Shown here: positions 1 through 64,000 of the stretch, one piece after another | Position numbering within the stretch: the first letter of the stretch is position 1 | Layout: every line of letters begins with the position of its first letter | Source of the DNA: Lachnospiraceae bacterium | Lineage (GTDB): Bacteria; Bacillota; Clostridia; Lachnospirales; Lachnospiraceae | Reading direction: 5' to 3' | DNA: 64,000 nucleotides | Assembly: GCA_017552985.1 (NCBI GenBank) | Contig: JAFZNO010000013.1 | Coordinates: 1 to 64,000 of the forward strand | The notes under the pieces: model-generated | Databases searched by the model: none | What the model saw: the letters and a program-made list of their open reading frames with translations, nothing else | What the model was told of the DNA's origin: nothing | Translations under genes and position numbers: made by a program

Positions 1-33
1 CATCCTGAGCCAGGATCAAACTCTCAATAAAAT
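1..33 (-). rRNA. rrs: 16S ribosomal RNA, 5' end only
   Basis: Read on the minus strand, the first bases give AGAGTTTGATCCTGGCTCAG, the near-universal 5' end of bacterial 16S rRNA. The gene runs off the left edge, so only about 33 nt are present. The exact mature 5' end is estimated by comparison with other 16S genes. A promoter lies about 190 nt upstream. Confidence 0.95.
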
Positions 34-223
34 TGTTTAAGTTCGTTCCGGCCGGATCAACGATATTTGTTAATCTGGCTTTTACTGTTTTGTTTAGGTA
101 TTTGTTCTCTGAAATCTCGGAGATCAGGCTGCCTAAGAGCCTTTTCTCTGGAATTTTCAGGGTTGCATTGTTGTTTACTTATCAAGGTTCAATTGCCGTC
201 GCGTTCATAGCGACAGCTTTGTT
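34..223 (-). other. rrn leader (5' pre-rRNA region)
   Basis: This gene-free stretch lies between the rrn promoter and the 16S 5' end. It should carry the processing stem and antitermination signals of the pre-rRNA. On the minus strand it contains GAACCTTGATAAGTAAAC, which resembles the conserved leader stretch of clostridial rrn operons. A short hairpin, GTCGCTATGAACGCGAC, lies just after the promoter. No protein gene is credible here. Confidence 0.6.
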
Positions 224-252
224 ATAATAACACTTGTGCAATCCATTGTCAA
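224..252 (-). promoter_or_regulatory. rrn operon promoter
   Basis: On the minus strand there is a perfect -35 TTGACA (247..252), a 17-bp spacer and a -10 TATTAT (224..229). It points at the 16S gene. A near-consensus sigma-A promoter is what an rRNA operon needs. It starts 17 bp beyond the stop codon of the cvpA-like gene, with no terminator seen between them. Confidence 0.85.
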
Positions 253-268
253 CAGGTTTTTAAAAAAT

Positions 269-775
269 TTACAACAGATTTGGAAGGAATTTTACCTTTT
301 GGCTGATTGCCTGCAGAAAAACGGCCAAATAATTGTTCTCAAAGAACCAAGTAAGCACGACGTTTCCCCTCGTCCACTCCAAAAGCTGTTCGCTAATGCC
401 GCCCATGTCCATGATCATCACAAAGAAATCCAGCGTCCACAGCAGAAGCACCGTTTCGATCACGCCCACGAGAATGCCCAGTGCCTTGTCTGCCCAATCA
501 ACAATGGGAAGCTTGACCACCAATTTCGCGGAAAAGAAGATCGGCTTCAGTAAGAACTGAATCGCCCCAAGGACTATCAATGCCAGGATCATCAACACTG
601 CATTGAAAACCTGGCCTTGCTGATAACTCTTCAGCGCGTTCGTGAGCAGCGCCGCCACCACACAGGTTACGATCAGGGAAAACAGCATGATCGCTTCCTT
701 GACCATCCCTCTTTTATAACCGCTGCGCATCTTTATCACCAAAACAACAAGTACTGCGATCACCAAAAGATTCAT
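269..775 (-). CDS. CvpA family membrane protein
   Basis: The 168-residue protein has four hydrophobic segments (about residues 1-20, 28-45, 55-78 and 100-125) and the short charged loops typical of the CvpA/colicin V production family. The family was named from an E. coli gene needed for colicin V production; its molecular role is unknown. The start is preceded by AAAGGAG. It is the last gene of a leftward run with the DUF5711 gene 24 bp upstream. It ends 16 bp before the rrn promoter. Family assignment is fairly sure; the function is not known. Confidence 0.75.
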   Translation of the reverse strand: MNLLVIAVLVVLVIKMRSGYKRGMVKEAIMLFSLIVTCVVAALLTNALKSYQQGQVFNAVLMILALIVLGAIQFLLKPIFFSAKLVVKLPIVDWADKALGILVGVIETVLLLWTLDFFVMIMDMGGISEQLLEWTRGNVVLTWFFENNYLAVFLQAISQKVKFLPNLL

Positions 776-799
776 AATCGTTCTCCTTTCGTATTCTTT

Positions 800-2008
800 C
801 TATTTCAATTGTATCACGTCGATGGAATTATCCGTCACGATACGATACCTGTAGGGTGTTTCCGTCGGGATCATCAAAGACACGCTCTTGTCAAACTTTC
901 CTTCATATTTACAGCCGCCTGCCATGGTATAGATGACGCAGTCCGTACTGTTATAGATGGTATAAGTTCCGTTCTCGAAAAAGATGCCCAGGTAATCCAT
1001 GTCAAAATAACGTTCCGCCACCTTTTCCCCGGAAGTGTTGAAGATCCGGAGCACGTATTTCGCCTCTGCCTTGTCAGAGGTAAAGACCAGCCCGACGTAA
1101 TTCTGGTCGTAATAAACGGCCTTCACTTCCCGGTCAAGGATGTGCTCCGTTTTCGTTTTCGGGCTCTGCGAACCGGAATAAAACATCAGACGGTTGTCCG
1201 CCACCGCAAATGCCGCGGAATTCGTCATAAAATGAATCTCAGGAATGATCATGTCGCCGTAGGTAAAGGTGCTCACAAGCTGGTCACTCTGGTTGTCACC
1301 AACAGGGCCGTAATTAAAGAATGCCACGTTGCTTACGATGTTTCCTTCCTCTACGAAGATAAAGCTTGCTGCCAAAAGATCGCCATTGGGTGAAAGTGAG
1401 ATCGCGCAGGGATATCCGCTCTGGCTCATGTGGAACTGGCCTTCATACAACAGCTGTCCGTCCGGCTCATAGGTATTCATCCACATGACGTTGGTATCTT
1501 CCATGATCGCCGTAACGCGCCCGGTTGCCGCAACCGCAATGTTCTTTAAGGGCAGGTTCGTCTCAAAGCTGCCGAGCTGCCCCTCCGAATTCTGTACGTA
1601 GATCTCATGACCGTTGTAACCACAAATCGCAGACGCGTTTTGACAGATCGCCAGGCGGATGTCCTGGATCTCGAAGCTCTGGTTCCAAGTCGTCACGCCC
1701 TTGACGTCAACGCTGTGCGCGCCGTCCTGACTATACGTCAACACGGAATTGCCAAGCTTCACGTCCTTCGCTCCGTCCACCTTCACTCGCTCGGTGGAAC
1801 TGATCACGTCATAGCCCACGTACACCTTTCCCTGATACCTGACGTAAAGCCATGCCCCAATCGCGATCACGATCGTAAGGAGCAGCAATATGCGGAGCAA
1901 CCGGAATTTCTTGCGTCTCTCATATTCCCTGTCAGACTGGGATTGGGATTCCTTGGTCCTGCCCGCCCTCTTTCTGTTTTCTTCCTCGAAATACTTTATC
2001 TTCGCCAT
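800..2008 (-). CDS. DUF5711 family membrane-anchored protein
   Basis: The protein has 402 residues. A basic N-terminus is followed by one membrane helix (about residues 36-57). A long extracytoplasmic part then shows repeated short beta-strand blocks of the kind found in beta-propellers. It resembles the DUF5711 family of Lachnospiraceae, whose function is unknown. The start has GAGGATAACCG ahead of it. Probably co-transcribed with the CvpA gene downstream. No catalytic motif was recognised; a sensor or scaffold role at the cell surface is only a guess. Confidence 0.65.
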   Translation of the reverse strand: MAKIKYFEEENRKRAGRTKESQSQSDREYERRKKFRLLRILLLLTIVIAIGAWLYVRYQGKVYVGYDVISSTERVKVDGAKDVKLGNSVLTYSQDGAHSVDVKGVTTWNQSFEIQDIRLAICQNASAICGYNGHEIYVQNSEGQLGSFETNLPLKNIAVAATGRVTAIMEDTNVMWMNTYEPDGQLLYEGQFHMSQSGYPCAISLSPNGDLLAASFIFVEEGNIVSNVAFFNYGPVGDNQSDQLVSTFTYGDMIIPEIHFMTNSAAFAVADNRLMFYSGSQSPKTKTEHILDREVKAVYYDQNYVGLVFTSDKAEAKYVLRIFNTSGEKVAERYFDMDYLGIFFENGTYTIYNSTDCVIYTMAGGCKYEGKFDKSVSLMIPTETPYRYRIVTDNSIDVIQLK

Positions 2009-2065
2009 CGGTTATCCTCTTCGTTCATTGTAGATACGAATAATATTTTATCACGTATTCCTCAA

Positions 2066-3400
2066 TTAGGGTAATAAAATTTTTTGTCCAACCTTAATTT
2101 CGTCAGGATTCTTGATGGAATTCAACTTACAGATCTGTCCTATGTATTTTTCACTGCCATAGGTCCGGATGCTGATCCCCGTCAAGGTATCACCTGCCTG
2201 CACCACGTAAGTTGACTGTTTCTTCTTCTCCTCCTCTTCTATGATTTCCCCGGCAGTTTCGGCGGCCTGCGCATCCTGTGCATTCTTGTCCGTATCCCGT
2301 GCGCCATTGTCCGCATTCTGCGCGTTCTTGTCCGTCCCCCGCGCCTCGCTTGCTTCGGTCGCCACCGGCGTCGTTTCTTCCACCGTGCTGGTCTCCGGCG
2401 CCTTCAGCCCTTCTCCTTCCGCCGGATGACTTTGCTTTACCTCAACTTCCTCGCCGCTTTCTTTTTCGGAAGCAGTTCCCGTCTCATCATCAGCCGTCTT
2501 TCCCTTCGTCACCTTACTTTCATCAGTGGTTTTTTCTCCTGACGCCACCAGAATTTCCTCGTTTGCCACTCTCCCGGAGGCTGCCAGGATCTCTTCATCC
2601 CACGTCTCATCCAAGGCTTGTCCCGATGCCTCATTCAAGCCTTGTCCTAACGCCCCTCCCGTCACCGAGCCGGCACTGGCGAGCTCCGTCCCTTCCGGCA
2701 GCTTTCTCTCCAGGAATTCCTCCTTCAGCCTGTCCCAGGAAAAACCCTTTCCCTCCAGCACGGAAGAATTCATGGCCAGCCCCAAGGCACAAAGCAACGT
2801 AAGCAGCGCCGCCACGGCCACCTGCATCCCGCCCTTTCTTGCCCTTACGGACGTATCTTCTCCGCCTTTCTCCTCGCCGTGCTTTACGTATTTTGCCCTT
2901 CTCTTTTCCTGACGCCCGCGCGCCGCCTCATATTTTTCATAATTCACGGCCTCCGGCGTCGCCTCTGCCTGCCTGGATTCCAGCATGTAAGAGAGCATGG
3001 CTTCATTCTTTTCATAAAACTGGGCGTAACCCGATACGTATCTGCAAACGTCCTGCTCCCGTACGTGAAAACCATCCACCATCTCACCATCCAAAATGCG
3101 ATACCCCAGGAATTCATAGTCCTGAAAATACTGTCGCCGTATTCTCTCGATCTCCTGCAACTGGGCCTGGGAGAGATGCTTCGTCTCCTTTTGAATAAAA
3201 TCCAGTTTTCCCGCGCCGTACACAAACAAAAAGCTCTTGTTCTCTTCCGTCTTTCTCCTGCCGTACAGTGCGGCCGCCATGGTCTTGTCCCTCGCCAGCG
3301 GATTGAGTTGTTTCAGATAAGAGACAACGTAATCCTCCACGTAGATCTTGCACGAAGCGTCCGCTTCACCAATCTGAGTAATGTTTTTTGGTAAATCCAT
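2066..3400 (-). CDS. LysM domain membrane protein with cytoplasmic N-terminal domain
   Basis: The 444-residue protein has a soluble N-terminal domain (about 1-190), one membrane helix (about 191-210), a long linker rich in Glu, Ala, Thr and Gly (210-395) and a C-terminal LysM domain (about 397-444, beginning TYVVQAGDTLTGI). LysM binds peptidoglycan, so the C-terminus should be outside the membrane. The start at 3400 was chosen over an upstream in-frame ATG because GGGAGG sits 8 nt before it. That site lies inside a hairpin described separately. The N-terminal domain is not recognised. Confidence 0.75.
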   Translation of the reverse strand: MDLPKNITQIGEADASCKIYVEDYVVSYLKQLNPLARDKTMAAALYGRRKTEENKSFLFVYGAGKLDFIQKETKHLSQAQLQEIERIRRQYFQDYEFLGYRILDGEMVDGFHVREQDVCRYVSGYAQFYEKNEAMLSYMLESRQAEATPEAVNYEKYEAARGRQEKRRAKYVKHGEEKGGEDTSVRARKGGMQVAVAALLTLLCALGLAMNSSVLEGKGFSWDRLKEEFLERKLPEGTELASAGSVTGGALGQGLNEASGQALDETWDEEILAASGRVANEEILVASGEKTTDESKVTKGKTADDETGTASEKESGEEVEVKQSHPAEGEGLKAPETSTVEETTPVATEASEARGTDKNAQNADNGARDTDKNAQDAQAAETAGEIIEEEEKKKQSTYVVQAGDTLTGISIRTYGSEKYIGQICKLNSIKNPDEIKVGQKILLP

Positions 3401-3460
3401 AAAAAAATACCTCCCATGCCTTTTTGCTACATCATAGCATCGGCAAGGGAGGTTTTTTAT
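3401..3460. terminator. Bidirectional terminator-like hairpin covering a ribosome site
   Basis: The arms ACCTCCC (3409..3415) and GGGAGGT (3447..3453) pair, with further inner pairing (GGC/GCC and GCTA/TAGC). There is a T run at each side (3454..3459 on plus; 3401..3407 read as T on minus). On the minus strand it can end galM transcripts. Its 3' arm contains the GGGAGG ribosome site of the LysM gene, and the T run ends right at that gene's ATG. Confidence 0.6.
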
Positions 3461-3523
3461 CATTCTTTGTCGCGTCTGCCTTAAAACAATTCGACAGATT
3501 CCGCTTCAGAATCATTCTTAACC

Positions 3524-4564
3524 CTATTCAAAACGATAAACCGTCACGGAATCATATTCCTTGTCTCCCCCAAAAATGCAGGAAGGGAAATCAGGTTGAT
3601 GAACGGTGTCGGGATAATACTGCGTCTCCAGGCAAAGACCATTTCTGCGTCCGTAAGTTACTCCATCCTTACCCTGCATGGGTGCAATGAAGTTACCTGC
3701 GTAAAACTGCACGCCGGGAAGCGTCGTGTATGCCTTCATCACGCGTCCGCTCTTCGGTCCCTTTACGGTTGCGAACTGGCGAAGATTTCCGTCTGCGCCG
3801 TCAATGATCCAGTTATGATCATAACCGCTCGTCAAAAGAAGCTGTTCCACGGGCTCGCCGATCTCTTTTCCGATCACCTTGGGCTGAGTGAAATCCATGA
3901 CCGTTCCAGCAACGGGCGCCTGCTCGCCGGTAGGAATGGCACCGCGCACCACGGGCGTGTACTTGCTGCAGTTCAAGGTAAGCTCATGACCTTCAATGCT
4001 GCCGGAATTATGTCCGTCCAAATTAAAATACGTGTGATTCGTCAGATTCAGAACCGTCTTCTTGTCACTGCTTGCATGATAATGCAACTCTAAACCGTTA
4101 TTTTCATCCAGCGTGTAAGTGATCTGAACCTTCTTGTTTCCGGGGAAGCCCATGTTGCCGTCCGTATCCTCAAGGGAGAAGCAAACGCTGTTCTCGCCTA
4201 CCTGCGCATCCCAAATGGCCTTGTGATAGCCTTTTTCGTAATCGCTGTGAAGATTATTGGGACCATCGTTTACGGCAAGCTGATACTTTACGCCGTCGAT
4301 CTCAAAGCTCGCGCCGCCGATGCGGTTTGCATTCGGTCCGATCACTGCTCCAAAGAAGCATCCGTTGTTATAATAGTCTTCGCCCTTACCGAATCCAAGA
4401 ACAAGATCATCCAAGGTTCCCTTTGCATCGGGAACAAGGAGCTTTACCAGAATGGCACCGATGTTGGTCACTGCCGCCTGCATGCCCTTCTTATTCTTGA
4501 TCGTATACAGCAGAATCTCACGGCCATCCTTCGCCGTCCCAAAATTTGTTACTTCTACCGCCAT
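3524..4564 (-). CDS. galM: Aldose 1-epimerase (galactose mutarotase)
   Basis: The enzyme interconverts the alpha and beta anomers of galactose and related aldoses in the cytoplasm (Leloir pathway). The 346-residue length fits the family. Visible landmarks are GPNANRIGGA (76-85), His106, and NLTNHTYFNL (about 173-182), which holds the catalytic histidine. A Glu in CLETQYYPD near the C-terminus fits the catalytic base. The start is preceded by GGAAGG. No other galactose genes are nearby, so it may serve general sugar metabolism. Confidence 0.93.
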   Translation of the reverse strand: MAVEVTNFGTAKDGREILLYTIKNKKGMQAAVTNIGAILVKLLVPDAKGTLDDLVLGFGKGEDYYNNGCFFGAVIGPNANRIGGASFEIDGVKYQLAVNDGPNNLHSDYEKGYHKAIWDAQVGENSVCFSLEDTDGNMGFPGNKKVQITYTLDENNGLELHYHASSDKKTVLNLTNHTYFNLDGHNSGSIEGHELTLNCSKYTPVVRGAIPTGEQAPVAGTVMDFTQPKVIGKEIGEPVEQLLLTSGYDHNWIIDGADGNLRQFATVKGPKSGRVMKAYTTLPGVQFYAGNFIAPMQGKDGVTYGRRNGLCLETQYYPDTVHQPDFPSCIFGGDKEYDSVTVYRFE

Positions 4565-4590
4565 CTTATTTTACCTTCCTTCCGTTTATG

Positions 4591-5187
4591 CTACAACTCC
4601 ACCCTGCCGTCCAATGCCCTGGTCAGGGTAACTTCATCAATGTACTCCAGGTCGCCGCCCACCGGAACGCCCGTGGCGATCCTCGTCACCTTGATTCCCG
4701 TTGGTTTGATCAGCTTGCTCACGTACATGGCCGTGGATTCGCCCTCCAGGTTTGAGTTCGTGGCGATGATCACTTCCTCCACGTCACCCTTCAGCCGCTC
4801 CAAAAGCTCCTTCAACCGGATTTCCTGCGGTCCAATGCCCAGCATGGGCGAGATAGCGCCATGCAGCACGTGATAAACGCCCTCGAACTTTCCCGTCTTC
4901 TCATAGGCCGCCATGTCCCGTGGATCCTCCACCACCATGATCAACTTGTGATTACGCCTTTCGTTGGCGCAGACCGGGCAGATTTCCTTGTCCGTCAGCG
5001 TGCAGCATTCCTTGCAATAACAAACCTTCGCCCGCGTCTCCATCATCACGTTCGCAAGACGGTTGACCTTGTCCTGCGGCATGTTGATGAGATGGAACGC
5101 CAGATTCTGCGCCGATTTGTTGCCAATTCCCGGCAGGGATGCCAGTTCATCGATCAATTTGTTAATGTGTCCGCTATACAGATTCAT
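4591..5187 (-). CDS. recR: Recombination mediator RecR
   Basis: RecR works with RecO/RecF to load RecA on gapped DNA. The 198-residue length is standard. It shows the helix-hairpin-helix region (LPGIGNKSAQ), a zinc finger with Cys58, Cys61, Cys70 and Cys73, and a Toprim region (MVVEDPRDM). Its ATG overlaps the stop of the ybaB gene (TAATG), so translation is probably coupled. The dnaX-ybaB-recR order is the classic bacterial arrangement. Confidence 0.97.
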   Translation of the reverse strand: MNLYSGHINKLIDELASLPGIGNKSAQNLAFHLINMPQDKVNRLANVMMETRAKVCYCKECCTLTDKEICPVCANERRNHKLIMVVEDPRDMAAYEKTGKFEGVYHVLHGAISPMLGIGPQEIRLKELLERLKGDVEEVIIATNSNLEGESTAMYVSKLIKPTGIKVTRIATGVPVGGDLEYIDEVTLTRALDGRVEL

Positions 5188-5543
5188 TAGAAGGGCAGTC
5201 CTCCCAAGCCCCCAAAGCCGCCAGTCATCTTGCCCATCAGCTCCTCATTAGCCGCTTCCGCCTGCTTAATGGCCTCATTCACGGCTGCAATGATGGAATC
5301 CTGCAGCGTTTCAACGTCCTCAGGATCAACGATCTCCTCCTGAAGCTTTAAGGAAACCAGTTCCTTCTTTCCATTTACCACGGCCGTTACCGCGCCGCCG
5401 CCAGTCGTAGCCGTAAACTCCTTCGTCTCCAGCTCCTTCTGTCCGTCTTCGATCTGACGCTGCATGCGCTGCGCCTGCTTCAGCAGATTGTTCATGCTTC
5501 CGGGCATCATTCCTCCGGGATATCCGCCACCATTTCTTGCCAT
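5187..5543 (-). CDS. YbaB/EbfC family nucleoid-associated protein
   Basis: The 118-residue protein has the typical YbaB layout: a Gly/Met-rich N-terminus, the helix MNNLLKQAQRMQRQIEDGQK, and a central beta region. Family members are small DNA-binding dimers found next to dnaX and recR. The start has GGAGGAATAAGAA ahead of it. It lies 3 bp after dnaX and overlaps recR by one base. Confidence 0.93.
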   Translation of the reverse strand: MARNGGGYPGGMMPGSMNNLLKQAQRMQRQIEDGQKELETKEFTATTGGGAVTAVVNGKKELVSLKLQEEIVDPEDVETLQDSIIAAVNEAIKQAEAANEELMGKMTGGFGGLGGLPF

Positions 5544-5546
5544 TTC

Positions 5547-7139
5547 TTATTCCTCCTCTTCTTCTATCTCCATCTGGATCACCTTGGAAAGATCCACGAA
5601 ATGGTTATCAAAATCATTTGCGTCCTTATAGGACTTCAAGATCACTTTCACGGACTTGCCGCAAAAGTCTTCGATCAGGCGCTCCAACTGCGCAACGGTC
5701 TCAGGGTCCCGCTCAAAATAATCATATTTCAAGCCATCCTCCACGGCCACGATCAGCTGATTATCCTGGCCCAGGCTGAGCTTTGCGCCTTTTAGATAAA
5801 GCTTCATGGGAACCTCGGCATTTCCGACAATCCCCATCCATCCGCGCACCACGCCCTGGATTTCTTCCGGCACGGCCTTCTCCAGCTTTGGTCTCTCCGC
5901 GATCTGGCTTGCGCCTTGTGCGTTGCCAGGCGTTCCCGCATAACCGTCCCCGCCGGCCGCAACCCTGACGTAACCGCCCTGCTGCACCTCGTCCACTTTC
6001 TCCTCCACCTGCCGGATCCGGTCCAGCATGGCTTCGTTCGACGTTTCCATCTCAGGCTTGCAAAGCTTGATCAATGCGATCTCCACGAGAATGCGCTTCT
6101 GGGAAGCATATCGGATTTGGCCCGCTAGTTCTGAAAAGATGCGTACGTAACGGCTGATCTGGTCGAAGTCGACCATTTTTGCCTCTTCCTTGAGTCGCGC
6201 CAAGTGTTCGGAAGACACGTCGATCACGTCCTCGAGCTGATCAGAAGCGCTTACCAAGAGCAGATTCCTCAGATACCAAGTGAAGTCCGTCACAAACTGC
6301 GTCAGCTCCCTGCCCTGCATCACGATGTCTTCCAAAAGCTTTACGCATCCAAGCACGTCGCGGTCCAGAACGTAACGCAAGAGATCACTGAACACGGCAT
6401 TGTCCACGGCCCCAAGCACGTCGAGCGCCATGTCATAGGTCAGTTCATTTCCCAAATGGAATGCGATGCACTGATCCAGCAGGCTCAAGGCGTCACGCAT
6501 GGAACCGTCCGCCATCTTCGCGATATAGCGAAGGGCCTTGTCCTCCACCTGCACGCTCTCCTTGTCCACCAGCTCCTTCATGCGGTCCGCGATGGTTTCA
6601 ATGGAAATCCGCTTAAAATCATAGCGCTGGCAGCGTGACAGGATCGTGATCGGAAGCTTGTGCACCTCCGTGGTCGCCAAAATAAAGATCACGTAAGAGG
6701 GCGGCTCTTCCAGCGTCTTTAACAGTGCGTTGAATGCGCCGATGGAGAGCATGTGCACCTCGTCGATGATATAAACCTTATATTTTCCTTCTGCCGGGGA
6801 GTAAGACACCTCATCCACGATCTCGCGGATGTTATCCACGCCATTGTTGGAAGCCGCGTCGATCTCGATCACGTTCATGCTGGCTCCCGCCGCGATGGCC
6901 TTACAGATCCGGCATTCCCCGCAGGGGCCGTCCTCCGTCGGGTTCTCGCAGTTAACTGTCTTGGCGAAAATCTTCGCCACGGAGGTCTTTCCCGTCCCCC
7001 TGGTCCCCGTAAAAAGATACGCATGACCGATTCTTCCCGCCTTGATCTGGTTTCTCAGGGTCGTCACGATATGGTCCTGTCCCTTCACCTCCGCAAAGGA
7101 CGCGGGACGGAATTTTCGGTATAGCGCCGTATACGACAT
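5547..7139 (-). CDS. dnaX: DNA polymerase III subunit gamma/tau
   Basis: The 530-residue clamp-loader ATPase shows Walker A GTRGTGKT (45-52), zinc-binding Cys64, Cys73, Cys76 and Cys79, and the sensor segment IDEVHML. The first about 360 residues are the AAA+ core; the rest is the tau-like C-terminal region. It heads the dnaX-ybaB-recR operon. No slippery frameshift heptamer was looked for in detail. Confidence 0.96.
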   Translation of the reverse strand: MSYTALYRKFRPASFAEVKGQDHIVTTLRNQIKAGRIGHAYLFTGTRGTGKTSVAKIFAKTVNCENPTEDGPCGECRICKAIAAGASMNVIEIDAASNNGVDNIREIVDEVSYSPAEGKYKVYIIDEVHMLSIGAFNALLKTLEEPPSYVIFILATTEVHKLPITILSRCQRYDFKRISIETIADRMKELVDKESVQVEDKALRYIAKMADGSMRDALSLLDQCIAFHLGNELTYDMALDVLGAVDNAVFSDLLRYVLDRDVLGCVKLLEDIVMQGRELTQFVTDFTWYLRNLLLVSASDQLEDVIDVSSEHLARLKEEAKMVDFDQISRYVRIFSELAGQIRYASQKRILVEIALIKLCKPEMETSNEAMLDRIRQVEEKVDEVQQGGYVRVAAGGDGYAGTPGNAQGASQIAERPKLEKAVPEEIQGVVRGWMGIVGNAEVPMKLYLKGAKLSLGQDNQLIVAVEDGLKYDYFERDPETVAQLERLIEDFCGKSVKVILKSYKDANDFDNHFVDLSKVIQMEIEEEEE

Positions 7140-7187
7140 GTTACAAACACCTCATTTATTTATATTTCCCGAAATCCGGCCATCTCT

Positions 7188-8261
7188 CTAATCTCCGAAA
7201 GAGATGCCCATGAGCTTCGCTTCCTTCACGATCGTGGAATTCGGATCCACCATCTTCAGCTTTCCGGCCACTTCCTCCAGCGGAACCTTTACGATCTCAC
7301 GGTTCTTGTAGCCCACCATGAAGCCATACTCGCCCTTCAGGATCATCTCGCCTGCTTCCGCGCCAAGACGGCTTGCAAACACGCGGTCATAAGGACAAGG
7401 GCTTCCGCCTCTCTGGGTATGGCCGGGAACCGTCACGCGTATCTCTCTTCCGGTCTTCTCCTGGATCTGCGCCGCAATTTCATAGGATACGGAAGGATAA
7501 GGATTATTCAACAGCTTTTTCTTATATTCCTTCTTCGTCAACTTCGCGTCCGCCTTGGAAATGGCACCCTCCGCCACCGCAATGATGGTAAATCGGCTGC
7601 CGTTCTTTTCGCGGTCCTCGATCTTCTTGATCACTTTATTGATGTCATAAGGGATCTCAGGGATCAGGATGATGTCCGCGCCGCCCGCCATGCCGGCGTT
7701 CAGCGTAAGGAATCCAACCTTATGTCCCATAACCTCCACGATAAACACGCGTCCGTGGGAAGCTGCCGTGGTGTGGATGCAGTCGATCGCTTCCGTCGCC
7801 ACGTTCACCGCGCTCTGGAAACCAAACGTCATGTCCGTTCCCCAAAGGTCATTGTCAATGGTCTTCGGCAACGTTACGACGTTCAAGCCCTTCTCGCGAA
7901 GCAGGTTTGCCGTCTTGTGCGTGCCGTTGCCGCCGAGGATCACCAAACAATCCAGCTTTAACTTCTGGTAATTCTTGATCATGGCCGCAACCTTGTCCAA
8001 ACCGTTCTCATCGGGATCCTGGATCGTCTTAAAAGGCGTTCTGGAGCTTCCAAGGATCGTTCCGCCCTTGGTCAGGATGCCGGAGAAATCATTTCCCGTC
8101 AGCATGCGGTAATTTCCATAGATCAGTCCCCTGTATCCATCCAGAAAACCATAAATCTCAACCTTTTGCCTGCTATTCACAAGAGTCTTTACCACGCCGC
8201 GCATCGCCGCATTCAGTGCCTGACAGTCTCCGCCGCTGGTCAACATGCCGATTCTCTTCAT
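7188..8261 (-). CDS. 6-phosphofructokinase, atypical donor-site motif
   Basis: It phosphorylates fructose 6-phosphate in glycolysis. The 357-residue protein has TSGGDCQALNAA (8-19), GGNGT (110-114), PKTIDND (132-138) and the substrate loop PGHTQRGG. In E. coli PfkA the donor-site residues are GGDGS and PGTIDND. Here the acid is Asn112 and the Lys of PKTIDND is present. The Gly104-equivalent goes with ATP enzymes, and Lys at the 124-equivalent goes with PPi enzymes. The phosphate donor therefore cannot be settled from sequence. The start has GGAGGAGAAA ahead; a good promoter lies at 8333..8361. Confidence 0.88.
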   Translation of the reverse strand: MKRIGMLTSGGDCQALNAAMRGVVKTLVNSRQKVEIYGFLDGYRGLIYGNYRMLTGNDFSGILTKGGTILGSSRTPFKTIQDPDENGLDKVAAMIKNYQKLKLDCLVILGGNGTHKTANLLREKGLNVVTLPKTIDNDLWGTDMTFGFQSAVNVATEAIDCIHTTAASHGRVFIVEVMGHKVGFLTLNAGMAGGADIILIPEIPYDINKVIKKIEDREKNGSRFTIIAVAEGAISKADAKLTKKEYKKKLLNNPYPSVSYEIAAQIQEKTGREIRVTVPGHTQRGGSPCPYDRVFASRLGAEAGEMILKGEYGFMVGYKNREIVKVPLEEVAGKLKMVDPNSTIVKEAKLMGISFGD

Positions 8262-8332
8262 TTTCTCCTCCGTTCCGCGCCCAATCCCAATTCCCGATGG
8301 TGCATTTTCTATTTAGGGATGCCCCTCGTAAT

Positions 8333-8361
8333 AGTATAACCCATTTTCTCCCAACGCACAA
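8333..8361 (-). promoter_or_regulatory. Promoter of the phosphofructokinase gene
   Basis: On the minus strand: -35 TTGTGC (8356..8361), a 17-bp spacer and -10 TATACT (8333..8338), about 70 bp before the gene's ATG. The next gene upstream (DUF975) is separated from it by a palindromic element. Confidence 0.6.
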
Positions 8362-8381
8362 CTTCAATCTTTAAAAACTGT

Positions 8382-8442
8382 CACGGGGACGTGTCTGCCT
8401 TCCCGTTGATCAAATCAACTTGAAAACAAACGCGTCCCCGCG
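8382..8442. repeat. GGGGACG-type palindromic element, copy C
   Basis: The imperfect 16-nt arms 8382..8397 and 8427..8442 (13 of 16 matches) each contain GGGGACG or its complement. An inner hairpin, GTTGATCAAATCAAC, lies between them. It sits between the DUF975 gene and the pfk promoter. A short T run follows on the minus strand, so it may also act as a terminator. It shares its core with the elements at 49028, 57498 and 61605. Confidence 0.7.
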
Positions 8443-8464
8443 ATATGTTTTACGCTTACGCTTA

Positions 8465-9268
8465 TTATACGTCCGTGCTAAGCTCCAGATATAGCTCCGC
8501 ATCCGTTGCGTACACGTAAGGATTTACCCAGAAGATCCCGGCGATGCCGCCCGTGATGCCGGAAAGAAGATACCATCCGATGAAGGAAAGATCCAGCACA
8601 AAGGCATTCATTTTCTGACCGTTCATCATCTCACTGCTCATGTTAAGCACTTCGCGATAGTTCAGTTCCGGATGCTCCGCAAGGATATAGGGCACCATGC
8701 GGTATTCATAAGCCTTGATGATTCCGGGAATGACCAAGAGCAAACTCCAGAGAAAAATCTTCACGTCCCTCACCAACATGGCAACCACCACGTTTCCGTA
8801 ATATCCATTTTGGAATCCGTCCAGCATGGTTCCAATGCCCTCTTTTTTCTCACAGGCGTTTTCCATAAAGAACTTACGTCCGCCAACCTCCAGCGGATTA
8901 AAAAGCAATGCCCGTAAAATGAGTGCGACCGCCACGATTGCCAGCACAACCACAAGCAAAATCAGTCCAACCAGACCGCCGATGATCCCGCCGGCAATAT
9001 TTATGGCCGTATAGGCTCCGCCGCCGACCTTGCTTGCCACGTACTCCTGCACGTCCTCCCTGTCGATGTCCGAGACGTCAAAAGAAAAAGAAGGAATTGA
9101 AAAGCCCTTATCCCCTTTATCATCTTTATCCCTTCCACTGCTTCCGCTGCCCCTGCCGATCACCAGCATCAGGATCAATCCGGCAAGCACGCACCACCAA
9201 TAGCTTCTCTTGAACGCGGCCTTTGCCCGTTCCTTTAACGCGGCTCTCTCCCAAACCTTTCCGTTCAT
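8465..9268 (-). CDS. DUF975 family membrane protein
   Basis: The 267-residue protein has several hydrophobic helices (about 21-38, 75-120, 165-188, 215-250) and a DUF975-like layout: long helices around a FFMENACEKKEG stretch and an RMVPYILAEHPELNYREVLNMS segment. The function is unknown. The start is preceded by GGAGGATACGGA. It appears to be transcribed alone. Confidence 0.7.
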   Translation of the reverse strand: MNGKVWERAALKERAKAAFKRSYWWCVLAGLILMLVIGRGSGSSGRDKDDKGDKGFSIPSFSFDVSDIDREDVQEYVASKVGGGAYTAINIAGGIIGGLVGLILLVVVLAIVAVALILRALLFNPLEVGGRKFFMENACEKKEGIGTMLDGFQNGYYGNVVVAMLVRDVKIFLWSLLLVIPGIIKAYEYRMVPYILAEHPELNYREVLNMSSEMMNGQKMNAFVLDLSFIGWYLLSGITGGIAGIFWVNPYVYATDAELYLELSTDV

Positions 9269-9414
9269 TCCGTATCCTCCTTATCGTTCTTAAAAAGAAC
9301 AACCAACTTATTTTCTTAGATAATTCTTATTCTAACGTCCCCTCTTTCAAACATCAAATCCCTAATCTTGCACTTTACAGCCTTAAAAACGTCAAATTTT
9401 GCACGATAAAAGAC

Positions 9415-9443
9415 TTGCAAAATCATAAGTTTTCCGATAGAAT
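9415..9443 (+). promoter_or_regulatory. Promoter of tRNA-Ser
   Basis: The -35 TTGCAA (9415..9420), a 17-bp spacer and the -10 TAGAAT (9438..9443) place the start of transcription only a few bases before the tRNA. Confidence 0.65.
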
Positions 9444-9455
9444 AGAGTACGCTAT

Positions 9456-9543
9456 GGAGATGTACCCAAGTGGTTGAAGGGTCCGCACTCGAAATGCGGT
9501 AGGTCGCGCAAGTGGCGCCGGGGTTCAAATCCCCGCATCTCCG
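9456..9543 (+). tRNA. tRNA-Ser (anticodon CGA)
   Basis: The acceptor arms GGAGATG (9456..9462) and CATCTCC (9536..9542) pair, with discriminator G at 9543. The anticodon stem CCGCA/TGCGG encloses the loop CTCGAAA, which gives anticodon CGA (9490..9492) for codon UCG. A long variable arm and GGTTCAAATCC in the T arm are typical of tRNA-Ser. The 3' CCA is not encoded. Confidence 0.95.
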
Positions 9544-9552
9544 CTCATAAAC

Positions 9553-9590
9553 AAAAGGAGTTATGGAAAATCCCATAACTCCTTTTTTAT
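9553..9590. terminator. Bidirectional terminator between tRNA-Ser and ftsH
   Basis: A 14-bp perfect stem, AAAAGGAGTTATGG (9553..9566) with CCATAACTCCTTTT (9573..9586), is followed by Ts on plus and, by symmetry, by Ts on minus. It serves both the tRNA and the convergent ftsH gene. Confidence 0.9.
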
Positions 9591-9610
9591 TTCATCAAGT
9601 CCTTCCGGCA

Positions 9611-11782
9611 TTAATCATCCAGGCGGCGATTGGAGAATCGGCCAACAGGCCTGTCGTCCACAGGCGCCTCATTCAGGTAAGGCGGTTTCTTTGACTCCTC
9701 CTGCGAAGCTTCCTTTTCAGCCTCTGCCGAAGCGTCCTCCTTCGGAGCTTCCTCTCCCGCATCCGCTGAAGGCTGGTCAAAAATGCTCTGGTTAGCGCCT
9801 GCCAAAGGCTGGCTCAAAACGCTTTGCTTTGGCGTCTCCTCAGCTTTCTGCGCGGGCTTTTCCTCAGGCTCAGGCAAACCCTTCTCCCTGCGGAAGATTT
9901 CCATAAACTCCTTACCGGTAATGGTTTCCTTCTCGATCAGGAATGCCGCAATCTTATCCATCAGATCCCGGTTCTCGCGAAGCAGCGTCAACGCCTTGTT
10001 ATAGCTTTCCTTCAAAAGCTCTGCGATCTCAGAATCAATCTCTGCCGCCGTTGCGTCAGAGCAGTTCAGGGCCATTCTGCCCTCCAGATACTGGCTTTCC
10101 ACGGTAGCAAGACCCATCAGGCCAAATTTCTTGCTCATGCCGAAGCGCGTGATCATGTTTCTTGCGATCTCCGTCGCGCGTTCGATGTCATTTGCGGCAC
10201 CGGTCGTCACGGAATCAAACACGATCTCCTCAGCCGCTCGTCCGCCAAGCAGTCCCACCAGCATGTCGCGAAGCTCAGCCTCAGAATTCAGGTACTTCTC
10301 CTCCTCAGGCACGTGCATTACGTAGCCCAGCGCACCCATGGTACGGGGCACGATCGTGATCTTCTGCACGGGCTCGGAATTCTTTTGCAGCGCGCTGACA
10401 AGCGCGTGGCCCACCTCATGATAGGATACGATCTTGCGCTCCTCCTTGCTCATGATGCGGTCCTTCTTTTCCTTACCAACCAGCACCACTTCCACCGCGC
10501 CAAACAGATCCTTCTGGCTTACGTACTCTCTGCCTTCCTTTACGGCATTGATGGCTGCCTCATTGATCATGTTTGCAAGGTCGGAACCCACGGCGCCGCT
10601 GGTCGCAAGTGCGATCGCGTCAAGATCCACGGTCTCGTCCATCTTTACGTCCTTCGCGTGAACCTTCAGGATTTCAACGCGGCCCTTCAGGTCCGGCTTA
10701 TCCACGATGATCCGGCGGTCAAAACGGCCGGGACGCAGAAGCGCCTTATCCAGGATCTCAGGGCGGTTCGTCGCACCGATCATCAAGATACCCTTCGAAC
10801 TGTCAAATCCATCCATCTCGGAGAGAAGCTGGTTCAGGGTCTGCTCACGCTCCTCGTTTCCGCCGCCGTACTTGGAGTCACGGCTTCGACCGATGGCATC
10901 GATCTCATCGATAAAGATAATGCAGGGAGCATTTTTATTTGCTTCCTTAAACAAGTCACGCACGCGGCTTGCGCCCATGCCGACGTACAATTCCACGAAA
11001 TCCGAACCCGTCAGGGAAAAGAACGGGACGTGCGCCTCACCGGCCACCGCTCTTGCCAGGAGCGTCTTACCTGTTCCGGGCGGTCCCACAAGCAGGGCAC
11101 CCTTCGGAAGCTTTGCACCAATCTTTGAATACTTTTGCGGATTATGCAGGAAATCAACCACCTCGACGAGGGATTCCTTCGCCTCGTCCTCGCCGGCCAC
11201 GTCCTTAAACGTTACTCCGGTCTCCTTCTGTACGTAAACCTTGGCATTGGATTTTCCCATGCCCATGGGGCCCGCGCCTCCGCTCATTTTCCGGAACAGG
11301 AACGAGAGCAGGATCCACACCAGCGCAACGGGCAGCACCACCGTCAAAAGCAGTTCCAAAATGTAATTCCCGTTACCGCTTGCGACAAGCTCGCCCTCAA
11401 CGCCTAATTCCTCCAGCCGCCCCATCAGGGTGTCCATGTCCTCTGCCAGCATGGTCTCATAGGTGTTGCTCATTTCCTTCATCTGGTTTAGAAACTTACC
11501 ATAGTAAGGATACTGTGTTTCCGTCTCACTCGCATCCTTATCGTCACCCTTTAGCGTGACGGACATGATGCGATTATCGGCGATCTTAACGCTCTTTACC
11601 TTTCCTTCCTTCAGATCCTCCAGGAACTTCGTGTATTTCACGCGTTCCTGCTGACCTCCGCTAAAAAATGCGGTGTAAAACACAAACGCAAGCAAGATCG
11701 ATCCCAAGATCAGCGCGATGAGCAGCGGGACGTTCGGTTGCTTTTGCGGCTGGTTTCCTCCGTTATTATTCTGATTATCCAT
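9611..11782 (-). CDS. ftsH: ATP-dependent membrane zinc metalloprotease FtsH
   Basis: It degrades membrane and regulatory proteins, with its catalytic part in the cytoplasm. The 723 residues show membrane helices near 18-40 and 141-163, Walker A GPPGTGKT (233-240), Walker B IIFIDE (288-293), the arginine-finger region RPGRFDRRI and the zinc site HEVGH (455-459). A long acidic Glu/Ala/Ser-rich C-terminal tail (about 640-723) extends beyond the usual core. It is monocistronic, with its own promoter and terminator. Confidence 0.97.
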   Translation of the reverse strand: MDNQNNNGGNQPQKQPNVPLLIALILGSILLAFVFYTAFFSGGQQERVKYTKFLEDLKEGKVKSVKIADNRIMSVTLKGDDKDASETETQYPYYGKFLNQMKEMSNTYETMLAEDMDTLMGRLEELGVEGELVASGNGNYILELLLTVVLPVALVWILLSFLFRKMSGGAGPMGMGKSNAKVYVQKETGVTFKDVAGEDEAKESLVEVVDFLHNPQKYSKIGAKLPKGALLVGPPGTGKTLLARAVAGEAHVPFFSLTGSDFVELYVGMGASRVRDLFKEANKNAPCIIFIDEIDAIGRSRDSKYGGGNEEREQTLNQLLSEMDGFDSSKGILMIGATNRPEILDKALLRPGRFDRRIIVDKPDLKGRVEILKVHAKDVKMDETVDLDAIALATSGAVGSDLANMINEAAINAVKEGREYVSQKDLFGAVEVVLVGKEKKDRIMSKEERKIVSYHEVGHALVSALQKNSEPVQKITIVPRTMGALGYVMHVPEEEKYLNSEAELRDMLVGLLGGRAAEEIVFDSVTTGAANDIERATEIARNMITRFGMSKKFGLMGLATVESQYLEGRMALNCSDATAAEIDSEIAELLKESYNKALTLLRENRDLMDKIAAFLIEKETITGKEFMEIFRREKGLPEPEEKPAQKAEETPKQSVLSQPLAGANQSIFDQPSADAGEEAPKEDASAEAEKEASQEESKKPPYLNEAPVDDRPVGRFSNRRLDD

Positions 11783-11864
11783 TTTTGCGCAATTCCATCC
11801 TTGTCAGTTTTTTGCCTGTTTCATAACGATAGTATGAACAAATTTCTTGATTTTCCCTCATCTT

Positions 11865-11893
11865 ATTATAGGGAGATGACCACCATAAATCAA
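11865..11893 (-). promoter_or_regulatory. ftsH promoter
   Basis: On the minus strand: -35 TTGATT (11888..11893), a 17-bp spacer and a perfect -10 TATAAT (11865..11870). Transcription would start about 75 bp before ftsH. Confidence 0.75.
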
Positions 11894-11976
11894 TAGATGA
11901 AATGTGAAAAATACGTGAAGACTCCCTTAAGGAAGCATGAATCATTACGAAATTTTATGTTTTTTTGATTTAATCA

Positions 11977-12005
11977 TTGATTTTTTTTGACGTTTTATGT
12001 ATGAT
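11977..12005 (+). promoter_or_regulatory. Promoter of the DUF1846 gene
   Basis: The -35 TTGATT (11977..11982), a 17-bp spacer and the -10 TATGAT (12000..12005). Just after the predicted start lies a small hairpin, GAGCG/CGCTC (12026..12044), followed by five Ts. This could attenuate transcription, although the stem is only 5 bp. It lies within the 291-bp divergent gap between ftsH and this gene. Confidence 0.5.
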
Positions 12006-12073
12006 TTTTTTGTATGATTTTTGAGGAGCGTTCAAGGGGCGCTCTTTTTAGATTTTATGGGAGGTCGCGTACC

Positions 12074-13558
12074 ATGGGAAAACAAGGTTTTGACAATGAA
12101 AAATACCTGCAGATGCAGTCGGAAAGGATCAAGGAGCGCATAGCCGCTTTCGGCGGAAAGCTCTATCTTGAGTTCGGCGGAAAGCTTTTCGACGACTATC
12201 ACGCTTCGAGGGTACTCCCCGGATTTAAGCCCGACAGTAAGATCAACATGCTCGTGCAGTTAAAGGACGAGGCTGAGATCGTCATTGTCATCAATGCTTC
12301 CGACATCGAGAAGAACAAAATGCGTTCGGATCTAGGCATCACCTATGACCTGGACGTGCTCCGTCTCATCGACGCCTTCCGCGGCTACGGCCTCTACGTA
12401 GGCAGCGTTTGCCTGACCCGTTTCGCGGGACAGCCCAGCGCCATTGCATATCAGAAAAAACTGGAATCCTTAGGCCTGAAGGTCTACAGACACTACTCCA
12501 TCCCCGGATATCCTTCCAACATTCCCCTGATCGTGAGCGACGAGGGCTACGGAAAGAACGAATACATCGAGACCTCCAGATCCCTGGTTGTCATCACCGC
12601 ACCTGGCCCCGGCAGCGGCAAAATGGCCACCTGCCTCTCCCAACTCTACCATGAATACAAGCGCGGCATCAAGGCCGGTTACGCAAAATACGAGACCTTC
12701 CCCATCTGGAACATTCCGCTCAAGCACCCCGTGAACCTCGCTTACGAGGCTGCAACGGCTGACCTGAACGACGTCAACATGATCGACCCCTTCCATCTGG
12801 AAGCATACGGCGAGACCACGATCAATTACAACCGCGACGTGGAGGTGTTCCCAGTACTTCGCGCCATGTTCGAAAAGATCATGGGCGAATGCCCTTACAA
12901 GTCCCCGACGGACATGGGCGTTAACATGGCAGGCTACGGCATCGTGGATGACGAGGCCGTGCGTGACGCGGCCAAGCAGGAAATCATCCGCCGCTATTAC
13001 AACACCATGTGCCTAAAGCGTCAGGGCATGGCTGACGACGATCAGATCCTTAAGCTTGAACTTCTCATGAACCAGGCCGGCGTGACTCCCGCGGATCGTC
13101 CCGTGATCAGCGCAGCTACGACAAAGGCTGAACTCACCGGAGAGCCTGCTGCTGCGATCCAGCTTCCCGACGGTCGGATCGTCACTGGCAAGACCAGCGA
13201 GCTTCTCGGCGCATCCTCCGCAATGTTGCTCAACGCGTTAAAGGTTTTGGCAGGCATCGAGGACAACGTATTACTCCTCTCCCCTACCATTATCGAGCCG
13301 ATCCAAGAGCTTAAGGTCAATCACCTTCGCAACAAAAATCCCAGGCTTCACACGGATGAGGTTTTGATCGCGCTTTCCATCTGCGCCGCCACCGATCCCG
13401 TTGCAAAGAAGGCACTGGAACAGCTCAAGAACCTCAAGGGTTCCGAGGTACACTCCAGCGTCATCCTCTCCCACGTGGATTCGGGCGTCTTCCGCAAGCT
13501 TGGCGTAAACCTGACCTGCGAACCCAATTACCAGAACCAGAAATTATTCCATCAATAA
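12074..13558 (+). CDS. DUF1846 family protein
   Basis: The 494-residue protein matches the DUF1846 family of Firmicutes in length and in segments such as [12 protein letters not shown] at the start and [20 protein letters not shown] around residue 175-195. The latter is a glycine-rich loop resembling a nucleotide-binding loop. The biological role of the family is not established. The start at 12074 was chosen because GGGAGG lies 9 nt upstream; the open frame extends further but has no ribosome site. It is followed by a clear terminator. Confidence 0.88.
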
Positions 13559-13568
13559 AAAGCCACGA

Positions 13569-13613
13569 AAAAACCTCCGCATGCCCATCAGGCACGCAGA
13601 GGTTTTCTTTTTT
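13569..13613 (+). terminator. Terminator after the DUF1846 gene
   Basis: The stem AAAACCTC..GC with GC..GAGGTTTT (arms about 13569..13580 and 13594..13606), with a T-rich tract after it. On the minus strand it can also terminate reading from the adjacent remnant. Confidence 0.8.
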
Positions 13614-13815
13614 TCAACCATTCCAGCCCATAATATAAAACCGCAGAAAAAATGGTGGTCATAATCACGGCCGGCAGATCTCCTTTTCCGGCTCCTGCAG
13701 CACCAATGCAAACAACCCCAGCATACATGGAATCAATCCAGCGTCACCAAATTTGACTGGCAGCCCAAAGACCGTGGGCGTCAAAATAATGATAAACCCA
13801 AAATTCAGTTTTTAT
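13605..13815 (-). pseudogene. Remnant of a membrane transport protein
   Basis: This gap is not simple intergenic sequence. On the minus strand one frame reads NFGFIIILTPTVFGLPVKFG and on to a stop. A second frame continues with GKGDLPAVIMTTIFSAVLYY and ends KKRKPLRA before a stop. Together they look like the hydrophobic C-terminal end of a permease broken by a frameshift. No start, ribosome site or N-terminal part was found. The parent family is not recognised. Confidence 0.4.
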
Positions 13816-13828
13816 TCATAACGTCTCT

Positions 13829-14473
13829 CTATCTAGTAATTACGTATTTGCAGATCGGGTTCCCCATTGCGGAAAACTTCTCCTCATACTCCGTCATGAC
13901 GTTTCCTTCCATGAGTACGGGATCCGCATGGAGATCATAGGTGATCGCCTTGGCCTGCCAGCCTGCAGGTTCCAGCTCCTCCACCGCAAAATCAAACAAC
14001 GCGCGGTTGTCCGTCTTGAACTCGATCCGGCCGTCTGCAGCCAGGATCCGGTCATATCTCGCAAGAAATTCCCTCGAAGGGAGTCTTCTCTTTGCATGCC
14101 TGTCCTTTGGCCAGGGATCTGAGAAATTCAGATAGATCCTTGCCACCTCACCTGCCCCAAAGACCTCCGCGATCTCCTCCGCATCCATCCGGATAAACTT
14201 AAGGTTCGGCAGCTCTTCCTGCTCCATTTTTTGCACTGCGCGCAGCAACACCGTGGAATACTTCTCGATCCCCACGTAGTTAATGCTGGGATGATCCTTT
14301 GCCATCGCATGAAGAAATTGCCCTTTTCCCATCCCGATCTCTATGTGGATCGGATGCTGGTTCCCAAATAATTCCTTCCATTTTCCAGGCATTTCCTTCA
14401 GCGTCTCTTCCGGCACAACAAAACGGCTCTCCGCGATCACTTCCCTCGAGCCGGTCACGTTCCTAAGTCTCAT
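13829..14473 (-). CDS. trmB: tRNA (guanine-N7-)-methyltransferase
   Basis: It makes m7G46 in tRNA using SAM. With the start at 14473 (TGAGGA ahead of it) the protein is 214 residues, the normal TrmB size. The longer open frame adds 31 residues with no family support. Visible are the SAM motif IEIGMGKGQFLH, the FSDPWPKDRHAKRRL block characteristic of TrmB, and the C-terminal TEYEEKF segment. Confidence 0.95.
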   Translation of the reverse strand: MRLRNVTGSREVIAESRFVVPEETLKEMPGKWKELFGNQHPIHIEIGMGKGQFLHAMAKDHPSINYVGIEKYSTVLLRAVQKMEQEELPNLKFIRMDAEEIAEVFGAGEVARIYLNFSDPWPKDRHAKRRLPSREFLARYDRILAADGRIEFKTDNRALFDFAVEELEPAGWQAKAITYDLHADPVLMEGNVMTEYEEKFSAMGNPICKYVITR

Positions 14474-14683
14474 GTTTCGATCCTCACCTATGTTTATGAT
14501 GAAATCATCATAACGCCGAAACACTGATTGCGCAAGGAAAAACAATAACCTTTCCATCTTTTTCAAAAACTTTTTTCAGTTTATACTTTGGTTTTTTCAG
14601 AAAACGTAGTAAGATAGTGAGGAGAGTGTTCCCGCTTTTGATAAAAACGGCACTTGTCATTACCTTGTAAGGAGAATCATGAA

Positions 14684-16243
14684 ATGCACGTAAAACGCCC
14701 CCGGCTTCTAGCCGGCATCACGGCAGCTTGTCTGATCCTGTCCACGCCCGTAAGCGTACGCGCTGATAAGGCCACGGAAAAGGAAGAACGCATTGCGGCG
14801 CACCAGGCAATGGCCATACAATCCAACGAAAGAGCTGACTGGCCTACCGGCCCCGTGGTTTCCGCCGAATCCGCCATTCTGATCGAAGTTGAGACCGGCA
14901 CCATACTCTACGAAAAAAACATTCACAAACAACAATATCCAGCCAGCACGACCAAGATCCTGACTGCGCTTCTCGCTTACGAGAACAGTTCCCTGGATGA
15001 GATCGTGACCTTTTCCCGGGATGACATTTTTAGCATTCCCAAGGGAAGCAACCACATCTCCATGAACCCGGGCTACACGCTCTCCATGGAAGATTGCCTA
15101 AGGGCATTGCTCATCCGTTCCGCCAATGAAGTGGCCTATGCCATTGCCGCACACGTGGGCGGCAGCTGGGACGCCTTCGCGGACATGATGAATGAGCGCG
15201 CAAAAGAGCTCGGCGCCGTGGATTCCCACTTCGCAAATCCCAACGGCCTTCCCAATGAAGAGCACGTAACCAGTGCTTATGACCTCGCCATGATCGGTCG
15301 TGCCTTCTTCGCCATCGATTATCTCGACAAGATCACGCTGGAGCCCAAGCTCGTGGTGGAAAAGCCAAACGGCGTACTGACGGACTGGAACCAGATGCCC
15401 CTGATCCCCAGCGGAAAATATGCCTATGAATATTTGGTAGGTTGCAAGACCGGCTATACGGACAGCGCCCACAACACCATGGTTGCCTGCGCTGAGAAAA
15501 ATGGCCTTCGCCTGATCTGCGTTGTCCTAAATGATGACAACCCCATGTACAGCGAAGACACCATCGCCCTTTTTGAATATGGTTTCAACAACTTCAATAA
15601 AGTCAACGTCTCCCAGACGGAGACCAAATATGACATCGACAACATCGGTTTCTTTTACGACAACACCGACATTTTTGGTGAGGCACAGCCCATCCTCTCC
15701 CTCAACAAGGACGATTGCGTGATCCTTCCGAAGACGGCAGATTTTAAGGACCTGACCTCCACCATCTCCTACGACGTGGACGTACCCGGACAGGCCGCCC
15801 TGATCACCTATTCCTACCAAGGCGTTCAGGTGGGCACGGTATCCCTGGATCTGGCCAAGGGCACTAAGAGCAATTATTCCTTTGATGCAGAGGAAGTCCC
15901 TTCGGAGTCCGAACCTCCTGCCGAAGCCAAACCGGAAGAAAAAGCACCCGAGAAAACTTCACCCAAAGACGTGAAAGAGAAAAAAGACCACGCGTCAGCC
16001 ATAAATCCCACGGTAGTCAAGGTGATCGTGATCATACTCATCGTTGGCGGCATTCTGTTTGGCGTTTTCTTCTTCCTGCAAAAGAATTTCCAATTCTTCT
16101 CGTTTGATTTTGGAATCAGAAAATCGAGAAACCATGAATACGCACGCCAAAACCTAAAACTGTCAAAAGACGTTCTTAGAGACCGCAAAGCCCAGATCCG
16201 GGCAGCCAAAAAAAGATATAAAGACAGACTAAAGCGCAGGTAA
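14684..16243 (+). CDS. D-alanyl-D-alanine carboxypeptidase (low-molecular-weight PBP)
   Basis: It trims the terminal D-Ala of peptidoglycan stem peptides outside the membrane. The 519-residue protein has a signal peptide (about 1-27), the catalytic STTK (Ser88-Lys91), SAN (146-148) and KTG (255-257). A C-terminal beta domain, an acidic linker, one membrane helix (about 445-470) and a strongly basic tail follow. The true membrane helix and basic tail differ from the amphipathic anchor of classical PBP5. GGAG lies 9 nt before the start. Resembles DacF/DacB-type enzymes; the exact subtype is not assigned. Confidence 0.92.
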   Translation: MHVKRPRLLAGITAACLILSTPVSVRADKATEKEERIAAHQAMAIQSNERADWPTGPVVSAESAILIEVETGTILYEKNIHKQQYPASTTKILTALLAYENSSLDEIVTFSRDDIFSIPKGSNHISMNPGYTLSMEDCLRALLIRSANEVAYAIAAHVGGSWDAFADMMNERAKELGAVDSHFANPNGLPNEEHVTSAYDLAMIGRAFFAIDYLDKITLEPKLVVEKPNGVLTDWNQMPLIPSGKYAYEYLVGCKTGYTDSAHNTMVACAEKNGLRLICVVLNDDNPMYSEDTIALFEYGFNNFNKVNVSQTETKYDIDNIGFFYDNTDIFGEAQPILSLNKDDCVILPKTADFKDLTSTISYDVDVPGQAALITYSYQGVQVGTVSLDLAKGTKSNYSFDAEEVPSESEPPAEAKPEEKAPEKTSPKDVKEKKDHASAINPTVVKVIVIILIVGGILFGVFFFLQKNFQFFSFDFGIRKSRNHEYARQNLKLSKDVLRDRKAQIRAAKKRYKDRLKRR

Positions 16244-16260
16244 CTACCTGCGCTTTAGTC
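16227..16260. terminator. Perfect 16-bp palindrome covering both stop codons
   Basis: The arms 16227..16242 and 16245..16260 are perfectly complementary with a 2-nt centre. The TAA of the carboxypeptidase (16241..16243) and the TAA of the convergent exonuclease gene (16255..16257) both lie within it. A T-rich tract follows only on the minus strand. It acts most plausibly as a shared terminator. Confidence 0.75.
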
Positions 16261-17256
16261 TTGTGCGTCCCCATTCTCCGAAGGATCCGGGATAACGCAT
16301 TCTTCATCTTTGTTCTTTGAATTCTGTAGCCGCTCCCATTTCTTTTCCACTTCCGCGGCCGTGGCGGCATCCACCAGCCTCGTGGTCTTTACCGCGAACA
16401 CCTCACCCTCCGGCGTTTTGTTCACGCGGATCTTTCCCTTAAGATACCCATGGAGCTCACAATAGGCCAGACAGACGTAATTCCGGTTGTTTGTCGTGAA
16501 CCACCGCACCTTTTTCTTCAAGTTTCTGCGGCAGAGATAACATTTGCTGGAGCTGACCTCATTGTCGGCCAATAGCTCTTTCTTCCCGGGAAACGTTCTC
16601 GAGATATACTTGAAATACGTGTCAAACTGATGTCTTACCTCCGTCTCCCTGCTGGTGGGCGGATAAAAAACGTCATAGGACACCCTCGAAAGTATCCTCG
16701 GGTTCACCTGCATCAGAACCTGCAATACCTTCGCCGTGTAATATGCATCGGAAAAGGCCCTGTGAAAGGGAACGTGCTTCTCAATGTGCAGATAATCTAT
16801 GGCATCCTGAAGCGATCTTCTCTTTCTAGGCTCTTCCGCGTCATACGTCAGCGCGAATAGTTTTTGTACGTCCAGATATGGCAGCGGCTTTTCCGTCAAA
16901 GGCATCATGTAAAAGAATTTCCGGTTCCGCTGAAGCTCCATCACGTCCAACGTTCCCCAGGTACAAAACAGAAATGGGCTGTCCCCGCACCACATTTCAA
17001 ACCTTGTGGCCACCTCCGGGAAGGATCTGCTGTGTTTTAGCTCTTCCATCGTCAGATGTACGATCTTTCCCGTGATGCGGTGCATCTCTTTGTATACCTG
17101 AGGGCGGATCAGTTCATTGAACTCGCTTTCCAGCGTCCCGTCACTGGAGAGCCTCACCGCCCCAATCTCTATGATCTCGAAGGGTAAACCCTCCACCTTT
17201 GAACTACCCCCTGCATTGCTCTGGTTCCATTCCAGATCAAATACAATATAGTTCAT
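16255..17256 (-). CDS. DEDD-type 3'-5' exonuclease domain protein
   Basis: The 333-residue protein starts with an exonuclease fold: IVFDLEWNQ (Asp7, Glu9) for the first motif, and a late HRAFSDAYYTAKVL with His and Asp for the DEDDh-type third motif. The C-terminal third has a CYLCRR..C..C Cys pattern (about residues 236-270) that may bind zinc. It begins 3 bp after the proS stop and so is probably in the proS transcript. The substrate (RNA or DNA) cannot be told. Confidence 0.82.
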   Translation of the reverse strand: MNYIVFDLEWNQSNAGGSSKVEGLPFEIIEIGAVRLSSDGTLESEFNELIRPQVYKEMHRITGKIVHLTMEELKHSRSFPEVATRFEMWCGDSPFLFCTWGTLDVMELQRNRKFFYMMPLTEKPLPYLDVQKLFALTYDAEEPRKRRSLQDAIDYLHIEKHVPFHRAFSDAYYTAKVLQVLMQVNPRILSRVSYDVFYPPTSRETEVRHQFDTYFKYISRTFPGKKELLADNEVSSSKCYLCRRNLKKKVRWFTTNNRNYVCLAYCELHGYLKGKIRVNKTPEGEVFAVKTTRLVDAATAAEVEKKWERLQNSKNKDEECVIPDPSENGDAQD

Positions 17257-17259
17257 GTT

Positions 17260-18696
17260 TTAATATGCCCTTCCCCAATAAACCATCTTCGTTGCAGGCT
17301 TTCCACAGCATACGCAGGTACTTGCCAGGTTCTCCTGTTCAAACGGCATGCAACGGCTCGTCACGCTGAGCTTCTCCTTGATGAGATCCTCGCAGGCGCG
17401 GTCGCCGCACCACATTGCCTTTACAAATCCTGACTTCTCCGTAAAGAGCTTTTCGAACTCCTCCATGTTGGTTGCCACGTAGGTGTGAGCGTCGCGGTGA
17501 ACCCTTGCGCGCTCCAGCATCTCCTTCTGGATCGTCTCCATCAGCTCGCCCACCTTTGCCTCAAGCTCAGGTAACGCAACCTCTATCTTCTCCCTTGTGT
17601 CACGGCGGCAGATCACGCACTTGCCAGCCTCGATGTCCTTAGGTCCGATCTCCACGCGGATGGGGTAACCGCGCATCTCAGCCTCAGCAAACTTGAAGCC
17701 GGGAGTCTTGTCCGTGTCATCCAGCTTTACGCGGAATTTCTTGGAGAGTTGCTCCTTAATCTCCGTAGCCTTCTCCAACACGCCTTCCTTCTTCTGGGCG
17801 ATGGGAATCACGCAAACCTGGATGGGCGCTACCTTGGGAGGAAGCACCAGACCTTCGTTGTCGCCGTGCACCATGATCAGCGCACCGATCAGTCTCGTTG
17901 TCATGCCCCAGGAGGTCTGATTTACGTACTTTAAGGTGTTGTCCTTGTCCGTAAACTGAATGCCAAATGCCTTCGCAAATCCGTCGCCAAAGTTATGGCT
18001 GGTACCGGACTGCAGTGCCTTGCCGTCATGCATCAGTGCCTCGATGGTGTAGGTTGCCTCTGCGCCGGCGAACTTCTCCTTCTCCGTCTTCTGGCCCTTG
18101 ATCACGGGGATCGCAAGCACTTCCTCACAGAACTGCGCATACAGGTTCAGCATCTGAATGGTGCGGGCCTGTGCGTCTTCGAAGGACGCGTGTGCCGTGT
18201 GGCCTTCCTGCCAAAGGAACTCACGGGAGCGAAGGAAGGGTCTCGTCTCCTTCTCCCAACGAACCACGCTGCACCACTGATTGTATACCTTGGGCAGATC
18301 ACGATAGGACTGAATGTCATTCTTGTAAAAATCACAGAACAGCGTCTCAGAAGTAGGACGCACGCACATTCTCTCCTGCAGGGGCTGCAGTCCGCCGTGG
18401 GTTACCCACGCAACCTCGGGCGCAAAGCCCTCCACGTGATCCTTCTCCTTCTGCAACAGGGATTCCGGAATGAACATGGGAAGATATACGTTCTCCACGC
18501 CCGTCGCCTTAAATCTCTCGTCGAGCTGTCTCTGGATCAGCTCCCAGATTGCATAGCCCGCGGGCTTGATCACCATACAACCCTTAACGCTCGTATAATC
18601 GATCAGTTCCGCCTTCTTTACGACGTCCGTATACCACTGTGCGAAATCCTCTTCCATGGAAGTGATCGCTTCCACCATCTTCTTGTTCTCTGCCAT
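17260..18696 (-). CDS. proS: Prolyl-tRNA synthetase, archaeal/eukaryote-like short form
   Basis: It charges tRNA-Pro. With the start at 18696 (GGAGTG upstream) it has 478 residues, the size of the form lacking the editing insertion. Class II motifs are visible, including [13 protein letters not shown] and [16 protein letters not shown]. The C-terminal zinc-type domain ends with [18 protein letters not shown]. The open frame upstream of the chosen start runs into the T-box leader and is not coding. Expression should rise when uncharged tRNA-Pro accumulates. Confidence 0.96.
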
Positions 18697-18780
18697 CTTC
18701 TTACACTCCTTTTGTCTTAAATATATATATCGACGTAAATCACGAAAATTGTTAGGGGCAGAAGTACTTTCGCATCCCTT

Positions 18781-19102
18781 TAAAATCAGAACGCCGGTCT
18801 CCATCCCCCAAAAGGGACCGGAAACCGGCGGTACCACCCTAATTAGCGCCCTATGCGCTCACCTCGATCATTGTTAACGCCAATGACACGTCGCACTTCC
18901 CCGATTCCATGACGCCCGTACGTTCCGGCTTCGCGTCATTTTTTTCGTCTCGCGCGAGACTCCAAGGCAGGTTCAAAGCCTTCCACACAAGAACCTTCCA
19001 GCCACGCCTCCGAACAATACCAACTTTTCGGCCGCGTCACGTTCTCTCTCTGGGGAGCTTCCAAGCTTTTACTAACCCTCTTCATCGTCTTTATGATACG
19101 TG
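18781..19102 (-). promoter_or_regulatory. T-box leader of proS
   Basis: The minus strand carries the T-box sequence AGGGTGGTACCGC (complement of 18828..18840). A GC-rich terminator follows (CGCCGGTTTCCGGTC pairing with GACCGGCG, then TTTT). Upstream is a long structured region with a CCAGAGAGAG block typical of stem I. A CCT at 18969..18971 in GAACCTGCC could be the Pro specifier codon. Uncharged tRNA-Pro would favour the antiterminator and switch proS on. Confidence 0.92.
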
Positions 19103-19108
19103 AAATAC

Positions 19109-19138
19109 ATTTTAGTACGTAAACCCGATGTTTGTCAA
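19109..19138 (-). promoter_or_regulatory. Promoter of the proS T-box transcript
   Basis: On the minus strand: perfect -35 TTGACA (19133..19138), an 18-bp spacer and -10 TAAAAT (19109..19114). Transcription would begin near 19102, just ahead of stem I. Confidence 0.7.
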
Positions 19139-19187
19139 CATGTTTCCGCTTCTAAAAAACATGCCGTACCCATCAGTTCTTCCGTCC

Positions 19188-20693
19188 TCAATAATCTTTC
19201 CACTGGAAATACGTAAGGCTGTCCAGCCAGGTCTTTCCGTTTTTCCTCAGCAAATCCAAGCCCGACACAAATACGCCATATGCCTCCTTAACGTTCCCGG
19301 ACCCGTCATCCGGAGCGATAAACGTGGAACATGAACTGATCACGTAAGGCTTCTCTTCCACCATTCCGAGATAGATCATGAGGTGACCTTCCATGTATAA
19401 CAGCGTGCCCGTCGGCAGTTTCTTTATCATTTCCAGCTTTTTCTTCTTTGTGGCCCTGGAGAAGTCCGTTCCCCCAAGATCATATAATTCAGAAATGGAA
19501 CTGCTGTTTCTGGGAAGATCAAAACCAAAACAGGCATATACCTGCCGGACCATTCCGGAACAATCATTGGAAGAAAAGGATCCGCCCCAGCCATAAATCT
19601 TTCCCTGGAATTTAAAAGCCTGTTTGATCACGGCATCTGACGTCATGGGAAGGAATCCGGCGGTCACGTCCTTCGCAACGGGAATCCATACCTTTTCCAG
19701 TCCCACCATGCCGTCCTCATCCCGATAAGGGATCTCAGTCAAATAACATCCATATCCTTCGCGCCCCGCGATCAGCCCTGTTTCTTTCGAAAGCAACTTG
19801 ATCTTAGTTCCCATGGGAAGGACCATGCCCGCAGTATGATTGGGCGTGGCGCTTTCATCCAAAAGCACCTCGCACCCCGTCACCACCAGGAACTCCTGGG
19901 GCCGCGAGATGGCTAGCCACTCTTCCTTGTCTTTACACATGGCCAGATTCTCTTTTTTGATCCAGCCGCAATAAGAGCCATTCATGACGTAAACCCACGT
20001 CTTATCCAGACTTTCATGCAAAACGGCCACGCCGGAAAGTGGCATGATCTCCGCACTGACAAAATCATTACAAAAGAGCTCTGAAGGATCACTGGAAGCG
20101 AAATCCTCCGTTGGATAGATCATTGCCACGGTTCTTTTTATGCAAATGCCATATTGGGGAACCACTTTCTCAGGGATCGAATCCATGGCGCAATTCTTTC
20201 TCAAGGCCTCCCAATACCCTTTTCCCTGAAGGCTTCCGTTCACGTAAAGCTTCGTCGCGTTTTCTTCAGCATCTTCGGGATCCGTAAGATTTATCAGGGA
20301 ATCCAACGATCTCCCATCGATCTCGTCTGACAGATCATCCATAAAAAGGTGGAGGCTCCTGCCCGCGACCTCATCAAAATACAGAACGGATATCGGGTAA
20401 TTCTTTTGATAATGCTCTATTTCCTCCGTCGTAAAAAGCAACTCATCACTGGTTTCCGTTTTCCAAAAGTCAGGATCTAACATTTCTGCCGTCGTTCCCG
20501 GCATCAGCTTCACGTACTCCCCGATTGCTTTTTGATTATCCTCCTTCACGTTGGCGGCATCGACTCGAACGGCAGAAGAGCGTTTTGCTTCCTGCCTCCA
20601 TTGTTCCACGACCATGCCCATCCCAAACGCCAGCGCAATCAATATGATCACTGCCAAAACACTTATCGCCTTAGTTTTTTTCACGATACTCAT
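19188..20693 (-). CDS. SH3 and NlpC/P60 cell-wall hydrolase, membrane anchored
   Basis: The 501-residue protein has one N-terminal membrane helix (about 9-29), a long outer region, SH3-like beta segments (about 215-250 and 270-340) and a C-terminal NlpC/P60 domain (about 352-501). That domain has Cys378 in NDCSGMVRQVY and His437 in EGHLMIYLG. It probably cuts peptidoglycan peptides. Its start lies 23 bp inside the end of the O-antigen-ligase-like gene, so it belongs to the surface polymer operon and is its last gene. Confidence 0.88.
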   Translation of the reverse strand: MSIVKKTKAISVLAVIILIALAFGMGMVVEQWRQEAKRSSAVRVDAANVKEDNQKAIGEYVKLMPGTTAEMLDPDFWKTETSDELLFTTEEIEHYQKNYPISVLYFDEVAGRSLHLFMDDLSDEIDGRSLDSLINLTDPEDAEENATKLYVNGSLQGKGYWEALRKNCAMDSIPEKVVPQYGICIKRTVAMIYPTEDFASSDPSELFCNDFVSAEIMPLSGVAVLHESLDKTWVYVMNGSYCGWIKKENLAMCKDKEEWLAISRPQEFLVVTGCEVLLDESATPNHTAGMVLPMGTKIKLLSKETGLIAGREGYGCYLTEIPYRDEDGMVGLEKVWIPVAKDVTAGFLPMTSDAVIKQAFKFQGKIYGWGGSFSSNDCSGMVRQVYACFGFDLPRNSSSISELYDLGGTDFSRATKKKKLEMIKKLPTGTLLYMEGHLMIYLGMVEEKPYVISSCSTFIAPDDGSGNVKEAYGVFVSGLDLLRKNGKTWLDSLTYFQWKDY

Positions 20694-22053
20694 CCCTCAT
20701 GCAATATCCACAACAAATAAATAAGAACAACGGAATAGCTATAACGACTTTGAAAAAGAACGGACCCATTTCCGTCACGCCCGTAAGCAATGCGCCTGCT
20801 CCTCCTGCCGCAAGAAAGACCAGCCATTTTTCCTTCTTTACGTCAAAATATATGGAAAGAGCCCTTTTCCCCCACAGACATAATAACGTGAGCCAAAAGC
20901 ACAAACCGATCAATCCCAGTCTCCGGATAATTTCCAAAAGAGAATTGTGTGCAAACGTTGCCGGGATGTCATACCGTCCCTCATATGCGTCGTTTACTTT
21001 TTCCGTACTGTGAACGGAAATCCCAAGCAATGCTCTTCGGGGATTCTTAAAAATCAATTCCAGGCTTCGGTTCCAAACCTGTTTCCTGTCCAATAACGTG
21101 TCTATGTCCGTGACGTTGCGTTCATATACCAGTGAAAGGTTGTCCAACACTCTTTGGTTTTGAGTCATCTTTGCCACGCAGGTGACGCCGCCCCGATAGA
21201 TAAGCGTGGGAAGCATAAAGGAACCTGCAATCAGGAAAAACGTGACAATAAATGAAAGGATTCCGGCGCTCCAGACCAACGCAGCCTTTTTCCCCTTTTC
21301 CGTCAAGCCTTTACGCACCAACGCCAAGGCAAACAATGCAATGGCAAACGTGAGGGAATAGATCGTGGTGCGACAGTTTGCCATTCCCATGAGGAACCAT
21401 TGGAAAAAGAGAACCATGCCGTAAAAAATCCTGGCCTTCCTTTTCCCCTTCATCCATCCCACAATGGAAAATAAACTGACCGTCATGCAATGGAATGACA
21501 TGGTATTTGCATTTGACATGCCGCATAATCTTCCAACCCTAAAACATCCCCACATTCTGTCACTGCCCGGAATTTCCTCCGTCAGAGTGCACGTAGCGTG
21601 AATCAGGATCACAATTTCTTGAAACAAAATCGTCAGCACGTACGTCAACGAAAACGGACGCAGCACGTCATCCGGCTTTTCTTCCGCGCGAACCGCGAAA
21701 AACAGGCACAATACGTTGATCCAGTGAAAATAAAAATTAGAATAAAGCAAATGGTAAGAAAAACCATTATAAAGAACCGTCACTCCAAAAATATACAAGA
21801 AAAAAGAAATGCAAATCCAAAAATCTTTTTCCCTCAGCAGATGACCTTTCCATACGGCCCGCAGGATCACGCATCCGGAAATCCCGCCCACCAGAACGTG
21901 CATGATCTTTTCCATCGAATCGCTGAGCAAATCCTTTGTCAGCAATACCTCCACTGCGTAAATAAGCGCAATCACGCAGACGTGCACCATGATGATCTTT
22001 GGGGTACCATCTTTTAATTCAACCCGCGCCTTTTGCGTTTTTCGCCATCTCAT
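20671..22053 (-). CDS. O-antigen ligase/polymerase-like membrane protein 1
   Basis: The 460-residue protein has about ten membrane helices and the Wzy_C-type signatures RVGRLCGMSNANTMSF and, late, FAHNSLLEIIRRLGLIGL. Such proteins polymerise or ligate lipid-linked glycans on the outer side of the membrane. The ATG at 22053 (GGGGGA upstream) is preferred to a GTG 18 bp earlier. It is the second such protein in this operon; one may be the polymerase and the other the ligase. Confidence 0.82.
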   Translation of the reverse strand: MRWRKTQKARVELKDGTPKIIMVHVCVIALIYAVEVLLTKDLLSDSMEKIMHVLVGGISGCVILRAVWKGHLLREKDFWICISFFLYIFGVTVLYNGFSYHLLYSNFYFHWINVLCLFFAVRAEEKPDDVLRPFSLTYVLTILFQEIVILIHATCTLTEEIPGSDRMWGCFRVGRLCGMSNANTMSFHCMTVSLFSIVGWMKGKRKARIFYGMVLFFQWFLMGMANCRTTIYSLTFAIALFALALVRKGLTEKGKKAALVWSAGILSFIVTFFLIAGSFMLPTLIYRGGVTCVAKMTQNQRVLDNLSLVYERNVTDIDTLLDRKQVWNRSLELIFKNPRRALLGISVHSTEKVNDAYEGRYDIPATFAHNSLLEIIRRLGLIGLCFWLTLLCLWGKRALSIYFDVKKEKWLVFLAAGGAGALLTGVTEMGPFFFKVVIAIPLFLFICCGYCMRDEYREKN

Positions 22054-22096
22054 GAATCCATCCCCCGCCACCGCGTTCTTACTGCATTTCTCTGAT

Positions 22097-23146
22097 CTAG
22101 TCGTACATTATCCACTTATTCCCGTTATTTCTGTCGTCTCGCTTCCGCCAATTATTCAGTTTCGTACATGCATTCAATATTGCGTACGACGTTACGGTAT
22201 TGTATCTCAACATAAAAAATACAAATCTCACGCTCGGCGAATAATGCGCCGCCTTGATCTCAGCGCAATGCTCCTGGAAGAACTCGGCAATCTCCCCAAA
22301 TGCTTCAAGAAAGCCTTTTTTCAGTTCTCTGGGTGCCTCCGCCCCATTATTCCATAATTCGTGTGCATCAATGCACAAAATATATAAAAACTTCTTTCGT
22401 ACGTCTTGGGGCATTTCCTTTTCGAAATGATCAAATCCAGCCTTCCTGCTCCGCCACAGATCCATCAATCCCTTCGGTTCCGGGGTATGGATGATGCTTC
22501 CCTTCCTTTGGCGGTAATGATAGAACGGCTTCTTCACACAAACCATTTTGTTCAGCTTTTGGTATACGGCAAAAAGAAGATCGATGTCTTCAAATTTCTT
22601 TCCAACGACAAAGCGTATTCCCGAATCAAAGAAAGACTTTGGATATAATTTGTCCCACACCTCGTTTCCAAAATCAACGTTATGGCTGCGCATCATGTTA
22701 TCCCGCCCATCCAGAACCATGATCTCACCGGAATCGTTTTTATATTTTTTCCGGTTCATCCACTCGTTGACCCTGCCGCAGGTTGCAATCTCCGCACCCG
22801 TTTCGATCAAGGCGCGCATCATTTCTTCATAGGTTTCGGGAGAAACCCAATCATCGCTGTCCACAAAGGCGATCCACTCTCCCTTGGCAATGTCCAGCCC
22901 GGCGTTTCTCGCCGAAGACAGACCTCCGTTTTCCTTATGGATCACCACGATCCGCCCGTCTTTCCTTTCATACTCGTCGCATATGGAGGCGCTCGAATCC
23001 TTGGAGCCGTCATCTACCAAAATGATTTCTAAATTCTGATACGTTTGCGCGATAACGGAATCAATACATTGCGCAACGTACTTTTCCACGTTATATACGG
23101 GAATAATAACGGATATTAAAGGTGAAACCTTTTCCTCTGTGTTCAC
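22097..23146 (-). CDS. GT2 family glycosyltransferase
   Basis: The 349-residue GT-A enzyme has ISVIIPVYNVEKYV near residue 10, VDDGSKDSS, and the nucleotide-sugar/metal motif FVDSDDW. The sugar donor and acceptor are not known. It starts with GTG and overlaps the stop of the Stealth gene (GTGA), so translation is coupled. The C-terminal about 120 residues are poorly characterised. Confidence 0.9.
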   Translation of the reverse strand: MNTEEKVSPLISVIIPVYNVEKYVAQCIDSVIAQTYQNLEIILVDDGSKDSSASICDEYERKDGRIVVIHKENGGLSSARNAGLDIAKGEWIAFVDSDDWVSPETYEEMMRALIETGAEIATCGRVNEWMNRKKYKNDSGEIMVLDGRDNMMRSHNVDFGNEVWDKLYPKSFFDSGIRFVVGKKFEDIDLLFAVYQKLNKMVCVKKPFYHYRQRKGSIIHTPEPKGLMDLWRSRKAGFDHFEKEMPQDVRKKFLYILCIDAHELWNNGAEAPRELKKGFLEAFGEIAEFFQEHCAEIKAAHYSPSVRFVFFMLRYNTVTSYAILNACTKLNNWRKRDDRNNGNKWIMYD

Positions 23147-24156
23147 GGCTTCTCTTCCTCTCTTTCAAACTGGGAAGGTTGTGGCAATATCTTTTCAAAA
23201 GCCATTTGAAATCTCGCCTTTATTTCATCAAAATCGTCACCCTCATATTTATCATTGAGACAAATGACTTTATATTTTTGACGTTCAATCATGTCTATTG
23301 CTTCCCGTATCTTCTTTTCCGCAGACAAACTTTTACTGATGGCATATCTTTGTGATTCCGGATGGAACGTGCCCTTCGCCAGTCTCCAATAACGCATCAG
23401 CCAGTGTGAATAATCCTCGTTACAGCGGAATCTGTGATGCTGCGTATCCCGCATCTTTTCAGGAAATCGCTCCCAAATCTCTTCAAAATCAGATTTCAGA
23501 TATGCAATCGGGATATGGTAATTCCGGAATGCCACAAACTTATCCCAAGGTGAAGACAATTTTATTGTTCTGATCGTAGAGCGCGGATCTTTTAAAGAAA
23601 ACCATTTCTTCCAATGATCTTTCATGCATTTCTTTTTATCGAAATTCTGATTGACCAGTATAATGCTGTTAATGATGACGTGGCAAAAATCTTCCGAAGG
23701 CGTCATGGCATCAAGGGCCGCATAATCACAAGGAATATGATCACGGAAATAACGGGAAGGTTTCAGTTCATCGATGATAAAAGTGTCGTCATTAAAAAGG
23801 ACAAATTGATCTGACAATCCCGGAATCCTGTGGATTCCTATTTCGATCGCATTGGAATTAAACGTGGGAAGGGCAGACTCAGGCATAAAATCTTCATGCT
23901 TTACGATTTTCAGTTTCGGGTGTTGAACGTTCAGCCACTTTGGCAAGTGTCCGCACGTTACAAAATAAACGCAATTCACCCAAGGGGCAAATTTTTCCAC
24001 CCCCCGGAACCAATATTTCATCAAATCCCAATCCCTGTATCGGTTTTCTCCCGCTTGCGCCATATTGCTGTCGTCGGAATACCGTTCCTTTTGTTTCTTC
24101 CACTCTTCATCGTTACCGTCTACCCAAGTAACGACAAAATCAATCTTGTTTTCCAC
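23143..24156 (-). CDS. Stealth-type sugar-phosphate transferase
   Basis: The 337-residue protein begins ENKIDFVVTWVDGND, the hallmark first conserved block of Stealth proteins. The second block includes RYRDWDLMKYWFRGVEKFAP and the late block contains QHHRFRCNEDYSHW. Known Stealth proteins are hexose-1-phosphate transferases that build phosphodiester-linked capsules. The GTG start at 24156 was chosen because GAGG lies 8 nt before it; the longer frame would need a TTG. Confidence 0.87.
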   Translation of the reverse strand: MENKIDFVVTWVDGNDEEWKKQKERYSDDSNMAQAGENRYRDWDLMKYWFRGVEKFAPWVNCVYFVTCGHLPKWLNVQHPKLKIVKHEDFMPESALPTFNSNAIEIGIHRIPGLSDQFVLFNDDTFIIDELKPSRYFRDHIPCDYAALDAMTPSEDFCHVIINSIILVNQNFDKKKCMKDHWKKWFSLKDPRSTIRTIKLSSPWDKFVAFRNYHIPIAYLKSDFEEIWERFPEKMRDTQHHRFRCNEDYSHWLMRYWRLAKGTFHPESQRYAISKSLSAEKKIREAIDMIERQKYKVICLNDKYEGDDFDEIKARFQMAFEKILPQPSQFEREEEKP

Positions 24157-24166
24157 AATTACGTCC

Positions 24167-25327
24167 TCACTTGTCAACAGATTCCCAAAAGCTTTCTAAC
24201 TTGGCATATTCCGCTGAAAAATCAATGTTTTCTTTTTTCAAGCATTCAGACAATTCCGTTCTCTTTTCCGGATTGCGGTACAAAAACTCTATCCTCTCGG
24301 CCAATTCACCGGAATCCAAACTCGTAAACAAACCATTGACGCCGTCCCGGATCTGCTCCCGGTTGGAAGGAATGTCTGATACGATGATGGGTTTACACAA
24401 TGCTTTTGCTTCTATGATCGATATGGAATAACCTTCACTTCTCGATGACTGTACAAAAAGATCACATTGTCTCTCGTAGGGAAATGGATTATCCTTTCTT
24501 CCCAACAAATGGAAACAATCTTCCAAGGATAAATCCCTGATGAGTTGCCCTAACTTACTTTGCAGTTGACCGTCACCGATCACGTACCATTGAAATCTGA
24601 CGCCCCGCTCTTTCAATATTTTGGCGCTCTGGATCGCAACGTCATAACCCTTTTGTTCTACAAGCCTTCCGACGGATAATATTTTAAAGTCACCCGTGAA
24701 CTCATTCTCCGGGATTGCTTCCGCGGATTTTCTTACGATGCTCTCCGTATCGATAAAATTCAAAAGCACTTCCGCACGTTCCGCAAAATTTGGAAAATTC
24801 TTCACAAATGCCTGCCTCACGGCCTCTGAAACACAGTAGAACTTTTGATAACGCTTCAGATAATCGTTGATCCTTCCACTTTCCGTCGTACCCCAAAACA
24901 TATCCACGTCCTCAATGTGAAGCCAGGTAGCCTTGCAGTCAGCATCTATCTTTTCTGCTCCATATGCCGTCATGAAAGTTGCATATCCGAAAAAATCCAA
25001 CAGCACGTCAAAACGTTCCGGAAACTTTGGCATTCTTTTTAATAAAAACGGATACAGCGTGTTTTTACCCGGGGTTTTCTTTAAGAACAAGCGGGTTCCT
25101 TTCGCCATGACGGTCGTGACGGGGGATACGTGATCATACTTTTTACCCGCAAGCATTCCAACCACCTTTGACCGTCCTGCGTCCATTTCCGTGACGCGCA
25201 CTTCTTTGGGAATTCTGTTCATCAACGGCCCCTTTTTGTCTTTCAAAAGCAGGGTCACGTCATGTCCTTCCTCCACCAATCTTTTTAGCAACGCCAGCAT
25301 TGCGACCTCCGTGCCGCCCAAGTCCAT
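24167..25327 (-). CDS. GT4 family glycosyltransferase with interrupted N-terminus
   Basis: The 386-residue protein is a GT-B enzyme: an N-terminal GGTEVAMLALLKRL helix, a C-terminal donor domain with SVGRLVEQKGYDVAI, and FVQSSRSEGYSISIIEAKALC with the EGYSISIIE donor motif. Nine codons reading MAKIIVVGK precede a TAA at 25328..25330. This ATG follows the TAA at once (TAAATG). The strong ribosome site GGAAGG serves the upstream ATG at 25357. The first strand of the fold is therefore cut off, unless the stop is read through or is a sequence error. Confidence 0.8.
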   Translation of the reverse strand: MDLGGTEVAMLALLKRLVEEGHDVTLLLKDKKGPLMNRIPKEVRVTEMDAGRSKVVGMLAGKKYDHVSPVTTVMAKGTRLFLKKTPGKNTLYPFLLKRMPKFPERFDVLLDFFGYATFMTAYGAEKIDADCKATWLHIEDVDMFWGTTESGRINDYLKRYQKFYCVSEAVRQAFVKNFPNFAERAEVLLNFIDTESIVRKSAEAIPENEFTGDFKILSVGRLVEQKGYDVAIQSAKILKERGVRFQWYVIGDGQLQSKLGQLIRDLSLEDCFHLLGRKDNPFPYERQCDLFVQSSRSEGYSISIIEAKALCKPIIVSDIPSNREQIRDGVNGLFTSLDSGELAERIEFLYRNPEKRTELSECLKKENIDFSAEYAKLESFWESVDK

Positions 25328-25408
25328 TTACTTTCCAACAACAATAATTTTTGCCATCCCGTATTTCCTTCCTTTTTGTGGAACCGGTATCACTCGCCCG
25401 TGAGAGCT

Positions 25409-26950
25409 TTATTGCTTAAAAAGGTTCCAAAACCGTTTCTTGATGATTTCCAGCAAATCCTCTAACTCCTTTACCCGAAGCAGTTTGATCATGCCAAGGT
25501 AGATCAAGATTCCCATTGCGGCAGAGATGACCAGGATGAGCCACGGGTTGACGGGATAAATCCAAAATAGGATCCGGGGTGCAAAGCACGCAACGCCTGA
25601 CGCACCCAAAACCTTTAAAAACGTAAGAAAGATTTTCTTATACTCCAAATGAACGTATTTCCTTACCATCACGTTTCTCACAAAGAAGGTGATGATCGCG
25701 GAAAGTGACGTAGCCAGCGCCAGGCCGTTTACGCCCAGCAATTGGATCAGGCACAGATTCAACGCCACGTTGATCCCCAAATTGATCAGGCTGATGAACA
25801 TGGGACGCTTTGTATCGCCGAAGCTGTAAAAGACGTTGGAGACAACGGAATTCGAGGCGCCGAAAAACAACCCCAGGCAGTAGAGCGCAAATATATTGGC
25901 CGTCAGCGCCGTGCTTTCCGCCGCAAAGGATCCTCTTTGGAAAGCTGCCGTCACCAATTCCCTGCTAAACAGCATGCAGGCAACCGTTATGGGAACCATA
26001 AGAACGCAAAAAATATTGATGATCTTGGCAACCAATCGTGCCAGTTCCTGAATCTTCTTTAATGCGATCATTTCTATCATCTGAGGATACAGGGCGGTTG
26101 CAATTGCCCCGGACAGCAAGCCTCCAAATACGCTGGAAAGCTTTCCTCCATAGTTAAGACCAGAGATGGTTCCCTCCGGCAAAGTTGAGGCCATGACCTT
26201 GTCGATCAGCGTATTTAATTGACCAACGCTCTCCGATACAAGTGCAGACGGCAAGCGTTTTAACATGATCCGGAATTCACTTGTCTTGAAATGAAAATCT
26301 GGATGAAATCTATATCCCCAATCCACAAAAGGCAGCTCTATAAGAAGACGGATAAATCCTCCGGCTACCAGAGCCATTGCCATCGCTTCGATTCCATAGT
26401 TCTTATAAAAGAACAAAGCCGCGATGATCGTGGGAACGTGGGATGCAATTTCCCTGACCTGACTGCCAAAAAACTTCCCGTGCGCCTGCAACATCGACGC
26501 ATAAATGGCAGCTGCAATGATAAAGAAATACATCGGGGCTGAAATTCGAACCAGCTTTGCGCAGAGCTCCTTTGTCTCTCCTTCAAATCCCGGAGCAACG
26601 ATGGAAACCACTGGCACGGCCAGCAATATCAGTGCACAAACTGCCAAAAAAGAAACGATGGAAAAGAAACTGATCATTTGATTGCTTAGGGCATCTGCTT
26701 CCCCTGATTTACCCTGAGCATATTTTTCTTTATAAAGCGGTAAAAAGACTTTCCATACGCCCACGCTCAGCATGGGATAGATCACGGCCTGTATGCTGGA
26801 TACCATGTAAAACGCATCGCTTTGATTGGTTGTTCCCAAATAAGCCGCCAAAATGGCTTCCTGTATAAAGGAGGTGATCTTAGCCAGTATTCCCACGAGA
26901 ATAATGACCATCGTTCCCCGAAAGATCTTTTTCTCTATTGAATTTCCCAT
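25409..26950 (-). CDS. MurJ/MviN-type lipid-linked glycan flippase
   Basis: The 513-residue protein has about 14 hydrophobic helices and the MurJ-like N-terminus ILAKITSFIQEAILAAYLGTTNQSDAF. It belongs to the MOP superfamily with lipid II flippases and Wzx. Its place inside a surface polymer operon suggests that it flips the polymer's lipid-linked unit rather than (or as well as) lipid II. AAGGTGAG lies ahead of the ATG. Confidence 0.85.
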   Translation of the reverse strand: MGNSIEKKIFRGTMVIILVGILAKITSFIQEAILAAYLGTTNQSDAFYMVSSIQAVIYPMLSVGVWKVFLPLYKEKYAQGKSGEADALSNQMISFFSIVSFLAVCALILLAVPVVSIVAPGFEGETKELCAKLVRISAPMYFFIIAAAIYASMLQAHGKFFGSQVREIASHVPTIIAALFFYKNYGIEAMAMALVAGGFIRLLIELPFVDWGYRFHPDFHFKTSEFRIMLKRLPSALVSESVGQLNTLIDKVMASTLPEGTISGLNYGGKLSSVFGGLLSGAIATALYPQMIEMIALKKIQELARLVAKIINIFCVLMVPITVACMLFSRELVTAAFQRGSFAAESTALTANIFALYCLGLFFGASNSVVSNVFYSFGDTKRPMFISLINLGINVALNLCLIQLLGVNGLALATSLSAIITFFVRNVMVRKYVHLEYKKIFLTFLKVLGASGVACFAPRILFWIYPVNPWLILVISAAMGILIYLGMIKLLRVKELEDLLEIIKKRFWNLFKQ

Positions 26951-26977
26951 GGACTCACCTTCCTAAAGCGAAGATCC

Positions 26978-27952
26978 TCATCTATGCTTCCTTCCATTGA
27001 TCCAAACAATGAGCCGCGGAAACAGGGTCACTCCCAAGCTCTCCACTCTTTGCTTCTTTGATTCCCTAAGCTTTCCATCCTTTAGATATGCCAGCCATTC
27101 GCCCGGCTTAAACCGGATCGTCTTTTTCACCTCACGGTAATATGCGTCTTGGCCACTTCCTCTGGGAATCTTACTGAGTACCGTCTTTGCCGCCGTGAAA
27201 CATCTTGACATTCCGACCGTCGGTGCCGTATTTCTGACAGCTTCAAAAATGCTGCGGTTTATTCTTAAATACTCCAAAGACCTTTCATCCACGGTGCCTG
27301 CGGTAACGTTCCCCGTACGTTCACAAAAATAACGGTATGGTGCCGCATGAAAAACAATTGCTTTCTCACAGTGTTCCAATGCCTGAAATACAAAGAGCGT
27401 GTCCTCTCCGTAGCGCAGGCTTTCGTCAAAAGTGATTCCCTGAATCAGGCTTTTCTTAAAAATCTTATTCCAAACGTATCCAGGTCCATTCAATACTTGG
27501 TACAGAACGTCCTTGCCCTGAACAGACCGGTGATCGTCTTCTTTGGAACATAAAACGCGTTTTTTCGTTCTTCCGTCTTCATAAACGTTTGTAAATCCAA
27601 AGCACGCCATCTGTGCTTCCGCGTCACTTTGCAACACGTCCATCACATGCTTAAGACCTTCTTTTTCGATAACGTCGTCTGAATCCACAAAAAAAAAGCA
27701 TTCGCCCTTCGCCTTAGAAAGGCCATAATTTCTGGCTTTGGAAACGCCCTCGTTCTCGATATGAAATGCAGTGATAAATGAATGTTCTTTCGCATATGCG
27801 TCACAAATGGCTCCGGATCCGTCCGTAGAGCCATCATCAATCAAAAGAATCTCATAATCTGAAAAATCCGCGTTCAGTATACCGTCAACGCACCGCCGCA
27901 GATATTTTTCCGTATTATATATTGGAATAATGATTGATAATTGCATTTTCAT
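26978..27952 (-). CDS. GT2 family glycosyltransferase
   Basis: The 324-residue enzyme starts MKMQLSIIIPIYNTEKYLRR and shows IDDGSTDGS and the FFVDSDDV metal motif. The start at 27952 was chosen because the family begins at the IIIPIYN strand; an ATG 33 bp earlier lies deeper in the tagD gene. It overlaps tagD by 38 bp. The C-terminus is basic. Substrates are unknown. Confidence 0.88.
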   Translation of the reverse strand: MKMQLSIIIPIYNTEKYLRRCVDGILNADFSDYEILLIDDGSTDGSGAICDAYAKEHSFITAFHIENEGVSKARNYGLSKAKGECFFFVDSDDVIEKEGLKHVMDVLQSDAEAQMACFGFTNVYEDGRTKKRVLCSKEDDHRSVQGKDVLYQVLNGPGYVWNKIFKKSLIQGITFDESLRYGEDTLFVFQALEHCEKAIVFHAAPYRYFCERTGNVTAGTVDERSLEYLRINRSIFEAVRNTAPTVGMSRCFTAAKTVLSKIPRGSGQDAYYREVKKTIRFKPGEWLAYLKDGKLRESKKQRVESLGVTLFPRLIVWINGRKHR

Positions 27953-28370
27953 TCCGTATTTCCCGTTCCGCTCCATTGGCATCATAAAGATCTCTTTTTA
28001 TCTGCGAGCTGCTGATTTCAGGAGTTCTTGAGAGATAGACAACTTCCACGCCCTCGTCTTTCAAAAAATCAAACTTTCCCTTCCAATCTTCCCCTATCAC
28101 AAAGGTATCTATGTGATATTCATGCACGTCTGAACGCTTTTGTTCCCAACTCTCTTCCGGGATCACAAGATCCACGTAGCGGATGGCCTCAACCAGAGCC
28201 TTTCTCTGTTCATAAGAAAAATAACATTTCTTATGCTTCTCATTCCAGTTAAACTCATCCGTGGAAAGAACTACGATCAAATAATCACCAAGGGCTTTGG
28301 CCCTTCGCAAAAGATTGATGTGTCCATAATGCAACAGATCAAACGTACCATACGTTATTACTCTCTTCAT
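27915..28370 (-). CDS. tagD: Glycerol-3-phosphate cytidylyltransferase
   Basis: It makes CDP-glycerol from glycerol 3-phosphate and CTP, the donor for glycerol-phosphate polymers. The 151-residue protein shows VITYGTFDLLHYGHINLLRRA with the HxGH nucleotidyltransferase motif, and the TPEISSSQIKRDL segment (ISSSQIK, equivalent to the ISTTxIK motif). It is about 20 residues longer than B. subtilis TagD; the extra tail is polar. It sits next to the CDP-glycerol-using enzyme, which supports the assignment. Confidence 0.92.
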   Translation of the reverse strand: MKRVITYGTFDLLHYGHINLLRRAKALGDYLIVVLSTDEFNWNEKHKKCYFSYEQRKALVEAIRYVDLVIPEESWEQKRSDVHEYHIDTFVIGEDWKGKFDFLKDEGVEVVYLSRTPEISSSQIKRDLYDANGAEREIRNENAIINHYSNI

Positions 28371-28392
28371 GTTTCCTCCAAGTTAGTCATCT

Positions 28393-29607
28393 TCACGATA
28401 ATTTATCCAAAGAATCTAAAACCAGTTTAGATACTTCTTCACTTGCGCGTCCCGTTTCGTAAGAATCATAAAAGGCCAGGATTCCTTCCGAATTCTTCCT
28501 GATATCGTCTTCCGTAACCCTGCCGATGATCTCCAGCGCTTCGTCCATGTTGAAAGCCGTAAAATAGGGGGATTCCTCTTGGGAAAAATATAGCGTTCTA
28601 CCCTTGGACGTATATAGTTTAAGGTCATCCTGATACATCAGGACCATTTTCCCGGTAATTGCAAAATCAGCGCCGCAGGATGAATAATCACTGATCAGCA
28701 TGTCGGATATCATCAGTAAATCCGCCATGTCCGGGTATGTCGTAACGTCCTTAAACCGATCGTCAATACGGTTTTCATTGTTAATGGTCAAGTGCTTTCC
28801 ATTATGAGCTCTCATTAAACAGATCCATTTGCACTGATACTTCTCTTCCAGTGCATCCAAGATCTTTACCAGATCAATGTTCGATCCAACCATGTCCTGG
28901 GATTTCTCATAATCCCGGAACGTAGGCGCATAAATGAGTATTCTGGTTTCGGGATCCAAGTCCAATGCCTTTTTGATCTGATCACGTTGATGCTCGTCCA
29001 GATTCACCAGGCAATCATTTCTCGGCATTCCAAATCGCAAAAACTTCCCTTTATAGCCAAACGCAGAAGCAGCGATGGAAACAAACCATTCACATCCCGT
29101 AACGAAGTAATCACACAATTCCGGTTCGCAAAACTTCCTTGCAGTTGTTCTCTTCCTGTAATCTTCCACGTCTGCTGCAGCATCATAGGCAATTTTCTTT
29201 AGAAATTTATCACCGTGCCACGTCTGCACGTACAACTGCCCCTTCTTTTTCGTTGTTCCATACGGCAAAGTGGTGCTGCACACCCAAGCTCCCGCGGTTG
29301 CAAGCTCCTTATAATATTCCTCAGTTTCAAATATGACTGGTTTTACGTAATCCGGAATGCCGGAAAAGTACTCCTTTCCTCCACATGCCCAGACCAGCTG
29401 AACGTCCGGTTTCATTTTTTTCAAGCATTCCGCAACTGCCCTTGGGTTATCTCCATATCCTCCGTCTGGTCTGAAAAACAACACTTTATTCCCGTCAATT
29501 GGTAACTTTTTATACTTTTTTGTTTTTACGTAATTTCTTTTCTCACGAGCGTAATAAGCCAAACCTGTTAATACTCTATTTTGCTTTATCAGATTCTTCA
29601 GTTTCAT
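28393..29607 (-). CDS. CDP-glycerol glycerophosphotransferase (TagB/TagF type)
   Basis: It transfers glycerol phosphate from CDP-glycerol to a glycan or polymer. The 404-residue protein has VQTWHGDKFLKKI (the conserved TWHG block), GMPRNDCLV, YAPTFRD and a DMLISDYSSCGADF segment near the C-terminus, all typical of Glyphos_transf. The start at 29607 has AAGGGAAG ahead of it and overlaps the upstream gene by 32 bp. With tagD this shows that the polymer carries glycerol phosphate. Confidence 0.92.
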   Translation of the reverse strand: MKLKNLIKQNRVLTGLAYYAREKRNYVKTKKYKKLPIDGNKVLFFRPDGGYGDNPRAVAECLKKMKPDVQLVWACGGKEYFSGIPDYVKPVIFETEEYYKELATAGAWVCSTTLPYGTTKKKGQLYVQTWHGDKFLKKIAYDAAADVEDYRKRTTARKFCEPELCDYFVTGCEWFVSIAASAFGYKGKFLRFGMPRNDCLVNLDEHQRDQIKKALDLDPETRILIYAPTFRDYEKSQDMVGSNIDLVKILDALEEKYQCKWICLMRAHNGKHLTINNENRIDDRFKDVTTYPDMADLLMISDMLISDYSSCGADFAITGKMVLMYQDDLKLYTSKGRTLYFSQEESPYFTAFNMDEALEIIGRVTEDDIRKNSEGILAFYDSYETGRASEEVSKLVLDSLDKLS

Positions 29608-30781
29608 AAACAACTTCCCTTGCGTCAATATTTCGATTCGGATCCATGGACTCTAAATATAAAATAGCCAAAACGATCCATACCAGAGTATTTCTAATTC
29701 CATTATGCGTTAATGAATATAAGGCGATCCCTGACAGACCGATGATATTTCGTTTGATGAGTCCAGGCCGCCACAGCAGCCGCTTTAGAAGCATCAGGAA
29801 CAGCAATGAGCCAATAACTCCGTAGGAGACAAAAAAGCTAACGTAAGTGGAATGCACCTCTTTGCCCCTTAATGCTTCAAAACGGTTATAGCCGCCTTCT
29901 CCCACTCCCCAAAGATAATTATTGCCCATCTCAAAAACCCTGGAATAACCACGTCCTTTTCCCAGGTCTGAATCCTTTTCCTTTGCCATGTTAAGTATTC
30001 TTGAACGCATAAAAGACAAAGTGCCGTTCGAAGTGATCAAACTGCTTTGACTGTATAAAAAGAAGTACGCCACGGCAAAAACGGCCAGCAGTGCAAAGAT
30101 ACGAATTGCCAATTGCTTTCCTGAGATTTTTTTGGGGCCCCATACAACCCGGAATATGATCATGACCGCCAAACCGATCATCGCCGCCTTTGATCCTGAA
30201 GCCAAGACAGCCCATATGGAAATCAAAAGTACAATTCTTCTTTCTGCAACGGTAAAATGCGCGTGCCATAAGAGCACTGCGGAAAAAAGAACCACGGCAT
30301 AGTAGCCTAATTGATTGGGGTTGTTAAAGAATCCCGTGTTTCTTGCGGAAAGGCCTCTTGCCAGCACCATTCCAACTGCGGTCAACAATGACGACCAAAA
30401 GCATCCAAGCGCAAACGACCGCTTCAGATTTTCTGATCCCACGGTCCTCTCGATAATAATGCAAAAGCAAAACATTAACATGTTAAAAACGTTGATCAAG
30501 GTTTTCGATATCATTCCCGTGTCGTGAGTGACGGTAAACCAGACCACGTTGACGACGGCTTGATAAAACACCAGGATCGCCAGTAACCTTACAACGGGAA
30601 AAACTTCTTTTTTGATCAAAATCTTTCCCTTGCCGGAAAGAATCCACCATAGCAGCATCACGGCAAAAAACAGATCACATATCTGCAAGGAACCCGATCC
30701 AAACAAATAAAGTGGTTTTAATGCCGTATATATTGCCACCACGCCGCTTATATACTTAGAATCACTTTTAAACAGTTTCAT
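29576..30781 (-). CDS. O-antigen ligase/polymerase-like membrane protein 2
   Basis: The 401-residue protein has about ten helices. It shows ARNTGFFNNPNQLGYYAV, the Wzy_C-type loop (the FxNPNxxG pattern), and EVHSTYVSFFVSYGVIGSL near the end. It is the first gene of the polymer operon, 40-odd bp after a leader terminator. The ATG at 30781 is used; the preceding TTG is less likely. Confidence 0.85.
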   Translation of the reverse strand: MKLFKSDSKYISGVVAIYTALKPLYLFGSGSLQICDLFFAVMLLWWILSGKGKILIKKEVFPVVRLLAILVFYQAVVNVVWFTVTHDTGMISKTLINVFNMLMFCFCIIIERTVGSENLKRSFALGCFWSSLLTAVGMVLARGLSARNTGFFNNPNQLGYYAVVLFSAVLLWHAHFTVAERRIVLLISIWAVLASGSKAAMIGLAVMIIFRVVWGPKKISGKQLAIRIFALLAVFAVAYFFLYSQSSLITSNGTLSFMRSRILNMAKEKDSDLGKGRGYSRVFEMGNNYLWGVGEGGYNRFEALRGKEVHSTYVSFFVSYGVIGSLLFLMLLKRLLWRPGLIKRNIIGLSGIALYSLTHNGIRNTLVWIVLAILYLESMDPNRNIDAREVVYETEESDKAK

Positions 30782-30821
30782 CAATCAATCTCTCTGTCGA
30801 AGTATTCATTTCAAAACACCC

Positions 30822-30856
30822 AAAAAAGACTCTCCGCCTTGCATTTGGGAAAGTCT
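30822..30856 (-). terminator. Leader terminator (attenuator) of the polymer operon
   Basis: On the minus strand AGACTTTCC (30848..30856) pairs with GGAGAGTCT (30827..30835), eight Watson-Crick pairs plus one G-T, directly followed by six Ts. It lies between the operon promoter and the first gene, so unregulated transcripts should stop here. Confidence 0.75.
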
Positions 30857-30909
30857 GTTATCTAAACATTCTTTGCTTACTAAAGTTGCCAGCTTAGCAA
30901 ACAAGCCTT

Positions 30910-30938
30910 ATTATAGCATAGAATCTTGCCTGAAACAA
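30910..30938 (-). promoter_or_regulatory. Promoter of the surface polymer operon
   Basis: On the minus strand: -35 TTGTTT (30933..30938), a 17-bp spacer and perfect -10 TATAAT (30910..30915). The leader of about 120 nt starts with a potential small hairpin (TTTGCT/AGCAAA, 30873..30897) and then reaches the terminator. Confidence 0.75.
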
Positions 30939-31055
30939 CAGAAAAAATAAGTAAATTCGACAGATATGGATTTCTGAACGGTTGTAGTTATTTACTTTTC
31001 CCCCAAAAGCTCATACAATGATAGTGTTCCCATAAGCATTTACGAGAGGTTTCTC

Positions 31056-32009
31056 ATGATAAGGATCATTCATTATAACCTGCCAGAAAATAATTCCACT
31101 ACGTCCCCGAGTACCATCAAGGGGTTTCTTCGTTCTAGGGGTTACTCTGTCCAAAACCTGAAGATCTTAAAGCAACTCCCGGACGGCATCCTCCTAAACA
31201 ACGTTCCGGCGCACGTCAATGCCCGTCTTACTCCCGGTGCCGTTTTAACCGTTCAAATCAAAGAGGAACTCTGTTCCGAGAACGTTGCCCCCGTTCCGCT
31301 TCCTCTGGAAATTGTCTACGAGGACGAAGATCTTCTCGTCGTCAACAAACCTGCCGGCATGCCAACGCATCCCTCTCAAAATAATCACGACAATACCCTT
31401 GCCAATGCGCTTGCTTATTATTTTCAGCAAAAAGGAGCGCCCTTTGTCTTCCGCTGCATTGGCAGGCTTGACCGTGACACGTCCGGACTTACGGTCATCG
31501 CAAAGCATTTCGTCAGTGCCGGCATCTTGGGAGAACTTGTTGCGGAGAAAGCCATGCACGCCAGTCAGGCCACGTCCGGTGAAATCTTTTCAGCCGCGCG
31601 CCCTCAAGTCTTCACCCGCGAATATCTGGCCATCACCCGCGGTCCCGTCATACCCGCGGAAGGCACCGTCTCTGCGCCTCTGGGCCGGAAGCCCGGCTCC
31701 GTCATCGAGCGCTGCGTGGATTATGAGAACGGCGAACCGGCAGTCACCCATTACCGCGTTTTGGAAGAAAAAAATGGGTACTCCCTCATCTCCCTGATCT
31801 TGGAGACGGGGCGTACCCATCAAATCCGTATTCACTTAAAACATTTGGGGCATCCCCTCATTGGTGACTACCTTTACAATCCTGATTACGAAGTCATTTC
31901 GCGCCAGGCGCTTCACTCCCACAGGCTTTCCTTCCCCCATCCCATGACGGGAGAACCCATGGAGTTCCTTGCTCCCCTGCCGGAGGACATGCAGCGCGTG
32001 CTTTCGTGA
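31056..32009 (+). CDS. RluA family pseudouridine synthase
   Basis: It converts uridine to pseudouridine in rRNA or tRNA. The 317-residue protein has an N-terminal S4-like region (about 15-70), the catalytic GRLDRDTSGL (Asp139) and RTHQIRIHLKHLGHPLIGD near the C-terminus. About 20 extra residues (about 168-187, HASQATSGEIFSAARP) interrupt the usual spacing after the catalytic motif. GAGAGG precedes the ATG. Target site not predictable. Confidence 0.9.
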   Translation: MIRIIHYNLPENNSTTSPSTIKGFLRSRGYSVQNLKILKQLPDGILLNNVPAHVNARLTPGAVLTVQIKEELCSENVAPVPLPLEIVYEDEDLLVVNKPAGMPTHPSQNNHDNTLANALAYYFQQKGAPFVFRCIGRLDRDTSGLTVIAKHFVSAGILGELVAEKAMHASQATSGEIFSAARPQVFTREYLAITRGPVIPAEGTVSAPLGRKPGSVIERCVDYENGEPAVTHYRVLEEKNGYSLISLILETGRTHQIRIHLKHLGHPLIGDYLYNPDYEVISRQALHSHRLSFPHPMTGEPMEFLAPLPEDMQRVLS

Positions 32010-32016
32010 TCCCGCA

Positions 32017-32730
32017 CTATGCCTTCTTCCGGGACTTTCTCTCGCAAGGCTTCTTTTCCAGGTGGAGCTTTCTCAGCGCACACTCCGCGATCAGACATTC
32101 GCCGTGTTCACTCAGATACAGGTACTTCTGCTCATCCGCGCCGTAGACCATGCCAAATTCCATGGCCTGCACGCAAAGCTTGCTGTATCTCTGATAAGCG
32201 GCCGCACCCTTATGCAGGTACAGATAATACTTGTCATTCATGCGATAAAGCTCGCTATGTACGCGAAGATTTCCAGGTACGGCAGACGCGAGTTCCATTA
32301 CGTCTCCCAGGTTTTCAAATTCGAAAATGCCCAGCTCCGGTTGCGCAGGTCTCTCCACGTCGCCTTCCTTCGCCTTGGCACCCTCTTCCCGTTGTCCCTC
32401 CTCAGCTTTCTTAGAGCCGTTCGCAAACATGTTTTTCATTTCCTTCAGATATTCCATCAGCTTTCCGCCATCCTTATCCATCAAGGGATCGCTCTCGCTG
32501 AAGGTCAGTACCAGGCCCTGTTCGGGCAACATCATGATGGACATGTCAAACGCAAACTTTGGAGGCTTGTAACCCACCTCCTCGGAAGCCTGCGTAATGA
32601 TGTCGCGCACGACCTCCCTTGCCTTATCGCTCCGAAGTACAAAATCCTTATAGTCAATCTGATAGCCTTCCAATTCCTCGTTGGAAATAAAGCATCTTAC
32701 GGTTTTATCATCTACTCTTTCAAATTTCAT
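32017..32730 (-). CDS. mecA: Adaptor protein MecA
   Basis: MecA delivers proteins to the ClpC unfoldase/ClpP protease. The 237-residue protein has the MecA start MKFERVDDKTVRCFISNEEL, a variable acidic/basic linker (about 95-135) and the C-terminal ClpC-binding domain with YRMNDKYYLYLH. GGAGGGCG precedes the ATG. It converges on the rluA-type gene with only 7 bp between stops and no terminator seen. Confidence 0.85.
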   Translation of the reverse strand: MKFERVDDKTVRCFISNEELEGYQIDYKDFVLRSDKAREVVRDIITQASEEVGYKPPKFAFDMSIMMLPEQGLVLTFSESDPLMDKDGGKLMEYLKEMKNMFANGSKKAEEGQREEGAKAKEGDVERPAQPELGIFEFENLGDVMELASAVPGNLRVHSELYRMNDKYYLYLHKGAAAYQRYSKLCVQAMEFGMVYGADEQKYLYLSEHGECLIAECALRKLHLEKKPCERKSRKKA

Positions 32731-32840
32731 AGGCGCCCTCCTTCCCGTCAGTCAGTTGCCTCTCATAACTAGTATCGGCATGCTTCGTGACGCTTTTTAG
32801 GAAACCCCTCTTTCTGCTACTTTTTCTCTTTGGTGATTTC

Positions 32841-32870
32841 ATTATACCATATTTCCGGCATCATTACCAT
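32841..32870 (-). promoter_or_regulatory. Extended -10 promoter candidate
   Basis: On the minus strand a perfect TATAAT (32841..32846) is preceded by TGG (extended -10). The -35 region is weak (TGGTAA at 17 bp). It points towards mecA and lies in the 164-bp gap between mecA and the ABC exporter gene. Confidence 0.5.
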
Positions 32871-32894
32871 CACCAATTTTATCCACCGACAGTC

Positions 32895-35246
32895 CTATGC
32901 CGTCGCCTCGGCCGTCCCGTCCATGTCTTTTACCTCTGGCCGTCCCTCTGCCATGCGAAGCTGCGCCGTTACTAATCCATAGTATATGCCCTTTTTCTCC
33001 AAAAGTTCATTATGGCTTCCCATCTCCGCGATGGAATGCTTGTCAATGACGATCAGACGGTTTGCCTCACGCAGCGTCGAAAGTCTGTGAGCGATGGCAA
33101 AGGTCGTCCTACCCTCGATCAGACGGTTTAACGCCTGCTGGATCAGGAATTCGCTCTCGGTATCGAGCGCGGACGTTGCCTCGTCGAGGATCAGAAGCTT
33201 CGGGTTGTTCAAAATGGCTCTGGCTATGGCCACCCTCTGCCGCTCGCCGCCGGAAAGATTATAACCGTGCTCGCCCACGTAGGTATTGTACCCGTCCGGC
33301 GTCTTGCAGATAAAGTCATGCGCATTGGCCGCCTTCGCCGCCTGGATCACTTCTGCCAGCGTTGCCGTCGGCTTGGCAAAACGGATGTTGTCCAGGATGG
33401 TTCCCGAGAACAGGAAGGTCTCCTGCAGTACCACGCCGATCTGGGAATGGAGACTCTCCACCTTCACGTCGCGAAGATCCACACCGTCCAGCATGATCCG
33501 TCCCTGATCCGGGTCATAGAGTCGCATGATCAGGTTGATCATGGTGGATTTTCCGGTACCGGATGCGCCCACAAGACCGATCATCTCACCAGGCTTCACC
33601 TCAAAATTAACGTCCTCCAGCACGGGCTCATAGGTATTGTATCCGAAGGAAACCTTCTCAAACTGGAAATGACCCTTGATCGCGATTTCCTTGCTGCCGT
33701 CACGGTCCTTGATCTTGGGCTCTTCGTCCAGCACGTCATAAATACGGTTCAGGCTTGTCACCATCTGCATGACCATTCTCGGCAGATGCGTCATCCAGCC
33801 AAGCGGTCCAAACAGGTATCCGCTGTAAGTCATGAACTGTACGAGCTGACCCATGGTCATCTTGCCAACCAAAACGTTCTGGCCGCCGATCAGCACGGCC
33901 ACGTAAGTACCGCATCCCAACAAAAACGTCAGGATCGGGAAGAACACTGCCCAGAAGGTCTCGTTCCTGGACTGGGTCTTTGCATAATCCCTGGCTTTTT
34001 GGGAAAAGCGCTCCGCCTCGCGATCCTCCGTTCCGAAGGTCTTTACGATCCTCATGCCGGAGATGATGTCCTGAATGCTGTTGGACAGCTCGTCCGACTT
34101 CAGCCACTGGCGGTGAAAGATTGTGTGAATGTGATGCCAAAAGACTTTCATCAGGGCAAACACCACCACCACAAACATCAGCGAAAGTCCCGTCATGAGG
34201 GGGCTGATCGTCAGCATGACCACCAGGGACACGACCATGGTAAGAAGCGTGGAAAACATGTAGCCAAACACTTCCTCAAAGAATTCGCGGATGCGTCCCG
34301 TATCACGCGATACCCTGTTCATCAATTCTCCCGGCTTTCTCTTGTTGATAAAGGAGAGCGAGAGAATCTGGATCTTCACGTAAAGCTTCTCGCGAAGAGA
34401 CATGGAAAGGGCCGAGCCAAGCTTGATGCAGGCCAGGTTCTTCCATACCTCCAGGAGGATCGCGCCGATCAAAAAAGCAAAGGAAATGCCCACAAAGATC
34501 CCGAGATCCGCCCAAGTACCCTTCCCCGTCGATAGGGCGTCATCAATAAACCAGCGCTGTACCATGGGCCTTGCCATGTTCATTCCGGAGATCACCAGCA
34601 TCGACAAGCTGATCAGCAAAAGCTTTCCGACAAAGCCGCCGCACAGGCTCATAAACTTCTTTGCAACGTCCATCTTGCCCTCACAGTAAGGGCAGCTGCT
34701 GGTGCCTGGCATCGCACGGCCGCACTTCTCACAATAGGTCTCATATTCCGAGCTTGTGATCTGCTCTGCCTTCTCCGCGTCACCGCTCTCCTTCAGGGAC
34801 CGCACGATGGCCTGCGCGCCTCGTATCGCATAGGAGGCACGAACGATCTGCCTCATGGATACCCTTGCAACGCACACGTCGTACCCTTCTCCCATGATGT
34901 TTTCATCGCTGTCAACCAAGGTCGTTACCGTGATGATGCCGCAACCCACCTGATGCTCACAGCGCACCTTCTCGCAATCCTTCAGGGCGATCTGGTAGGT
35001 CACCTTATCTCCCGCCAAAACAACCAGCCGCTGGTTCGTCACGGCTACGAAAGTGGCGGTCTCATACCGGTCGCTGACGCCCGTCTTCTCTAACCCGCCG
35101 GCGCCAGGGTTCCGCGTCCCGTCCGCCTTTGCGCCCGCCCCTGGCAGGTAGGCCAGGTCAGCCGGCACGCAATATACTAATTTCTCGCCAGCCGTAAGCG
35201 CCAAGGCTTCCAGCTGACTTCCCGTTAACGTAAATAATAGTTTCAT
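32895..35246 (-). CDS. ABC exporter with N-terminal PH-like domain and zinc ribbon (1)
   Basis: The 783-residue protein has three parts. The first about 160 residues look like a bacterial PH domain (TATFVAVTNQRLVVLAGDKV). A zinc ribbon follows (Cys172, Cys175, Cys185, Cys188). Then comes a full six-helix exporter with an ATPase: GLVGASGTGKST, LSGGERQRVAIARA, LLILDEATSALD. All catalytic residues are present. The cargo is unknown. It is separated from a similar exporter by a DUF1854 gene; the two may form a heterodimer. Confidence 0.88.
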   Translation of the reverse strand: MKLLFTLTGSQLEALALTAGEKLVYCVPADLAYLPGAGAKADGTRNPGAGGLEKTGVSDRYETATFVAVTNQRLVVLAGDKVTYQIALKDCEKVRCEHQVGCGIITVTTLVDSDENIMGEGYDVCVARVSMRQIVRASYAIRGAQAIVRSLKESGDAEKAEQITSSEYETYCEKCGRAMPGTSSCPYCEGKMDVAKKFMSLCGGFVGKLLLISLSMLVISGMNMARPMVQRWFIDDALSTGKGTWADLGIFVGISFAFLIGAILLEVWKNLACIKLGSALSMSLREKLYVKIQILSLSFINKRKPGELMNRVSRDTGRIREFFEEVFGYMFSTLLTMVVSLVVMLTISPLMTGLSLMFVVVVFALMKVFWHHIHTIFHRQWLKSDELSNSIQDIISGMRIVKTFGTEDREAERFSQKARDYAKTQSRNETFWAVFFPILTFLLGCGTYVAVLIGGQNVLVGKMTMGQLVQFMTYSGYLFGPLGWMTHLPRMVMQMVTSLNRIYDVLDEEPKIKDRDGSKEIAIKGHFQFEKVSFGYNTYEPVLEDVNFEVKPGEMIGLVGASGTGKSTMINLIMRLYDPDQGRIMLDGVDLRDVKVESLHSQIGVVLQETFLFSGTILDNIRFAKPTATLAEVIQAAKAANAHDFICKTPDGYNTYVGEHGYNLSGGERQRVAIARAILNNPKLLILDEATSALDTESEFLIQQALNRLIEGRTTFAIAHRLSTLREANRLIVIDKHSIAEMGSHNELLEKKGIYYGLVTAQLRMAEGRPEVKDMDGTAEATA

Positions 35247-35260
35247 CTTTCTCCCTCAAA

Positions 35261-35836
35261 CTAGATAAACAGATCAAGCTTTTTCTTTTCCTGCACGCCC
35301 AGCGCGTAAAAGTCGGGGATCTCGTAGCGGTTGCCGTCAATGTCCTTGACCAAAAGCCTGGAATCACTGAGGGATACCACCACGTCACCGCTCATGTGCG
35401 TCGTAAAGCGACAAGCACCAAAGCTCGTCTCCACGTGCCAGTAAGCATATCCGTATTCTTCCTTAATCTCCATGATCTTCTTGATCACGGGCATAAAATA
35501 GCGCAGTCTGATCTGATCGCGGATCATCTCCTGCTGATCCTTCGGAAGGCTCTTCAGATCCTCGATCATGCCGATCTCCTTCGCCTTCTCATCCGCCTCC
35601 CTGATGGAGATAAACTCCTCAGGATTCGTCAGCGGGAACGTCAGATACACGCCAATCCTTTTATACTCCTTGTCGTCAAACTTCAGGGATACAAATCCCC
35701 CCTCCGTCCTTGCGAAAGTCGCATTCTCCTTCGTGAGGAACCGCATCTCCAGAAGCTCTTCCGACTCCTTCTTCAGCTCCTCCTCATTAAACTCATCATC
35801 TAAATTCAAATCCAATAAATCCATGTCTTCACTCAT
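35261..35836 (-). CDS. DUF1854 family protein
   Basis: The protein has 191 residues, with an acidic N-terminus (DLLDLNLDDEFNEEELKK) and then the DUF1854 region (YKRIGVYLTFPLTNPEEFIS; later RYFMPVIKKI and SRLLVKDIDGNRYEI). Its function is unknown. DUF1854 genes elsewhere have been noted next to ABC transporters in cyanophycin-related clusters, but no cyanophycin synthetase is seen here. The start at 35836 fits the GAGG 7 nt before it. It lies between two exporters, 14 bp and 54 bp from them. Confidence 0.8.
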   Translation of the reverse strand: MSEDMDLLDLNLDDEFNEEELKKESEELLEMRFLTKENATFARTEGGFVSLKFDDKEYKRIGVYLTFPLTNPEEFISIREADEKAKEIGMIEDLKSLPKDQQEMIRDQIRLRYFMPVIKKIMEIKEEYGYAYWHVETSFGACRFTTHMSGDVVVSLSDSRLLVKDIDGNRYEIPDFYALGVQEKKKLDLFI

Positions 35837-35890
35837 GTTCATTCCTCAATCTTTCTTTATGCCAGTTTATGCCAGCCCCCGAGTCTTTCC

Positions 35891-38251
35891 TTACTCCAGA
35901 CCCCTCATGGCCAGCGCTTTCGTCTGCAATTCATTCAGCTTGTAATAGGTTCCCTTCTTCGCCATCAGTTCCTCATGGGTTCCGGACTCCGTCAGTCTCC
36001 CCTCATCCAACACGATCAGATGGGTTGCGTTGCGCAGCGTGGAGAGTCTGTGGGCGATGGAGATAACGGTTCTGCCCTTCTCCAGCCGCTCCAGCGACTT
36101 TTGGATCGCAAGCTCCGTCTCCGTATCCACGGCGGAAGTCGCCTCGTCCAGGATCAGGATCTTCGGATCAGCAAGGATTGCCCTGGCGATGGAAATTCTC
36201 TGTTTCTCGCCGCCGGAAAGAGATCTTCCGGAGGAACCAAGGATCGTGTCATATCCTTCCGGCATCTTGCAGATAAAGTCATGCGCGCTCGCCTGCATGG
36301 CCGCGGATATGATCTCCTGGCGCGTTGCGTCAGGCCGCGCGTACGCAATGTTCTCTGCCACCGTACCCATAAAGATGTAGGTCTCCTGGCTTACCATTGC
36401 CACGTTCTTCCGAAGCTCCTTAAAGCCATATTTCTTTACGTTCACGCCGTCCACCAGCACCTCTCCTTCCTCCACGTCATAGAGTCTGGAGATCAGGTTT
36501 ACCAGCGTGGATTTTCCCGCGCCGGACCTTCCCACGATGCCAAACACTTCGCCGGCATTCACGTGGAAGCTGATTTCCTTCAGGATCGGCTTATGCGGTT
36601 CATATCCAAACGTCACGTTCTTTAACTCAATTTCACCCTGCAGCTTCTCCGGGCGATAGGGATCCTTCACCTCGCGCACTTCCGGCACGGCGTCAATGAT
36701 CTCAAATAATCTCTGTCCGCAGTTCATGCAGTTCGTGTACCAGCGGATGATGTGCGACATGAACTCCAAGGGTCCCTTCATCTGACCAACGTAGCCAGAG
36801 AAGGTCAGCAAAAGTCCCAGGGAAATGTTCTGGGCGCCAAGGAAGCCGCCGTTCGGATTTCCCTGCGCCGCCGCCATAAATCCACTGATCATCAGCGCGC
36901 CGCCGACTGCCCACACCAGGAAGGAAATGGTATCCTCCACGGAATAGTACAGAGCAAAAAACTTGTTGTCATAATGTGCAAGATCCACCTCGGAATTCTG
37001 CACTCTCTTATTGTTCTTGCCAAAGCGTCCGATCTCCTGCTGTTCGCGGCCAAATGCCTTGACCACGCGGGCACCGGTCAGGTTCTCATTGATCTGGCTG
37101 TTCATGCGCCTGTTTGCGCGGTGACGCTTGCCGTAATAATGCCAAAGGTGCGGCAGCATGTTATAGCTCATGATGACAAGCACGGGCATCAAGATCACGC
37201 ACGCCAATGCCAAAATGGGATTCAGCACAAACATCACCACCGTGGTCACCACGAGGGTCAGCACGTTGATGAAAAAGTACGGAATGCCGTCAATGAAAAA
37301 GGACGAAATTTGCTCCGCATCGTCACAAACCCTGGTCATCAGACCGCCCGTCTGGCGTCTCGTAAAGAAGCTGATGGAGAGTCTCCCCATGGCCGTAAAG
37401 GTCTGGCTCTTGATGGTTCCCACCACGTGCGGCGCCACGTTCGCCGTCATCACGCCCTGCAAAATGCCAAAGAACTGGCCCAGCATCTTCGCCACGATCA
37501 TGGCGATCACGACCATCACAAGGGCCGTGACAAAGCTTCCCGCGGGGAGTCTCAAGAATTCCACGAATTCCGGATTCTTCGCCAGCACCTTGTCATACAG
37601 GATCGTACCGCTAAGGTAAGGCCACGCAAGGTTTAAGCCCACGTTGCCCAGATAGCAGAGCACCATCACGCACAGCTGCAGGCGGTACGGCTTAAAATAT
37701 CCCATGATGCGGAAAAGCACCGATCTCTTGTCGAGACACTTCGGGCAAACCTTTCGCTCCTGGTCGGGATACAGCATGCCACACTTCGGGCAAACCTCCT
37801 TGCCCTTTTCCACGTCAAGGTCTTCCTCCTTAATCTCTTCCTTGTCTTTGATCTTTTTCAGCAGGTCTGCCAGCTTGTGGAAGTATCCCTGCTTCGTATT
37901 GGAGAACTGACAGATAAAACGTTCCGCGCCATCGATCTCTCCCATCAGCACGCCCGTGCTGATCTGGCGAAGGACCGTCAGCTTCTCCACCTTATCCAGC
38001 GGATAGATCGTCAGCGCCGGCTTGCCCTCCAGCGCGATGTCCTTATGCAGGCCGCCGTAGCCGCCAAGCCGGAACTCTTCCTTCTCACGATACGGGTATG
38101 CCGCCACGAGAAGCTTCTCCTTCGTCAGCGCAACCACCGTATCCGCAAATCTGTACTCCAAGTCAAAATCCGCGATGGCGCCGAATAAAATTTCATCCTT
38201 CGGCACCCCATAATCTTTTGCAACTTCATAAAAACTTTCCGGTAATTTCAT
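35891..38251 (-). CDS. ABC exporter with N-terminal PH-like domain and zinc ribbon (2)
   Basis: The 786-residue protein has an N-terminal PH-like domain (about 25-135, with VVALTKEKLLVAAYPY and a final amphipathic helix), a zinc ribbon (Cys154, Cys157, Cys169, Cys172) and an exporter with GIVGRSGAGKST, LSGGEKQRISIARA and ILILDEATSAVD. The architecture matches the downstream exporter although sequence identity is low. It is the first gene of the three-gene module. Confidence 0.88.
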   Translation of the reverse strand: MKLPESFYEVAKDYGVPKDEILFGAIADFDLEYRFADTVVALTKEKLLVAAYPYREKEEFRLGGYGGLHKDIALEGKPALTIYPLDKVEKLTVLRQISTGVLMGEIDGAERFICQFSNTKQGYFHKLADLLKKIKDKEEIKEEDLDVEKGKEVCPKCGMLYPDQERKVCPKCLDKRSVLFRIMGYFKPYRLQLCVMVLCYLGNVGLNLAWPYLSGTILYDKVLAKNPEFVEFLRLPAGSFVTALVMVVIAMIVAKMLGQFFGILQGVMTANVAPHVVGTIKSQTFTAMGRLSISFFTRRQTGGLMTRVCDDAEQISSFFIDGIPYFFINVLTLVVTTVVMFVLNPILALACVILMPVLVIMSYNMLPHLWHYYGKRHRANRRMNSQINENLTGARVVKAFGREQQEIGRFGKNNKRVQNSEVDLAHYDNKFFALYYSVEDTISFLVWAVGGALMISGFMAAAQGNPNGGFLGAQNISLGLLLTFSGYVGQMKGPLEFMSHIIRWYTNCMNCGQRLFEIIDAVPEVREVKDPYRPEKLQGEIELKNVTFGYEPHKPILKEISFHVNAGEVFGIVGRSGAGKSTLVNLISRLYDVEEGEVLVDGVNVKKYGFKELRKNVAMVSQETYIFMGTVAENIAYARPDATRQEIISAAMQASAHDFICKMPEGYDTILGSSGRSLSGGEKQRISIARAILADPKILILDEATSAVDTETELAIQKSLERLEKGRTVISIAHRLSTLRNATHLIVLDEGRLTESGTHEELMAKKGTYYKLNELQTKALAMRGLE

Positions 38252-38271
38252 TTTGTCTCACTTCACTTTCC

Positions 38272-38291
38272 AACGCGTCTAATGACGCGTT
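38272..38291. terminator. Small perfect hairpin between SGNH hydrolase and exporter genes
   Basis: AACGCGTC (38272..38279) pairs with GACGCGTT (38284..38291) around TAAT. On plus it is followed by TTTT. On minus, the direction of the genes, there is no T run, so termination efficiency is doubtful. Confidence 0.4.
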
Positions 38292-38297
38292 TTCACC

Positions 38298-39299
38298 TTA
38301 AAACCCAATTTCCCGGATTGCCTCCACCAGGTTTCTTCCATAGTTTTCCGTCCCTAGGCAATTCGGATGCAGGTTGTCCAAATAGTATTCTTTCAGATGG
38401 GGCACAAGCGTGAACCCATCCACTACGGTTACGTTCTTGTAGCTACCCGCGATTTTCTTGACATTCTCGCAGAAGCTCACAAATTTCTCATAGCCTTCCG
38501 GCTGATCGCCGCGCCAGATCGGAGAAATGCACAGGATCGGGATTTCGTTGCCATAAATGCCGGTCAAGGTTTCATAATACTCCTCCACGTCCGTCATGGT
38601 CTCCGATCCGTACTGATTCGTTCCAAGCGCAACGATGATCTTGTCGGGCTGATATCCGTCCATCTTCATCAGGGATTTCTTGTCATAGACGTAGCCGCCG
38701 ATGCCCTGATTGACAATGTCATAATTCAGGATTCTGTTCGCAACGGTGACGTAGGTCTGACCGGAGCGAAGCGGACCAAACCCCTGGGTGATGGAATCCC
38801 CAAGCCACAGCACCTTCTCGTTCTTTGCAGGTCTCTCCGCAGGCGCATTCACCTCAAAATTACGCACGACTACGGTAGCATCCGCAGGCAGATAAATCAC
38901 CACGGACTTTTTGCCCTTAGGAAGCTCCCACTCGATCCTTCCCTCCTTCGGAAGATTCCATCCGGGAAATCCCTTCGAGAAATCAGGCTCAGGCATCCCC
39001 TCTTTCATGAAGTCCATCACGTAAGCGATCTTCGTGATCTGCCCGTCCACCTGAAGTTCAAAGGAATCCGGCGAACCCATCCAAATGATCTTGAAATCAA
39101 AAGAAACCTTCGTGGCCTCCGTGTTCAGCTCGATCGTCTTCGACGTGGATGCCATGCATCTGTCATACCAGAAATCAAATGCGCCCTGAAAGTAATCCAT
39201 CTGCGCCTTCGTATACTGGAACGCCTGCAAATAGCCGTCCTCCGTCTCCTCAAAACTATATGCTCCAAAATAATATTTCTTTAACTCTTCATTGGTCAT
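38298..39299 (-). CDS. SGNH/GDSL-type esterase with N-terminal beta domain
   Basis: The 333-residue protein has an N-terminal beta-rich domain (about 1-155) and a C-terminal SGNH hydrolase. The nucleophile block is LWLGDSITQG (Ser169), then IGGYVYD, ALGTNQYG (Gly/Asn) and DNLHPN (Asp and His). This layout resembles carbohydrate esterases. No signal peptide, so it is probably cytoplasmic. The start at 39299 was picked for the AAGGATC/GGGGGG stretch upstream. Confidence 0.85.
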   Translation of the reverse strand: MTNEELKKYYFGAYSFEETEDGYLQAFQYTKAQMDYFQGAFDFWYDRCMASTSKTIELNTEATKVSFDFKIIWMGSPDSFELQVDGQITKIAYVMDFMKEGMPEPDFSKGFPGWNLPKEGRIEWELPKGKKSVVIYLPADATVVVRNFEVNAPAERPAKNEKVLWLGDSITQGFGPLRSGQTYVTVANRILNYDIVNQGIGGYVYDKKSLMKMDGYQPDKIIVALGTNQYGSETMTDVEEYYETLTGIYGNEIPILCISPIWRGDQPEGYEKFVSFCENVKKIAGSYKNVTVVDGFTLVPHLKEYYLDNLHPNCLGTENYGRNLVEAIREIGF

Positions 39300-39348
39300 G
39301 ATCCTTGTCCCCCCTAATCTCATAGTGGCATAAACCCTTAAAAGGTTA

Positions 39349-40731
39349 TTATAACGTTAACGGAATTTTCTCACCAACCATATTTTTCCCTAACGCCTTG
39401 TTTTTTGCCATTCCTGCAGGTGCGTTTTGCATCACAAATTCCGTCACCTTGTCTGCCTCTTCCCTTTCGAACGGAAAGACCCTGTGAAAAGCCTTGTGGT
39501 AGATCAGCAAAGACCAATATACCTCATATCCGCCAAGGTCATACTCTTCCTTTGTCGGGAAGTAGGAAAGGATGCCGTTCGCATAGCCGTTTAGGTAAAA
39601 GAATTCATCCTTAAGACCCTCAGCAACTTCCAAGGCAAACTCCGTCATGAGCTCATATGCCATGCCGCACAGACAAAACCGCGCGATCCGGAAATACTGG
39701 ACTTCCGCCTTCTCTTCCTGTACGGATATGCCCTGTGCGTGTAGTCTCGAAAGCTCCGCAAGCCAATCAGTGCCATCAATCCGGCACTTCTCCTTTGCTT
39801 CCGCAGCGATCTCCTTTGCCCGCTCCATGGATGGAAGAACGCTTCGCAGCGTCAATTCCTTGGAGTACGCCTGAAGGGCCGATCCTTCGTTTGCGTTCGC
39901 ATTTTCGCCGGAAGTCTCCGGATTTCTTTCCGCAATTGCCTTTTCCACGCTCTTGTATAGTTCTTCCGCCATCATCGCCAGCGCGTTTTCCGCCCTGACA
40001 AACTTCGGCCCCTGCGCATCCACCGGCGTATTCCCAGAGCAAAAATATTTCGGTGCGACGTTACCCGCTGCGCCCTGGATCATCATCACCGGGCAACCAT
40101 ACGTTTCCGTAAGCACTTCCCTGACGTCCCCGAAATAATCCGGCGAAACCAGGTAGTTGTCTGCCTTCAAAACGTTTCCATGGGCCGTAACGCGAAGGAT
40201 CATCAACCTTCTTTCTTCCTGATCCCCAAAGGCTTCCAGGATGCCGACCCTGTCGTCCAGGGCATCGTTCCCAGCGCGCCTGTTGACGCCAATCTGCGCC
40301 CTTCCGTTCTCGCATCGCACTTTCACCCATTCCATGCCATCCAATGCCATTTTCGCCGCAGAAAGCACTTTTTTGCACGCAAAGTCAAAATACCCTTCCG
40401 CCGCCTCGGCCTCTGGAGCTGCATGGGTGTGGGAAAAACAAACCATGACCTTTTCCCGGGATACGCCGAGCTCTGTGCCAACCTGATCCCGCAGCGCATT
40501 CGTAAGTTCCGTCGTAAATCCAATGCTGTCGATCGCGATCAAGACACAGCGCTCTAATAACGTTCCTGCCTCCTCGCCGGATTTTCCGGACCATTCCTCC
40601 CAGACGGATACCTGCGCAAGCAATGGTTTCAACACACCCCTGGACATATCGTCCTCCCGGTAAAATCCCACCAAGGGAACTGGCCGCTCCGGCGTTATCT
40701 CCTCTTCACAAAACCCTAATCGTAAACTCAC
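39349..40731 (-). CDS. Neutral/alkaline ceramidase-like amidohydrolase domain protein
   Basis: The 460-residue protein resembles the N-terminal domain of neutral/alkaline non-lysosomal ceramidases: RLGFCEEEITPERPVPLVGF at the start, VMVCFSHTHAAPEAEA (metal-binding His residues) and MMIQGAAGNVAPKYF. Without a signal peptide or the C-terminal ceramidase domain, a lipid substrate is uncertain; it may act on another amide. It starts with GTG. It lies 49 bp upstream of the SGNH esterase gene. Confidence 0.75.
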   Translation of the reverse strand: MSLRLGFCEEEITPERPVPLVGFYREDDMSRGVLKPLLAQVSVWEEWSGKSGEEAGTLLERCVLIAIDSIGFTTELTNALRDQVGTELGVSREKVMVCFSHTHAAPEAEAAEGYFDFACKKVLSAAKMALDGMEWVKVRCENGRAQIGVNRRAGNDALDDRVGILEAFGDQEERRLMILRVTAHGNVLKADNYLVSPDYFGDVREVLTETYGCPVMMIQGAAGNVAPKYFCSGNTPVDAQGPKFVRAENALAMMAEELYKSVEKAIAERNPETSGENANANEGSALQAYSKELTLRSVLPSMERAKEIAAEAKEKCRIDGTDWLAELSRLHAQGISVQEEKAEVQYFRIARFCLCGMAYELMTEFALEVAEGLKDEFFYLNGYANGILSYFPTKEEYDLGGYEVYWSLLIYHKAFHRVFPFEREEADKVTEFVMQNAPAGMAKNKALGKNMVGEKIPLTL

Positions 40732-40751
40732 TTCCAGCTCACTCCCTCACG

Positions 40752-41153
40752 TCAGCATTTCATAAATCCGCAGCACCCAAGCTCCGAAAACTCCCGGAAG
40801 CCCATCGCCTGATAAAATGCGATCGTCTTCGGCGTATTGTCCGTTGCAAGCTCCACCTGCCGTACGTGACCATAGCGCTCCAGCACTGCCTTAAGGAGCG
40901 CCGAGCCAACGCCTTTCCTCTGATGCTCCGGGAATACCAGGATATCCTGGATGAACACGATGGTCGCGCCGTCACCCACCACGCGGATGATCCCCAAGAG
41001 CTCCTCCTTTTCATATGCCGCCAGCGTCAGCAGCGAATTCCCGTAGCCTTCCCGAAGCGCCTCCGGATCCTGGGTATAAGCTATCCAGCCCACCTCTGCG
41101 TAAAGCTTTAATATCTCTTCTTCGTTATACTTTTGATACTCTTTGATCTCCAT
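40752..41153 (-). CDS. GNAT family N-acetyltransferase
   Basis: The 133-residue protein is a single GNAT domain. It has IQDILVFPEHQRKGVGSALL (acetyl-CoA pyrophosphate loop, Q/R-x-x-G-x-G/A) and a late TIAFYQAMGFREF. The substrate is unknown. It is three bp after the phosphoesterase stop, so co-transcribed. Confidence 0.9.
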   Translation of the reverse strand: MEIKEYQKYNEEEILKLYAEVGWIAYTQDPEALREGYGNSLLTLAAYEKEELLGIIRVVGDGATIVFIQDILVFPEHQRKGVGSALLKAVLERYGHVRQVELATDNTPKTIAFYQAMGFREFSELGCCGFMKC

Positions 41154-41156
41154 TTT

Positions 41157-42098
41157 TCATTCCTTCGCTATCCATGCTTCGTATGCCTTTTCCCAGGTCT
41201 CGACGGTGAAGGGTCTTTGATGGTCGCCCATTTCATTCGCAAACGCATCCGCAAACCATAAGAAAAACATTAGGTGCTCCCTTGCCGTCAGAAGCTCTTG
41301 GAAAATCACCTTGCTCCATACGTTTGCTTCCGCGTACTGCGTCGTCTTCTTGACCTCCTCCACGTAATCCGCCATGGAAAAAGGCACCCGGATCTCCTCC
41401 AGACGAATTTCCCCATCCTCCGTGACCGTTAGGATCGAGTACGGCAAACTATCCTTAATGGCATCCAGCGGCAGTCCGCAGGAGCCTGGATTGACCAGCA
41501 GTACGTTCCTGTCACTCGCCTTGTAGCTCCACTGCACGTGGCTGTGTCCGAAGACGTAAACCCCGTCTTCCAGTGCCGTCACTCTGGCATGGAAATCCTC
41601 GTCCGCATCCAAGATGGCATGCACGTCCTTCTGTACGATTTCAGGCGTCGCCTGCACGTTCTCATACTTTTCCGAAAAGATTCCCGGGCCAAAATGCGGG
41701 AATTCATACTCCCCGATAAAAGCATCCGAGGAATGCGCCACGTGGATCTTCACGCCATTGCACTCAAACTCCGTCACCTGGGGCAACGACAATACGTAAT
41801 TCAAATTCTCTTCGCGAACGTTCCGGAAATTCCAATAGGAAATCTGCATCTGTCCATCCGTCCATTTGCTTTGATCCTTCCCGATCAGATTCTCCAAATA
41901 CCGTTCTTCATTTCCGCGAATGACATGCTTTCCCTGAAACTCTTTTAACGCCATGATGCACTCGTTTGGCCAAGGCCCGCTCAGGCAATAATCTCCCGCG
42001 GCGATGAAGTCATCCACGCCGCGGCGCTTCGCATCTTCGAGCACCGCTTTCATTGCCGGGTAATTCCCATGTACGTCCGATAAAACTGCAAATCTCAT
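41157..42098 (-). CDS. Calcineurin-like metallophosphoesterase
   Basis: The 313-residue protein starts MRFAVLSDVHGNYPAMKAVL with the DxH motif (D8, H10), then AAGDYCLSGPWPNE (GD), VIRGNEERYL (GNxE, where many members have GNHD), and VFGHSHVQW (GHxH). The fold is the YfcE/MJ0936-like phosphodiesterase type. About 60 extra C-terminal residues are helical. The start at 42098 has GGGAG 8 nt upstream. Substrate unknown. Confidence 0.87.
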   Translation of the reverse strand: MRFAVLSDVHGNYPAMKAVLEDAKRRGVDDFIAAGDYCLSGPWPNECIMALKEFQGKHVIRGNEERYLENLIGKDQSKWTDGQMQISYWNFRNVREENLNYVLSLPQVTEFECNGVKIHVAHSSDAFIGEYEFPHFGPGIFSEKYENVQATPEIVQKDVHAILDADEDFHARVTALEDGVYVFGHSHVQWSYKASDRNVLLVNPGSCGLPLDAIKDSLPYSILTVTEDGEIRLEEIRVPFSMADYVEEVKKTTQYAEANVWSKVIFQELLTAREHLMFFLWFADAFANEMGDHQRPFTVETWEKAYEAWIAKE

Positions 42099-42111
42099 GC
42101 TGATAACTCCC

Positions 42112-42912
42112 TTATGCCTTATTCTCCGTTGCCATTCCACTCGCCACAAACATGCCGTATTCCTTCGGCACCGAAAGCACGCCGTCCGTCGCATGCTTTG
42201 CGAGTACCTCCAACATGGTTTCCCTTGGAACCTGCCGAAGCTGGGACATTCCCGTTAAGGAGTATACGTAGTCTGCCATGTCCTCCAAATTCGTTACGGC
42301 CAAAGAATCCTCGTAGTCATATCGCGTAACGTTTGCGAATGCTTTTGAGAGGCTGTCTGCGCCATTTTGCAGCGTAAACGCCCGGTTCGTATGGACATCA
42401 AAGCCATATTCTCCAAACAATCCTCCAATATACTCCATGATCCCGTTCTCACCGTAGGTCGCGCAATAGAACTTACCGTCTGCTTTCAGCACCCTGCGGA
42501 CCTCCCTTAGTCCCTGAAAAAGATCCGGCACGTGATACAGCATCATGTTTGCGATCACGACGTCGAAAGTATTGCTTTCATAGGGGATGTTTTGGATGTC
42601 AACAACCTCGTAATGAATGCCTTCCACTCCCCGCAAAGTCTCTTTCGTCTTTTCCAGCATGCCCTCCGAAAAATCAGAGAGGATCAATTTTGAACACTTT
42701 TGGATCAGGTCATTTTTCCCTACCCACATGCTGCCGGTACCGCATCCGAGCTCCAGCACGGTCATTCCTTCCTTGATCTCATAATGGGACGTGATCCAAT
42801 TTCCAAACCCCTGTTTATTGGTCGAATACTTGTCATGAATCGATATGCGCGTATTCAGATTGCCTGAATTTTGATACTGTGCTTCCACTGATGCCTTGTC
42901 ATTGATTCCCAT
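42112..42912 (-). CDS. Class I SAM-dependent methyltransferase
   Basis: The 266-residue protein has the SAM motif TVLELGCGTGSM, then LSDFSEGML (motif II acid) and FDVVIANMMLYHVPD. It is a small-molecule type of methyltransferase; the acceptor is not known. The start at 42912 uses GAGGAAAG. It ends 13 bp before the phosphoesterase gene. Confidence 0.88.
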   Translation of the reverse strand: MGINDKASVEAQYQNSGNLNTRISIHDKYSTNKQGFGNWITSHYEIKEGMTVLELGCGTGSMWVGKNDLIQKCSKLILSDFSEGMLEKTKETLRGVEGIHYEVVDIQNIPYESNTFDVVIANMMLYHVPDLFQGLREVRRVLKADGKFYCATYGENGIMEYIGGLFGEYGFDVHTNRAFTLQNGADSLSKAFANVTRYDYEDSLAVTNLEDMADYVYSLTGMSQLRQVPRETMLEVLAKHATDGVLSVPKEYGMFVASGMATENKA

Positions 42913-42981
42913 GTTGTTTCTTTCCTCTCGCATAAAATTTTTTAATCGATTATTGCCAAATGACGTTTCATCTGCCCTTCG

Positions 42982-43989
42982 TTACTGCGGACAGTTCTCC
43001 TTCAGCCAATTCATTGCCCGCTCCGGCCAGCCCTCCATGATCATGCCAATGCCATCCGCGAAGCCATGCCAGCCCTCCGGCCCCAACTCTAACTTGCATG
43101 GGATCTTCGCCTCCTCCAGTGCTTTGACAAGCCTCTTGGAATGCTCCGGGTTACACACGTTATCCCCTTCCATGGTCACAACGTACGCAGGCGGAAAGCC
43201 TTCCACGTGCTCCGGAATCTCAAAGCAACCGTTACAAGCTTCCTCCATGGAACAACCAACGGTTTCCACGGCACACTCTTCCATTTCGTTTTCATCCTCC
43301 CATTCTTCAAAATCTCTGAGAATGCGATAAGAAGTCGCGGAGTAAATGGGAAAGCACCCGCAGGGCTTTGCTTTCGCGTATTTCCGATATCCTATCTCTG
43401 AATTCCACAGGCATACGATATATCCGCCGGAAGAGAACCCACAAGTGACGTACTTTGCGGGATCCACATGAAATAGATCTTTTTTCGCCTCTATGATCTC
43501 AAAGGCTCTGGCCACGTCGCCCATGGCCACCAACGCCCCCTCGTCCACGTCAACCTGATAGGTCAGGATCACGACGTGATACCCCAGCTCATTAAACGTA
43601 CAGGCAACCGGCCAGCCTTCCGTCAGATTCCACACGTTGACTAGTCCGCCTCCCGGCACCAAAAAGATAAAGGGCCTATCATTTGCCAAGGCGTCATCCG
43701 AAGGGAAAAAGACAATGTGTGCGCTCTCCTTCTCCGGATCTCCCTCGCATTCCTTCGGGTCATAAAGTTTAAAGCAATACTCCCCCTTCGCTGCCACCTC
43801 CAACAATCTTTGGAATCCTCTTTCCAGATTCTTCCAACCCATCTTGTCAGCGATCTCCTGAAGCGTCCAAGTATAATACTCCTCCTGGGTAAGATCCATC
43901 TTACGGATGGCATCCTTTGCAACCTCAGAAATCAATGGATTCTCCAGCAGCTCCTTCAGTGTCTTATCTTTTAAGCTTTCCTTTGTCAT
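42982..43989 (-). CDS. Alpha/beta hydrolase (HSL-like esterase)
   Basis: The 335-residue protein has FIFLVPGGGLVNVW (oxyanion-hole GGG), the nucleophile elbow CGFSSGGYIVCLWN, and a late GPEGWHGFADG with the catalytic His. It resembles BD-FAE/hormone-sensitive-lipase-type esterases, possibly acting on acetylated sugars. An acidic, cysteine-rich loop (about 219-240) is unusual. GGGGAGG precedes the ATG. Confidence 0.85.
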   Translation of the reverse strand: MTKESLKDKTLKELLENPLISEVAKDAIRKMDLTQEEYYTWTLQEIADKMGWKNLERGFQRLLEVAAKGEYCFKLYDPKECEGDPEKESAHIVFFPSDDALANDRPFIFLVPGGGLVNVWNLTEGWPVACTFNELGYHVVILTYQVDVDEGALVAMGDVARAFEIIEAKKDLFHVDPAKYVTCGFSSGGYIVCLWNSEIGYRKYAKAKPCGCFPIYSATSYRILRDFEEWEDENEMEECAVETVGCSMEEACNGCFEIPEHVEGFPPAYVVTMEGDNVCNPEHSKRLVKALEEAKIPCKLELGPEGWHGFADGIGMIMEGWPERAMNWLKENCPQ

Positions 43990-44051
43990 TTTTTCTTCTC
44001 CTCCCCAATTTCATTCTTCCGTCCGAAACTCCTCTGCCATCACGGCATTCT

Positions 44052-44828
44052 TCAATGTGTTCTGCAGGTTCTCGCCACTTCATATGCCACGTATTCATGC
44101 GAAAGCTCATAGCCCAGCTTCTCAGCGAGATGAACGGAATTCATGTCGTGCGCGTCCCAGCTGGGATATAGCCCTTCCTCCAAACAATTCAGGATTAGCG
44201 CGCTACAACAGATCGTCGCCAGGCCCTTACGCCTTTCCTCCGGTACGGTATCGACTTCAATCTCGATGCCTCCCCGATAACTTGTGTAGGAGGACGCACC
44301 TGAAACGATCCTTCCGTTCTTTAGGATGACTACGCCGCGTCCCCATTCCAGAAATTTCTCCTTGCTCTCAAAGGATGAGACAAAGTCTCTGGTCACGGGA
44401 TCCTGCATACAGAGGTCATACGTGTCTCCATCAATTGTTTTCATCTCATATCCGATGATACCAAACTCTTTGGAAAAACGCGCCCTTTGATCCAATAAGT
44501 ACCGAATGTTAAACTGCGTGTCCTTCTTGATCGCATATCTTGTGATCCTCTTGGAATCTGGAAAGCACTCCTCGATCACCGCCGACCACGCTTCATTTTG
44601 CGGTGTCATGATGATAAAGCCCTTTGGCTTTTCCGCCACAAGCTCCTTGTCGGGCTCGCCTGCATAAAATGCAAAACAGCCCACAAACGCCATGGCCGAC
44701 TTTGGCCGTTCCAGATCCGTCACAAACACCTTTCCCATCACCTTCTGCAGGCAGGAGTAAACAAGAGTCTCCTCCCAGCCCTCAAAAAGCTCTTTTACCT
44801 TTTCCGTGTTTTCTAAAACATAAATCAT
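44052..44828 (-). CDS. GNAT family N-acetyltransferase, two-part
   Basis: The 258-residue protein has an N-terminal half starting IYVLENTEKVKELFEGWEET and a C-terminal GNAT domain with IEVDTVPEERRKGLATICC (acetyl-CoA loop) and HLAEKLGYELSHEYVAYEV. The start at 44828 follows the usual start of related proteins; GGAGG is 12 nt upstream, so it is moderately certain. The substrate is unknown. Confidence 0.8.
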   Translation of the reverse strand: MIYVLENTEKVKELFEGWEETLVYSCLQKVMGKVFVTDLERPKSAMAFVGCFAFYAGEPDKELVAEKPKGFIIMTPQNEAWSAVIEECFPDSKRITRYAIKKDTQFNIRYLLDQRARFSKEFGIIGYEMKTIDGDTYDLCMQDPVTRDFVSSFESKEKFLEWGRGVVILKNGRIVSGASSYTSYRGGIEIEVDTVPEERRKGLATICCSALILNCLEEGLYPSWDAHDMNSVHLAEKLGYELSHEYVAYEVARTCRTH

Positions 44829-44906
44829 TATTTCAAGCATCCTCCAATCATCGTGGACGATAACGGATTTCATGTTTCTGCGCTGGAAATCCAATCCGCT
44901 GATTCG

Positions 44907-46148
44907 TTATAACTGCCTAAACAAGTCTTTCTTTTTTAAGCCATTTTTCTTTGCATCCAATGGCCAGCTGGCGTTCGCCGCAAATATGTACATACCCCGC
45001 GAAAACTTAAAAGGATCCGCATAAATATCCTCGATTGCCTGCCCAGCATTGATGGCAGCTGCAATCTTCTTTGTGCCTTCCGCCATGTTCTTGGAAGGCC
45101 CCTTATCGATATTCTCCGAGCGCATCATCATCTTCAGCATCTCGCCCGCACCAATTGCCAGTCCGCCACAGTACTCCGAACCGCATGCTTCGCACCACGT
45201 CTTCACAATACTCAGCAGATGACGGATTTGCTTGCTCTCGTACAGTCCCATGTTTGCAACGACGTAAATCTTCTTTCCTGCCGCCTTGCCGCTCTTTTCC
45301 AGTAGTTCCATGATGCGAAGCGGTGCGGAAGGAACGCCGTCCACGTAGAGCGGCATTCCCAGCACGATCCTCTCAGCGGACAGCAGTAATTCCACCAGCT
45401 GTTCCGAATGCGCAAGATAGGAAGAGAGATTGATGATCTCTTGTTCTCCATCAAGCAGCGCAAGGACCCTTTTCATGAACTTCTTCGAATTCGCATTGTC
45501 CGCCCTGAGACTGCAGTTCAGCATTACTAAGCGCCCTGCTTCCATGGTCTCGCTGACGTCCTGCATGTCTGCAGCCTTCTGCACGCTTGTCGATGCAAGA
45601 CCGCTCACCGCGGCCTTCTGCACGCTTGTCGGTGCAAGACCATCCTCCGTCCCCTGCGGTTTCGAATCCGCGCTTTCAAGCGTTTCAAAGGTGATGCTCT
45701 TAATTATCGCATGGAAATTTCTGCAGGCTGCTTCCACGTATCCGCGGGCCTTCGCCTGATCCTCCTCCGTCAGCCCCGCGCCCCTGAAAATAAAGGACAT
45801 GGGCTTATCCTCGGGATATCTTTTTTGATGATGCATCTCCCCCTCATAAACTTCAAAATAGGGTGACACCCATCCAATGCTCCTGTCGAAAACGTTTTTC
45901 ACAAAGCTGCTAAGTCCGCCATAGGTATATTTGCTGATCACAAGTACCTCATCCGCATGATGGATCAGCGCCCCCATCTGGTCATAACCATCCTTGATCA
46001 CGCACTCTCCCGGGGACTTTACCCAACAACCAAAGCACCCAATGCAGGGCTTGATCGTGCCATTGTCAGATATCACTTTCCAACCGTCATATTTTGATGC
46101 AACCTTGCTCCATTCCTCCTGCGTCAGATCATGGATTACTAAATTCAT
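44907..46148 (-). CDS. Tandem flavodoxin-fold NAD(P)H oxidoreductase fusion
   Basis: The 413-residue protein has two flavodoxin-like halves. The first (about 1-155) has Cys35, Cys38, Cys41 and Cys49 in the compact iron-sulfur flavoprotein spacing, but lacks the usual N-terminal FMN phosphate loop. The second (about 208-413) starts with that loop (LNCSLRADNANSKKF). The linker contains a 13-codon direct repeat (GLAxTSVQKAA twice). The two halves may exchange electrons through a cluster and FMN. CAAGGAGG precedes the ATG. Confidence 0.8.
   Translation of the reverse strand: MNLVIHDLTQEEWSKVASKYDGWKVISDNGTIKPCIGCFGCWVKSPGECVIKDGYDQMGALIHHADEVLVISKYTYGGLSSFVKNVFDRSIGWVSPYFEVYEGEMHHQKRYPEDKPMSFIFRGAGLTEEDQAKARGYVEAACRNFHAIIKSITFETLESADSKPQGTEDGLAPTSVQKAAVSGLASTSVQKAADMQDVSETMEAGRLVMLNCSLRADNANSKKFMKRVLALLDGEQEIINLSSYLAHSEQLVELLLSAERIVLGMPLYVDGVPSAPLRIMELLEKSGKAAGKKIYVVANMGLYESKQIRHLLSIVKTWCEACGSEYCGGLAIGAGEMLKMMMRSENIDKGPSKNMAEGTKKIAAAINAGQAIEDIYADPFKFSRGMYIFAANASWPLDAKKNGLKKKDLFRQL
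45571..45641. repeat. 39-bp direct repeat, two copies
   Basis: Two 32-bp near-identical blocks (45571..45602 and 45610..45641) with a 39-bp period encode the repeated GLAxTSVQKAA linker peptide of the flavodoxin fusion. Period 39 keeps the reading frame. Confidence 0.8.
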
Positions 46149-46175
46149 GTTTTCCTCCTTGCGACAACAGATCTT

Positions 46176-46382
46176 TTATATATTATGTTTCAAGATGATC
46201 TCCGCGTTTTCCGCCGCGGAAACCTTGCCATTATCTATGCAAAGATCATATCCTTCCTTCGGCCAAAGATATTTAAGTGAGGCCTCCGCAGATCCAGGGC
46301 ATCTGTCTCCCCGCTCTTTTTCCCTCTGCCGTAAAACATCAATGTCGCAGACGACTTTTACCGTCAATGCATTTTGCTCCAT
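46176..46382 (-). pseudogene. C-terminal fragment of a P-loop kinase
   Basis: The 68 codons resemble only the last third of small kinases of the chloramphenicol-phosphotransferase type: VVCDIDVLRQREKERGDR, then YDLCIDNGKVSAAENAEIIL. The intact kinase at 51648..52172 has the matching FCPLEICKQRNIERGDRYES. The Walker A part is missing; the sequence upstream is an unrelated zinc-ribbon gene whose stop lies 1 bp before this ATG. It may be translated by coupling but cannot be a kinase. Confidence 0.6.
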
Positions 46383-46383
46383 T

Positions 46384-46617
46384 CTACTGAGGCATTTTCT
46401 GGTTCAATTCATCCAGCAAATGCATCGTCTTAAATGCTTTATCACAGTGCTTGCACTGCCAGTCACAGTCATCCTTCTTTGCCTTCTTATGCAGGAGTTC
46501 CAACGGTTCTCCGCACATGGGGCAACTTGCTTTTTCTTCCTTCCAAAGCTTTTTTAAGAATGCCAGAACCTCATTTCTGGAATTCATTTTCAGCTCCTTT
46601 AACATAACTCTTTCCAT
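46384..46617 (-). CDS. Small zinc-ribbon protein
   Basis: The 77-residue protein has a helical N-terminus and CPMCGEPLELL..CKHC with two CxxC pairs that should bind one zinc. No enzyme motif; the function is unknown. The start at 46617 fits GGAG 6 nt upstream; other Met codons lie close by. It sits between the APH-like gene and the kinase fragment. Confidence 0.6.
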   Translation of the reverse strand: MERVMLKELKMNSRNEVLAFLKKLWKEEKASCPMCGEPLELLHKKAKKDDCDWQCKHCDKAFKTMHLLDELNQKMPQ

Positions 46618-46639
46618 ATTTTTCTCCACTTCCTATGCG

Positions 46640-47770
46640 TCACGTGTGTTTCCCAAAATCAATCTCCATTGTCTGATATTTCTCCGTCTCGTCAAGGAAG
46701 CTTCTTATGGCTGAAACGTCATTCTTCAGCTCCATTAATCGCCTAAGCTTACTTCCGCCAAATGGTATCAGACACCGATAGAGACTGAGTGCCAAACTCT
46801 TTTCTTCCTCCGAAAAATGATAAAACTCCCTTACGATTTCCAACATGTCAAAAATCATTTTCAGTTCTTTTTCAAACTCGGGATGATGGGTTTCACGGAA
46901 CAGATAATTCAATACGACCTCTTTTCCGCAAAGGTTAAAATCAAAGACGCCGACAAACCTGTCCTGTTCATCAACCAAGAGATTTGTCGAATTCAAATCT
47001 CCTTGAAAAACCGACGTAGGAAGCTTATCGTAATGTTTTTTCAACTCCTCCCTGTTCTCGCTCCATCTGCGAAAAATCCGCTCAGCCTGTTCATGGAATT
47101 CCTCAGGAAACTTGTCCACTTCTTTCTTCCAAGTGAGGGCATTTTCCATCACCTCATCCATCTCATCACTGGGACAAAACGTGCGGAATAAGCACATCGC
47201 CGACGGATACTCCGTGTAATCAAAATGCCGTTCGGCGACCTTCGCCGTCATCTGCCACATGGCCTTATAATAAATCTCATATGGTTTTCTTTGTGCTTTC
47301 GGCGCCTCAACCTGCCCGGCATTTTCTGTCTTTTTTGCGGTCTCTTCCTGCCCGGCATTCCCTGCCTTTTGTGCGGTCTCTTCTTGCCCGGCATCCTCTG
47401 ACTTTTTTGCGGATTCCGCCAGCTCCAACAGCCTGTCTTCCACTGGCGTATATGGTGCAAATTCCTCTGCATAGGCCACGCACTTTCGCCCCTGATAGGA
47501 CACGGACGGGAACTTGCCTTCCTTGTCCGTAATAATCCTTGGCGCATAATACCCAAGCTTTCGGTACTCCTCGACCGTCCGCTTCCAAACCTCTATCTTC
47601 TCCGGAAACGTGAAGTCATTATCCACGATCTTCAGCACGTATTTCTCGCCCGACGGCGTCTTTCCTATGATCGACTCGCGAAAATCATACTCATCGATCC
47701 CCGTGCTGATCCTTTGGCAAACCTCCGTGAGGCCGTCAAAAAACAGATTCCAGATCTGCTCCGTTTCCAT
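46640..47770 (-). CDS. Aminoglycoside-phosphotransferase-fold kinase
   Basis: The 376-residue protein has the kinase catalytic loop FQGDLNSTNLLVD (about 255-267) and the metal motif GVFDFN (about 274-279). This is the APH/choline-kinase fold; whether it acts on a drug or a metabolite is unknown. A 12-codon repeat (AGQEETAxK, three copies) expands the region between the lobes (about 118-160). The start at 47770 has AGGAG 6 nt before it; an ATG 21 bp upstream is an alternative. Confidence 0.78.
   Translation of the reverse strand: METEQIWNLFFDGLTEVCQRISTGIDEYDFRESIIGKTPSGEKYVLKIVDNDFTFPEKIEVWKRTVEEYRKLGYYAPRIITDKEGKFPSVSYQGRKCVAYAEEFAPYTPVEDRLLELAESAKKSEDAGQEETAQKAGNAGQEETAKKTENAGQVEAPKAQRKPYEIYYKAMWQMTAKVAERHFDYTEYPSAMCLFRTFCPSDEMDEVMENALTWKKEVDKFPEEFHEQAERIFRRWSENREELKKHYDKLPTSVFQGDLNSTNLLVDEQDRFVGVFDFNLCGKEVVLNYLFRETHHPEFEKELKMIFDMLEIVREFYHFSEEEKSLALSLYRCLIPFGGSKLRRLMELKNDVSAIRSFLDETEKYQTMEIDFGKHT
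47311..47418. repeat. 36-bp tandem repeat, three copies
   Basis: Three imperfect 36-bp units at 47311..47346, 47347..47382 and 47383..47418, each with a TGCCCGGCAT core. They encode the tripled AGQ(E/V)E peptide in the APH-like kinase. The period keeps frame. Confidence 0.85.
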
Positions 47771-47850
47771 TTGTTTCTCCTGACTATCCATCTTTCCACC
47801 CTCACGGTCATTCTGCACTAACTTTTTTGTTCATTCCTTTTGCAGTCATA

Positions 47851-47930
47851 CCGCGTTCTCTTTCATGTTCCTTTTAGATCACTCCGCGTTCTCTTTCATG
47901 TCCCTTTTAGATCACTCCGCGTTCTCTTTA
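47851..47930. repeat. 33-bp tandem repeat at the 3' end of kptA
   Basis: Units at 47851..47883 and 47884..47916 differ at one base; a partial third (47917..47930) lies within the kptA coding end. The unit includes the last codons KENAE and the TGA stop, so the gene's 3' end has been copied downstream twice. The period is 11 codons. Confidence 0.85.
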
Positions 47931-48454
47931 CGGAGATACTTGACGGGCACTTCCTTGGTGAGCCACACGCCGTTCACGGACTTATAAAACTTGAATCCGT
48001 CCCTGTGCATGTCGCCGCTTTGCACCAAATAGATCACGGGCTTTCCGTGCCTCTGCCCAACCTTCACGGCTGTCTCTCTTTCATGAGAGAGATGCACGTA
48101 AAGCCTTGACTTCGGGAGTAAGCCCTGAGCGTCAATGGATCCCGTATACTTTTCTCCGGTTCCGTGATATAAAACCTCCGGCGGAATGCACTCTTCCAAC
48201 TCCACGTCCACGGGAATGGAATGTCCCTGGTTTGCGCGGATCAGCGTGTGATCCTCGCTGAACGAGTAACGCTGCTTATTGTCCGTCGCAACGATTTCCT
48301 CCAGCATTTCCAGGTTAAACGGGTTTGTCTTGGCTATCCCCTGGATCAGTTCCTCCACGTTCGCCCAACCATGCTCGTCCAAAGTGATTCCGATCTCTTC
48401 CGGCTTATGCCGCAAGATCAATGCTACGTATTTACTAATCTCCGTTAAACTCAT
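47912..48454 (-). CDS. kptA: RNA 2'-phosphotransferase KptA/Tpt1
   Basis: It moves an internal RNA 2'-phosphate to NAD+, giving ADP-ribose 1'',2''-cyclic phosphate and nicotinamide. The 180-residue protein has the conserved ILRHKPEEIG (Arg15, His16), RANQGHS (about 73-79) and HLSHERETAVKVGQRHGKPV of the family. Bacteria lack the eukaryotic tRNA-splicing substrate, so the natural role is open. GAGGATTAAA precedes the ATG. The 3' end is tandemly duplicated. Confidence 0.93.
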   Translation of the reverse strand: MSLTEISKYVALILRHKPEEIGITLDEHGWANVEELIQGIAKTNPFNLEMLEEIVATDNKQRYSFSEDHTLIRANQGHSIPVDVELEECIPPEVLYHGTGEKYTGSIDAQGLLPKSRLYVHLSHERETAVKVGQRHGKPVIYLVQSGDMHRDGFKFYKSVNGVWLTKEVPVKYLRKENAE

Positions 48455-48455
48455 T

Positions 48456-48953
48456 TTAATCCTCTTTTTCTTTACACAGTTCCATATATGCGAATCTGTC
48501 CGGGTCTTCTCCCATTTCGATCACGTGCTTTGGCATTTCTTTTCGGACAAATCCCAGTCTTTCATATAGGGCTATCGCTTTTCCGTTTTCAGGATGAGGA
48601 TCCACCCACAGCGTTTCCGCACCATTCTTAAAAGCCTCTTTTATGGCATGGGTTAACGCTTTGGTTGCAATGCCGCGTCCCCTGGCAAACTGAAACAATT
48701 TTATGTCCATCGCCGCAGAGCGAGTCGTTTCATCTATCCCATATGCAGTCTCACCACAATATTTCCCATCTTCAAAAATGGAATAGTGGTTGCTCTTAGG
48801 TCTGTCCAAAACATATCCGTCCAACCATTCCCGCACGCCCTCTTCCGTTTCCTGCAACCCTCCGGGCCAGACATACTTCATGACGTCCGCATCTGCCCAA
48901 AGTCCTTGTATGTTCTTGACGTCATCATACGTTGATTCTCTAATTGTTATCAT
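48456..48953 (-). CDS. GNAT family N-acetyltransferase
   Basis: The 165-residue GNAT protein has FQFARGRGIATKALTHAIKE as the acetyl-CoA loop and HPENGKAIALYERLGFVRKE near the end. It resembles RimJ/RimL-like members in layout. Unlike its neighbours it uses TAT before Val codons (TATGTC, TATGTT), which may point to a more recent arrival. GGAGG sits ahead of the start. It ends 1 bp before kptA. Confidence 0.88.
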   Translation of the reverse strand: MITIRESTYDDVKNIQGLWADADVMKYVWPGGLQETEEGVREWLDGYVLDRPKSNHYSIFEDGKYCGETAYGIDETTRSAAMDIKLFQFARGRGIATKALTHAIKEAFKNGAETLWVDPHPENGKAIALYERLGFVRKEMPKHVIEMGEDPDRFAYMELCKEKED

Positions 48954-49027
48954 AAATCCTCCAAATACCTATCCATCTTCTCAACTAAATTGTACTGCAT
49001 GGATCATTACAAACTGGAAGCTGTTGC

Positions 49028-49093
49028 TTACCTTGGTGGCCCGCAGGGACGGGGTTAATGGGTCAAAAAATGGCCTGCCAACCCCGTCCCCAT
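49028..49093. repeat. GGGGACG-type palindromic element, copy A
   Basis: This 66-bp element has perfect arms GGGACGGGGTT (49046..49056) and AACCCCGTCCC (49080..49090). It matches copy B at 57498..57563 except at two positions. It lies between two GNAT genes, in a 184-bp gap that shows nothing else. Confidence 0.9.
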
Positions 49094-49137
49094 GGTCCAC
49101 TTTAGCCCCACATACCCCGATTTGCGCGCCATGCACA

Positions 49138-50052
49138 CTACGCCTTGACAAAATGCTGCCAATAATGCACGCCCTGGTAACCAATCTTCTTGTAAAACTC
49201 ATTTCCGCCGCCCGTCATGACTTCAGCGCCCAGAGGCCGCAAGACCTTGTCGTGATGGGACAGTGCTGCTGCCGCAAGGCCCTTATGCTGATGCTCCGGT
49301 GCCGTGCAGAGCGGTTCCATGTAAGCAAGATGGTTCTCTGGTACCCACCACATGCCCGAGAAACAAGCATAGTTCTCATGCTCGTCCGCGATAACGGTGG
49401 TATAATCGTAGGTCGCATGAGGCGCCGGCGAGATGGTTGCGCCAAGCACGTTCATATAGAGCTCATGAGGGCTCCTGCCAAAATTCTTCTGCGGTACGTC
49501 CCAGTCCTTGAACTCCCCGAGTTCTGCCTTGTTAAATCCGTCCCAAAGGCACTTTGCAACCTTCAGCGGATCAATGTTCTTGGGTTCCACAAAGTGATAC
49601 CCTTCCGGCAACGGATAGTCCAGCTTTCCCTTACGGAAATCAAAGATGCGGTCCGGCTCTTCATATGCCATTTCATAGCCTCGCTCCTTTGCCGCCTTGA
49701 TCAGCGCCGTCTGTCCGCTGCCAAAGACCAATTCCGTGGGATCCTCGAACTTGGGATAAGCGCTCTCCGCGTATTCGATCATCTCTCCCGCAAGCGCCTC
49801 ATATCCAGGTCTTAACACAAAATTCAGTTCCGTGGGAACCGACTCATAAAACACAAATCCCACCGGCACGTCGCCATCCAACCACAAGCGGTTCAACCGG
49901 ACGTAATCCCTGTCATTCCAAGGCGAAGTCACGGAGTACTCAAAAAACGGTGCCGCCGGCCCGTTGGTCTCCTCATGATTATAGACCTCCGTCATGAATT
50001 TCCATACCAATTCCGCGTCCGTCAATATTTGAAATTGTTTTGTCGTTATCAT
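49138..50052 (-). CDS. GNAT family N-acetyltransferase, long form
   Basis: The 304-residue protein has an N-terminal GNAT-like half (about 1-145) and a C-terminal GNAT domain with MEPLCTAPEHQHKGLAAAAL (acetyl-CoA loop). The ending VHYWQHFVKA resembles the tail of similar Firmicutes proteins. The substrate is unknown. TTGGAGAAA precedes the ATG. Confidence 0.85.
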   Translation of the reverse strand: MITTKQFQILTDAELVWKFMTEVYNHEETNGPAAPFFEYSVTSPWNDRDYVRLNRLWLDGDVPVGFVFYESVPTELNFVLRPGYEALAGEMIEYAESAYPKFEDPTELVFGSGQTALIKAAKERGYEMAYEEPDRIFDFRKGKLDYPLPEGYHFVEPKNIDPLKVAKCLWDGFNKAELGEFKDWDVPQKNFGRSPHELYMNVLGATISPAPHATYDYTTVIADEHENYACFSGMWWVPENHLAYMEPLCTAPEHQHKGLAAAALSHHDKVLRPLGAEVMTGGGNEFYKKIGYQGVHYWQHFVKA

Positions 50053-50107
50053 TATGTTTCTCCAATGAATTCATCATCCAAACTCCGGAAGTTCCTTCCC
50101 GCTAATC

Positions 50108-50968
50108 TTACATACCTTTCATTGCGCTTTCAAAGAAACCGAAATTCCTTTCATCCCTCGGCGAGCAGTAAATTGCAAACTCGATGGTCTCGAAAGCGTG
50201 CAAATAATCCGTAATAACGTTGCTGGCTGCCGTTGCCACCGCCTGGGGATCATTCTCAAATGCACCACATCCAAATGCACCAAGGATGACAACTTCCTCT
50301 CCGGCCAAGACCGCAACGTCAAGGATCCTGCGCAGTCTCTTTTCATGCAAAGCGAGCTGCTCCTGACTCGAAAGCTTTACGGAGGCTTGTCCATCGCCGG
50401 AATTCATTTGATTGCTGGGACGCTCGCGCAGATTGGGCGCCGCGCAAGTGATGACGTCTACCGAGTACCAATCCTTCTCCTGCATGATCTGCGGAATCGC
50501 TTCATCCGTTTTCATTACGATCACGTCAGGCGTGTAAATGCAGTCATCATTATGAATGGGATCCTGCGCCGCCCTGTGGGGATCATAAAAACCGCCCCAC
50601 GGAATCTCCGTATTGAGGCAAAAATACAAGGTGGAACACCTGCACAGACATTCCTCCTGCGCCGTGGAGCCCTTTGTCACGCCGCCTCCCGGATTCGTGG
50701 CCGATGCAAAATTATGAACGCAGACCTTTTTCCCATGATATGCGCTTGCTGCTTCAAAGGATCTTTTCTTTGACACCACAACCTTTGCAGCCCTTTGATA
50801 GCGGTTCCTTTCCAAAGCCTTTCCCGGGAACGCGTCCTCAACGCCATCCCCATCCAAGATCAGCTTTTGCTTCGCAACCGAATTTGCGATTCCCTCTTTT
50901 AATCTTTGATTTGTTTTACACCTGTGTTCCGTATCCTGAAACACGGCAATGTTTTCTTCTCTACCCAT
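50108..50968 (-). CDS. PARG-like protein of the TIGR02452 family
   Basis: The 286-residue protein has NFASATNPGGGVTKG followed by STAQEECLCRCSTLY. The GGG loop and paired Glu (Gln-Glu-Glu, about 104-106) are the hallmarks of microbial poly(ADP-ribose) glycohydrolase-like macrodomain proteins. Such enzymes remove ADP-ribose from proteins or nucleic acids. A late GAFGCGAFENDP fits the second ADP-ribose-binding loop. The start at 50968 has GGAG ahead. Its neighbourhood includes kptA, which makes an ADP-ribose product. Confidence 0.88.
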   Translation of the reverse strand: MGREENIAVFQDTEHRCKTNQRLKEGIANSVAKQKLILDGDGVEDAFPGKALERNRYQRAAKVVVSKKRSFEAASAYHGKKVCVHNFASATNPGGGVTKGSTAQEECLCRCSTLYFCLNTEIPWGGFYDPHRAAQDPIHNDDCIYTPDVIVMKTDEAIPQIMQEKDWYSVDVITCAAPNLRERPSNQMNSGDGQASVKLSSQEQLALHEKRLRRILDVAVLAGEEVVILGAFGCGAFENDPQAVATAASNVITDYLHAFETIEFAIYCSPRDERNFGFFESAMKGM

Positions 50969-51067
50969 AATTCTCTCCAATATCAACGCTTGTTCACAAT
51001 GCTTGTGCACAATATTCATTCATGATACTTGCTCACAATACTTACGTGCACTTCCTGTCCCCACGGT

Positions 51068-51637
51068 TCAGACATTCACGTTCATCTCCTTCATGATCTG
51101 CGCAACTTCCGCCACCTCCTGCTCTACGGCCTTTCCCGTATTGTCATAGAGGTGTCCTTGATTTTCCGGAAGATGATCCAATTTGTTTTTTAAGAACAGT
51201 GCCCGCTCCACCATCTCCACGTCGCCCCGCTCCTGAATGCGCTTCGTGATTGCCTCTTCCGACGCCGTTAAAACAATATAATACAGCTTTGCATCATGTT
51301 CCCTCGCAAGCTTTTGCAATAGCGGCAACTCTTCTTCCACAACATAATCGATCAACACGTCCATCCCGCGCGAGAGCACCTTGCCCGCCACGTCGATGAT
51401 GCATTCCCAGTTGAACTTCAGGATCTCCAGCCATTCCAGCTGATTCGTAGCCTGTCCGTCTGCCCAGAAATCCCCTTCCTCATAGGCTCTGGTAACAAAG
51501 CCCTGATGGAAGTCATCTCCGTGGATCACGTAAACCTGCCTTCGCTTTTCCACCTTCACCATATACCCGGCCAATGCATCCGTGAGGGTCGTTTTCCCAC
51601 ATCCGCAGGGCCCTGAGATAAAATAAACATTCGCCAT
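51068..51637 (-). CDS. P-loop kinase-like NTPase
   Basis: The 189-residue protein has Walker A ISGPCGCGKTTLTDAL near the start, a VIHGDDFHQGF substrate segment and IQERGD-type late helix (TKRIQERGD). It looks like a small-molecule kinase of the gluconate/shikimate-kinase-like group. The substrate is unknown. GGAG lies 6 nt before the start. It starts just inside (11 bp from) the end of the next kinase gene. Confidence 0.8.
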   Translation of the reverse strand: MANVYFISGPCGCGKTTLTDALAGYMVKVEKRRQVYVIHGDDFHQGFVTRAYEEGDFWADGQATNQLEWLEILKFNWECIIDVAGKVLSRGMDVLIDYVVEEELPLLQKLAREHDAKLYYIVLTASEEAITKRIQERGDVEMVERALFLKNKLDHLPENQGHLYDNTGKAVEQEVAEVAQIMKEMNVNV

Positions 51638-51647
51638 CATTCTCTCC

Positions 51648-52172
51648 CTAGTGTCCCACTCCCGCAAACACTGTCTTCACGATTTGTTCTGCGCATTCCT
51701 CCGCGGAATGTTTGCTCGTGTCCACGCGCATGCGATACTTGATATCCTTGCTCATCAGCTCCGCCTGTTCCTCGGACTGGCTCTCATAACGGTCACCGCG
51801 CTCAATGTTTCTCTGCTTGCAGATCTCCAGCGGACAAAACACCTCAACGATGTCCAGCGGGTTGTCCTTCATGATCTCCATGAGCTGCTGATAATGGGGC
51901 TTGATCTCCTCGCGTTCCACAAGAATGCCGTCGATCAGCACGTTCTTCCCCATGTCGGAATATAACTTCGCCGTGTGATACATCATGATGATCACCTCGG
52001 AAAGATACTTCCAATAATTTTCCTGTAAGTATTGCTCGCCCACCATCTCCTGGAACAAGTCATTTGCAACCACGTAGAAAAACACGTCCCTGCGCTCCTG
52101 CAAAGCCTCTACGATCGTCGTTTTCCCAGAAGAAGTAACGCCATTTAAAAATATGATTTTTCCTTTTTCCAC
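51648..52172 (-). CDS. Chloramphenicol-phosphotransferase-like P-loop kinase
   Basis: The 174-residue protein has IIFLNGVTSSGKTTIVEAL (Walker A), VLIDGILVE and VFCPLEICKQRNIERGDR, all seen in the chloramphenicol 3-O-phosphotransferase-like family. The true substrate is not known. The start is the GTG at 52172, with GGAGG (52179..52183) 6 nt upstream; the longer frame would start in the preceding gene. The family length of about 175-180 supports this. Confidence 0.85.
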   Translation of the reverse strand: MEKGKIIFLNGVTSSGKTTIVEALQERRDVFFYVVANDLFQEMVGEQYLQENYWKYLSEVIIMMYHTAKLYSDMGKNVLIDGILVEREEIKPHYQQLMEIMKDNPLDIVEVFCPLEICKQRNIERGDRYESQSEEQAELMSKDIKYRMRVDTSKHSAEECAEQIVKTVFAGVGH

Positions 52173-52185
52173 TTTATGCCTCCAA

Positions 52186-52716
52186 CTATAGTTTCTTCGC
52201 CATGAACAGCAACAAGTCATCATCATTTACGCAGGGTGCGTATTGGTCCAGCTGTTTCCCCTGGTACCACACGCCGCTGCCGTCCGGCACGTATCCGCGC
52301 TTTACGTAAATCCTCTGCGCCGCACCATAACCGGAATGCAGGCCTACCGCAAGAAAAATATGATCCGCATACTTCGCCGCTTCTGCCTCAACCACGTCAA
52401 GGATCTTATTTCCGATCCCCTTTTTATGCAGGTGGAAGAACACGCCAAAATCAACGATCTCCGGCCAACCCTTGCCTGCCAGCGGGCCTTCCGAAGGCTT
52501 TAGTACCAGCGTGCAGATCCCCGCAACCTTCCCTTCATATTCGGGGATAAACACAATGCGTTCCCCTGCCTCCTGCTCTCTATAATATCCCTCGTAGGTC
52601 TCCATCTGCGGATGCCAATTGTATGACAGATACATATCATAAAAAATCTTCGCATCCGCTAGTACCATGCTGCGGATCTTAATCGTCTCGTCTTCGTAAT
52701 ATACTTTTGTTTCCAT
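52186..52716 (-). CDS. GNAT family N-acetyltransferase
   Basis: The 176-residue protein has VDFGVFFHLHKKGIGNKILD (acetyl-CoA loop) and a late AVGLHSGYGAAQRIYVKRGY. The ending LLLFMAKKL is common in this GNAT subfamily. Substrate unknown. The start at 52716 was chosen as the first Met of the family pattern. Confidence 0.87.
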   Translation of the reverse strand: METKVYYEDETIKIRSMVLADAKIFYDMYLSYNWHPQMETYEGYYREQEAGERIVFIPEYEGKVAGICTLVLKPSEGPLAGKGWPEIVDFGVFFHLHKKGIGNKILDVVEAEAAKYADHIFLAVGLHSGYGAAQRIYVKRGYVPDGSGVWYQGKQLDQYAPCVNDDDLLLFMAKKL

Positions 52717-52775
52717 TTCCCAATTCCTTGTCCTTTCCAGAAACATGTTTACAGCTTTTTACACGTAACGTCTGC

Positions 52776-53240
52776 TTATTTCAGCACGGTCGTCCATACG
52801 TCCCCATCAACCAGATACTGGAACTCCGTGAGATCCGGGTCATCGAAGACCTGTAATAGTTCTTCCAGATCATCCACCGCAGAAATCTTCGAGATCTCGC
52901 TCCGGTTCACCCACTCCATCTCACCCTCTCCCGAGGAAACGACTTCGCCCGTGAACTGATCTGCAGTGAACAAAAGCACAACGTATCTGCCTTCTTCGTA
53001 CCTTCCGTTTTTCATCGGGAATTGCTTGATCCCAACCATCTTTGGCCGGATGATCGTAAGGCCCGTCTCCTCCTTCATCTCGCGTATCACCGCATCCACA
53101 AAGGATTCCCCGCACTCCACGTGACCGCCGGGAAGCGTATAGCCCTGCCAATCCTTTTTCACCCTATTTTGCAGCAGGATTCTGTCGCCATCCTTGATCA
53201 GGCAAAGCACCGCCAATTCCACTCTCTCACTTCTGTCCAT
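52776..53240 (-). CDS. Nudix hydrolase
   Basis: The 154-residue protein has a full Nudix box: GGHVECGESFVDAVIREMKE then ETG. It is preceded by LAVLCLIKDGDRILLQNRVK. It hydrolyses nucleoside diphosphates linked to another group; 8-oxo-dGTPase-like members have this size, but ADP-ribose cannot be excluded. GGAG lies 8 nt before the ATG at 53240. Confidence 0.88.
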   Translation of the reverse strand: MDRSERVELAVLCLIKDGDRILLQNRVKKDWQGYTLPGGHVECGESFVDAVIREMKEETGLTIIRPKMVGIKQFPMKNGRYEEGRYVVLLFTADQFTGEVVSSGEGEMEWVNRSEISKISAVDDLEELLQVFDDPDLTEFQYLVDGDVWTTVLK

Positions 53241-53353
53241 CTTCATAACTCCAATTCTTCCATTCGTCCGTACGTGCGCCGCCGGCACCTCTCTATGTAC
53301 TCAGCGATTCCTTTTCAAGTTGCTTCGAAAACACTCTTATTTGCGTCACGTGT

Positions 53354-53896
53354 TCATAGATCGCATGTCATAATGAATTCTTCCTCGTTTTGATCCACCG
53401 TCACGAAGCCAACCTTTTCATACATTCGTACCGCATAATTCGCCTTCTGTACGGCAAGGGAAGCTTTCTTGAAACCCTTTGCTTTCAGCAGTTCCAGCAT
53501 GGCCTGCATTAGGCTTGTCCCATAGCCCTTCCCGCGGTATTCCTTGTAGAGTGAAATGGCAAAGGACGGCGTTTCGTCATCCACGTAGCCATAATCCTTC
53601 ATGAGGCGCGTCCAAACGGCGCCAACCACCTTCTCACCCGACGCAGGTACGGGACAATCCTTTTTCACCGCTTCTTTATGCGTAGAGTTGCCCTGATCTG
53701 CTGCGCCTTCCCCTACCGTGGCAAACAGACAATGATCCGCGACGCCGCTGCCAAAATCCTCATAGTAAATCCGAAGTTCAGGCAGTTCAATGATCTCCCG
53801 CGACGGCGGCTCTACGCCCTCCGGAATAAAGATGGCCTCGTATAAAAAATCTTTTAATAGCTCCTCTTCGCCTTTTTTTAATTCTCTGATCTTCAC
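53354..53896 (-). CDS. GNAT family N-acetyltransferase
   Basis: The 180-residue protein has AISLYKEYRGKGYGTSLMQA (acetyl-CoA loop) and ASLAVQKANYAVRMYEKVGF. It starts with GTG (GAGG 5 nt upstream). A variable hydrophilic insertion (about 65-85) lies before the GNAT core. Substrate unknown. Confidence 0.87.
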   Translation of the reverse strand: MKIRELKKGEEELLKDFLYEAIFIPEGVEPPSREIIELPELRIYYEDFGSGVADHCLFATVGEGAADQGNSTHKEAVKKDCPVPASGEKVVGAVWTRLMKDYGYVDDETPSFAISLYKEYRGKGYGTSLMQAMLELLKAKGFKKASLAVQKANYAVRMYEKVGFVTVDQNEEEFIMTCDL

Positions 53897-53938
53897 TTTG
53901 ACCTCGCTACTTTACACGCTGTTCTCGAACGCAAAGTC

Positions 53939-54772
53939 CTACCATTTAACCTCTTCACCGGAATGCACGTAATCCAATTTTTCTTTCAAAATCCCTTTCA
54001 TCACGTCATACGCCGTAGTACCGGTGCAGTGACAGGTCACAAACATCGTCGGATAGTTTTTTAACTCCCTCGCGATGTCTTCGATCTCTTTGATCTCCTC
54101 ATCCTTATAATCCGTCTTCTTCAGCAGATGAAATCCGCTGACTACAAGATCTGGTGCCTTACCATATTTCTCCATAAACGCATCCATGATGCTAAGAATG
54201 CCGTTATGCGCGCAGCCTGACGTCAGAACCGTTTTTCCCTCTTCCCTGATCACAAGAAAATGTTCATGCCGGAAATCATCCTTCTGGTATCCATCCTCTT
54301 TCTGGATCAGGAGCCTCTTATTGGTAAACGGCAGGTCATGGCTTCTTTGCTTGATGGTAAAGAGCTCTAATTCCTCGTCAATAACAACGTCGCCGCGTAA
54401 GAACTGAACCTGCGGAAGCTTTGCGATCTCCCTGTCGATCCCAATATAGCGAAACCGCTCCGGCGCATTCCTTCCGTCATCCGCATAGTACGCATCCGTC
54501 GCAGATTCCTGCATGTAGATACGCGCATGATCGTTTATTTTCGAGAAGGGAAGAATCCCTCCGGAATGATCATAATGCCCATGACTTAAGATGACGGTAT
54601 CCACTCTTGTAAGATCAATGCCAAGCACCTCGGCATTCCGCAGCGTCTCTTCCGATGGCCCAAGGTCTACAAGCAATTTGTGCTTTTTCGTCTCCACGTA
54701 AAAGGACAAGCCATGTGCAAATGCACATCCTTCATGGCCTTCCGTATTCTCAATTAGATTTACGATTCTCAT
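53939..54772 (-). CDS. Metallo-beta-lactamase fold hydrolase
   Basis: The 277-residue protein has LSHGHYDHSGG (HxHxDH, residues 64-69), a late HNGILSIMDAF after SGCAH, and FVTCHCTGTTAY. It resembles the family named for RFAP-synthase-like metallohydrolases of methanogens and Clostridia. The bacterial role is unknown. Confidence 0.88.
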   Translation of the reverse strand: MRIVNLIENTEGHEGCAFAHGLSFYVETKKHKLLVDLGPSEETLRNAEVLGIDLTRVDTVILSHGHYDHSGGILPFSKINDHARIYMQESATDAYYADDGRNAPERFRYIGIDREIAKLPQVQFLRGDVVIDEELELFTIKQRSHDLPFTNKRLLIQKEDGYQKDDFRHEHFLVIREEGKTVLTSGCAHNGILSIMDAFMEKYGKAPDLVVSGFHLLKKTDYKDEEIKEIEDIARELKNYPTMFVTCHCTGTTAYDVMKGILKEKLDYVHSGEEVKW

Positions 54773-54794
54773 GCTTTCAACCCCACGTATTTTC

Positions 54795-55829
54795 CTACTT
54801 CAAATAAGCCTTCACAAATTCGTCCACGCTTGCAAACCGCTCAGGCTCCATCCCAAGCTTCACGTATTCCTGGCGATACTCCTCGATCGCATCATCAAAG
54901 ATCTTCGCATTCTTCGCAAGGTCGCCCGCGTCAAACTCTTCCAAGACGGAAAACCTAGGAATGGCGTTCTCCGATCGGATCTCTTCAAACATGTACTGCA
55001 GGGATGCCAAATTCATGAAAGACGCAAACGCATCTCCGCGCTCCGCCGCCTCAGGCATCTTATTTCTCCAGTTGGAGAACATTTCCTCATAGGTTCCTGC
55101 CAGTCTTTCCTGCGTGGGCGCATCCTTTCTCGTCCTGCGCTCCGTAAAGCGCATCACCGTCTTAAACAAGGTTCCCAGCGCGATCCCAAGCTCAATGAAA
55201 TTCTTCGCCTTTACGATCTTCATGACAATCATCTCAAAACCATCAGGAACGTCGAGTCCCTCCAATTCCTCAAAGGTTCTCTTTACGCCGCGCTTAAAAT
55301 ACGTGCCATTCCACAGCATCACGGCGTCTAAGCTCAACGTGATCATATATGCCGCCCATCCGCGAAGCTGTCCGACAGTCTCCGCCACAAAGGCTCGTCC
55401 GTAAATCTTGCAAAGCTCCTCGCGGATTCCTTCAATCGCCTCAAATCTCTTATCAGATCCAAGAATCTCTCGCACCTGATTTTTCAAGCCCTCCAGTCGC
55501 TCCGTCACGCTCTCCTCACGCACGTAAAGCACCTGGGAATCCATAAGCTTGCTAAGATGGGCATGCCCGCAATTTGCATCGTCTTCCAAATTCTCCCAGC
55601 TGGTGCAATAAACGTCATACCCGATCTCTTCATCATCCAGAATAAATACCTTTGACAGTACGTACCCCTTTGGATCATTGATCAAGATCAGCAGGTCAAG
55701 GTCCGAATGCTCATGCACGTCCCCCGTGCAAACCGACCCGTAAATGCCCACCAGATCAACTGCCCCCGGACATTCCTTCTTTGCCTTTTCCATGATTGCA
55801 TCCACTATTTTCTGACGTACCGCGTTCAT
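54795..55829 (-). CDS. Nucleotidyltransferase-domain protein
   Basis: The 344-residue protein has an N-terminal nucleotidyltransferase motif, IYGSVCTGDVHEHSDLDLLI (GSx10DxD type). This is the fold of kanamycin nucleotidyltransferase-like enzymes and DUF4037-like proteins. The C-terminal 230 residues are helical. Whether it modifies an antibiotic or another target is unknown. Confidence 0.78.
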   Translation of the reverse strand: MNAVRQKIVDAIMEKAKKECPGAVDLVGIYGSVCTGDVHEHSDLDLLILINDPKGYVLSKVFILDDEEIGYDVYCTSWENLEDDANCGHAHLSKLMDSQVLYVREESVTERLEGLKNQVREILGSDKRFEAIEGIREELCKIYGRAFVAETVGQLRGWAAYMITLSLDAVMLWNGTYFKRGVKRTFEELEGLDVPDGFEMIVMKIVKAKNFIELGIALGTLFKTVMRFTERRTRKDAPTQERLAGTYEEMFSNWRNKMPEAAERGDAFASFMNLASLQYMFEEIRSENAIPRFSVLEEFDAGDLAKNAKIFDDAIEEYRQEYVKLGMEPERFASVDEFVKAYLK

Positions 55830-55874
55830 GTTTCCACCCCATATCCTTTTCTTAAAAATCTAACTTCTTCCGGT

Positions 55875-56254
55875 CTAATTTAACGAATCCCCGAATTCCT
55901 CCAACAATTCCCGGGAATACTTCTTCTCCCTGTCAGAGTCCCTGACGATCTTCCACAGAGCTGCGGCTGCCTTCAGCCTGTTTTCATAGCCCTTCGTGGC
56001 ATCATCCGCACAGTCCCTCCGCCAAGTGTTTCGTTTTTGCCTGACTTTCCGCTTGTCTTCGCGGTATTCTTCTCCGGCAATATCTTCTCCCCGGAAAAGT
56101 ACGCCTCGATGACCTTGTACAACTCGATCTTCCCGCTGGGCGCCTTTAAGCCATGGACCTTGCAGATCTTGATCAATTCCTCGCGATACCAGTAATACCT
56201 GCTAAACTCGGCAAAGCTTTTCACGTCATCAAATTCCGGTCTTTCCATTCCCAT
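55875..56254 (-). pseudogene. SAP-domain protein with internal deletion and frameshift
   Basis: The open frame starts MGMERPEFDDVKSFAEFSRY, a SAP-domain motif (about 10-55), and then runs into unrelated residues at KNETLGGGT. In another frame the minus strand continues WRRDCADDATKGYENRL and ends KYSRELLEEFGDSLN followed by TAG at 55875. Related proteins carry a longer middle part between these two. The middle seems lost and the frame broken, leaving a non-functional gene or at best a short SAP peptide. Confidence 0.7.
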
Positions 56255-56275
56255 CCCTCGTTTTTCCCGTTCTTC

Positions 56276-56806
56276 TTAGAGTTTCAACACGGCCGTGATT
56301 TCATCTCCCTCTTCATAATACCCTGGTCCGAGAATCTCCTTAAAGCCAAAGGAAGCATAAAGCTTCTTTGCGACTTCATTTTCCGGCTCATACGACAGTG
56401 CACTGTACTCCGCTTTGCCACACGGAAACGTCCTGATGAAATCAAGGGCAAGCTTCATTGCCTCTTTTCCGTACCCACGTCCCTGATACTTTTTGTCGAT
56501 CATAAAACGCCAGACGTAATAATATTTCTTTCCCTCAAAAAACTTGTAGTCTTCGCTGTTTAACCATGCTTCTCTTTCATAGCCCGTCCAGTCATCGCCA
56601 TAGTCCATCATAATAAAACCTACCAGGGTTTTCCCATAATATATCCCAAACGGGAATACGGGTTTTCCTTCCGCCAAGGATAAATATGCATCGATCAGGC
56701 TCCAATCATTGCTTGCAACAAAACTCTTTTGTTCCTTAGCAACGCGAAGTCTCACAATGCCTCCGACGTTATCCTCCGTCACTTTTTCCAAATGAATCTG
56801 CTTCAT
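56276..56806 (-). CDS. GNAT family N-acetyltransferase
   Basis: The 176-residue protein has WRFMIDKKYQGRGYGKEAMK (acetyl-CoA loop) and NEVAKKLYASFGFKEI. The middle GYEREAWLNSED stretch resembles spermine/spermidine acetyltransferase (BltD-like) members, so a polyamine substrate is possible but unproven. The start at 56806 has GAGG 6 nt upstream. Confidence 0.88.
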   Translation of the reverse strand: MKQIHLEKVTEDNVGGIVRLRVAKEQKSFVASNDWSLIDAYLSLAEGKPVFPFGIYYGKTLVGFIMMDYGDDWTGYEREAWLNSEDYKFFEGKKYYYVWRFMIDKKYQGRGYGKEAMKLALDFIRTFPCGKAEYSALSYEPENEVAKKLYASFGFKEILGPGYYEEGDEITAVLKL

Positions 56807-56897
56807 TTCTTTCCTCACCTCTACGTCCATGGCCTTATGGTCATCTTCCCAGCATGTGTCAACCATGTCTTAAGCCTTTGAAGCATGACGTGGTTCC

Positions 56898-57482
56898 CTA
56901 CCATCTGCCGATCCGCTGATCTAGGAAAAATCCGAGATTAAACCGGATCTCATGTCTTTCTATGTCGCGGTTGGTGTAACAGCAAGTGTCAAATCCAATC
57001 AGTCGAAATCCCTGCGAGCGATAAAACGCGATCGCATTAACGTTACAGGATTGAGTCTCGAGAATGATGGCCCTGCGGCCCTGTTCCTTTGCGATCTCCT
57101 TCGCCTTGTTCATGAGCGCGGTACCAATCCCCTGCCTGTGAAGGGAATCATCCACCCAGAGCTCCGTCACCATCAGGCGGTTGCTCCACTCCTCAGGACA
57201 AACCTCGATGCACGCCAGTAAAATCTTCTTTCCTTCTTCCTCGCGATAAATGCCATAGGCCTCCGCCTTCTCCCAATGATCCTGATACAAGCCGTCTGGA
57301 AAATCATATTCCTCCGGCGTATGCGTCACCGGTGTCTCAAATTTCTTCTTCACCATCTTTGTTTCAAAAGCGTCCGCGCTCTCCGAAATCTCCAGATCGA
57401 AGTATTCCTCCGTCGTATATTTCATCATGATGGGCACGCCCTTCCACTGCTCCTTCGGCAGCGGCACGATTTTATGTTCCAT
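56898..57482 (-). CDS. GNAT family N-acetyltransferase
   Basis: The 194-residue protein has VTELWVDDSLHRQGIGTALM (acetyl-CoA loop) and CNVNAIAFYRSQGFRLIGFD. Streptothricin-acetyltransferase-like members have a similar layout, although no resistance can be inferred. GGAGAAAGAG precedes the ATG. Confidence 0.88.
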   Translation of the reverse strand: MEHKIVPLPKEQWKGVPIMMKYTTEEYFDLEISESADAFETKMVKKKFETPVTHTPEEYDFPDGLYQDHWEKAEAYGIYREEEGKKILLACIEVCPEEWSNRLMVTELWVDDSLHRQGIGTALMNKAKEIAKEQGRRAIILETQSCNVNAIAFYRSQGFRLIGFDTCCYTNRDIERHEIRFNLGFFLDQRIGRW

Positions 57483-57497
57483 AACTCTTTCTCCTAA

Positions 57498-57563
57498 TTA
57501 TCTTGGTGGCCCGCAGGGACGGGGTTAATGGGTCAAAAAATGGCCTGCTAACCCCGTCCCCAT
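57498..57563. repeat. GGGGACG-type palindromic element, copy B
   Basis: This 66-bp copy matches copy A (49028..49093) at all but two positions. The arms are 57516..57526 and 57550..57560. It overlaps the last 13 codons, including the stop, of the peptidase E gene. Confidence 0.9.
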
Positions 57564-58211
57564 ATCTTCCGTAAGCAATCTGAGTTCCCTATTCTCCACG
57601 CGGTAGATTCTTCCGACAATGTCAATCTTCCCATCCTTGATAAAGAATGCGCTCATGTCCTCCATGGCGTAAACCACGCGGTCCTCAGACATTTGGAGCG
57701 TCTTTTCGTAGCGCCAGGTATCCTCCGGGTCATGGTGGCAGGTCACGGTCATATTCGTAAATCCCAGTCCCGGAAATGGTTCCATGGACTCAAAGAAATC
57801 CACGGTATTCTTTGCCATGTTCATCGAGCCTGCGCTAACGCCGAAAACTGCCGCATGGCAATGAAGCAGCGCCTCGTAACAGCCTTTCTCCTTGATCAGA
57901 TCAAGCTGCTCCTCACAGACTCCGCCTCCCATAAGAAAGATGCAGTCGGCATGCTCCACAAGTTCTTTTGCCAAAGAAGGTTCGGTTCTCTGATCGATCA
58001 CCGTATGCTTATCAAATGCCAAATCCTGCTCTGCAAACATTTCATGCATTCCGTCACAGTCATCGTCATTTTGTGCATAATCGAGAGGACGCGCGGTGAT
58101 AAAAACAATGCTCTTCCTCACCGTCAGTTCCTCCCGTAATCGCTTTGTAATTTCTTCCGAAAAATGACGTTCCGGGAATCCACTAAATACGGCCAAAAAT
58201 TCTTTTTTCAT
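57525..58211 (-). CDS. Peptidase E-like serine peptidase (family S51)
   Basis: The 228-residue protein has the nucleophile block VFGVSAGSMNMA (Ser126) and VTCHHDPEDTWRYEK with a likely catalytic His. Family S51 cleaves Asp-X dipeptides and includes cyanophycinase. The final residues MGTGLAGHFLTH and the TAA come from a palindromic repeat, so the natural C-terminus has been replaced. GGGGGATAT precedes the ATG. Exact substrate not known. Confidence 0.83.
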   Translation of the reverse strand: MKKEFLAVFSGFPERHFSEEITKRLREELTVRKSIVFITARPLDYAQNDDDCDGMHEMFAEQDLAFDKHTVIDQRTEPSLAKELVEHADCIFLMGGGVCEEQLDLIKEKGCYEALLHCHAAVFGVSAGSMNMAKNTVDFFESMEPFPGLGFTNMTVTCHHDPEDTWRYEKTLQMSEDRVVYAMEDMSAFFIKDGKIDIVGRIYRVENRELRLLTEDMGTGLAGHFLTH

Positions 58212-58231
58212 ATATCCCCCATTGTGTCTTC

Positions 58232-59527
58232 CTACACGCCCGCTACGGGTACGTCCTCAAAGCACATGGCGTATGGACCCACAAAGTCAGCTGATTTCTG
58301 GATCTCTTTCGAGAAATGCATGTTGGTCTGTGAATCTAAAATGCTGCCGTTGATGGAACCGCCGGTTACGGGCGTAACCTTTTCTCCGTCATACAGGAAA
58401 GCAAGTCTGATCTCACCGCCGAAGTGACCAGTGAAATCATCCATCTGGAAATCCGAGAAATTCACCACCCAAAGATATGGCTGCTTCTTCATGTCCTCAA
58501 CCGACATCGTTCCAGGAGCCACGTTGACGCAGCCGAAAAATCCCGTCGGCTCAATTCCTAAATATCTTGAGAAACGCAGGCCCCCGTAATAGGTTTTCAG
58601 CACGCCATTATCTAACAATTCCAGTTCCCTCTGCCAGATTCCTTCATAGCTCAAAGGCTCGGTGGGCACCAGCGTCATGCTGACCTTGTCGCCCTTTACT
58701 TCTGCAACTTCGCCATCCGCATTGAGAGCCTGCACGTTCTGACCAACTTCAAACGTTGAATACCCTGCATAGATATAACCAGCCTGCGCTCTTCCGCTGT
58801 AATAGCTAAAGACGTCATTTACGTAGGAATCACTGATGATCACTCTGTATTTTCCAGCCTTGGGAGCTTCCGTCGCCTTTGCCCTGTCAATCGTATATTC
58901 AAGAGTTTGGCGAACCTTTGCTTTTAATGACTCGCAGTCAAGATCATTATATCTAAAGTCTTTATACGTTTCTACGTCCTGAGGCTCCTTGCACTGTGCT
59001 ACAAACTCACCGCTTACGCTTCTCTTTGTATAACCGGACTCAATACCCGTTGACGACAGGATCTCGACGTTTGATTCATAAGCGAATACTTCCGCAGAAT
59101 TGATAAACACGTCTTCCCTGTTATCTTCCGCAAACAATGCTTCAGCAGTCTTCTCACAGCACTCTTCAAGCGTATAATTGAATAAATCGGATTCCATGGT
59201 GATGAACTTGTTTTCGGTGCATTCCATAAGATCATACGTAGGATTGCACACAAAGGATGCTGCAAGATACGCGCGGCTTAAGCTGGCATCGATCTCTGCA
59301 TCCGTCATGCCGTTATAAACGTATACGGAGGAATTTCCTTTCATCTTTTGGCCGTCTTTCTCAAAGGATCTGTATACGTTTACGTTATAAGTTTTCGTGT
59401 TTTCCGCTCTCTTGCAATCCAGGCTCTTTTTCACAAAAAACATTTGCGCACTTTTATAGGACGTTATGCTAATGATATATTCTTCAATGTTAAGCCTCTT
59501 CAATGAGGCAATGATTTTATCTTTCAT
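58232..59527 (-). CDS. TldE/PmbA family protein
   Basis: The 431-residue protein is the metal-free partner of TldD. It has FAYESNVEILSSTG and the family's C-terminal SINGSILDSQ segment. In E. coli TldD/TldE form a heterodimeric protease that processes small modified peptides. The start at 59527 has GGAGAGG upstream. It follows tldD by 17 bp. Confidence 0.87.
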   Translation of the reverse strand: MKDKIIASLKRLNIEEYIISITSYKSAQMFFVKKSLDCKRAENTKTYNVNVYRSFEKDGQKMKGNSSVYVYNGMTDAEIDASLSRAYLAASFVCNPTYDLMECTENKFITMESDLFNYTLEECCEKTAEALFAEDNREDVFINSAEVFAYESNVEILSSTGIESGYTKRSVSGEFVAQCKEPQDVETYKDFRYNDLDCESLKAKVRQTLEYTIDRAKATEAPKAGKYRVIISDSYVNDVFSYYSGRAQAGYIYAGYSTFEVGQNVQALNADGEVAEVKGDKVSMTLVPTEPLSYEGIWQRELELLDNGVLKTYYGGLRFSRYLGIEPTGFFGCVNVAPGTMSVEDMKKQPYLWVVNFSDFQMDDFTGHFGGEIRLAFLYDGEKVTPVTGGSINGSILDSQTNMHFSKEIQKSADFVGPYAMCFEDVPVAGV

Positions 59528-59544
59528 ATTGCACCTCTCCATTA

Positions 59545-60975
59545 TTAACCTAATCTGATCCTTGCCTTGATATAAGGGCCGCCGTCCGATACCTTGACCC
59601 ACTCCTTATAGCCCTTGCCACAGTAACCAGTACCACCAGCCTCGATGCTGTCGGATATCATGGAAATGGACTTTAACAGATCAGGTACGTAACCGGTCAA
59701 AACGATTGGCGAGAAGATCTTCCCTGTCAGCTTACCATCCTTGATTTCCCTGGCGATGTCAACCATGAGCTGAATGCCCCAGTTTTTCGGATCCTCCATG
59801 CCCGAAGAAGCCTGGCATAGTAAGAATCCATAATCGATGGATGCGATCATGTCCTCAACCTTACTTGTACCAGCTTCAAAAATGGTATTGGTCATTCTGG
59901 TATAAGCTTTTCTAGTGGTATCCTGGCGTCTGCCGTTACCAGTGCCTGCCACGCCCAAATGCATTGCCGACTGCGCATCGCAAATTCCAGTCTTCAGGAT
60001 TCCTTTCTCTATAATGATGGTGTCATGTGCAGCCACGCCTTCATCGTCGAAAAAGTAAGTGGCTACCTGGGGGATGGTGCTTGCGCCGTCATGCATTGTG
60101 ATCAGTTCAGATGCCACCTGCTTTCCAATAAACTCCTTTGCCTGCGCCCTGTCCTTCACAAACATGTCCATTTCCACGCCGTGTCCGAATGCTTCATGCA
60201 CGATCATACCAGTCACGTCAGGCTCACAGATACAATCATATTCTCCGGGAATCATGGGTTCTGCCGAAAGAAGCTCTATCGCCGTCTTACATGCATCCGC
60301 CAGATTACTCTCCAAGGTATCCAGCACCTCAATGCCACCCAGCATGGATACGGGCTTATACCCATTCTGAATCTCTTCTCCATCCTTTGCCATGGCCACA
60401 ATGTAGCCACAGGACCACATCACGTTCTGGGTAAGATCCTTATTCCTTGACAAGAATATCTTTGAATATTTCTGATAAGAGAAGGCCACGCTGCAGTCGA
60501 TGATCTTCTCATCATAAGCACGTCCCTTTTCCGAGATCCGCGTCAAAAGGTCAATGATGTTATTATCTCCCTTTTCTTCGGGATCAACTTCATACTCCGT
60601 ACTCTCATTGATATACAGCTTCTCGTCCTCAACGCCGTCAAAGCCGAAAGCCGTAACCCCTTCAGGCAAAGTCTTTCCAAGTGTATCCAATCTTTTGGTG
60701 ATCTCATCAAATACTGCGTCCACGGTATCCTCTTCTATGGCACTGAAGCTGTACTCTGCAGCCTTTCCGTTATCATATACCTTCACGCAAAATCCGCGTT
60801 CCGACAACGTTCCATCCTCCGAGATATTGGTCCCCGTCTTAGACACGCGATAGTTGGTGCTCTTTGAGTCATTTGCAAGAATGGATGCGTATTCATACTT
60901 CGCAAGAAGCTTCTCGAGCAGCTTTTTCAATATGGGTTTCTTTAGTTTTAAATATTCGCTTTCTTTTACTTTCAT
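59545..60975 (-). CDS. tldD: TldD family metalloprotease
   Basis: The 476-residue protein has the zinc motif HEAFGH (260-265), followed by GVEMD, and the family's N-terminal pattern ATNYRVSK-like segment and late SSGMEDPKNWGIQ. It needs the adjacent TldE for activity. No modified-peptide precursor was recognised nearby, so its target is unknown. The start at 60975 gives the family length. Confidence 0.9.
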   Translation of the reverse strand: MKVKESEYLKLKKPILKKLLEKLLAKYEYASILANDSKSTNYRVSKTGTNISEDGTLSERGFCVKVYDNGKAAEYSFSAIEEDTVDAVFDEITKRLDTLGKTLPEGVTAFGFDGVEDEKLYINESTEYEVDPEEKGDNNIIDLLTRISEKGRAYDEKIIDCSVAFSYQKYSKIFLSRNKDLTQNVMWSCGYIVAMAKDGEEIQNGYKPVSMLGGIEVLDTLESNLADACKTAIELLSAEPMIPGEYDCICEPDVTGMIVHEAFGHGVEMDMFVKDRAQAKEFIGKQVASELITMHDGASTIPQVATYFFDDEGVAAHDTIIIEKGILKTGICDAQSAMHLGVAGTGNGRRQDTTRKAYTRMTNTIFEAGTSKVEDMIASIDYGFLLCQASSGMEDPKNWGIQLMVDIAREIKDGKLTGKIFSPIVLTGYVPDLLKSISMISDSIEAGGTGYCGKGYKEWVKVSDGGPYIKARIRLG

Positions 60976-60997
60976 ATTCTCGTTCTCTCCTGTTGTT

Positions 60998-61576
60998 TTA
61001 TGCTTTGATTCGATAAATAACACATAAAGCGAGCAATAGGAAAATGCTCCCCAATCCAACCTTCAAGGCAATGTCCTTCACCTTACCGTCTGCGTCCCGT
61101 ACTTCGTTCAGGATGATTTTTTCCAACTCCAGCTCCCCATCATAGCTTTGCGTTTGCCTCGCTGCCAAATCATCCTTCATCGTAATCAGTTTGCCGCTGA
61201 CGTCACCTGCCTTGTTCTCTAAGTCATTATCATCGGCAAGCGTTCTGGCCGCCATCACTACTGGCTCGCCATTCTTATCCAAAAATTGAACCGTGTAACA
61301 TACATAGGTAAGATCCTCGTAATGCTTAACGGAATTTACCTTGACGGTGTTTTCGTAAAATCTTCCAAGCACCTGGTACTCCCCTGCGGAAAGCACGTAA
61401 TATGCCGTTCCTGCCTCAGAATTCTCATCACAAAGTTGCCGAATTTCGCTCTTGGAAAGACTCCTGATCTTTATAGGCTTATTCGCAGGAATCAGAATCC
61501 AAATTAGAAAACCGCATATCGCGGCGAATCCCAGTGCAAACATCCATCCCTGGAGAATCGTTCTTGTTTTATCCAT
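60998..61576 (-). CDS. Two-helix membrane protein of unknown function
   Basis: The 192-residue protein has an N-terminal helix (about 10-29), a hydrophilic extracytoplasmic part (about 35-165) and a C-terminal helix (about 172-189). No family is recognised. AGGAGCTCTGGG precedes the ATG. It ends 22 bp before tldD, so it may belong to the tldD/tldE transcript. Confidence 0.6.
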   Translation of the reverse strand: MDKTRTILQGWMFALGFAAICGFLIWILIPANKPIKIRSLSKSEIRQLCDENSEAGTAYYVLSAGEYQVLGRFYENTVKVNSVKHYEDLTYVCYTVQFLDKNGEPVVMAARTLADDNDLENKAGDVSGKLITMKDDLAARQTQSYDGELELEKIILNEVRDADGKVKDIALKVGLGSIFLLLALCVIYRIKA

Positions 61577-61604
61577 CCCAGAGCTCCTTTTGTCCGTTAA
61601 TCCC

Positions 61605-61695
61605 GGGGCACCAGGGAGGGTTCTCTTTGCCCCATTTTTCTATTTTTTGCAAGCAACCTCCTGTGTGGGTCAAAGAGAACCGTCCCCAGTGACCC
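61605..61695. repeat. GGGGACG-type palindromic element, copy D
   Basis: The imperfect inverted repeat has 29-nt arms, 61605..61633 and 61667..61695, with 24 of 29 positions matching. The right arm contains CCGTCCCC and supplies the last codons and TGA of the methyltransferase gene. It is a different sequence type from copies A and B but shares the core. Confidence 0.85.
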
Positions 61696-62482
61696 TGCCC
61701 TGTATGATCATCGAGAGGGGGAATCCGCTGCGATCCACCTCGCCAAAGCCTCCGCTGAGGTCGTAATCAAATTCCTGCAGTCCCGTAATGACGATCCCGT
61801 TACGGCACATTCCCGTCATGATCTCGGACATGGAATGGGTATAGTCGGTAAACGTCTTGGACTTATAGCACTTTTGAGTCATGTAGTACATGCCTCCGTT
61901 GCTTTCCCATTTATGCTCGAAATAGGAATAATGGCATTCCTTTTTATGCTCCGCTTCATAGGGTTCATCCCCTTCCGTTGCCAGCATGTTCGTGCAGGGA
62001 TGCTGCTCATTGATCACGATGGCAGCGCCAGGCTTCATGCACTTTGCCACGATGGCAAAGAAGCGATCCAGATCTTCAAACCAACAAAGAGCTCCAATGG
62101 TGATGATCACCAAGTCAAACTCTTCCTTATGGCTGTCATCAACGTCATAGACGTTGGCAGCCACAAATTCACAGGGCAGGTTCAGTTCCTTTGCTTTTTC
62201 ATTGGCAAAAGCCACCTGATTCTCAGCAATGTCAAAGCCGACACCCTTCTTTGCTTTTCCGCTCTTTACAAGGGACAGCAGCTCACGCCCGTTATTGCAG
62301 CAAAACTGACCGATCACCTTTCCTTCCAAGTCCATTGATCTAAGGATGTTCTGCGTCTCCTGATTGAAGAACGCGTAATCTTCCTTCCCTATTTTTTCTA
62401 CAATGTCCGCGCCCCAGGAAGCATCTCTGTTATCAAAGGCTTCCTCCCACGCGGCTTTATTTCCTTCAATGTATTTTTCCAT
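61670..62482 (-). CDS. Class I SAM-dependent methyltransferase
   Basis: The 270-residue protein has VIGQFCCNNGREL (SAM loop), GFDIAENQVAFA, VAANVYDVDD and DLVIITIGALCWFEDL. It is a small-molecule-type methyltransferase; the acceptor is unknown. The last residues RVTGDGSL and stop are encoded by a palindromic repeat; related proteins end soon after the LSMII strand. GAGAAGGGG is upstream. Confidence 0.85.
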   Translation of the reverse strand: MEKYIEGNKAAWEEAFDNRDASWGADIVEKIGKEDYAFFNQETQNILRSMDLEGKVIGQFCCNNGRELLSLVKSGKAKKGVGFDIAENQVAFANEKAKELNLPCEFVAANVYDVDDSHKEEFDLVIITIGALCWFEDLDRFFAIVAKCMKPGAAIVINEQHPCTNMLATEGDEPYEAEHKKECHYSYFEHKWESNGGMYYMTQKCYKSKTFTDYTHSMSEIMTGMCRNGIVITGLQEFDYDLSGGFGEVDRSGFPLSMIIQGRVTGDGSL

Positions 62483-62514
62483 TTCGTTTCATTCCCCTTC
62501 TCTTTCTCTAATTA

Positions 62515-63303
62515 CTAATTACAATCCTTTACCAACTTCTTGATCTCAGAAAGCATGAACTGCGCATATCCCTTCGCACGTTCCACGTCATATGCCGGCT
62601 CCCCGCCTTGATATTCCCGTAATGCTTCCTGCAACAGTCCATGGTATTCTTGCGGTAAATTCCGAAGGCCCCACTCGCCGCCTTCCCTTTTGGAAAGCAC
62701 CGTTTTCTCTTTGAGATAGGCCAAGACCCGTGCAAGATTTAGCGTCAGATACATGGTGTTTTCTTCGATCTCATCCGCCGCGCCCTCAACGTCATACCAG
62801 ATTGAGTCGACGTAATCCTGCTGCGGTACCTCGCCAAACATTTCCACGATGGGCGCTCCGCACAAGCACTTTCCTCTTGCGCGGATCACCGTGAAATGCG
62901 CCGCCAGATCCTTGTCCGTGCCATTCATCTTCTGAAGAAAACCCTCCGGATCCTCCAGATACCAATTGAGGCACCCTACGGAGAAATGCAGTTCAAATGG
63001 CGTCGGATAGACAAAGGGATCGCAAACCTCACGCTTTACGATGCTCATTTCAATGCCCTTCGCGGGTCCTTCCCCATTCAGCTTTGTGACCATTTCCATA
63101 AAGGATTTCTTGCTTGCGTCCGGCACCACGTCCTTCACCACAACGATGAAATCCAGATCGCTCTTCTTTGGCTGAAAGCATCCCATCACGGCGGAGCCAT
63201 GCAGATAAACGCCAACGAGGTTCTCGCCTAGGATTTCTAAGGATTTCTGCGCGAATTGGTCGATCACCTTTTCATAGGATTCCATTCCCTTATAAGCACT
63301 CAT
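62515..63303 (-). CDS. Aminoglycoside adenylyltransferase-like nucleotidyltransferase
   Basis: The 262-residue protein has YLHGSAVMGCFQPKKSDLDF (nucleotidyltransferase motif) and the AadA-like C-terminal domain with YLTLNLARVLAYLKEKTVLSK. Such enzymes adenylylate streptomycin/spectinomycin, but distant members act on unknown substrates; resistance is not claimed. The start at 63303 has AGGGG upstream. Confidence 0.82.
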   Translation of the reverse strand: MSAYKGMESYEKVIDQFAQKSLEILGENLVGVYLHGSAVMGCFQPKKSDLDFIVVVKDVVPDASKKSFMEMVTKLNGEGPAKGIEMSIVKREVCDPFVYPTPFELHFSVGCLNWYLEDPEGFLQKMNGTDKDLAAHFTVIRARGKCLCGAPIVEMFGEVPQQDYVDSIWYDVEGAADEIEENTMYLTLNLARVLAYLKEKTVLSKREGGEWGLRNLPQEYHGLLQEALREYQGGEPAYDVERAKGYAQFMLSEIKKLVKDCN

Positions 63304-63366
63304 TTTCAATAACCCCTCTTCAAACGCCGTCTGACCTAGGACCTCTGATACAAACCGAAGCACCAA

Positions 63367-63906
63367 CTACTCTTCGATGCTTCGACCCTCTAAGAGCGCA
63401 ATGGCTTCCTCTACGTCAACGGAGTCCACAAAGCGGTTGGGCCATATGAATTCATTGTAATACCGATAGGTCGTCTCGCCGCTCATGTAATCATTGTCGA
63501 AGGTGGAATTCGTACCTTCCGGCACGTATACTTTATAGCCTCGTTCAAATGCCGACTTTATGGTTGCGTCGATGCAGAAATTCGTCTGCAAGCCAATGAT
63601 CATCAAGTCTTTATCCGCCTGCTCTTCCAGGTAAGCAACAAATTCCTTGTTTCCAAAGCAGCTGTTCATCTCTTTTACAAACACCTTTTCGCCATCTTCC
63701 GGCGTTACGTGCTCAGAGATTTCGAATGCCTCGTCTCCAAAGGAAAAACCGGAATCCGGACCGTCATCATGCTGGAAATATATGATCTCCACCTGGTTTT
63801 TTCTCGCAGTGGCGATCAGCTTCTTAACGTTCTCCAGAAAGCTTTCATATGCATATAATTCCTCGTCCGTAATTCCCTTCTGGACGTCGATCACCAATAA
63901 TTTCAC
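63367..63906 (-). CDS. Cysteine hydrolase of the isochorismatase family
   Basis: The 179-residue protein has LLVIDVQKG (Asp7), Lys78 in FVKEMNSCF and QTNFCIDATIKSAFERGY with Cys111, the Asp-Lys-Cys triad of this family. It hydrolyses an amide or ester; nicotinamidase-like and other substrates are possible. It starts with GTG (GGGGGAATT upstream). The following 94 bp to the window edge show no gene. Confidence 0.87.
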   Translation of the reverse strand: MKLLVIDVQKGITDEELYAYESFLENVKKLIATARKNQVEIIYFQHDDGPDSGFSFGDEAFEISEHVTPEDGEKVFVKEMNSCFGNKEFVAYLEEQADKDLMIIGLQTNFCIDATIKSAFERGYKVYVPEGTNSTFDNDYMSGETTYRYYNEFIWPNRFVDSVDVEEAIALLEGRSIEE

Positions 63907-64000
63907 TTTTGAATTCCCCCTTTTCGTACCAAAACAAACTTACGTCAAAAATGCTCTCCCACAAAAATCTTCTTCTCAACAAATACGCGCCTCAGCATTT

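Follow-up and report, generated by a model that had tools for sequence, protein, structure and literature searches.

Copies of two palindromic repeat families supply the last codons and stop of two Lachnospiraceae genes and are probably REPIN-like insertions

Two palindromic repeats, here named copy B and copy D, provide the ends of two genes in a 64,000 nt stretch of the genome of a gut-type Lachnospiraceae bacterium (the window; the genome is G000). We consider it likely, with a probability of about 85%, that copies B and D arose as insertions from two REPIN-like mobile hairpin families, each with its own RAYT-like gene in relatives. The repeats recur in the genome, their hairpin stems covary, relatives lack the insertions, RAYT-like transposase genes carry matching units on their flanks, and copy number is high in several of the genomes that hold such a transposase. 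The features concerned are as follows.

56898 to 57482, minus strand: GNAT acetyltransferase gene (PF00583)
57504 to 57570, minus strand: copy B, an inverted-doublet palindrome with core GGGGACGGGGTT (R1 match, 84.2 bits)
57525 to 57563, minus strand: end of peptidase E supplied by the element (codons 217-228, MGTGLAGHFLTH, and TAA), 39 bases within the palindrome
57525 to 58211, minus strand: peptidase E-like gene (Peptidase_S51; PF03575, E 1.9e-10)
49034 to 49100, minus strand: second B-family copy in the window (R1 match, 84.9 bits)
61603 to 61697, no single strand: copy D, an inverted pair of hairpin units with R2 matches on both strands
61665 to 61697, minus strand: copy D unit, core GGGGACGGTTCT, arms GGGTCA/TGACCC (R2, 41.8 bits)
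61603 to 61635, plus strand: copy D unit, core AGGGAGGGTTCT, arms GGGGCA/TGCCCC (R2, 41.0 bits)
61670 to 62482, minus strand: SAM-dependent methyltransferase gene (PF13649, E 4.4e-12)
61670 to 61693, minus strand: end of the methyltransferase supplied by the element (codons 264-270, VTGDGSL, and TGA), 24 bases within one copy D unit
60998 to 61576, minus strand: 192-aa gene downstream of the methyltransferase, with no match in Pfam

These coordinates bear out the original prediction that copy B encodes the last 12 residues and TAA of peptidase E, and copy D the residues VTGDGSL and the TGA of the methyltransferase. Copy B lies between peptidase E and the GNAT gene, which in the window is a separate gene with AGGAG ahead of its ATG. 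It is 98% identical over 62 bases to the second B-family copy in the window. The outer arm GTGGACC is missing from copy B on the peptidase E side, and at the arm position, where most full B-type copies read GTGGACCATGGGG or similar, copy B reads GGAAGATATGGGG. Both repeats fold well as single strands, with z = -3.79 for copy B (0/200 shuffles equally good) and z = -3.75 for copy D (1/200). Rfam, searched at gathering scores, returned no match at either site.

Copies B and D had been treated as copies of one element. The motif GGGGACG is indeed common to both, and that part of the claim stands, while a single common repeat is rejected: the cores (GGGGACGGGGTT versus GGGGACGGTTCT), the stems and the transposase neighbours in relatives all differ, and the two belong to separate families. 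With covariance model R1 (150 of 1025 candidate stretches scored), the B family was located at 19 genomic places, each with E 1.2e-14 or lower, and a weaker match (E 0.007) lies on contig C89. The R1 search gave 40 rows over both strands and BLAST gave 36 rows, including weak ones and ones found on both strands; the two methods concur on the 19 good places. Units of the form TGGGTCAnnGGGGACGGTTCTnnnTGACCCA make up the D family, and model R2, built from eight of them, returned 46 rows at E<=10 and 19 at E<=0.01 (150 of 654 candidates scored), so that repetition in the genome, on which the prediction depended, holds for both families. Side by side, the fetched R2 rows have cores reading GGGGACGGTTCT (or close to it) or else GGGGACGTGTCT or close to it, and stems that are GGGTCA/TGACCC, GTGTCA/TGACAC or mixtures of these. 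An inverted-pair (REPIN) architecture is seen in copy D and at the 19 B-type places, and many other units in the genome occur singly. On contigs C76, C62, C108 and C26, a further common stretch extends beyond the B-type palindrome. The idea that the longer B-type copies are followed by a large insertion sequence is unsupported, as no transposase reading frame was recognised by eye among the ORFs listed.

The GACG/CGTC part of the units sits in a loop of approximately 17 nt between the arms. Units of the R2 model begin (T/C)GGGTCA or (T/C)GTGTCA and have no GT[AG]G 5' foot; several B-type copies start with GTGG, and copy B does not. When 81 matches (71 distinct rows) from 55 loci were aligned, 92.2% of stem cells were paired, against 83.0% in shuffled alignments and 51.5% in the best slid control, and 54 double-sided stem changes were observed against 22.6 after shuffling. 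Because this alignment was made to fit the structure, it leans towards it, and related rows inflate these numbers.

At E<=1e-20, peptidase E was matched in 15 other genomes of the genus. The tail that it has in the window was found neither in these nor at any of 51 named relative loci, as was predicted. A few distant or partial matches extend beyond residue 216, to residue 218 in G031 and to residue 221 at locus L279, and peptidase E of G141 ends LLTEEDLKELER. Among the 51 named loci, peptidase E is in frame with a methyltransferase in 32, recognised by a sequence signature, with GNAT in one and with other sequence in two, and it stands alone in 16. The closest relative, G134, is 95% identical in peptidase E and element-free at the site, and its peptidase E and GNAT form a single open frame of 416 aa that reads LLTEEDVKELVMEYKIVPLPKEQWKG (loci L118 and L232). 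As the native tail of this element-free relative runs into GNAT as one frame, we conclude that copy B probably split a peptidase E-GNAT fusion. Another of the 51 named loci, L274 (titled Butyrivibrio sp., a different species), carries a single, reversed B-type unit that starts from the same peptidase E codon and gives VDH and TAA; we take it to be an insertion independent of copy B.

Copy B could instead mark a rearrangement breakpoint, at which recombination between dispersed copies joined peptidase E to new downstream DNA. The outer arm missing on the gene side would fit such an event, and so would the fate of the methyltransferase with which peptidase E is fused in 32 of the 51 relatives, which in this genome stands alone on contig C62 at a B-type copy. 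Aligned over 277 positions, this second methyltransferase shares 74% identity with the fused part at locus L073, and its stop lies directly at the edge of that copy. Against this, in the 95% relative peptidase E and this GNAT adjoin each other with no element present, so the two were probably neighbours earlier, and we regard a breakpoint at copy B as rather unlikely.

For the methyltransferase, matches at E<=0.001 were found in 61 of 138 genomes of the genus. Besides the gene in the window there are eight close orthologues (86-98%), and the element is absent from the gene end in all eight, whose tails are RKL, RRQ, RKDR, RKDA, RK, RMTDGRTGI, RKL and MKMP. Together with the element-free peptidase E relative, these orthologues agree with the proposal that both genes were cut short and finished by the element. 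Comparison of the bases after the G141 stop with those after copy D revealed 27/32 identities without a gap, a score reached by 0/300 shuffles, and the start region of the 192-aa downstream gene is still recognisable behind the G141 methyltransferase. The site is thus empty in G141, and copy D takes the place of the last native codons and stop. In the other seven orthologues the sequence behind the gene is unrelated to the window, so G141 alone is a strict empty site.

The remaining way to read both ends is that the genes natively code for these tails and that the palindromes arose by chance. End tails do vary considerably between species, and the methyltransferase of G123 has a longer one (RMTDGRTGI) with no GGGGACG palindrome. 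Chance features would nevertheless have to account for a B repeat at 19 places and for DGSL on three genes from the same kind of unit, and we give native tails practically no credence.

The two genes in the window are not the only ones finished in this way. The 45 element contexts considered in this genome comprise 19 of B type and 26 matches to the other model, the latter limited to those with fetched loci, and 22 elements met 23 gene ends. At eight of these ends the element contains the stop codon, 22-43 nt in; at five the stop is at the element edge (-1 to +3), and at ten it precedes the element by 2-13 nt. Apart from peptidase E and the methyltransferase, the genes with the stop inside (loci L134, L144, L149, L162, L170 and L185) encode an ABC-type ATPase with two ABC stretches, which we take to be ABC-F-like, a GNAT protein, a HAD-type phosphatase, an AlkZ-GNAT protein and, by weak matches, zinc-ribbon and alpha/beta-hydrolase-like proteins. 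Gene calls were crude, and the change of the native tail was examined at the two window genes. Three of the eight genes share the ending DGSL, read in one and the same frame from one kind of unit, and two share SGPxGRG, from B type. The repeated DGSL is partly explained by the fact that just one frame of the D-type unit contains a stop. One unit lies in frame inside truA (L180); when this insertion was set against solved TruA chains, loop length was found to vary among those chains.

The original prediction also held that the elements move or are inserted at gene 3' ends. Insertion-free relatives favour the first part, while the bias towards 3' ends is modest. Seven of the 45 elements were dropped from this statistic, having been placed within an ORF by the crude gene caller, and of the 38 that could be scored, 20 overlap a gene 3' end or lie no more than 10 nt from one; for 5' ends the number is six. 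Random placement in the window and loci falls near a 3' end in 27% (57 nt) or 21% (31 nt) of cases, and about equally often near a 5' end. The binomial p for the 3' end is 0.026 for B type and 0.0008 for the other elements against this background, and 0.13 and 0.012, respectively, against the window alone. The bias may reflect tolerance rather than targeting.

Placement near 3' ends above random is also what would be seen if the hairpins persisted at gene ends because they terminate transcription or stabilise mRNA, and had spread via gene conversion, not transposition. Of the 22 copies at a gene 3' end, five are followed within 15 nt by a run of at least five T; copy B, copy D and 15 others are not. 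Many copies lie far from 3' ends, including the one inside truA, and both families match units that sit beside transposases in relatives; we consider retention as terminators distinctly unlikely. It is also possible, though doubtful, that the units are steered to gene ends, for instance by target choice around stop codons or because transcription leaves strands exposed. They would then serve as portable tail-and-stop modules, separating genes that had been fused. The apparently independent B-type insertion at the same peptidase E codon, DGSL on three genes and the parted peptidase E-GNAT frame are pointers in that direction.

A search of the genome for a Y1 (TnpA-REP-like) transposase had been suggested. 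No match was returned when this genome, which is 98.5% complete, was searched with PF01797 or with a profile of four RAYT-size proteins. The lead did hold in four close relatives, where RAYT-like HUH/Y1 genes are accompanied by matching units. The gene is flanked by inverted D-type units in G046, G123 and G091 (loci L220, L221 and L222) and by inverted B-type units in G141 (L225). RAYT-like genes of G003, G024, G048, G105 and G132 have other flanking repeats with related motifs. The flanking units read GGGGACGG or GGGGACGT, with G at base 7, a position that is A in the motif GGGG[AT][CG]A[CG], and dispersed copies of them are found elsewhere in the same RAYT-bearing genomes.

The three D-type RAYT-like proteins are 60-69% identical to one another, and the G141 protein is 33-34% identical to them. 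The transposase open frames are 246-296 aa long, HxH and YxxxNP were read by eye in 9/9 transposases of the genus that were aligned and placed in a tree, and PF01797 matched all five RAYT-like proteins scanned, each from a relative. NCBIfam REP_Tyr_transpos (NF047646) is the best family for the proteins of G024 (59.3 bits), G003 (63.8 bits) and G046 (45.8 bits), all below its 80-bit cut-off. At the C-terminus of the G141 protein, HTH_7 (E 1.1e-3) and HTH_23 (E 0.012) matched below their cut-offs; the G123 protein has only a weak Raf1_HTH match (E 0.31), and three other RAYT-like proteins have only Y1_Tnp at E<=0.01.

Across the genus, PF01797 matched in 20 of 61 genomes, many of the matches being short, IS200-like frames, and the RAYT profile matched in 12 of 138, two of them weakly. 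In a survey with strict filters and 51 candidates scored per genome, the D-type model was found at E<=0.001 in 10 of 138 genomes; G046 contributed 54 rows and G123 62. A transposase was predicted in the copy-rich G123 before the search result was seen, and was found. The RAYT profile matched in 4/10 D-type-positive genomes versus 8/128 others, two of the eight weakly (Fisher p 0.005, with genomes counted without correction for kinship). The B-type model was found in 9 of 138 genomes, and the most rows were in G000 (34), followed by G141 (30, equal to 17 places). As several G000 contigs end near B-type copies, a B-flanked transposase could sit in an assembly gap; we infer that the transposase either lies in such a gap or was lost in this lineage.

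In both proposed mobile families, the stem of a unit is short and varies in sequence, the loop it encloses keeps GGGGACG constant, and inverted pairs are frequent. The RAYT-like transposase, which we infer moves the units, would recognise the hairpin as single-stranded DNA, cut copies and join them into new places. Copies arriving in the last codons or just past a stop would survive, the reading frame entering the unit and finding a stop there, and 3' ends would be favoured mainly through this tolerance. In D-type units the stop would be the TGA of the closing arm TGACCC, and in B-type units the TAG in GGGGTTAG or the TAA in CCATTAA. At peptidase E, insertion would have replaced the native tail and parted the peptidase E-GNAT frame. 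Some observations sit against this account. G000 is rich in copies, yet no transposase was detected in it; G091 has a D-type RAYT and only 5 D-type matches, and G011 has 19 matches and no RAYT. At both the B and the D site native bases were replaced or lost, which speaks against clean insertion.

The window offers a worked case in which a tiny hairpin rewrites protein ends and parts a fused frame, with a close relative that lacks the insertion. Should the transposases described here belong to TnpAY1 subclass 2.1, two of them would have separate hairpin partners in close relatives, each a distinct family, and the specificity of transposase for hairpin would become directly testable.

Among known systems, REPs lie close to gene 3' ends, and the ends of GTAG REPs often supply the stop TAG to flanking genes, according to Di Nocera 2013 (PMC3733652); Nunvar 2010 (PMC2817692) also notes REPs right behind rayt stop codons. 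REPINs and GTAG REPs resemble the units found here in forming inverted pairs of short palindromes near a RAYT, mainly intergenic, near 3' ends and sometimes supplying stops. The units here differ in that the copy D family lacks the GT[AG]G foot, the constant part is in the loop and the host is among Lachnospiraceae relatives. CGTC REPs and Rickettsia palindromic elements (RPE) are palindromic as well and, on entering reading frames, come to encode residues. In CGTC REPs, however, CGTC forms an unpaired end, where here it is in the loop, and they are reported without a dedicated transposase.

Di Nocera 2013 (PMC3733652) also describes some RAYTs that carry TIRs with GGGGWSAS in place of REPs, termed TIRYT. 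Of the TIR-associated RAYTs, 20/26 were assigned to TnpAY1 subclass 2.1, which includes RAYT group 1, by Quentin 2018 (PMC6006769). There, this second largest Y1 subclass is described as having helix-turn-helix C-termini and, by automatic or manual search, no REP-like sequences; the automatic rules specified GTAG or GTGG and short hairpins with a loop of 2-5 nt, whereas the loops of our units are approximately 17 nt. As in TIRYTs, the Y1/HUH gene here is flanked by inverted GGGGAC repeats that are also dispersed, singly or in pairs, and a helix-turn-helix C-terminus is weakly hinted at in the G141 protein. Unlike TIRs, these units form hairpins whose loop is constant in part and whose stems covary, and they fall into two families with different transposases.

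The open-licence literature searched yielded no loop-constant, stem-varying family for Lachnospiraceae, no pairing of such hairpins with two transposase types and no REP that parts a fused gene. As far as we could find, the transposase pairing and the gene splitting appear to be new, whereas stop supply by REPs was already known, having been published for GTAG REPs (PMC3733652). TIRYT membership is not assigned, because the published majority flank motif, GGGG[AT][CG]A[CG], differs at one base from the GGGGACG found here. The closest known kinds for these very probably mobile hairpins are REPINs and TIR-associated RAYTs.

Additional pairs of hairpin unit and transposase are likely to exist in the genus, because the more distant RAYT-like (HUH/Y1 transposase) genes of three related genomes, G105 (locus L223), G131 (L229) and G132 (L226), have flanking repeats of their own, with GGGGACGG and other cores.

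The methyltransferase at the start of contig C62 in the window's own genome, G000 (L044, G000:C62:1-867), stands alone and is not joined to peptidase E; its stop codon, TAG, lies directly at a B-type copy. In 32 of the 51 named relatives, this methyltransferase shares one reading frame with peptidase E. At one relative's locus (L245, around 3648), what follows peptidase E appears to be no more than the C-terminal residues of the fused methyltransferase, as though a middle part had been lost. The codon of peptidase E at which copy B sits is also, in another species (L274, around 5645), the site of a lone B-type unit, in the opposite orientation.

Six G000 contigs, C76, C62, C108 and C26 and also C2 and C90, have ends near B-type copies. 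A longer repeat that follows the palindrome (AGAGCTCATAGCCTACCG...) is common to the first four of these, and is a mosaic.

Two further features were recorded in the window:
8384-8440, further hairpin, one arm containing CGGGGACGTGT and the opposite arm ACGCGTCCCCG
18810-19094 (-), T-box leader (Rfam, barely above the gathering score)
Neither covariance model, B-type or D-type, matched the hairpin at 8384-8440.

A GGGGACGTGTCT unit also lies in frame within truA, the gene for tRNA pseudouridine synthase A (L180, G000:C118:3516-3546), where it encodes approximately LCHGDVSADTG. In a comparison with solved TruA chains, the region that holds this unit was found to differ in length among them.
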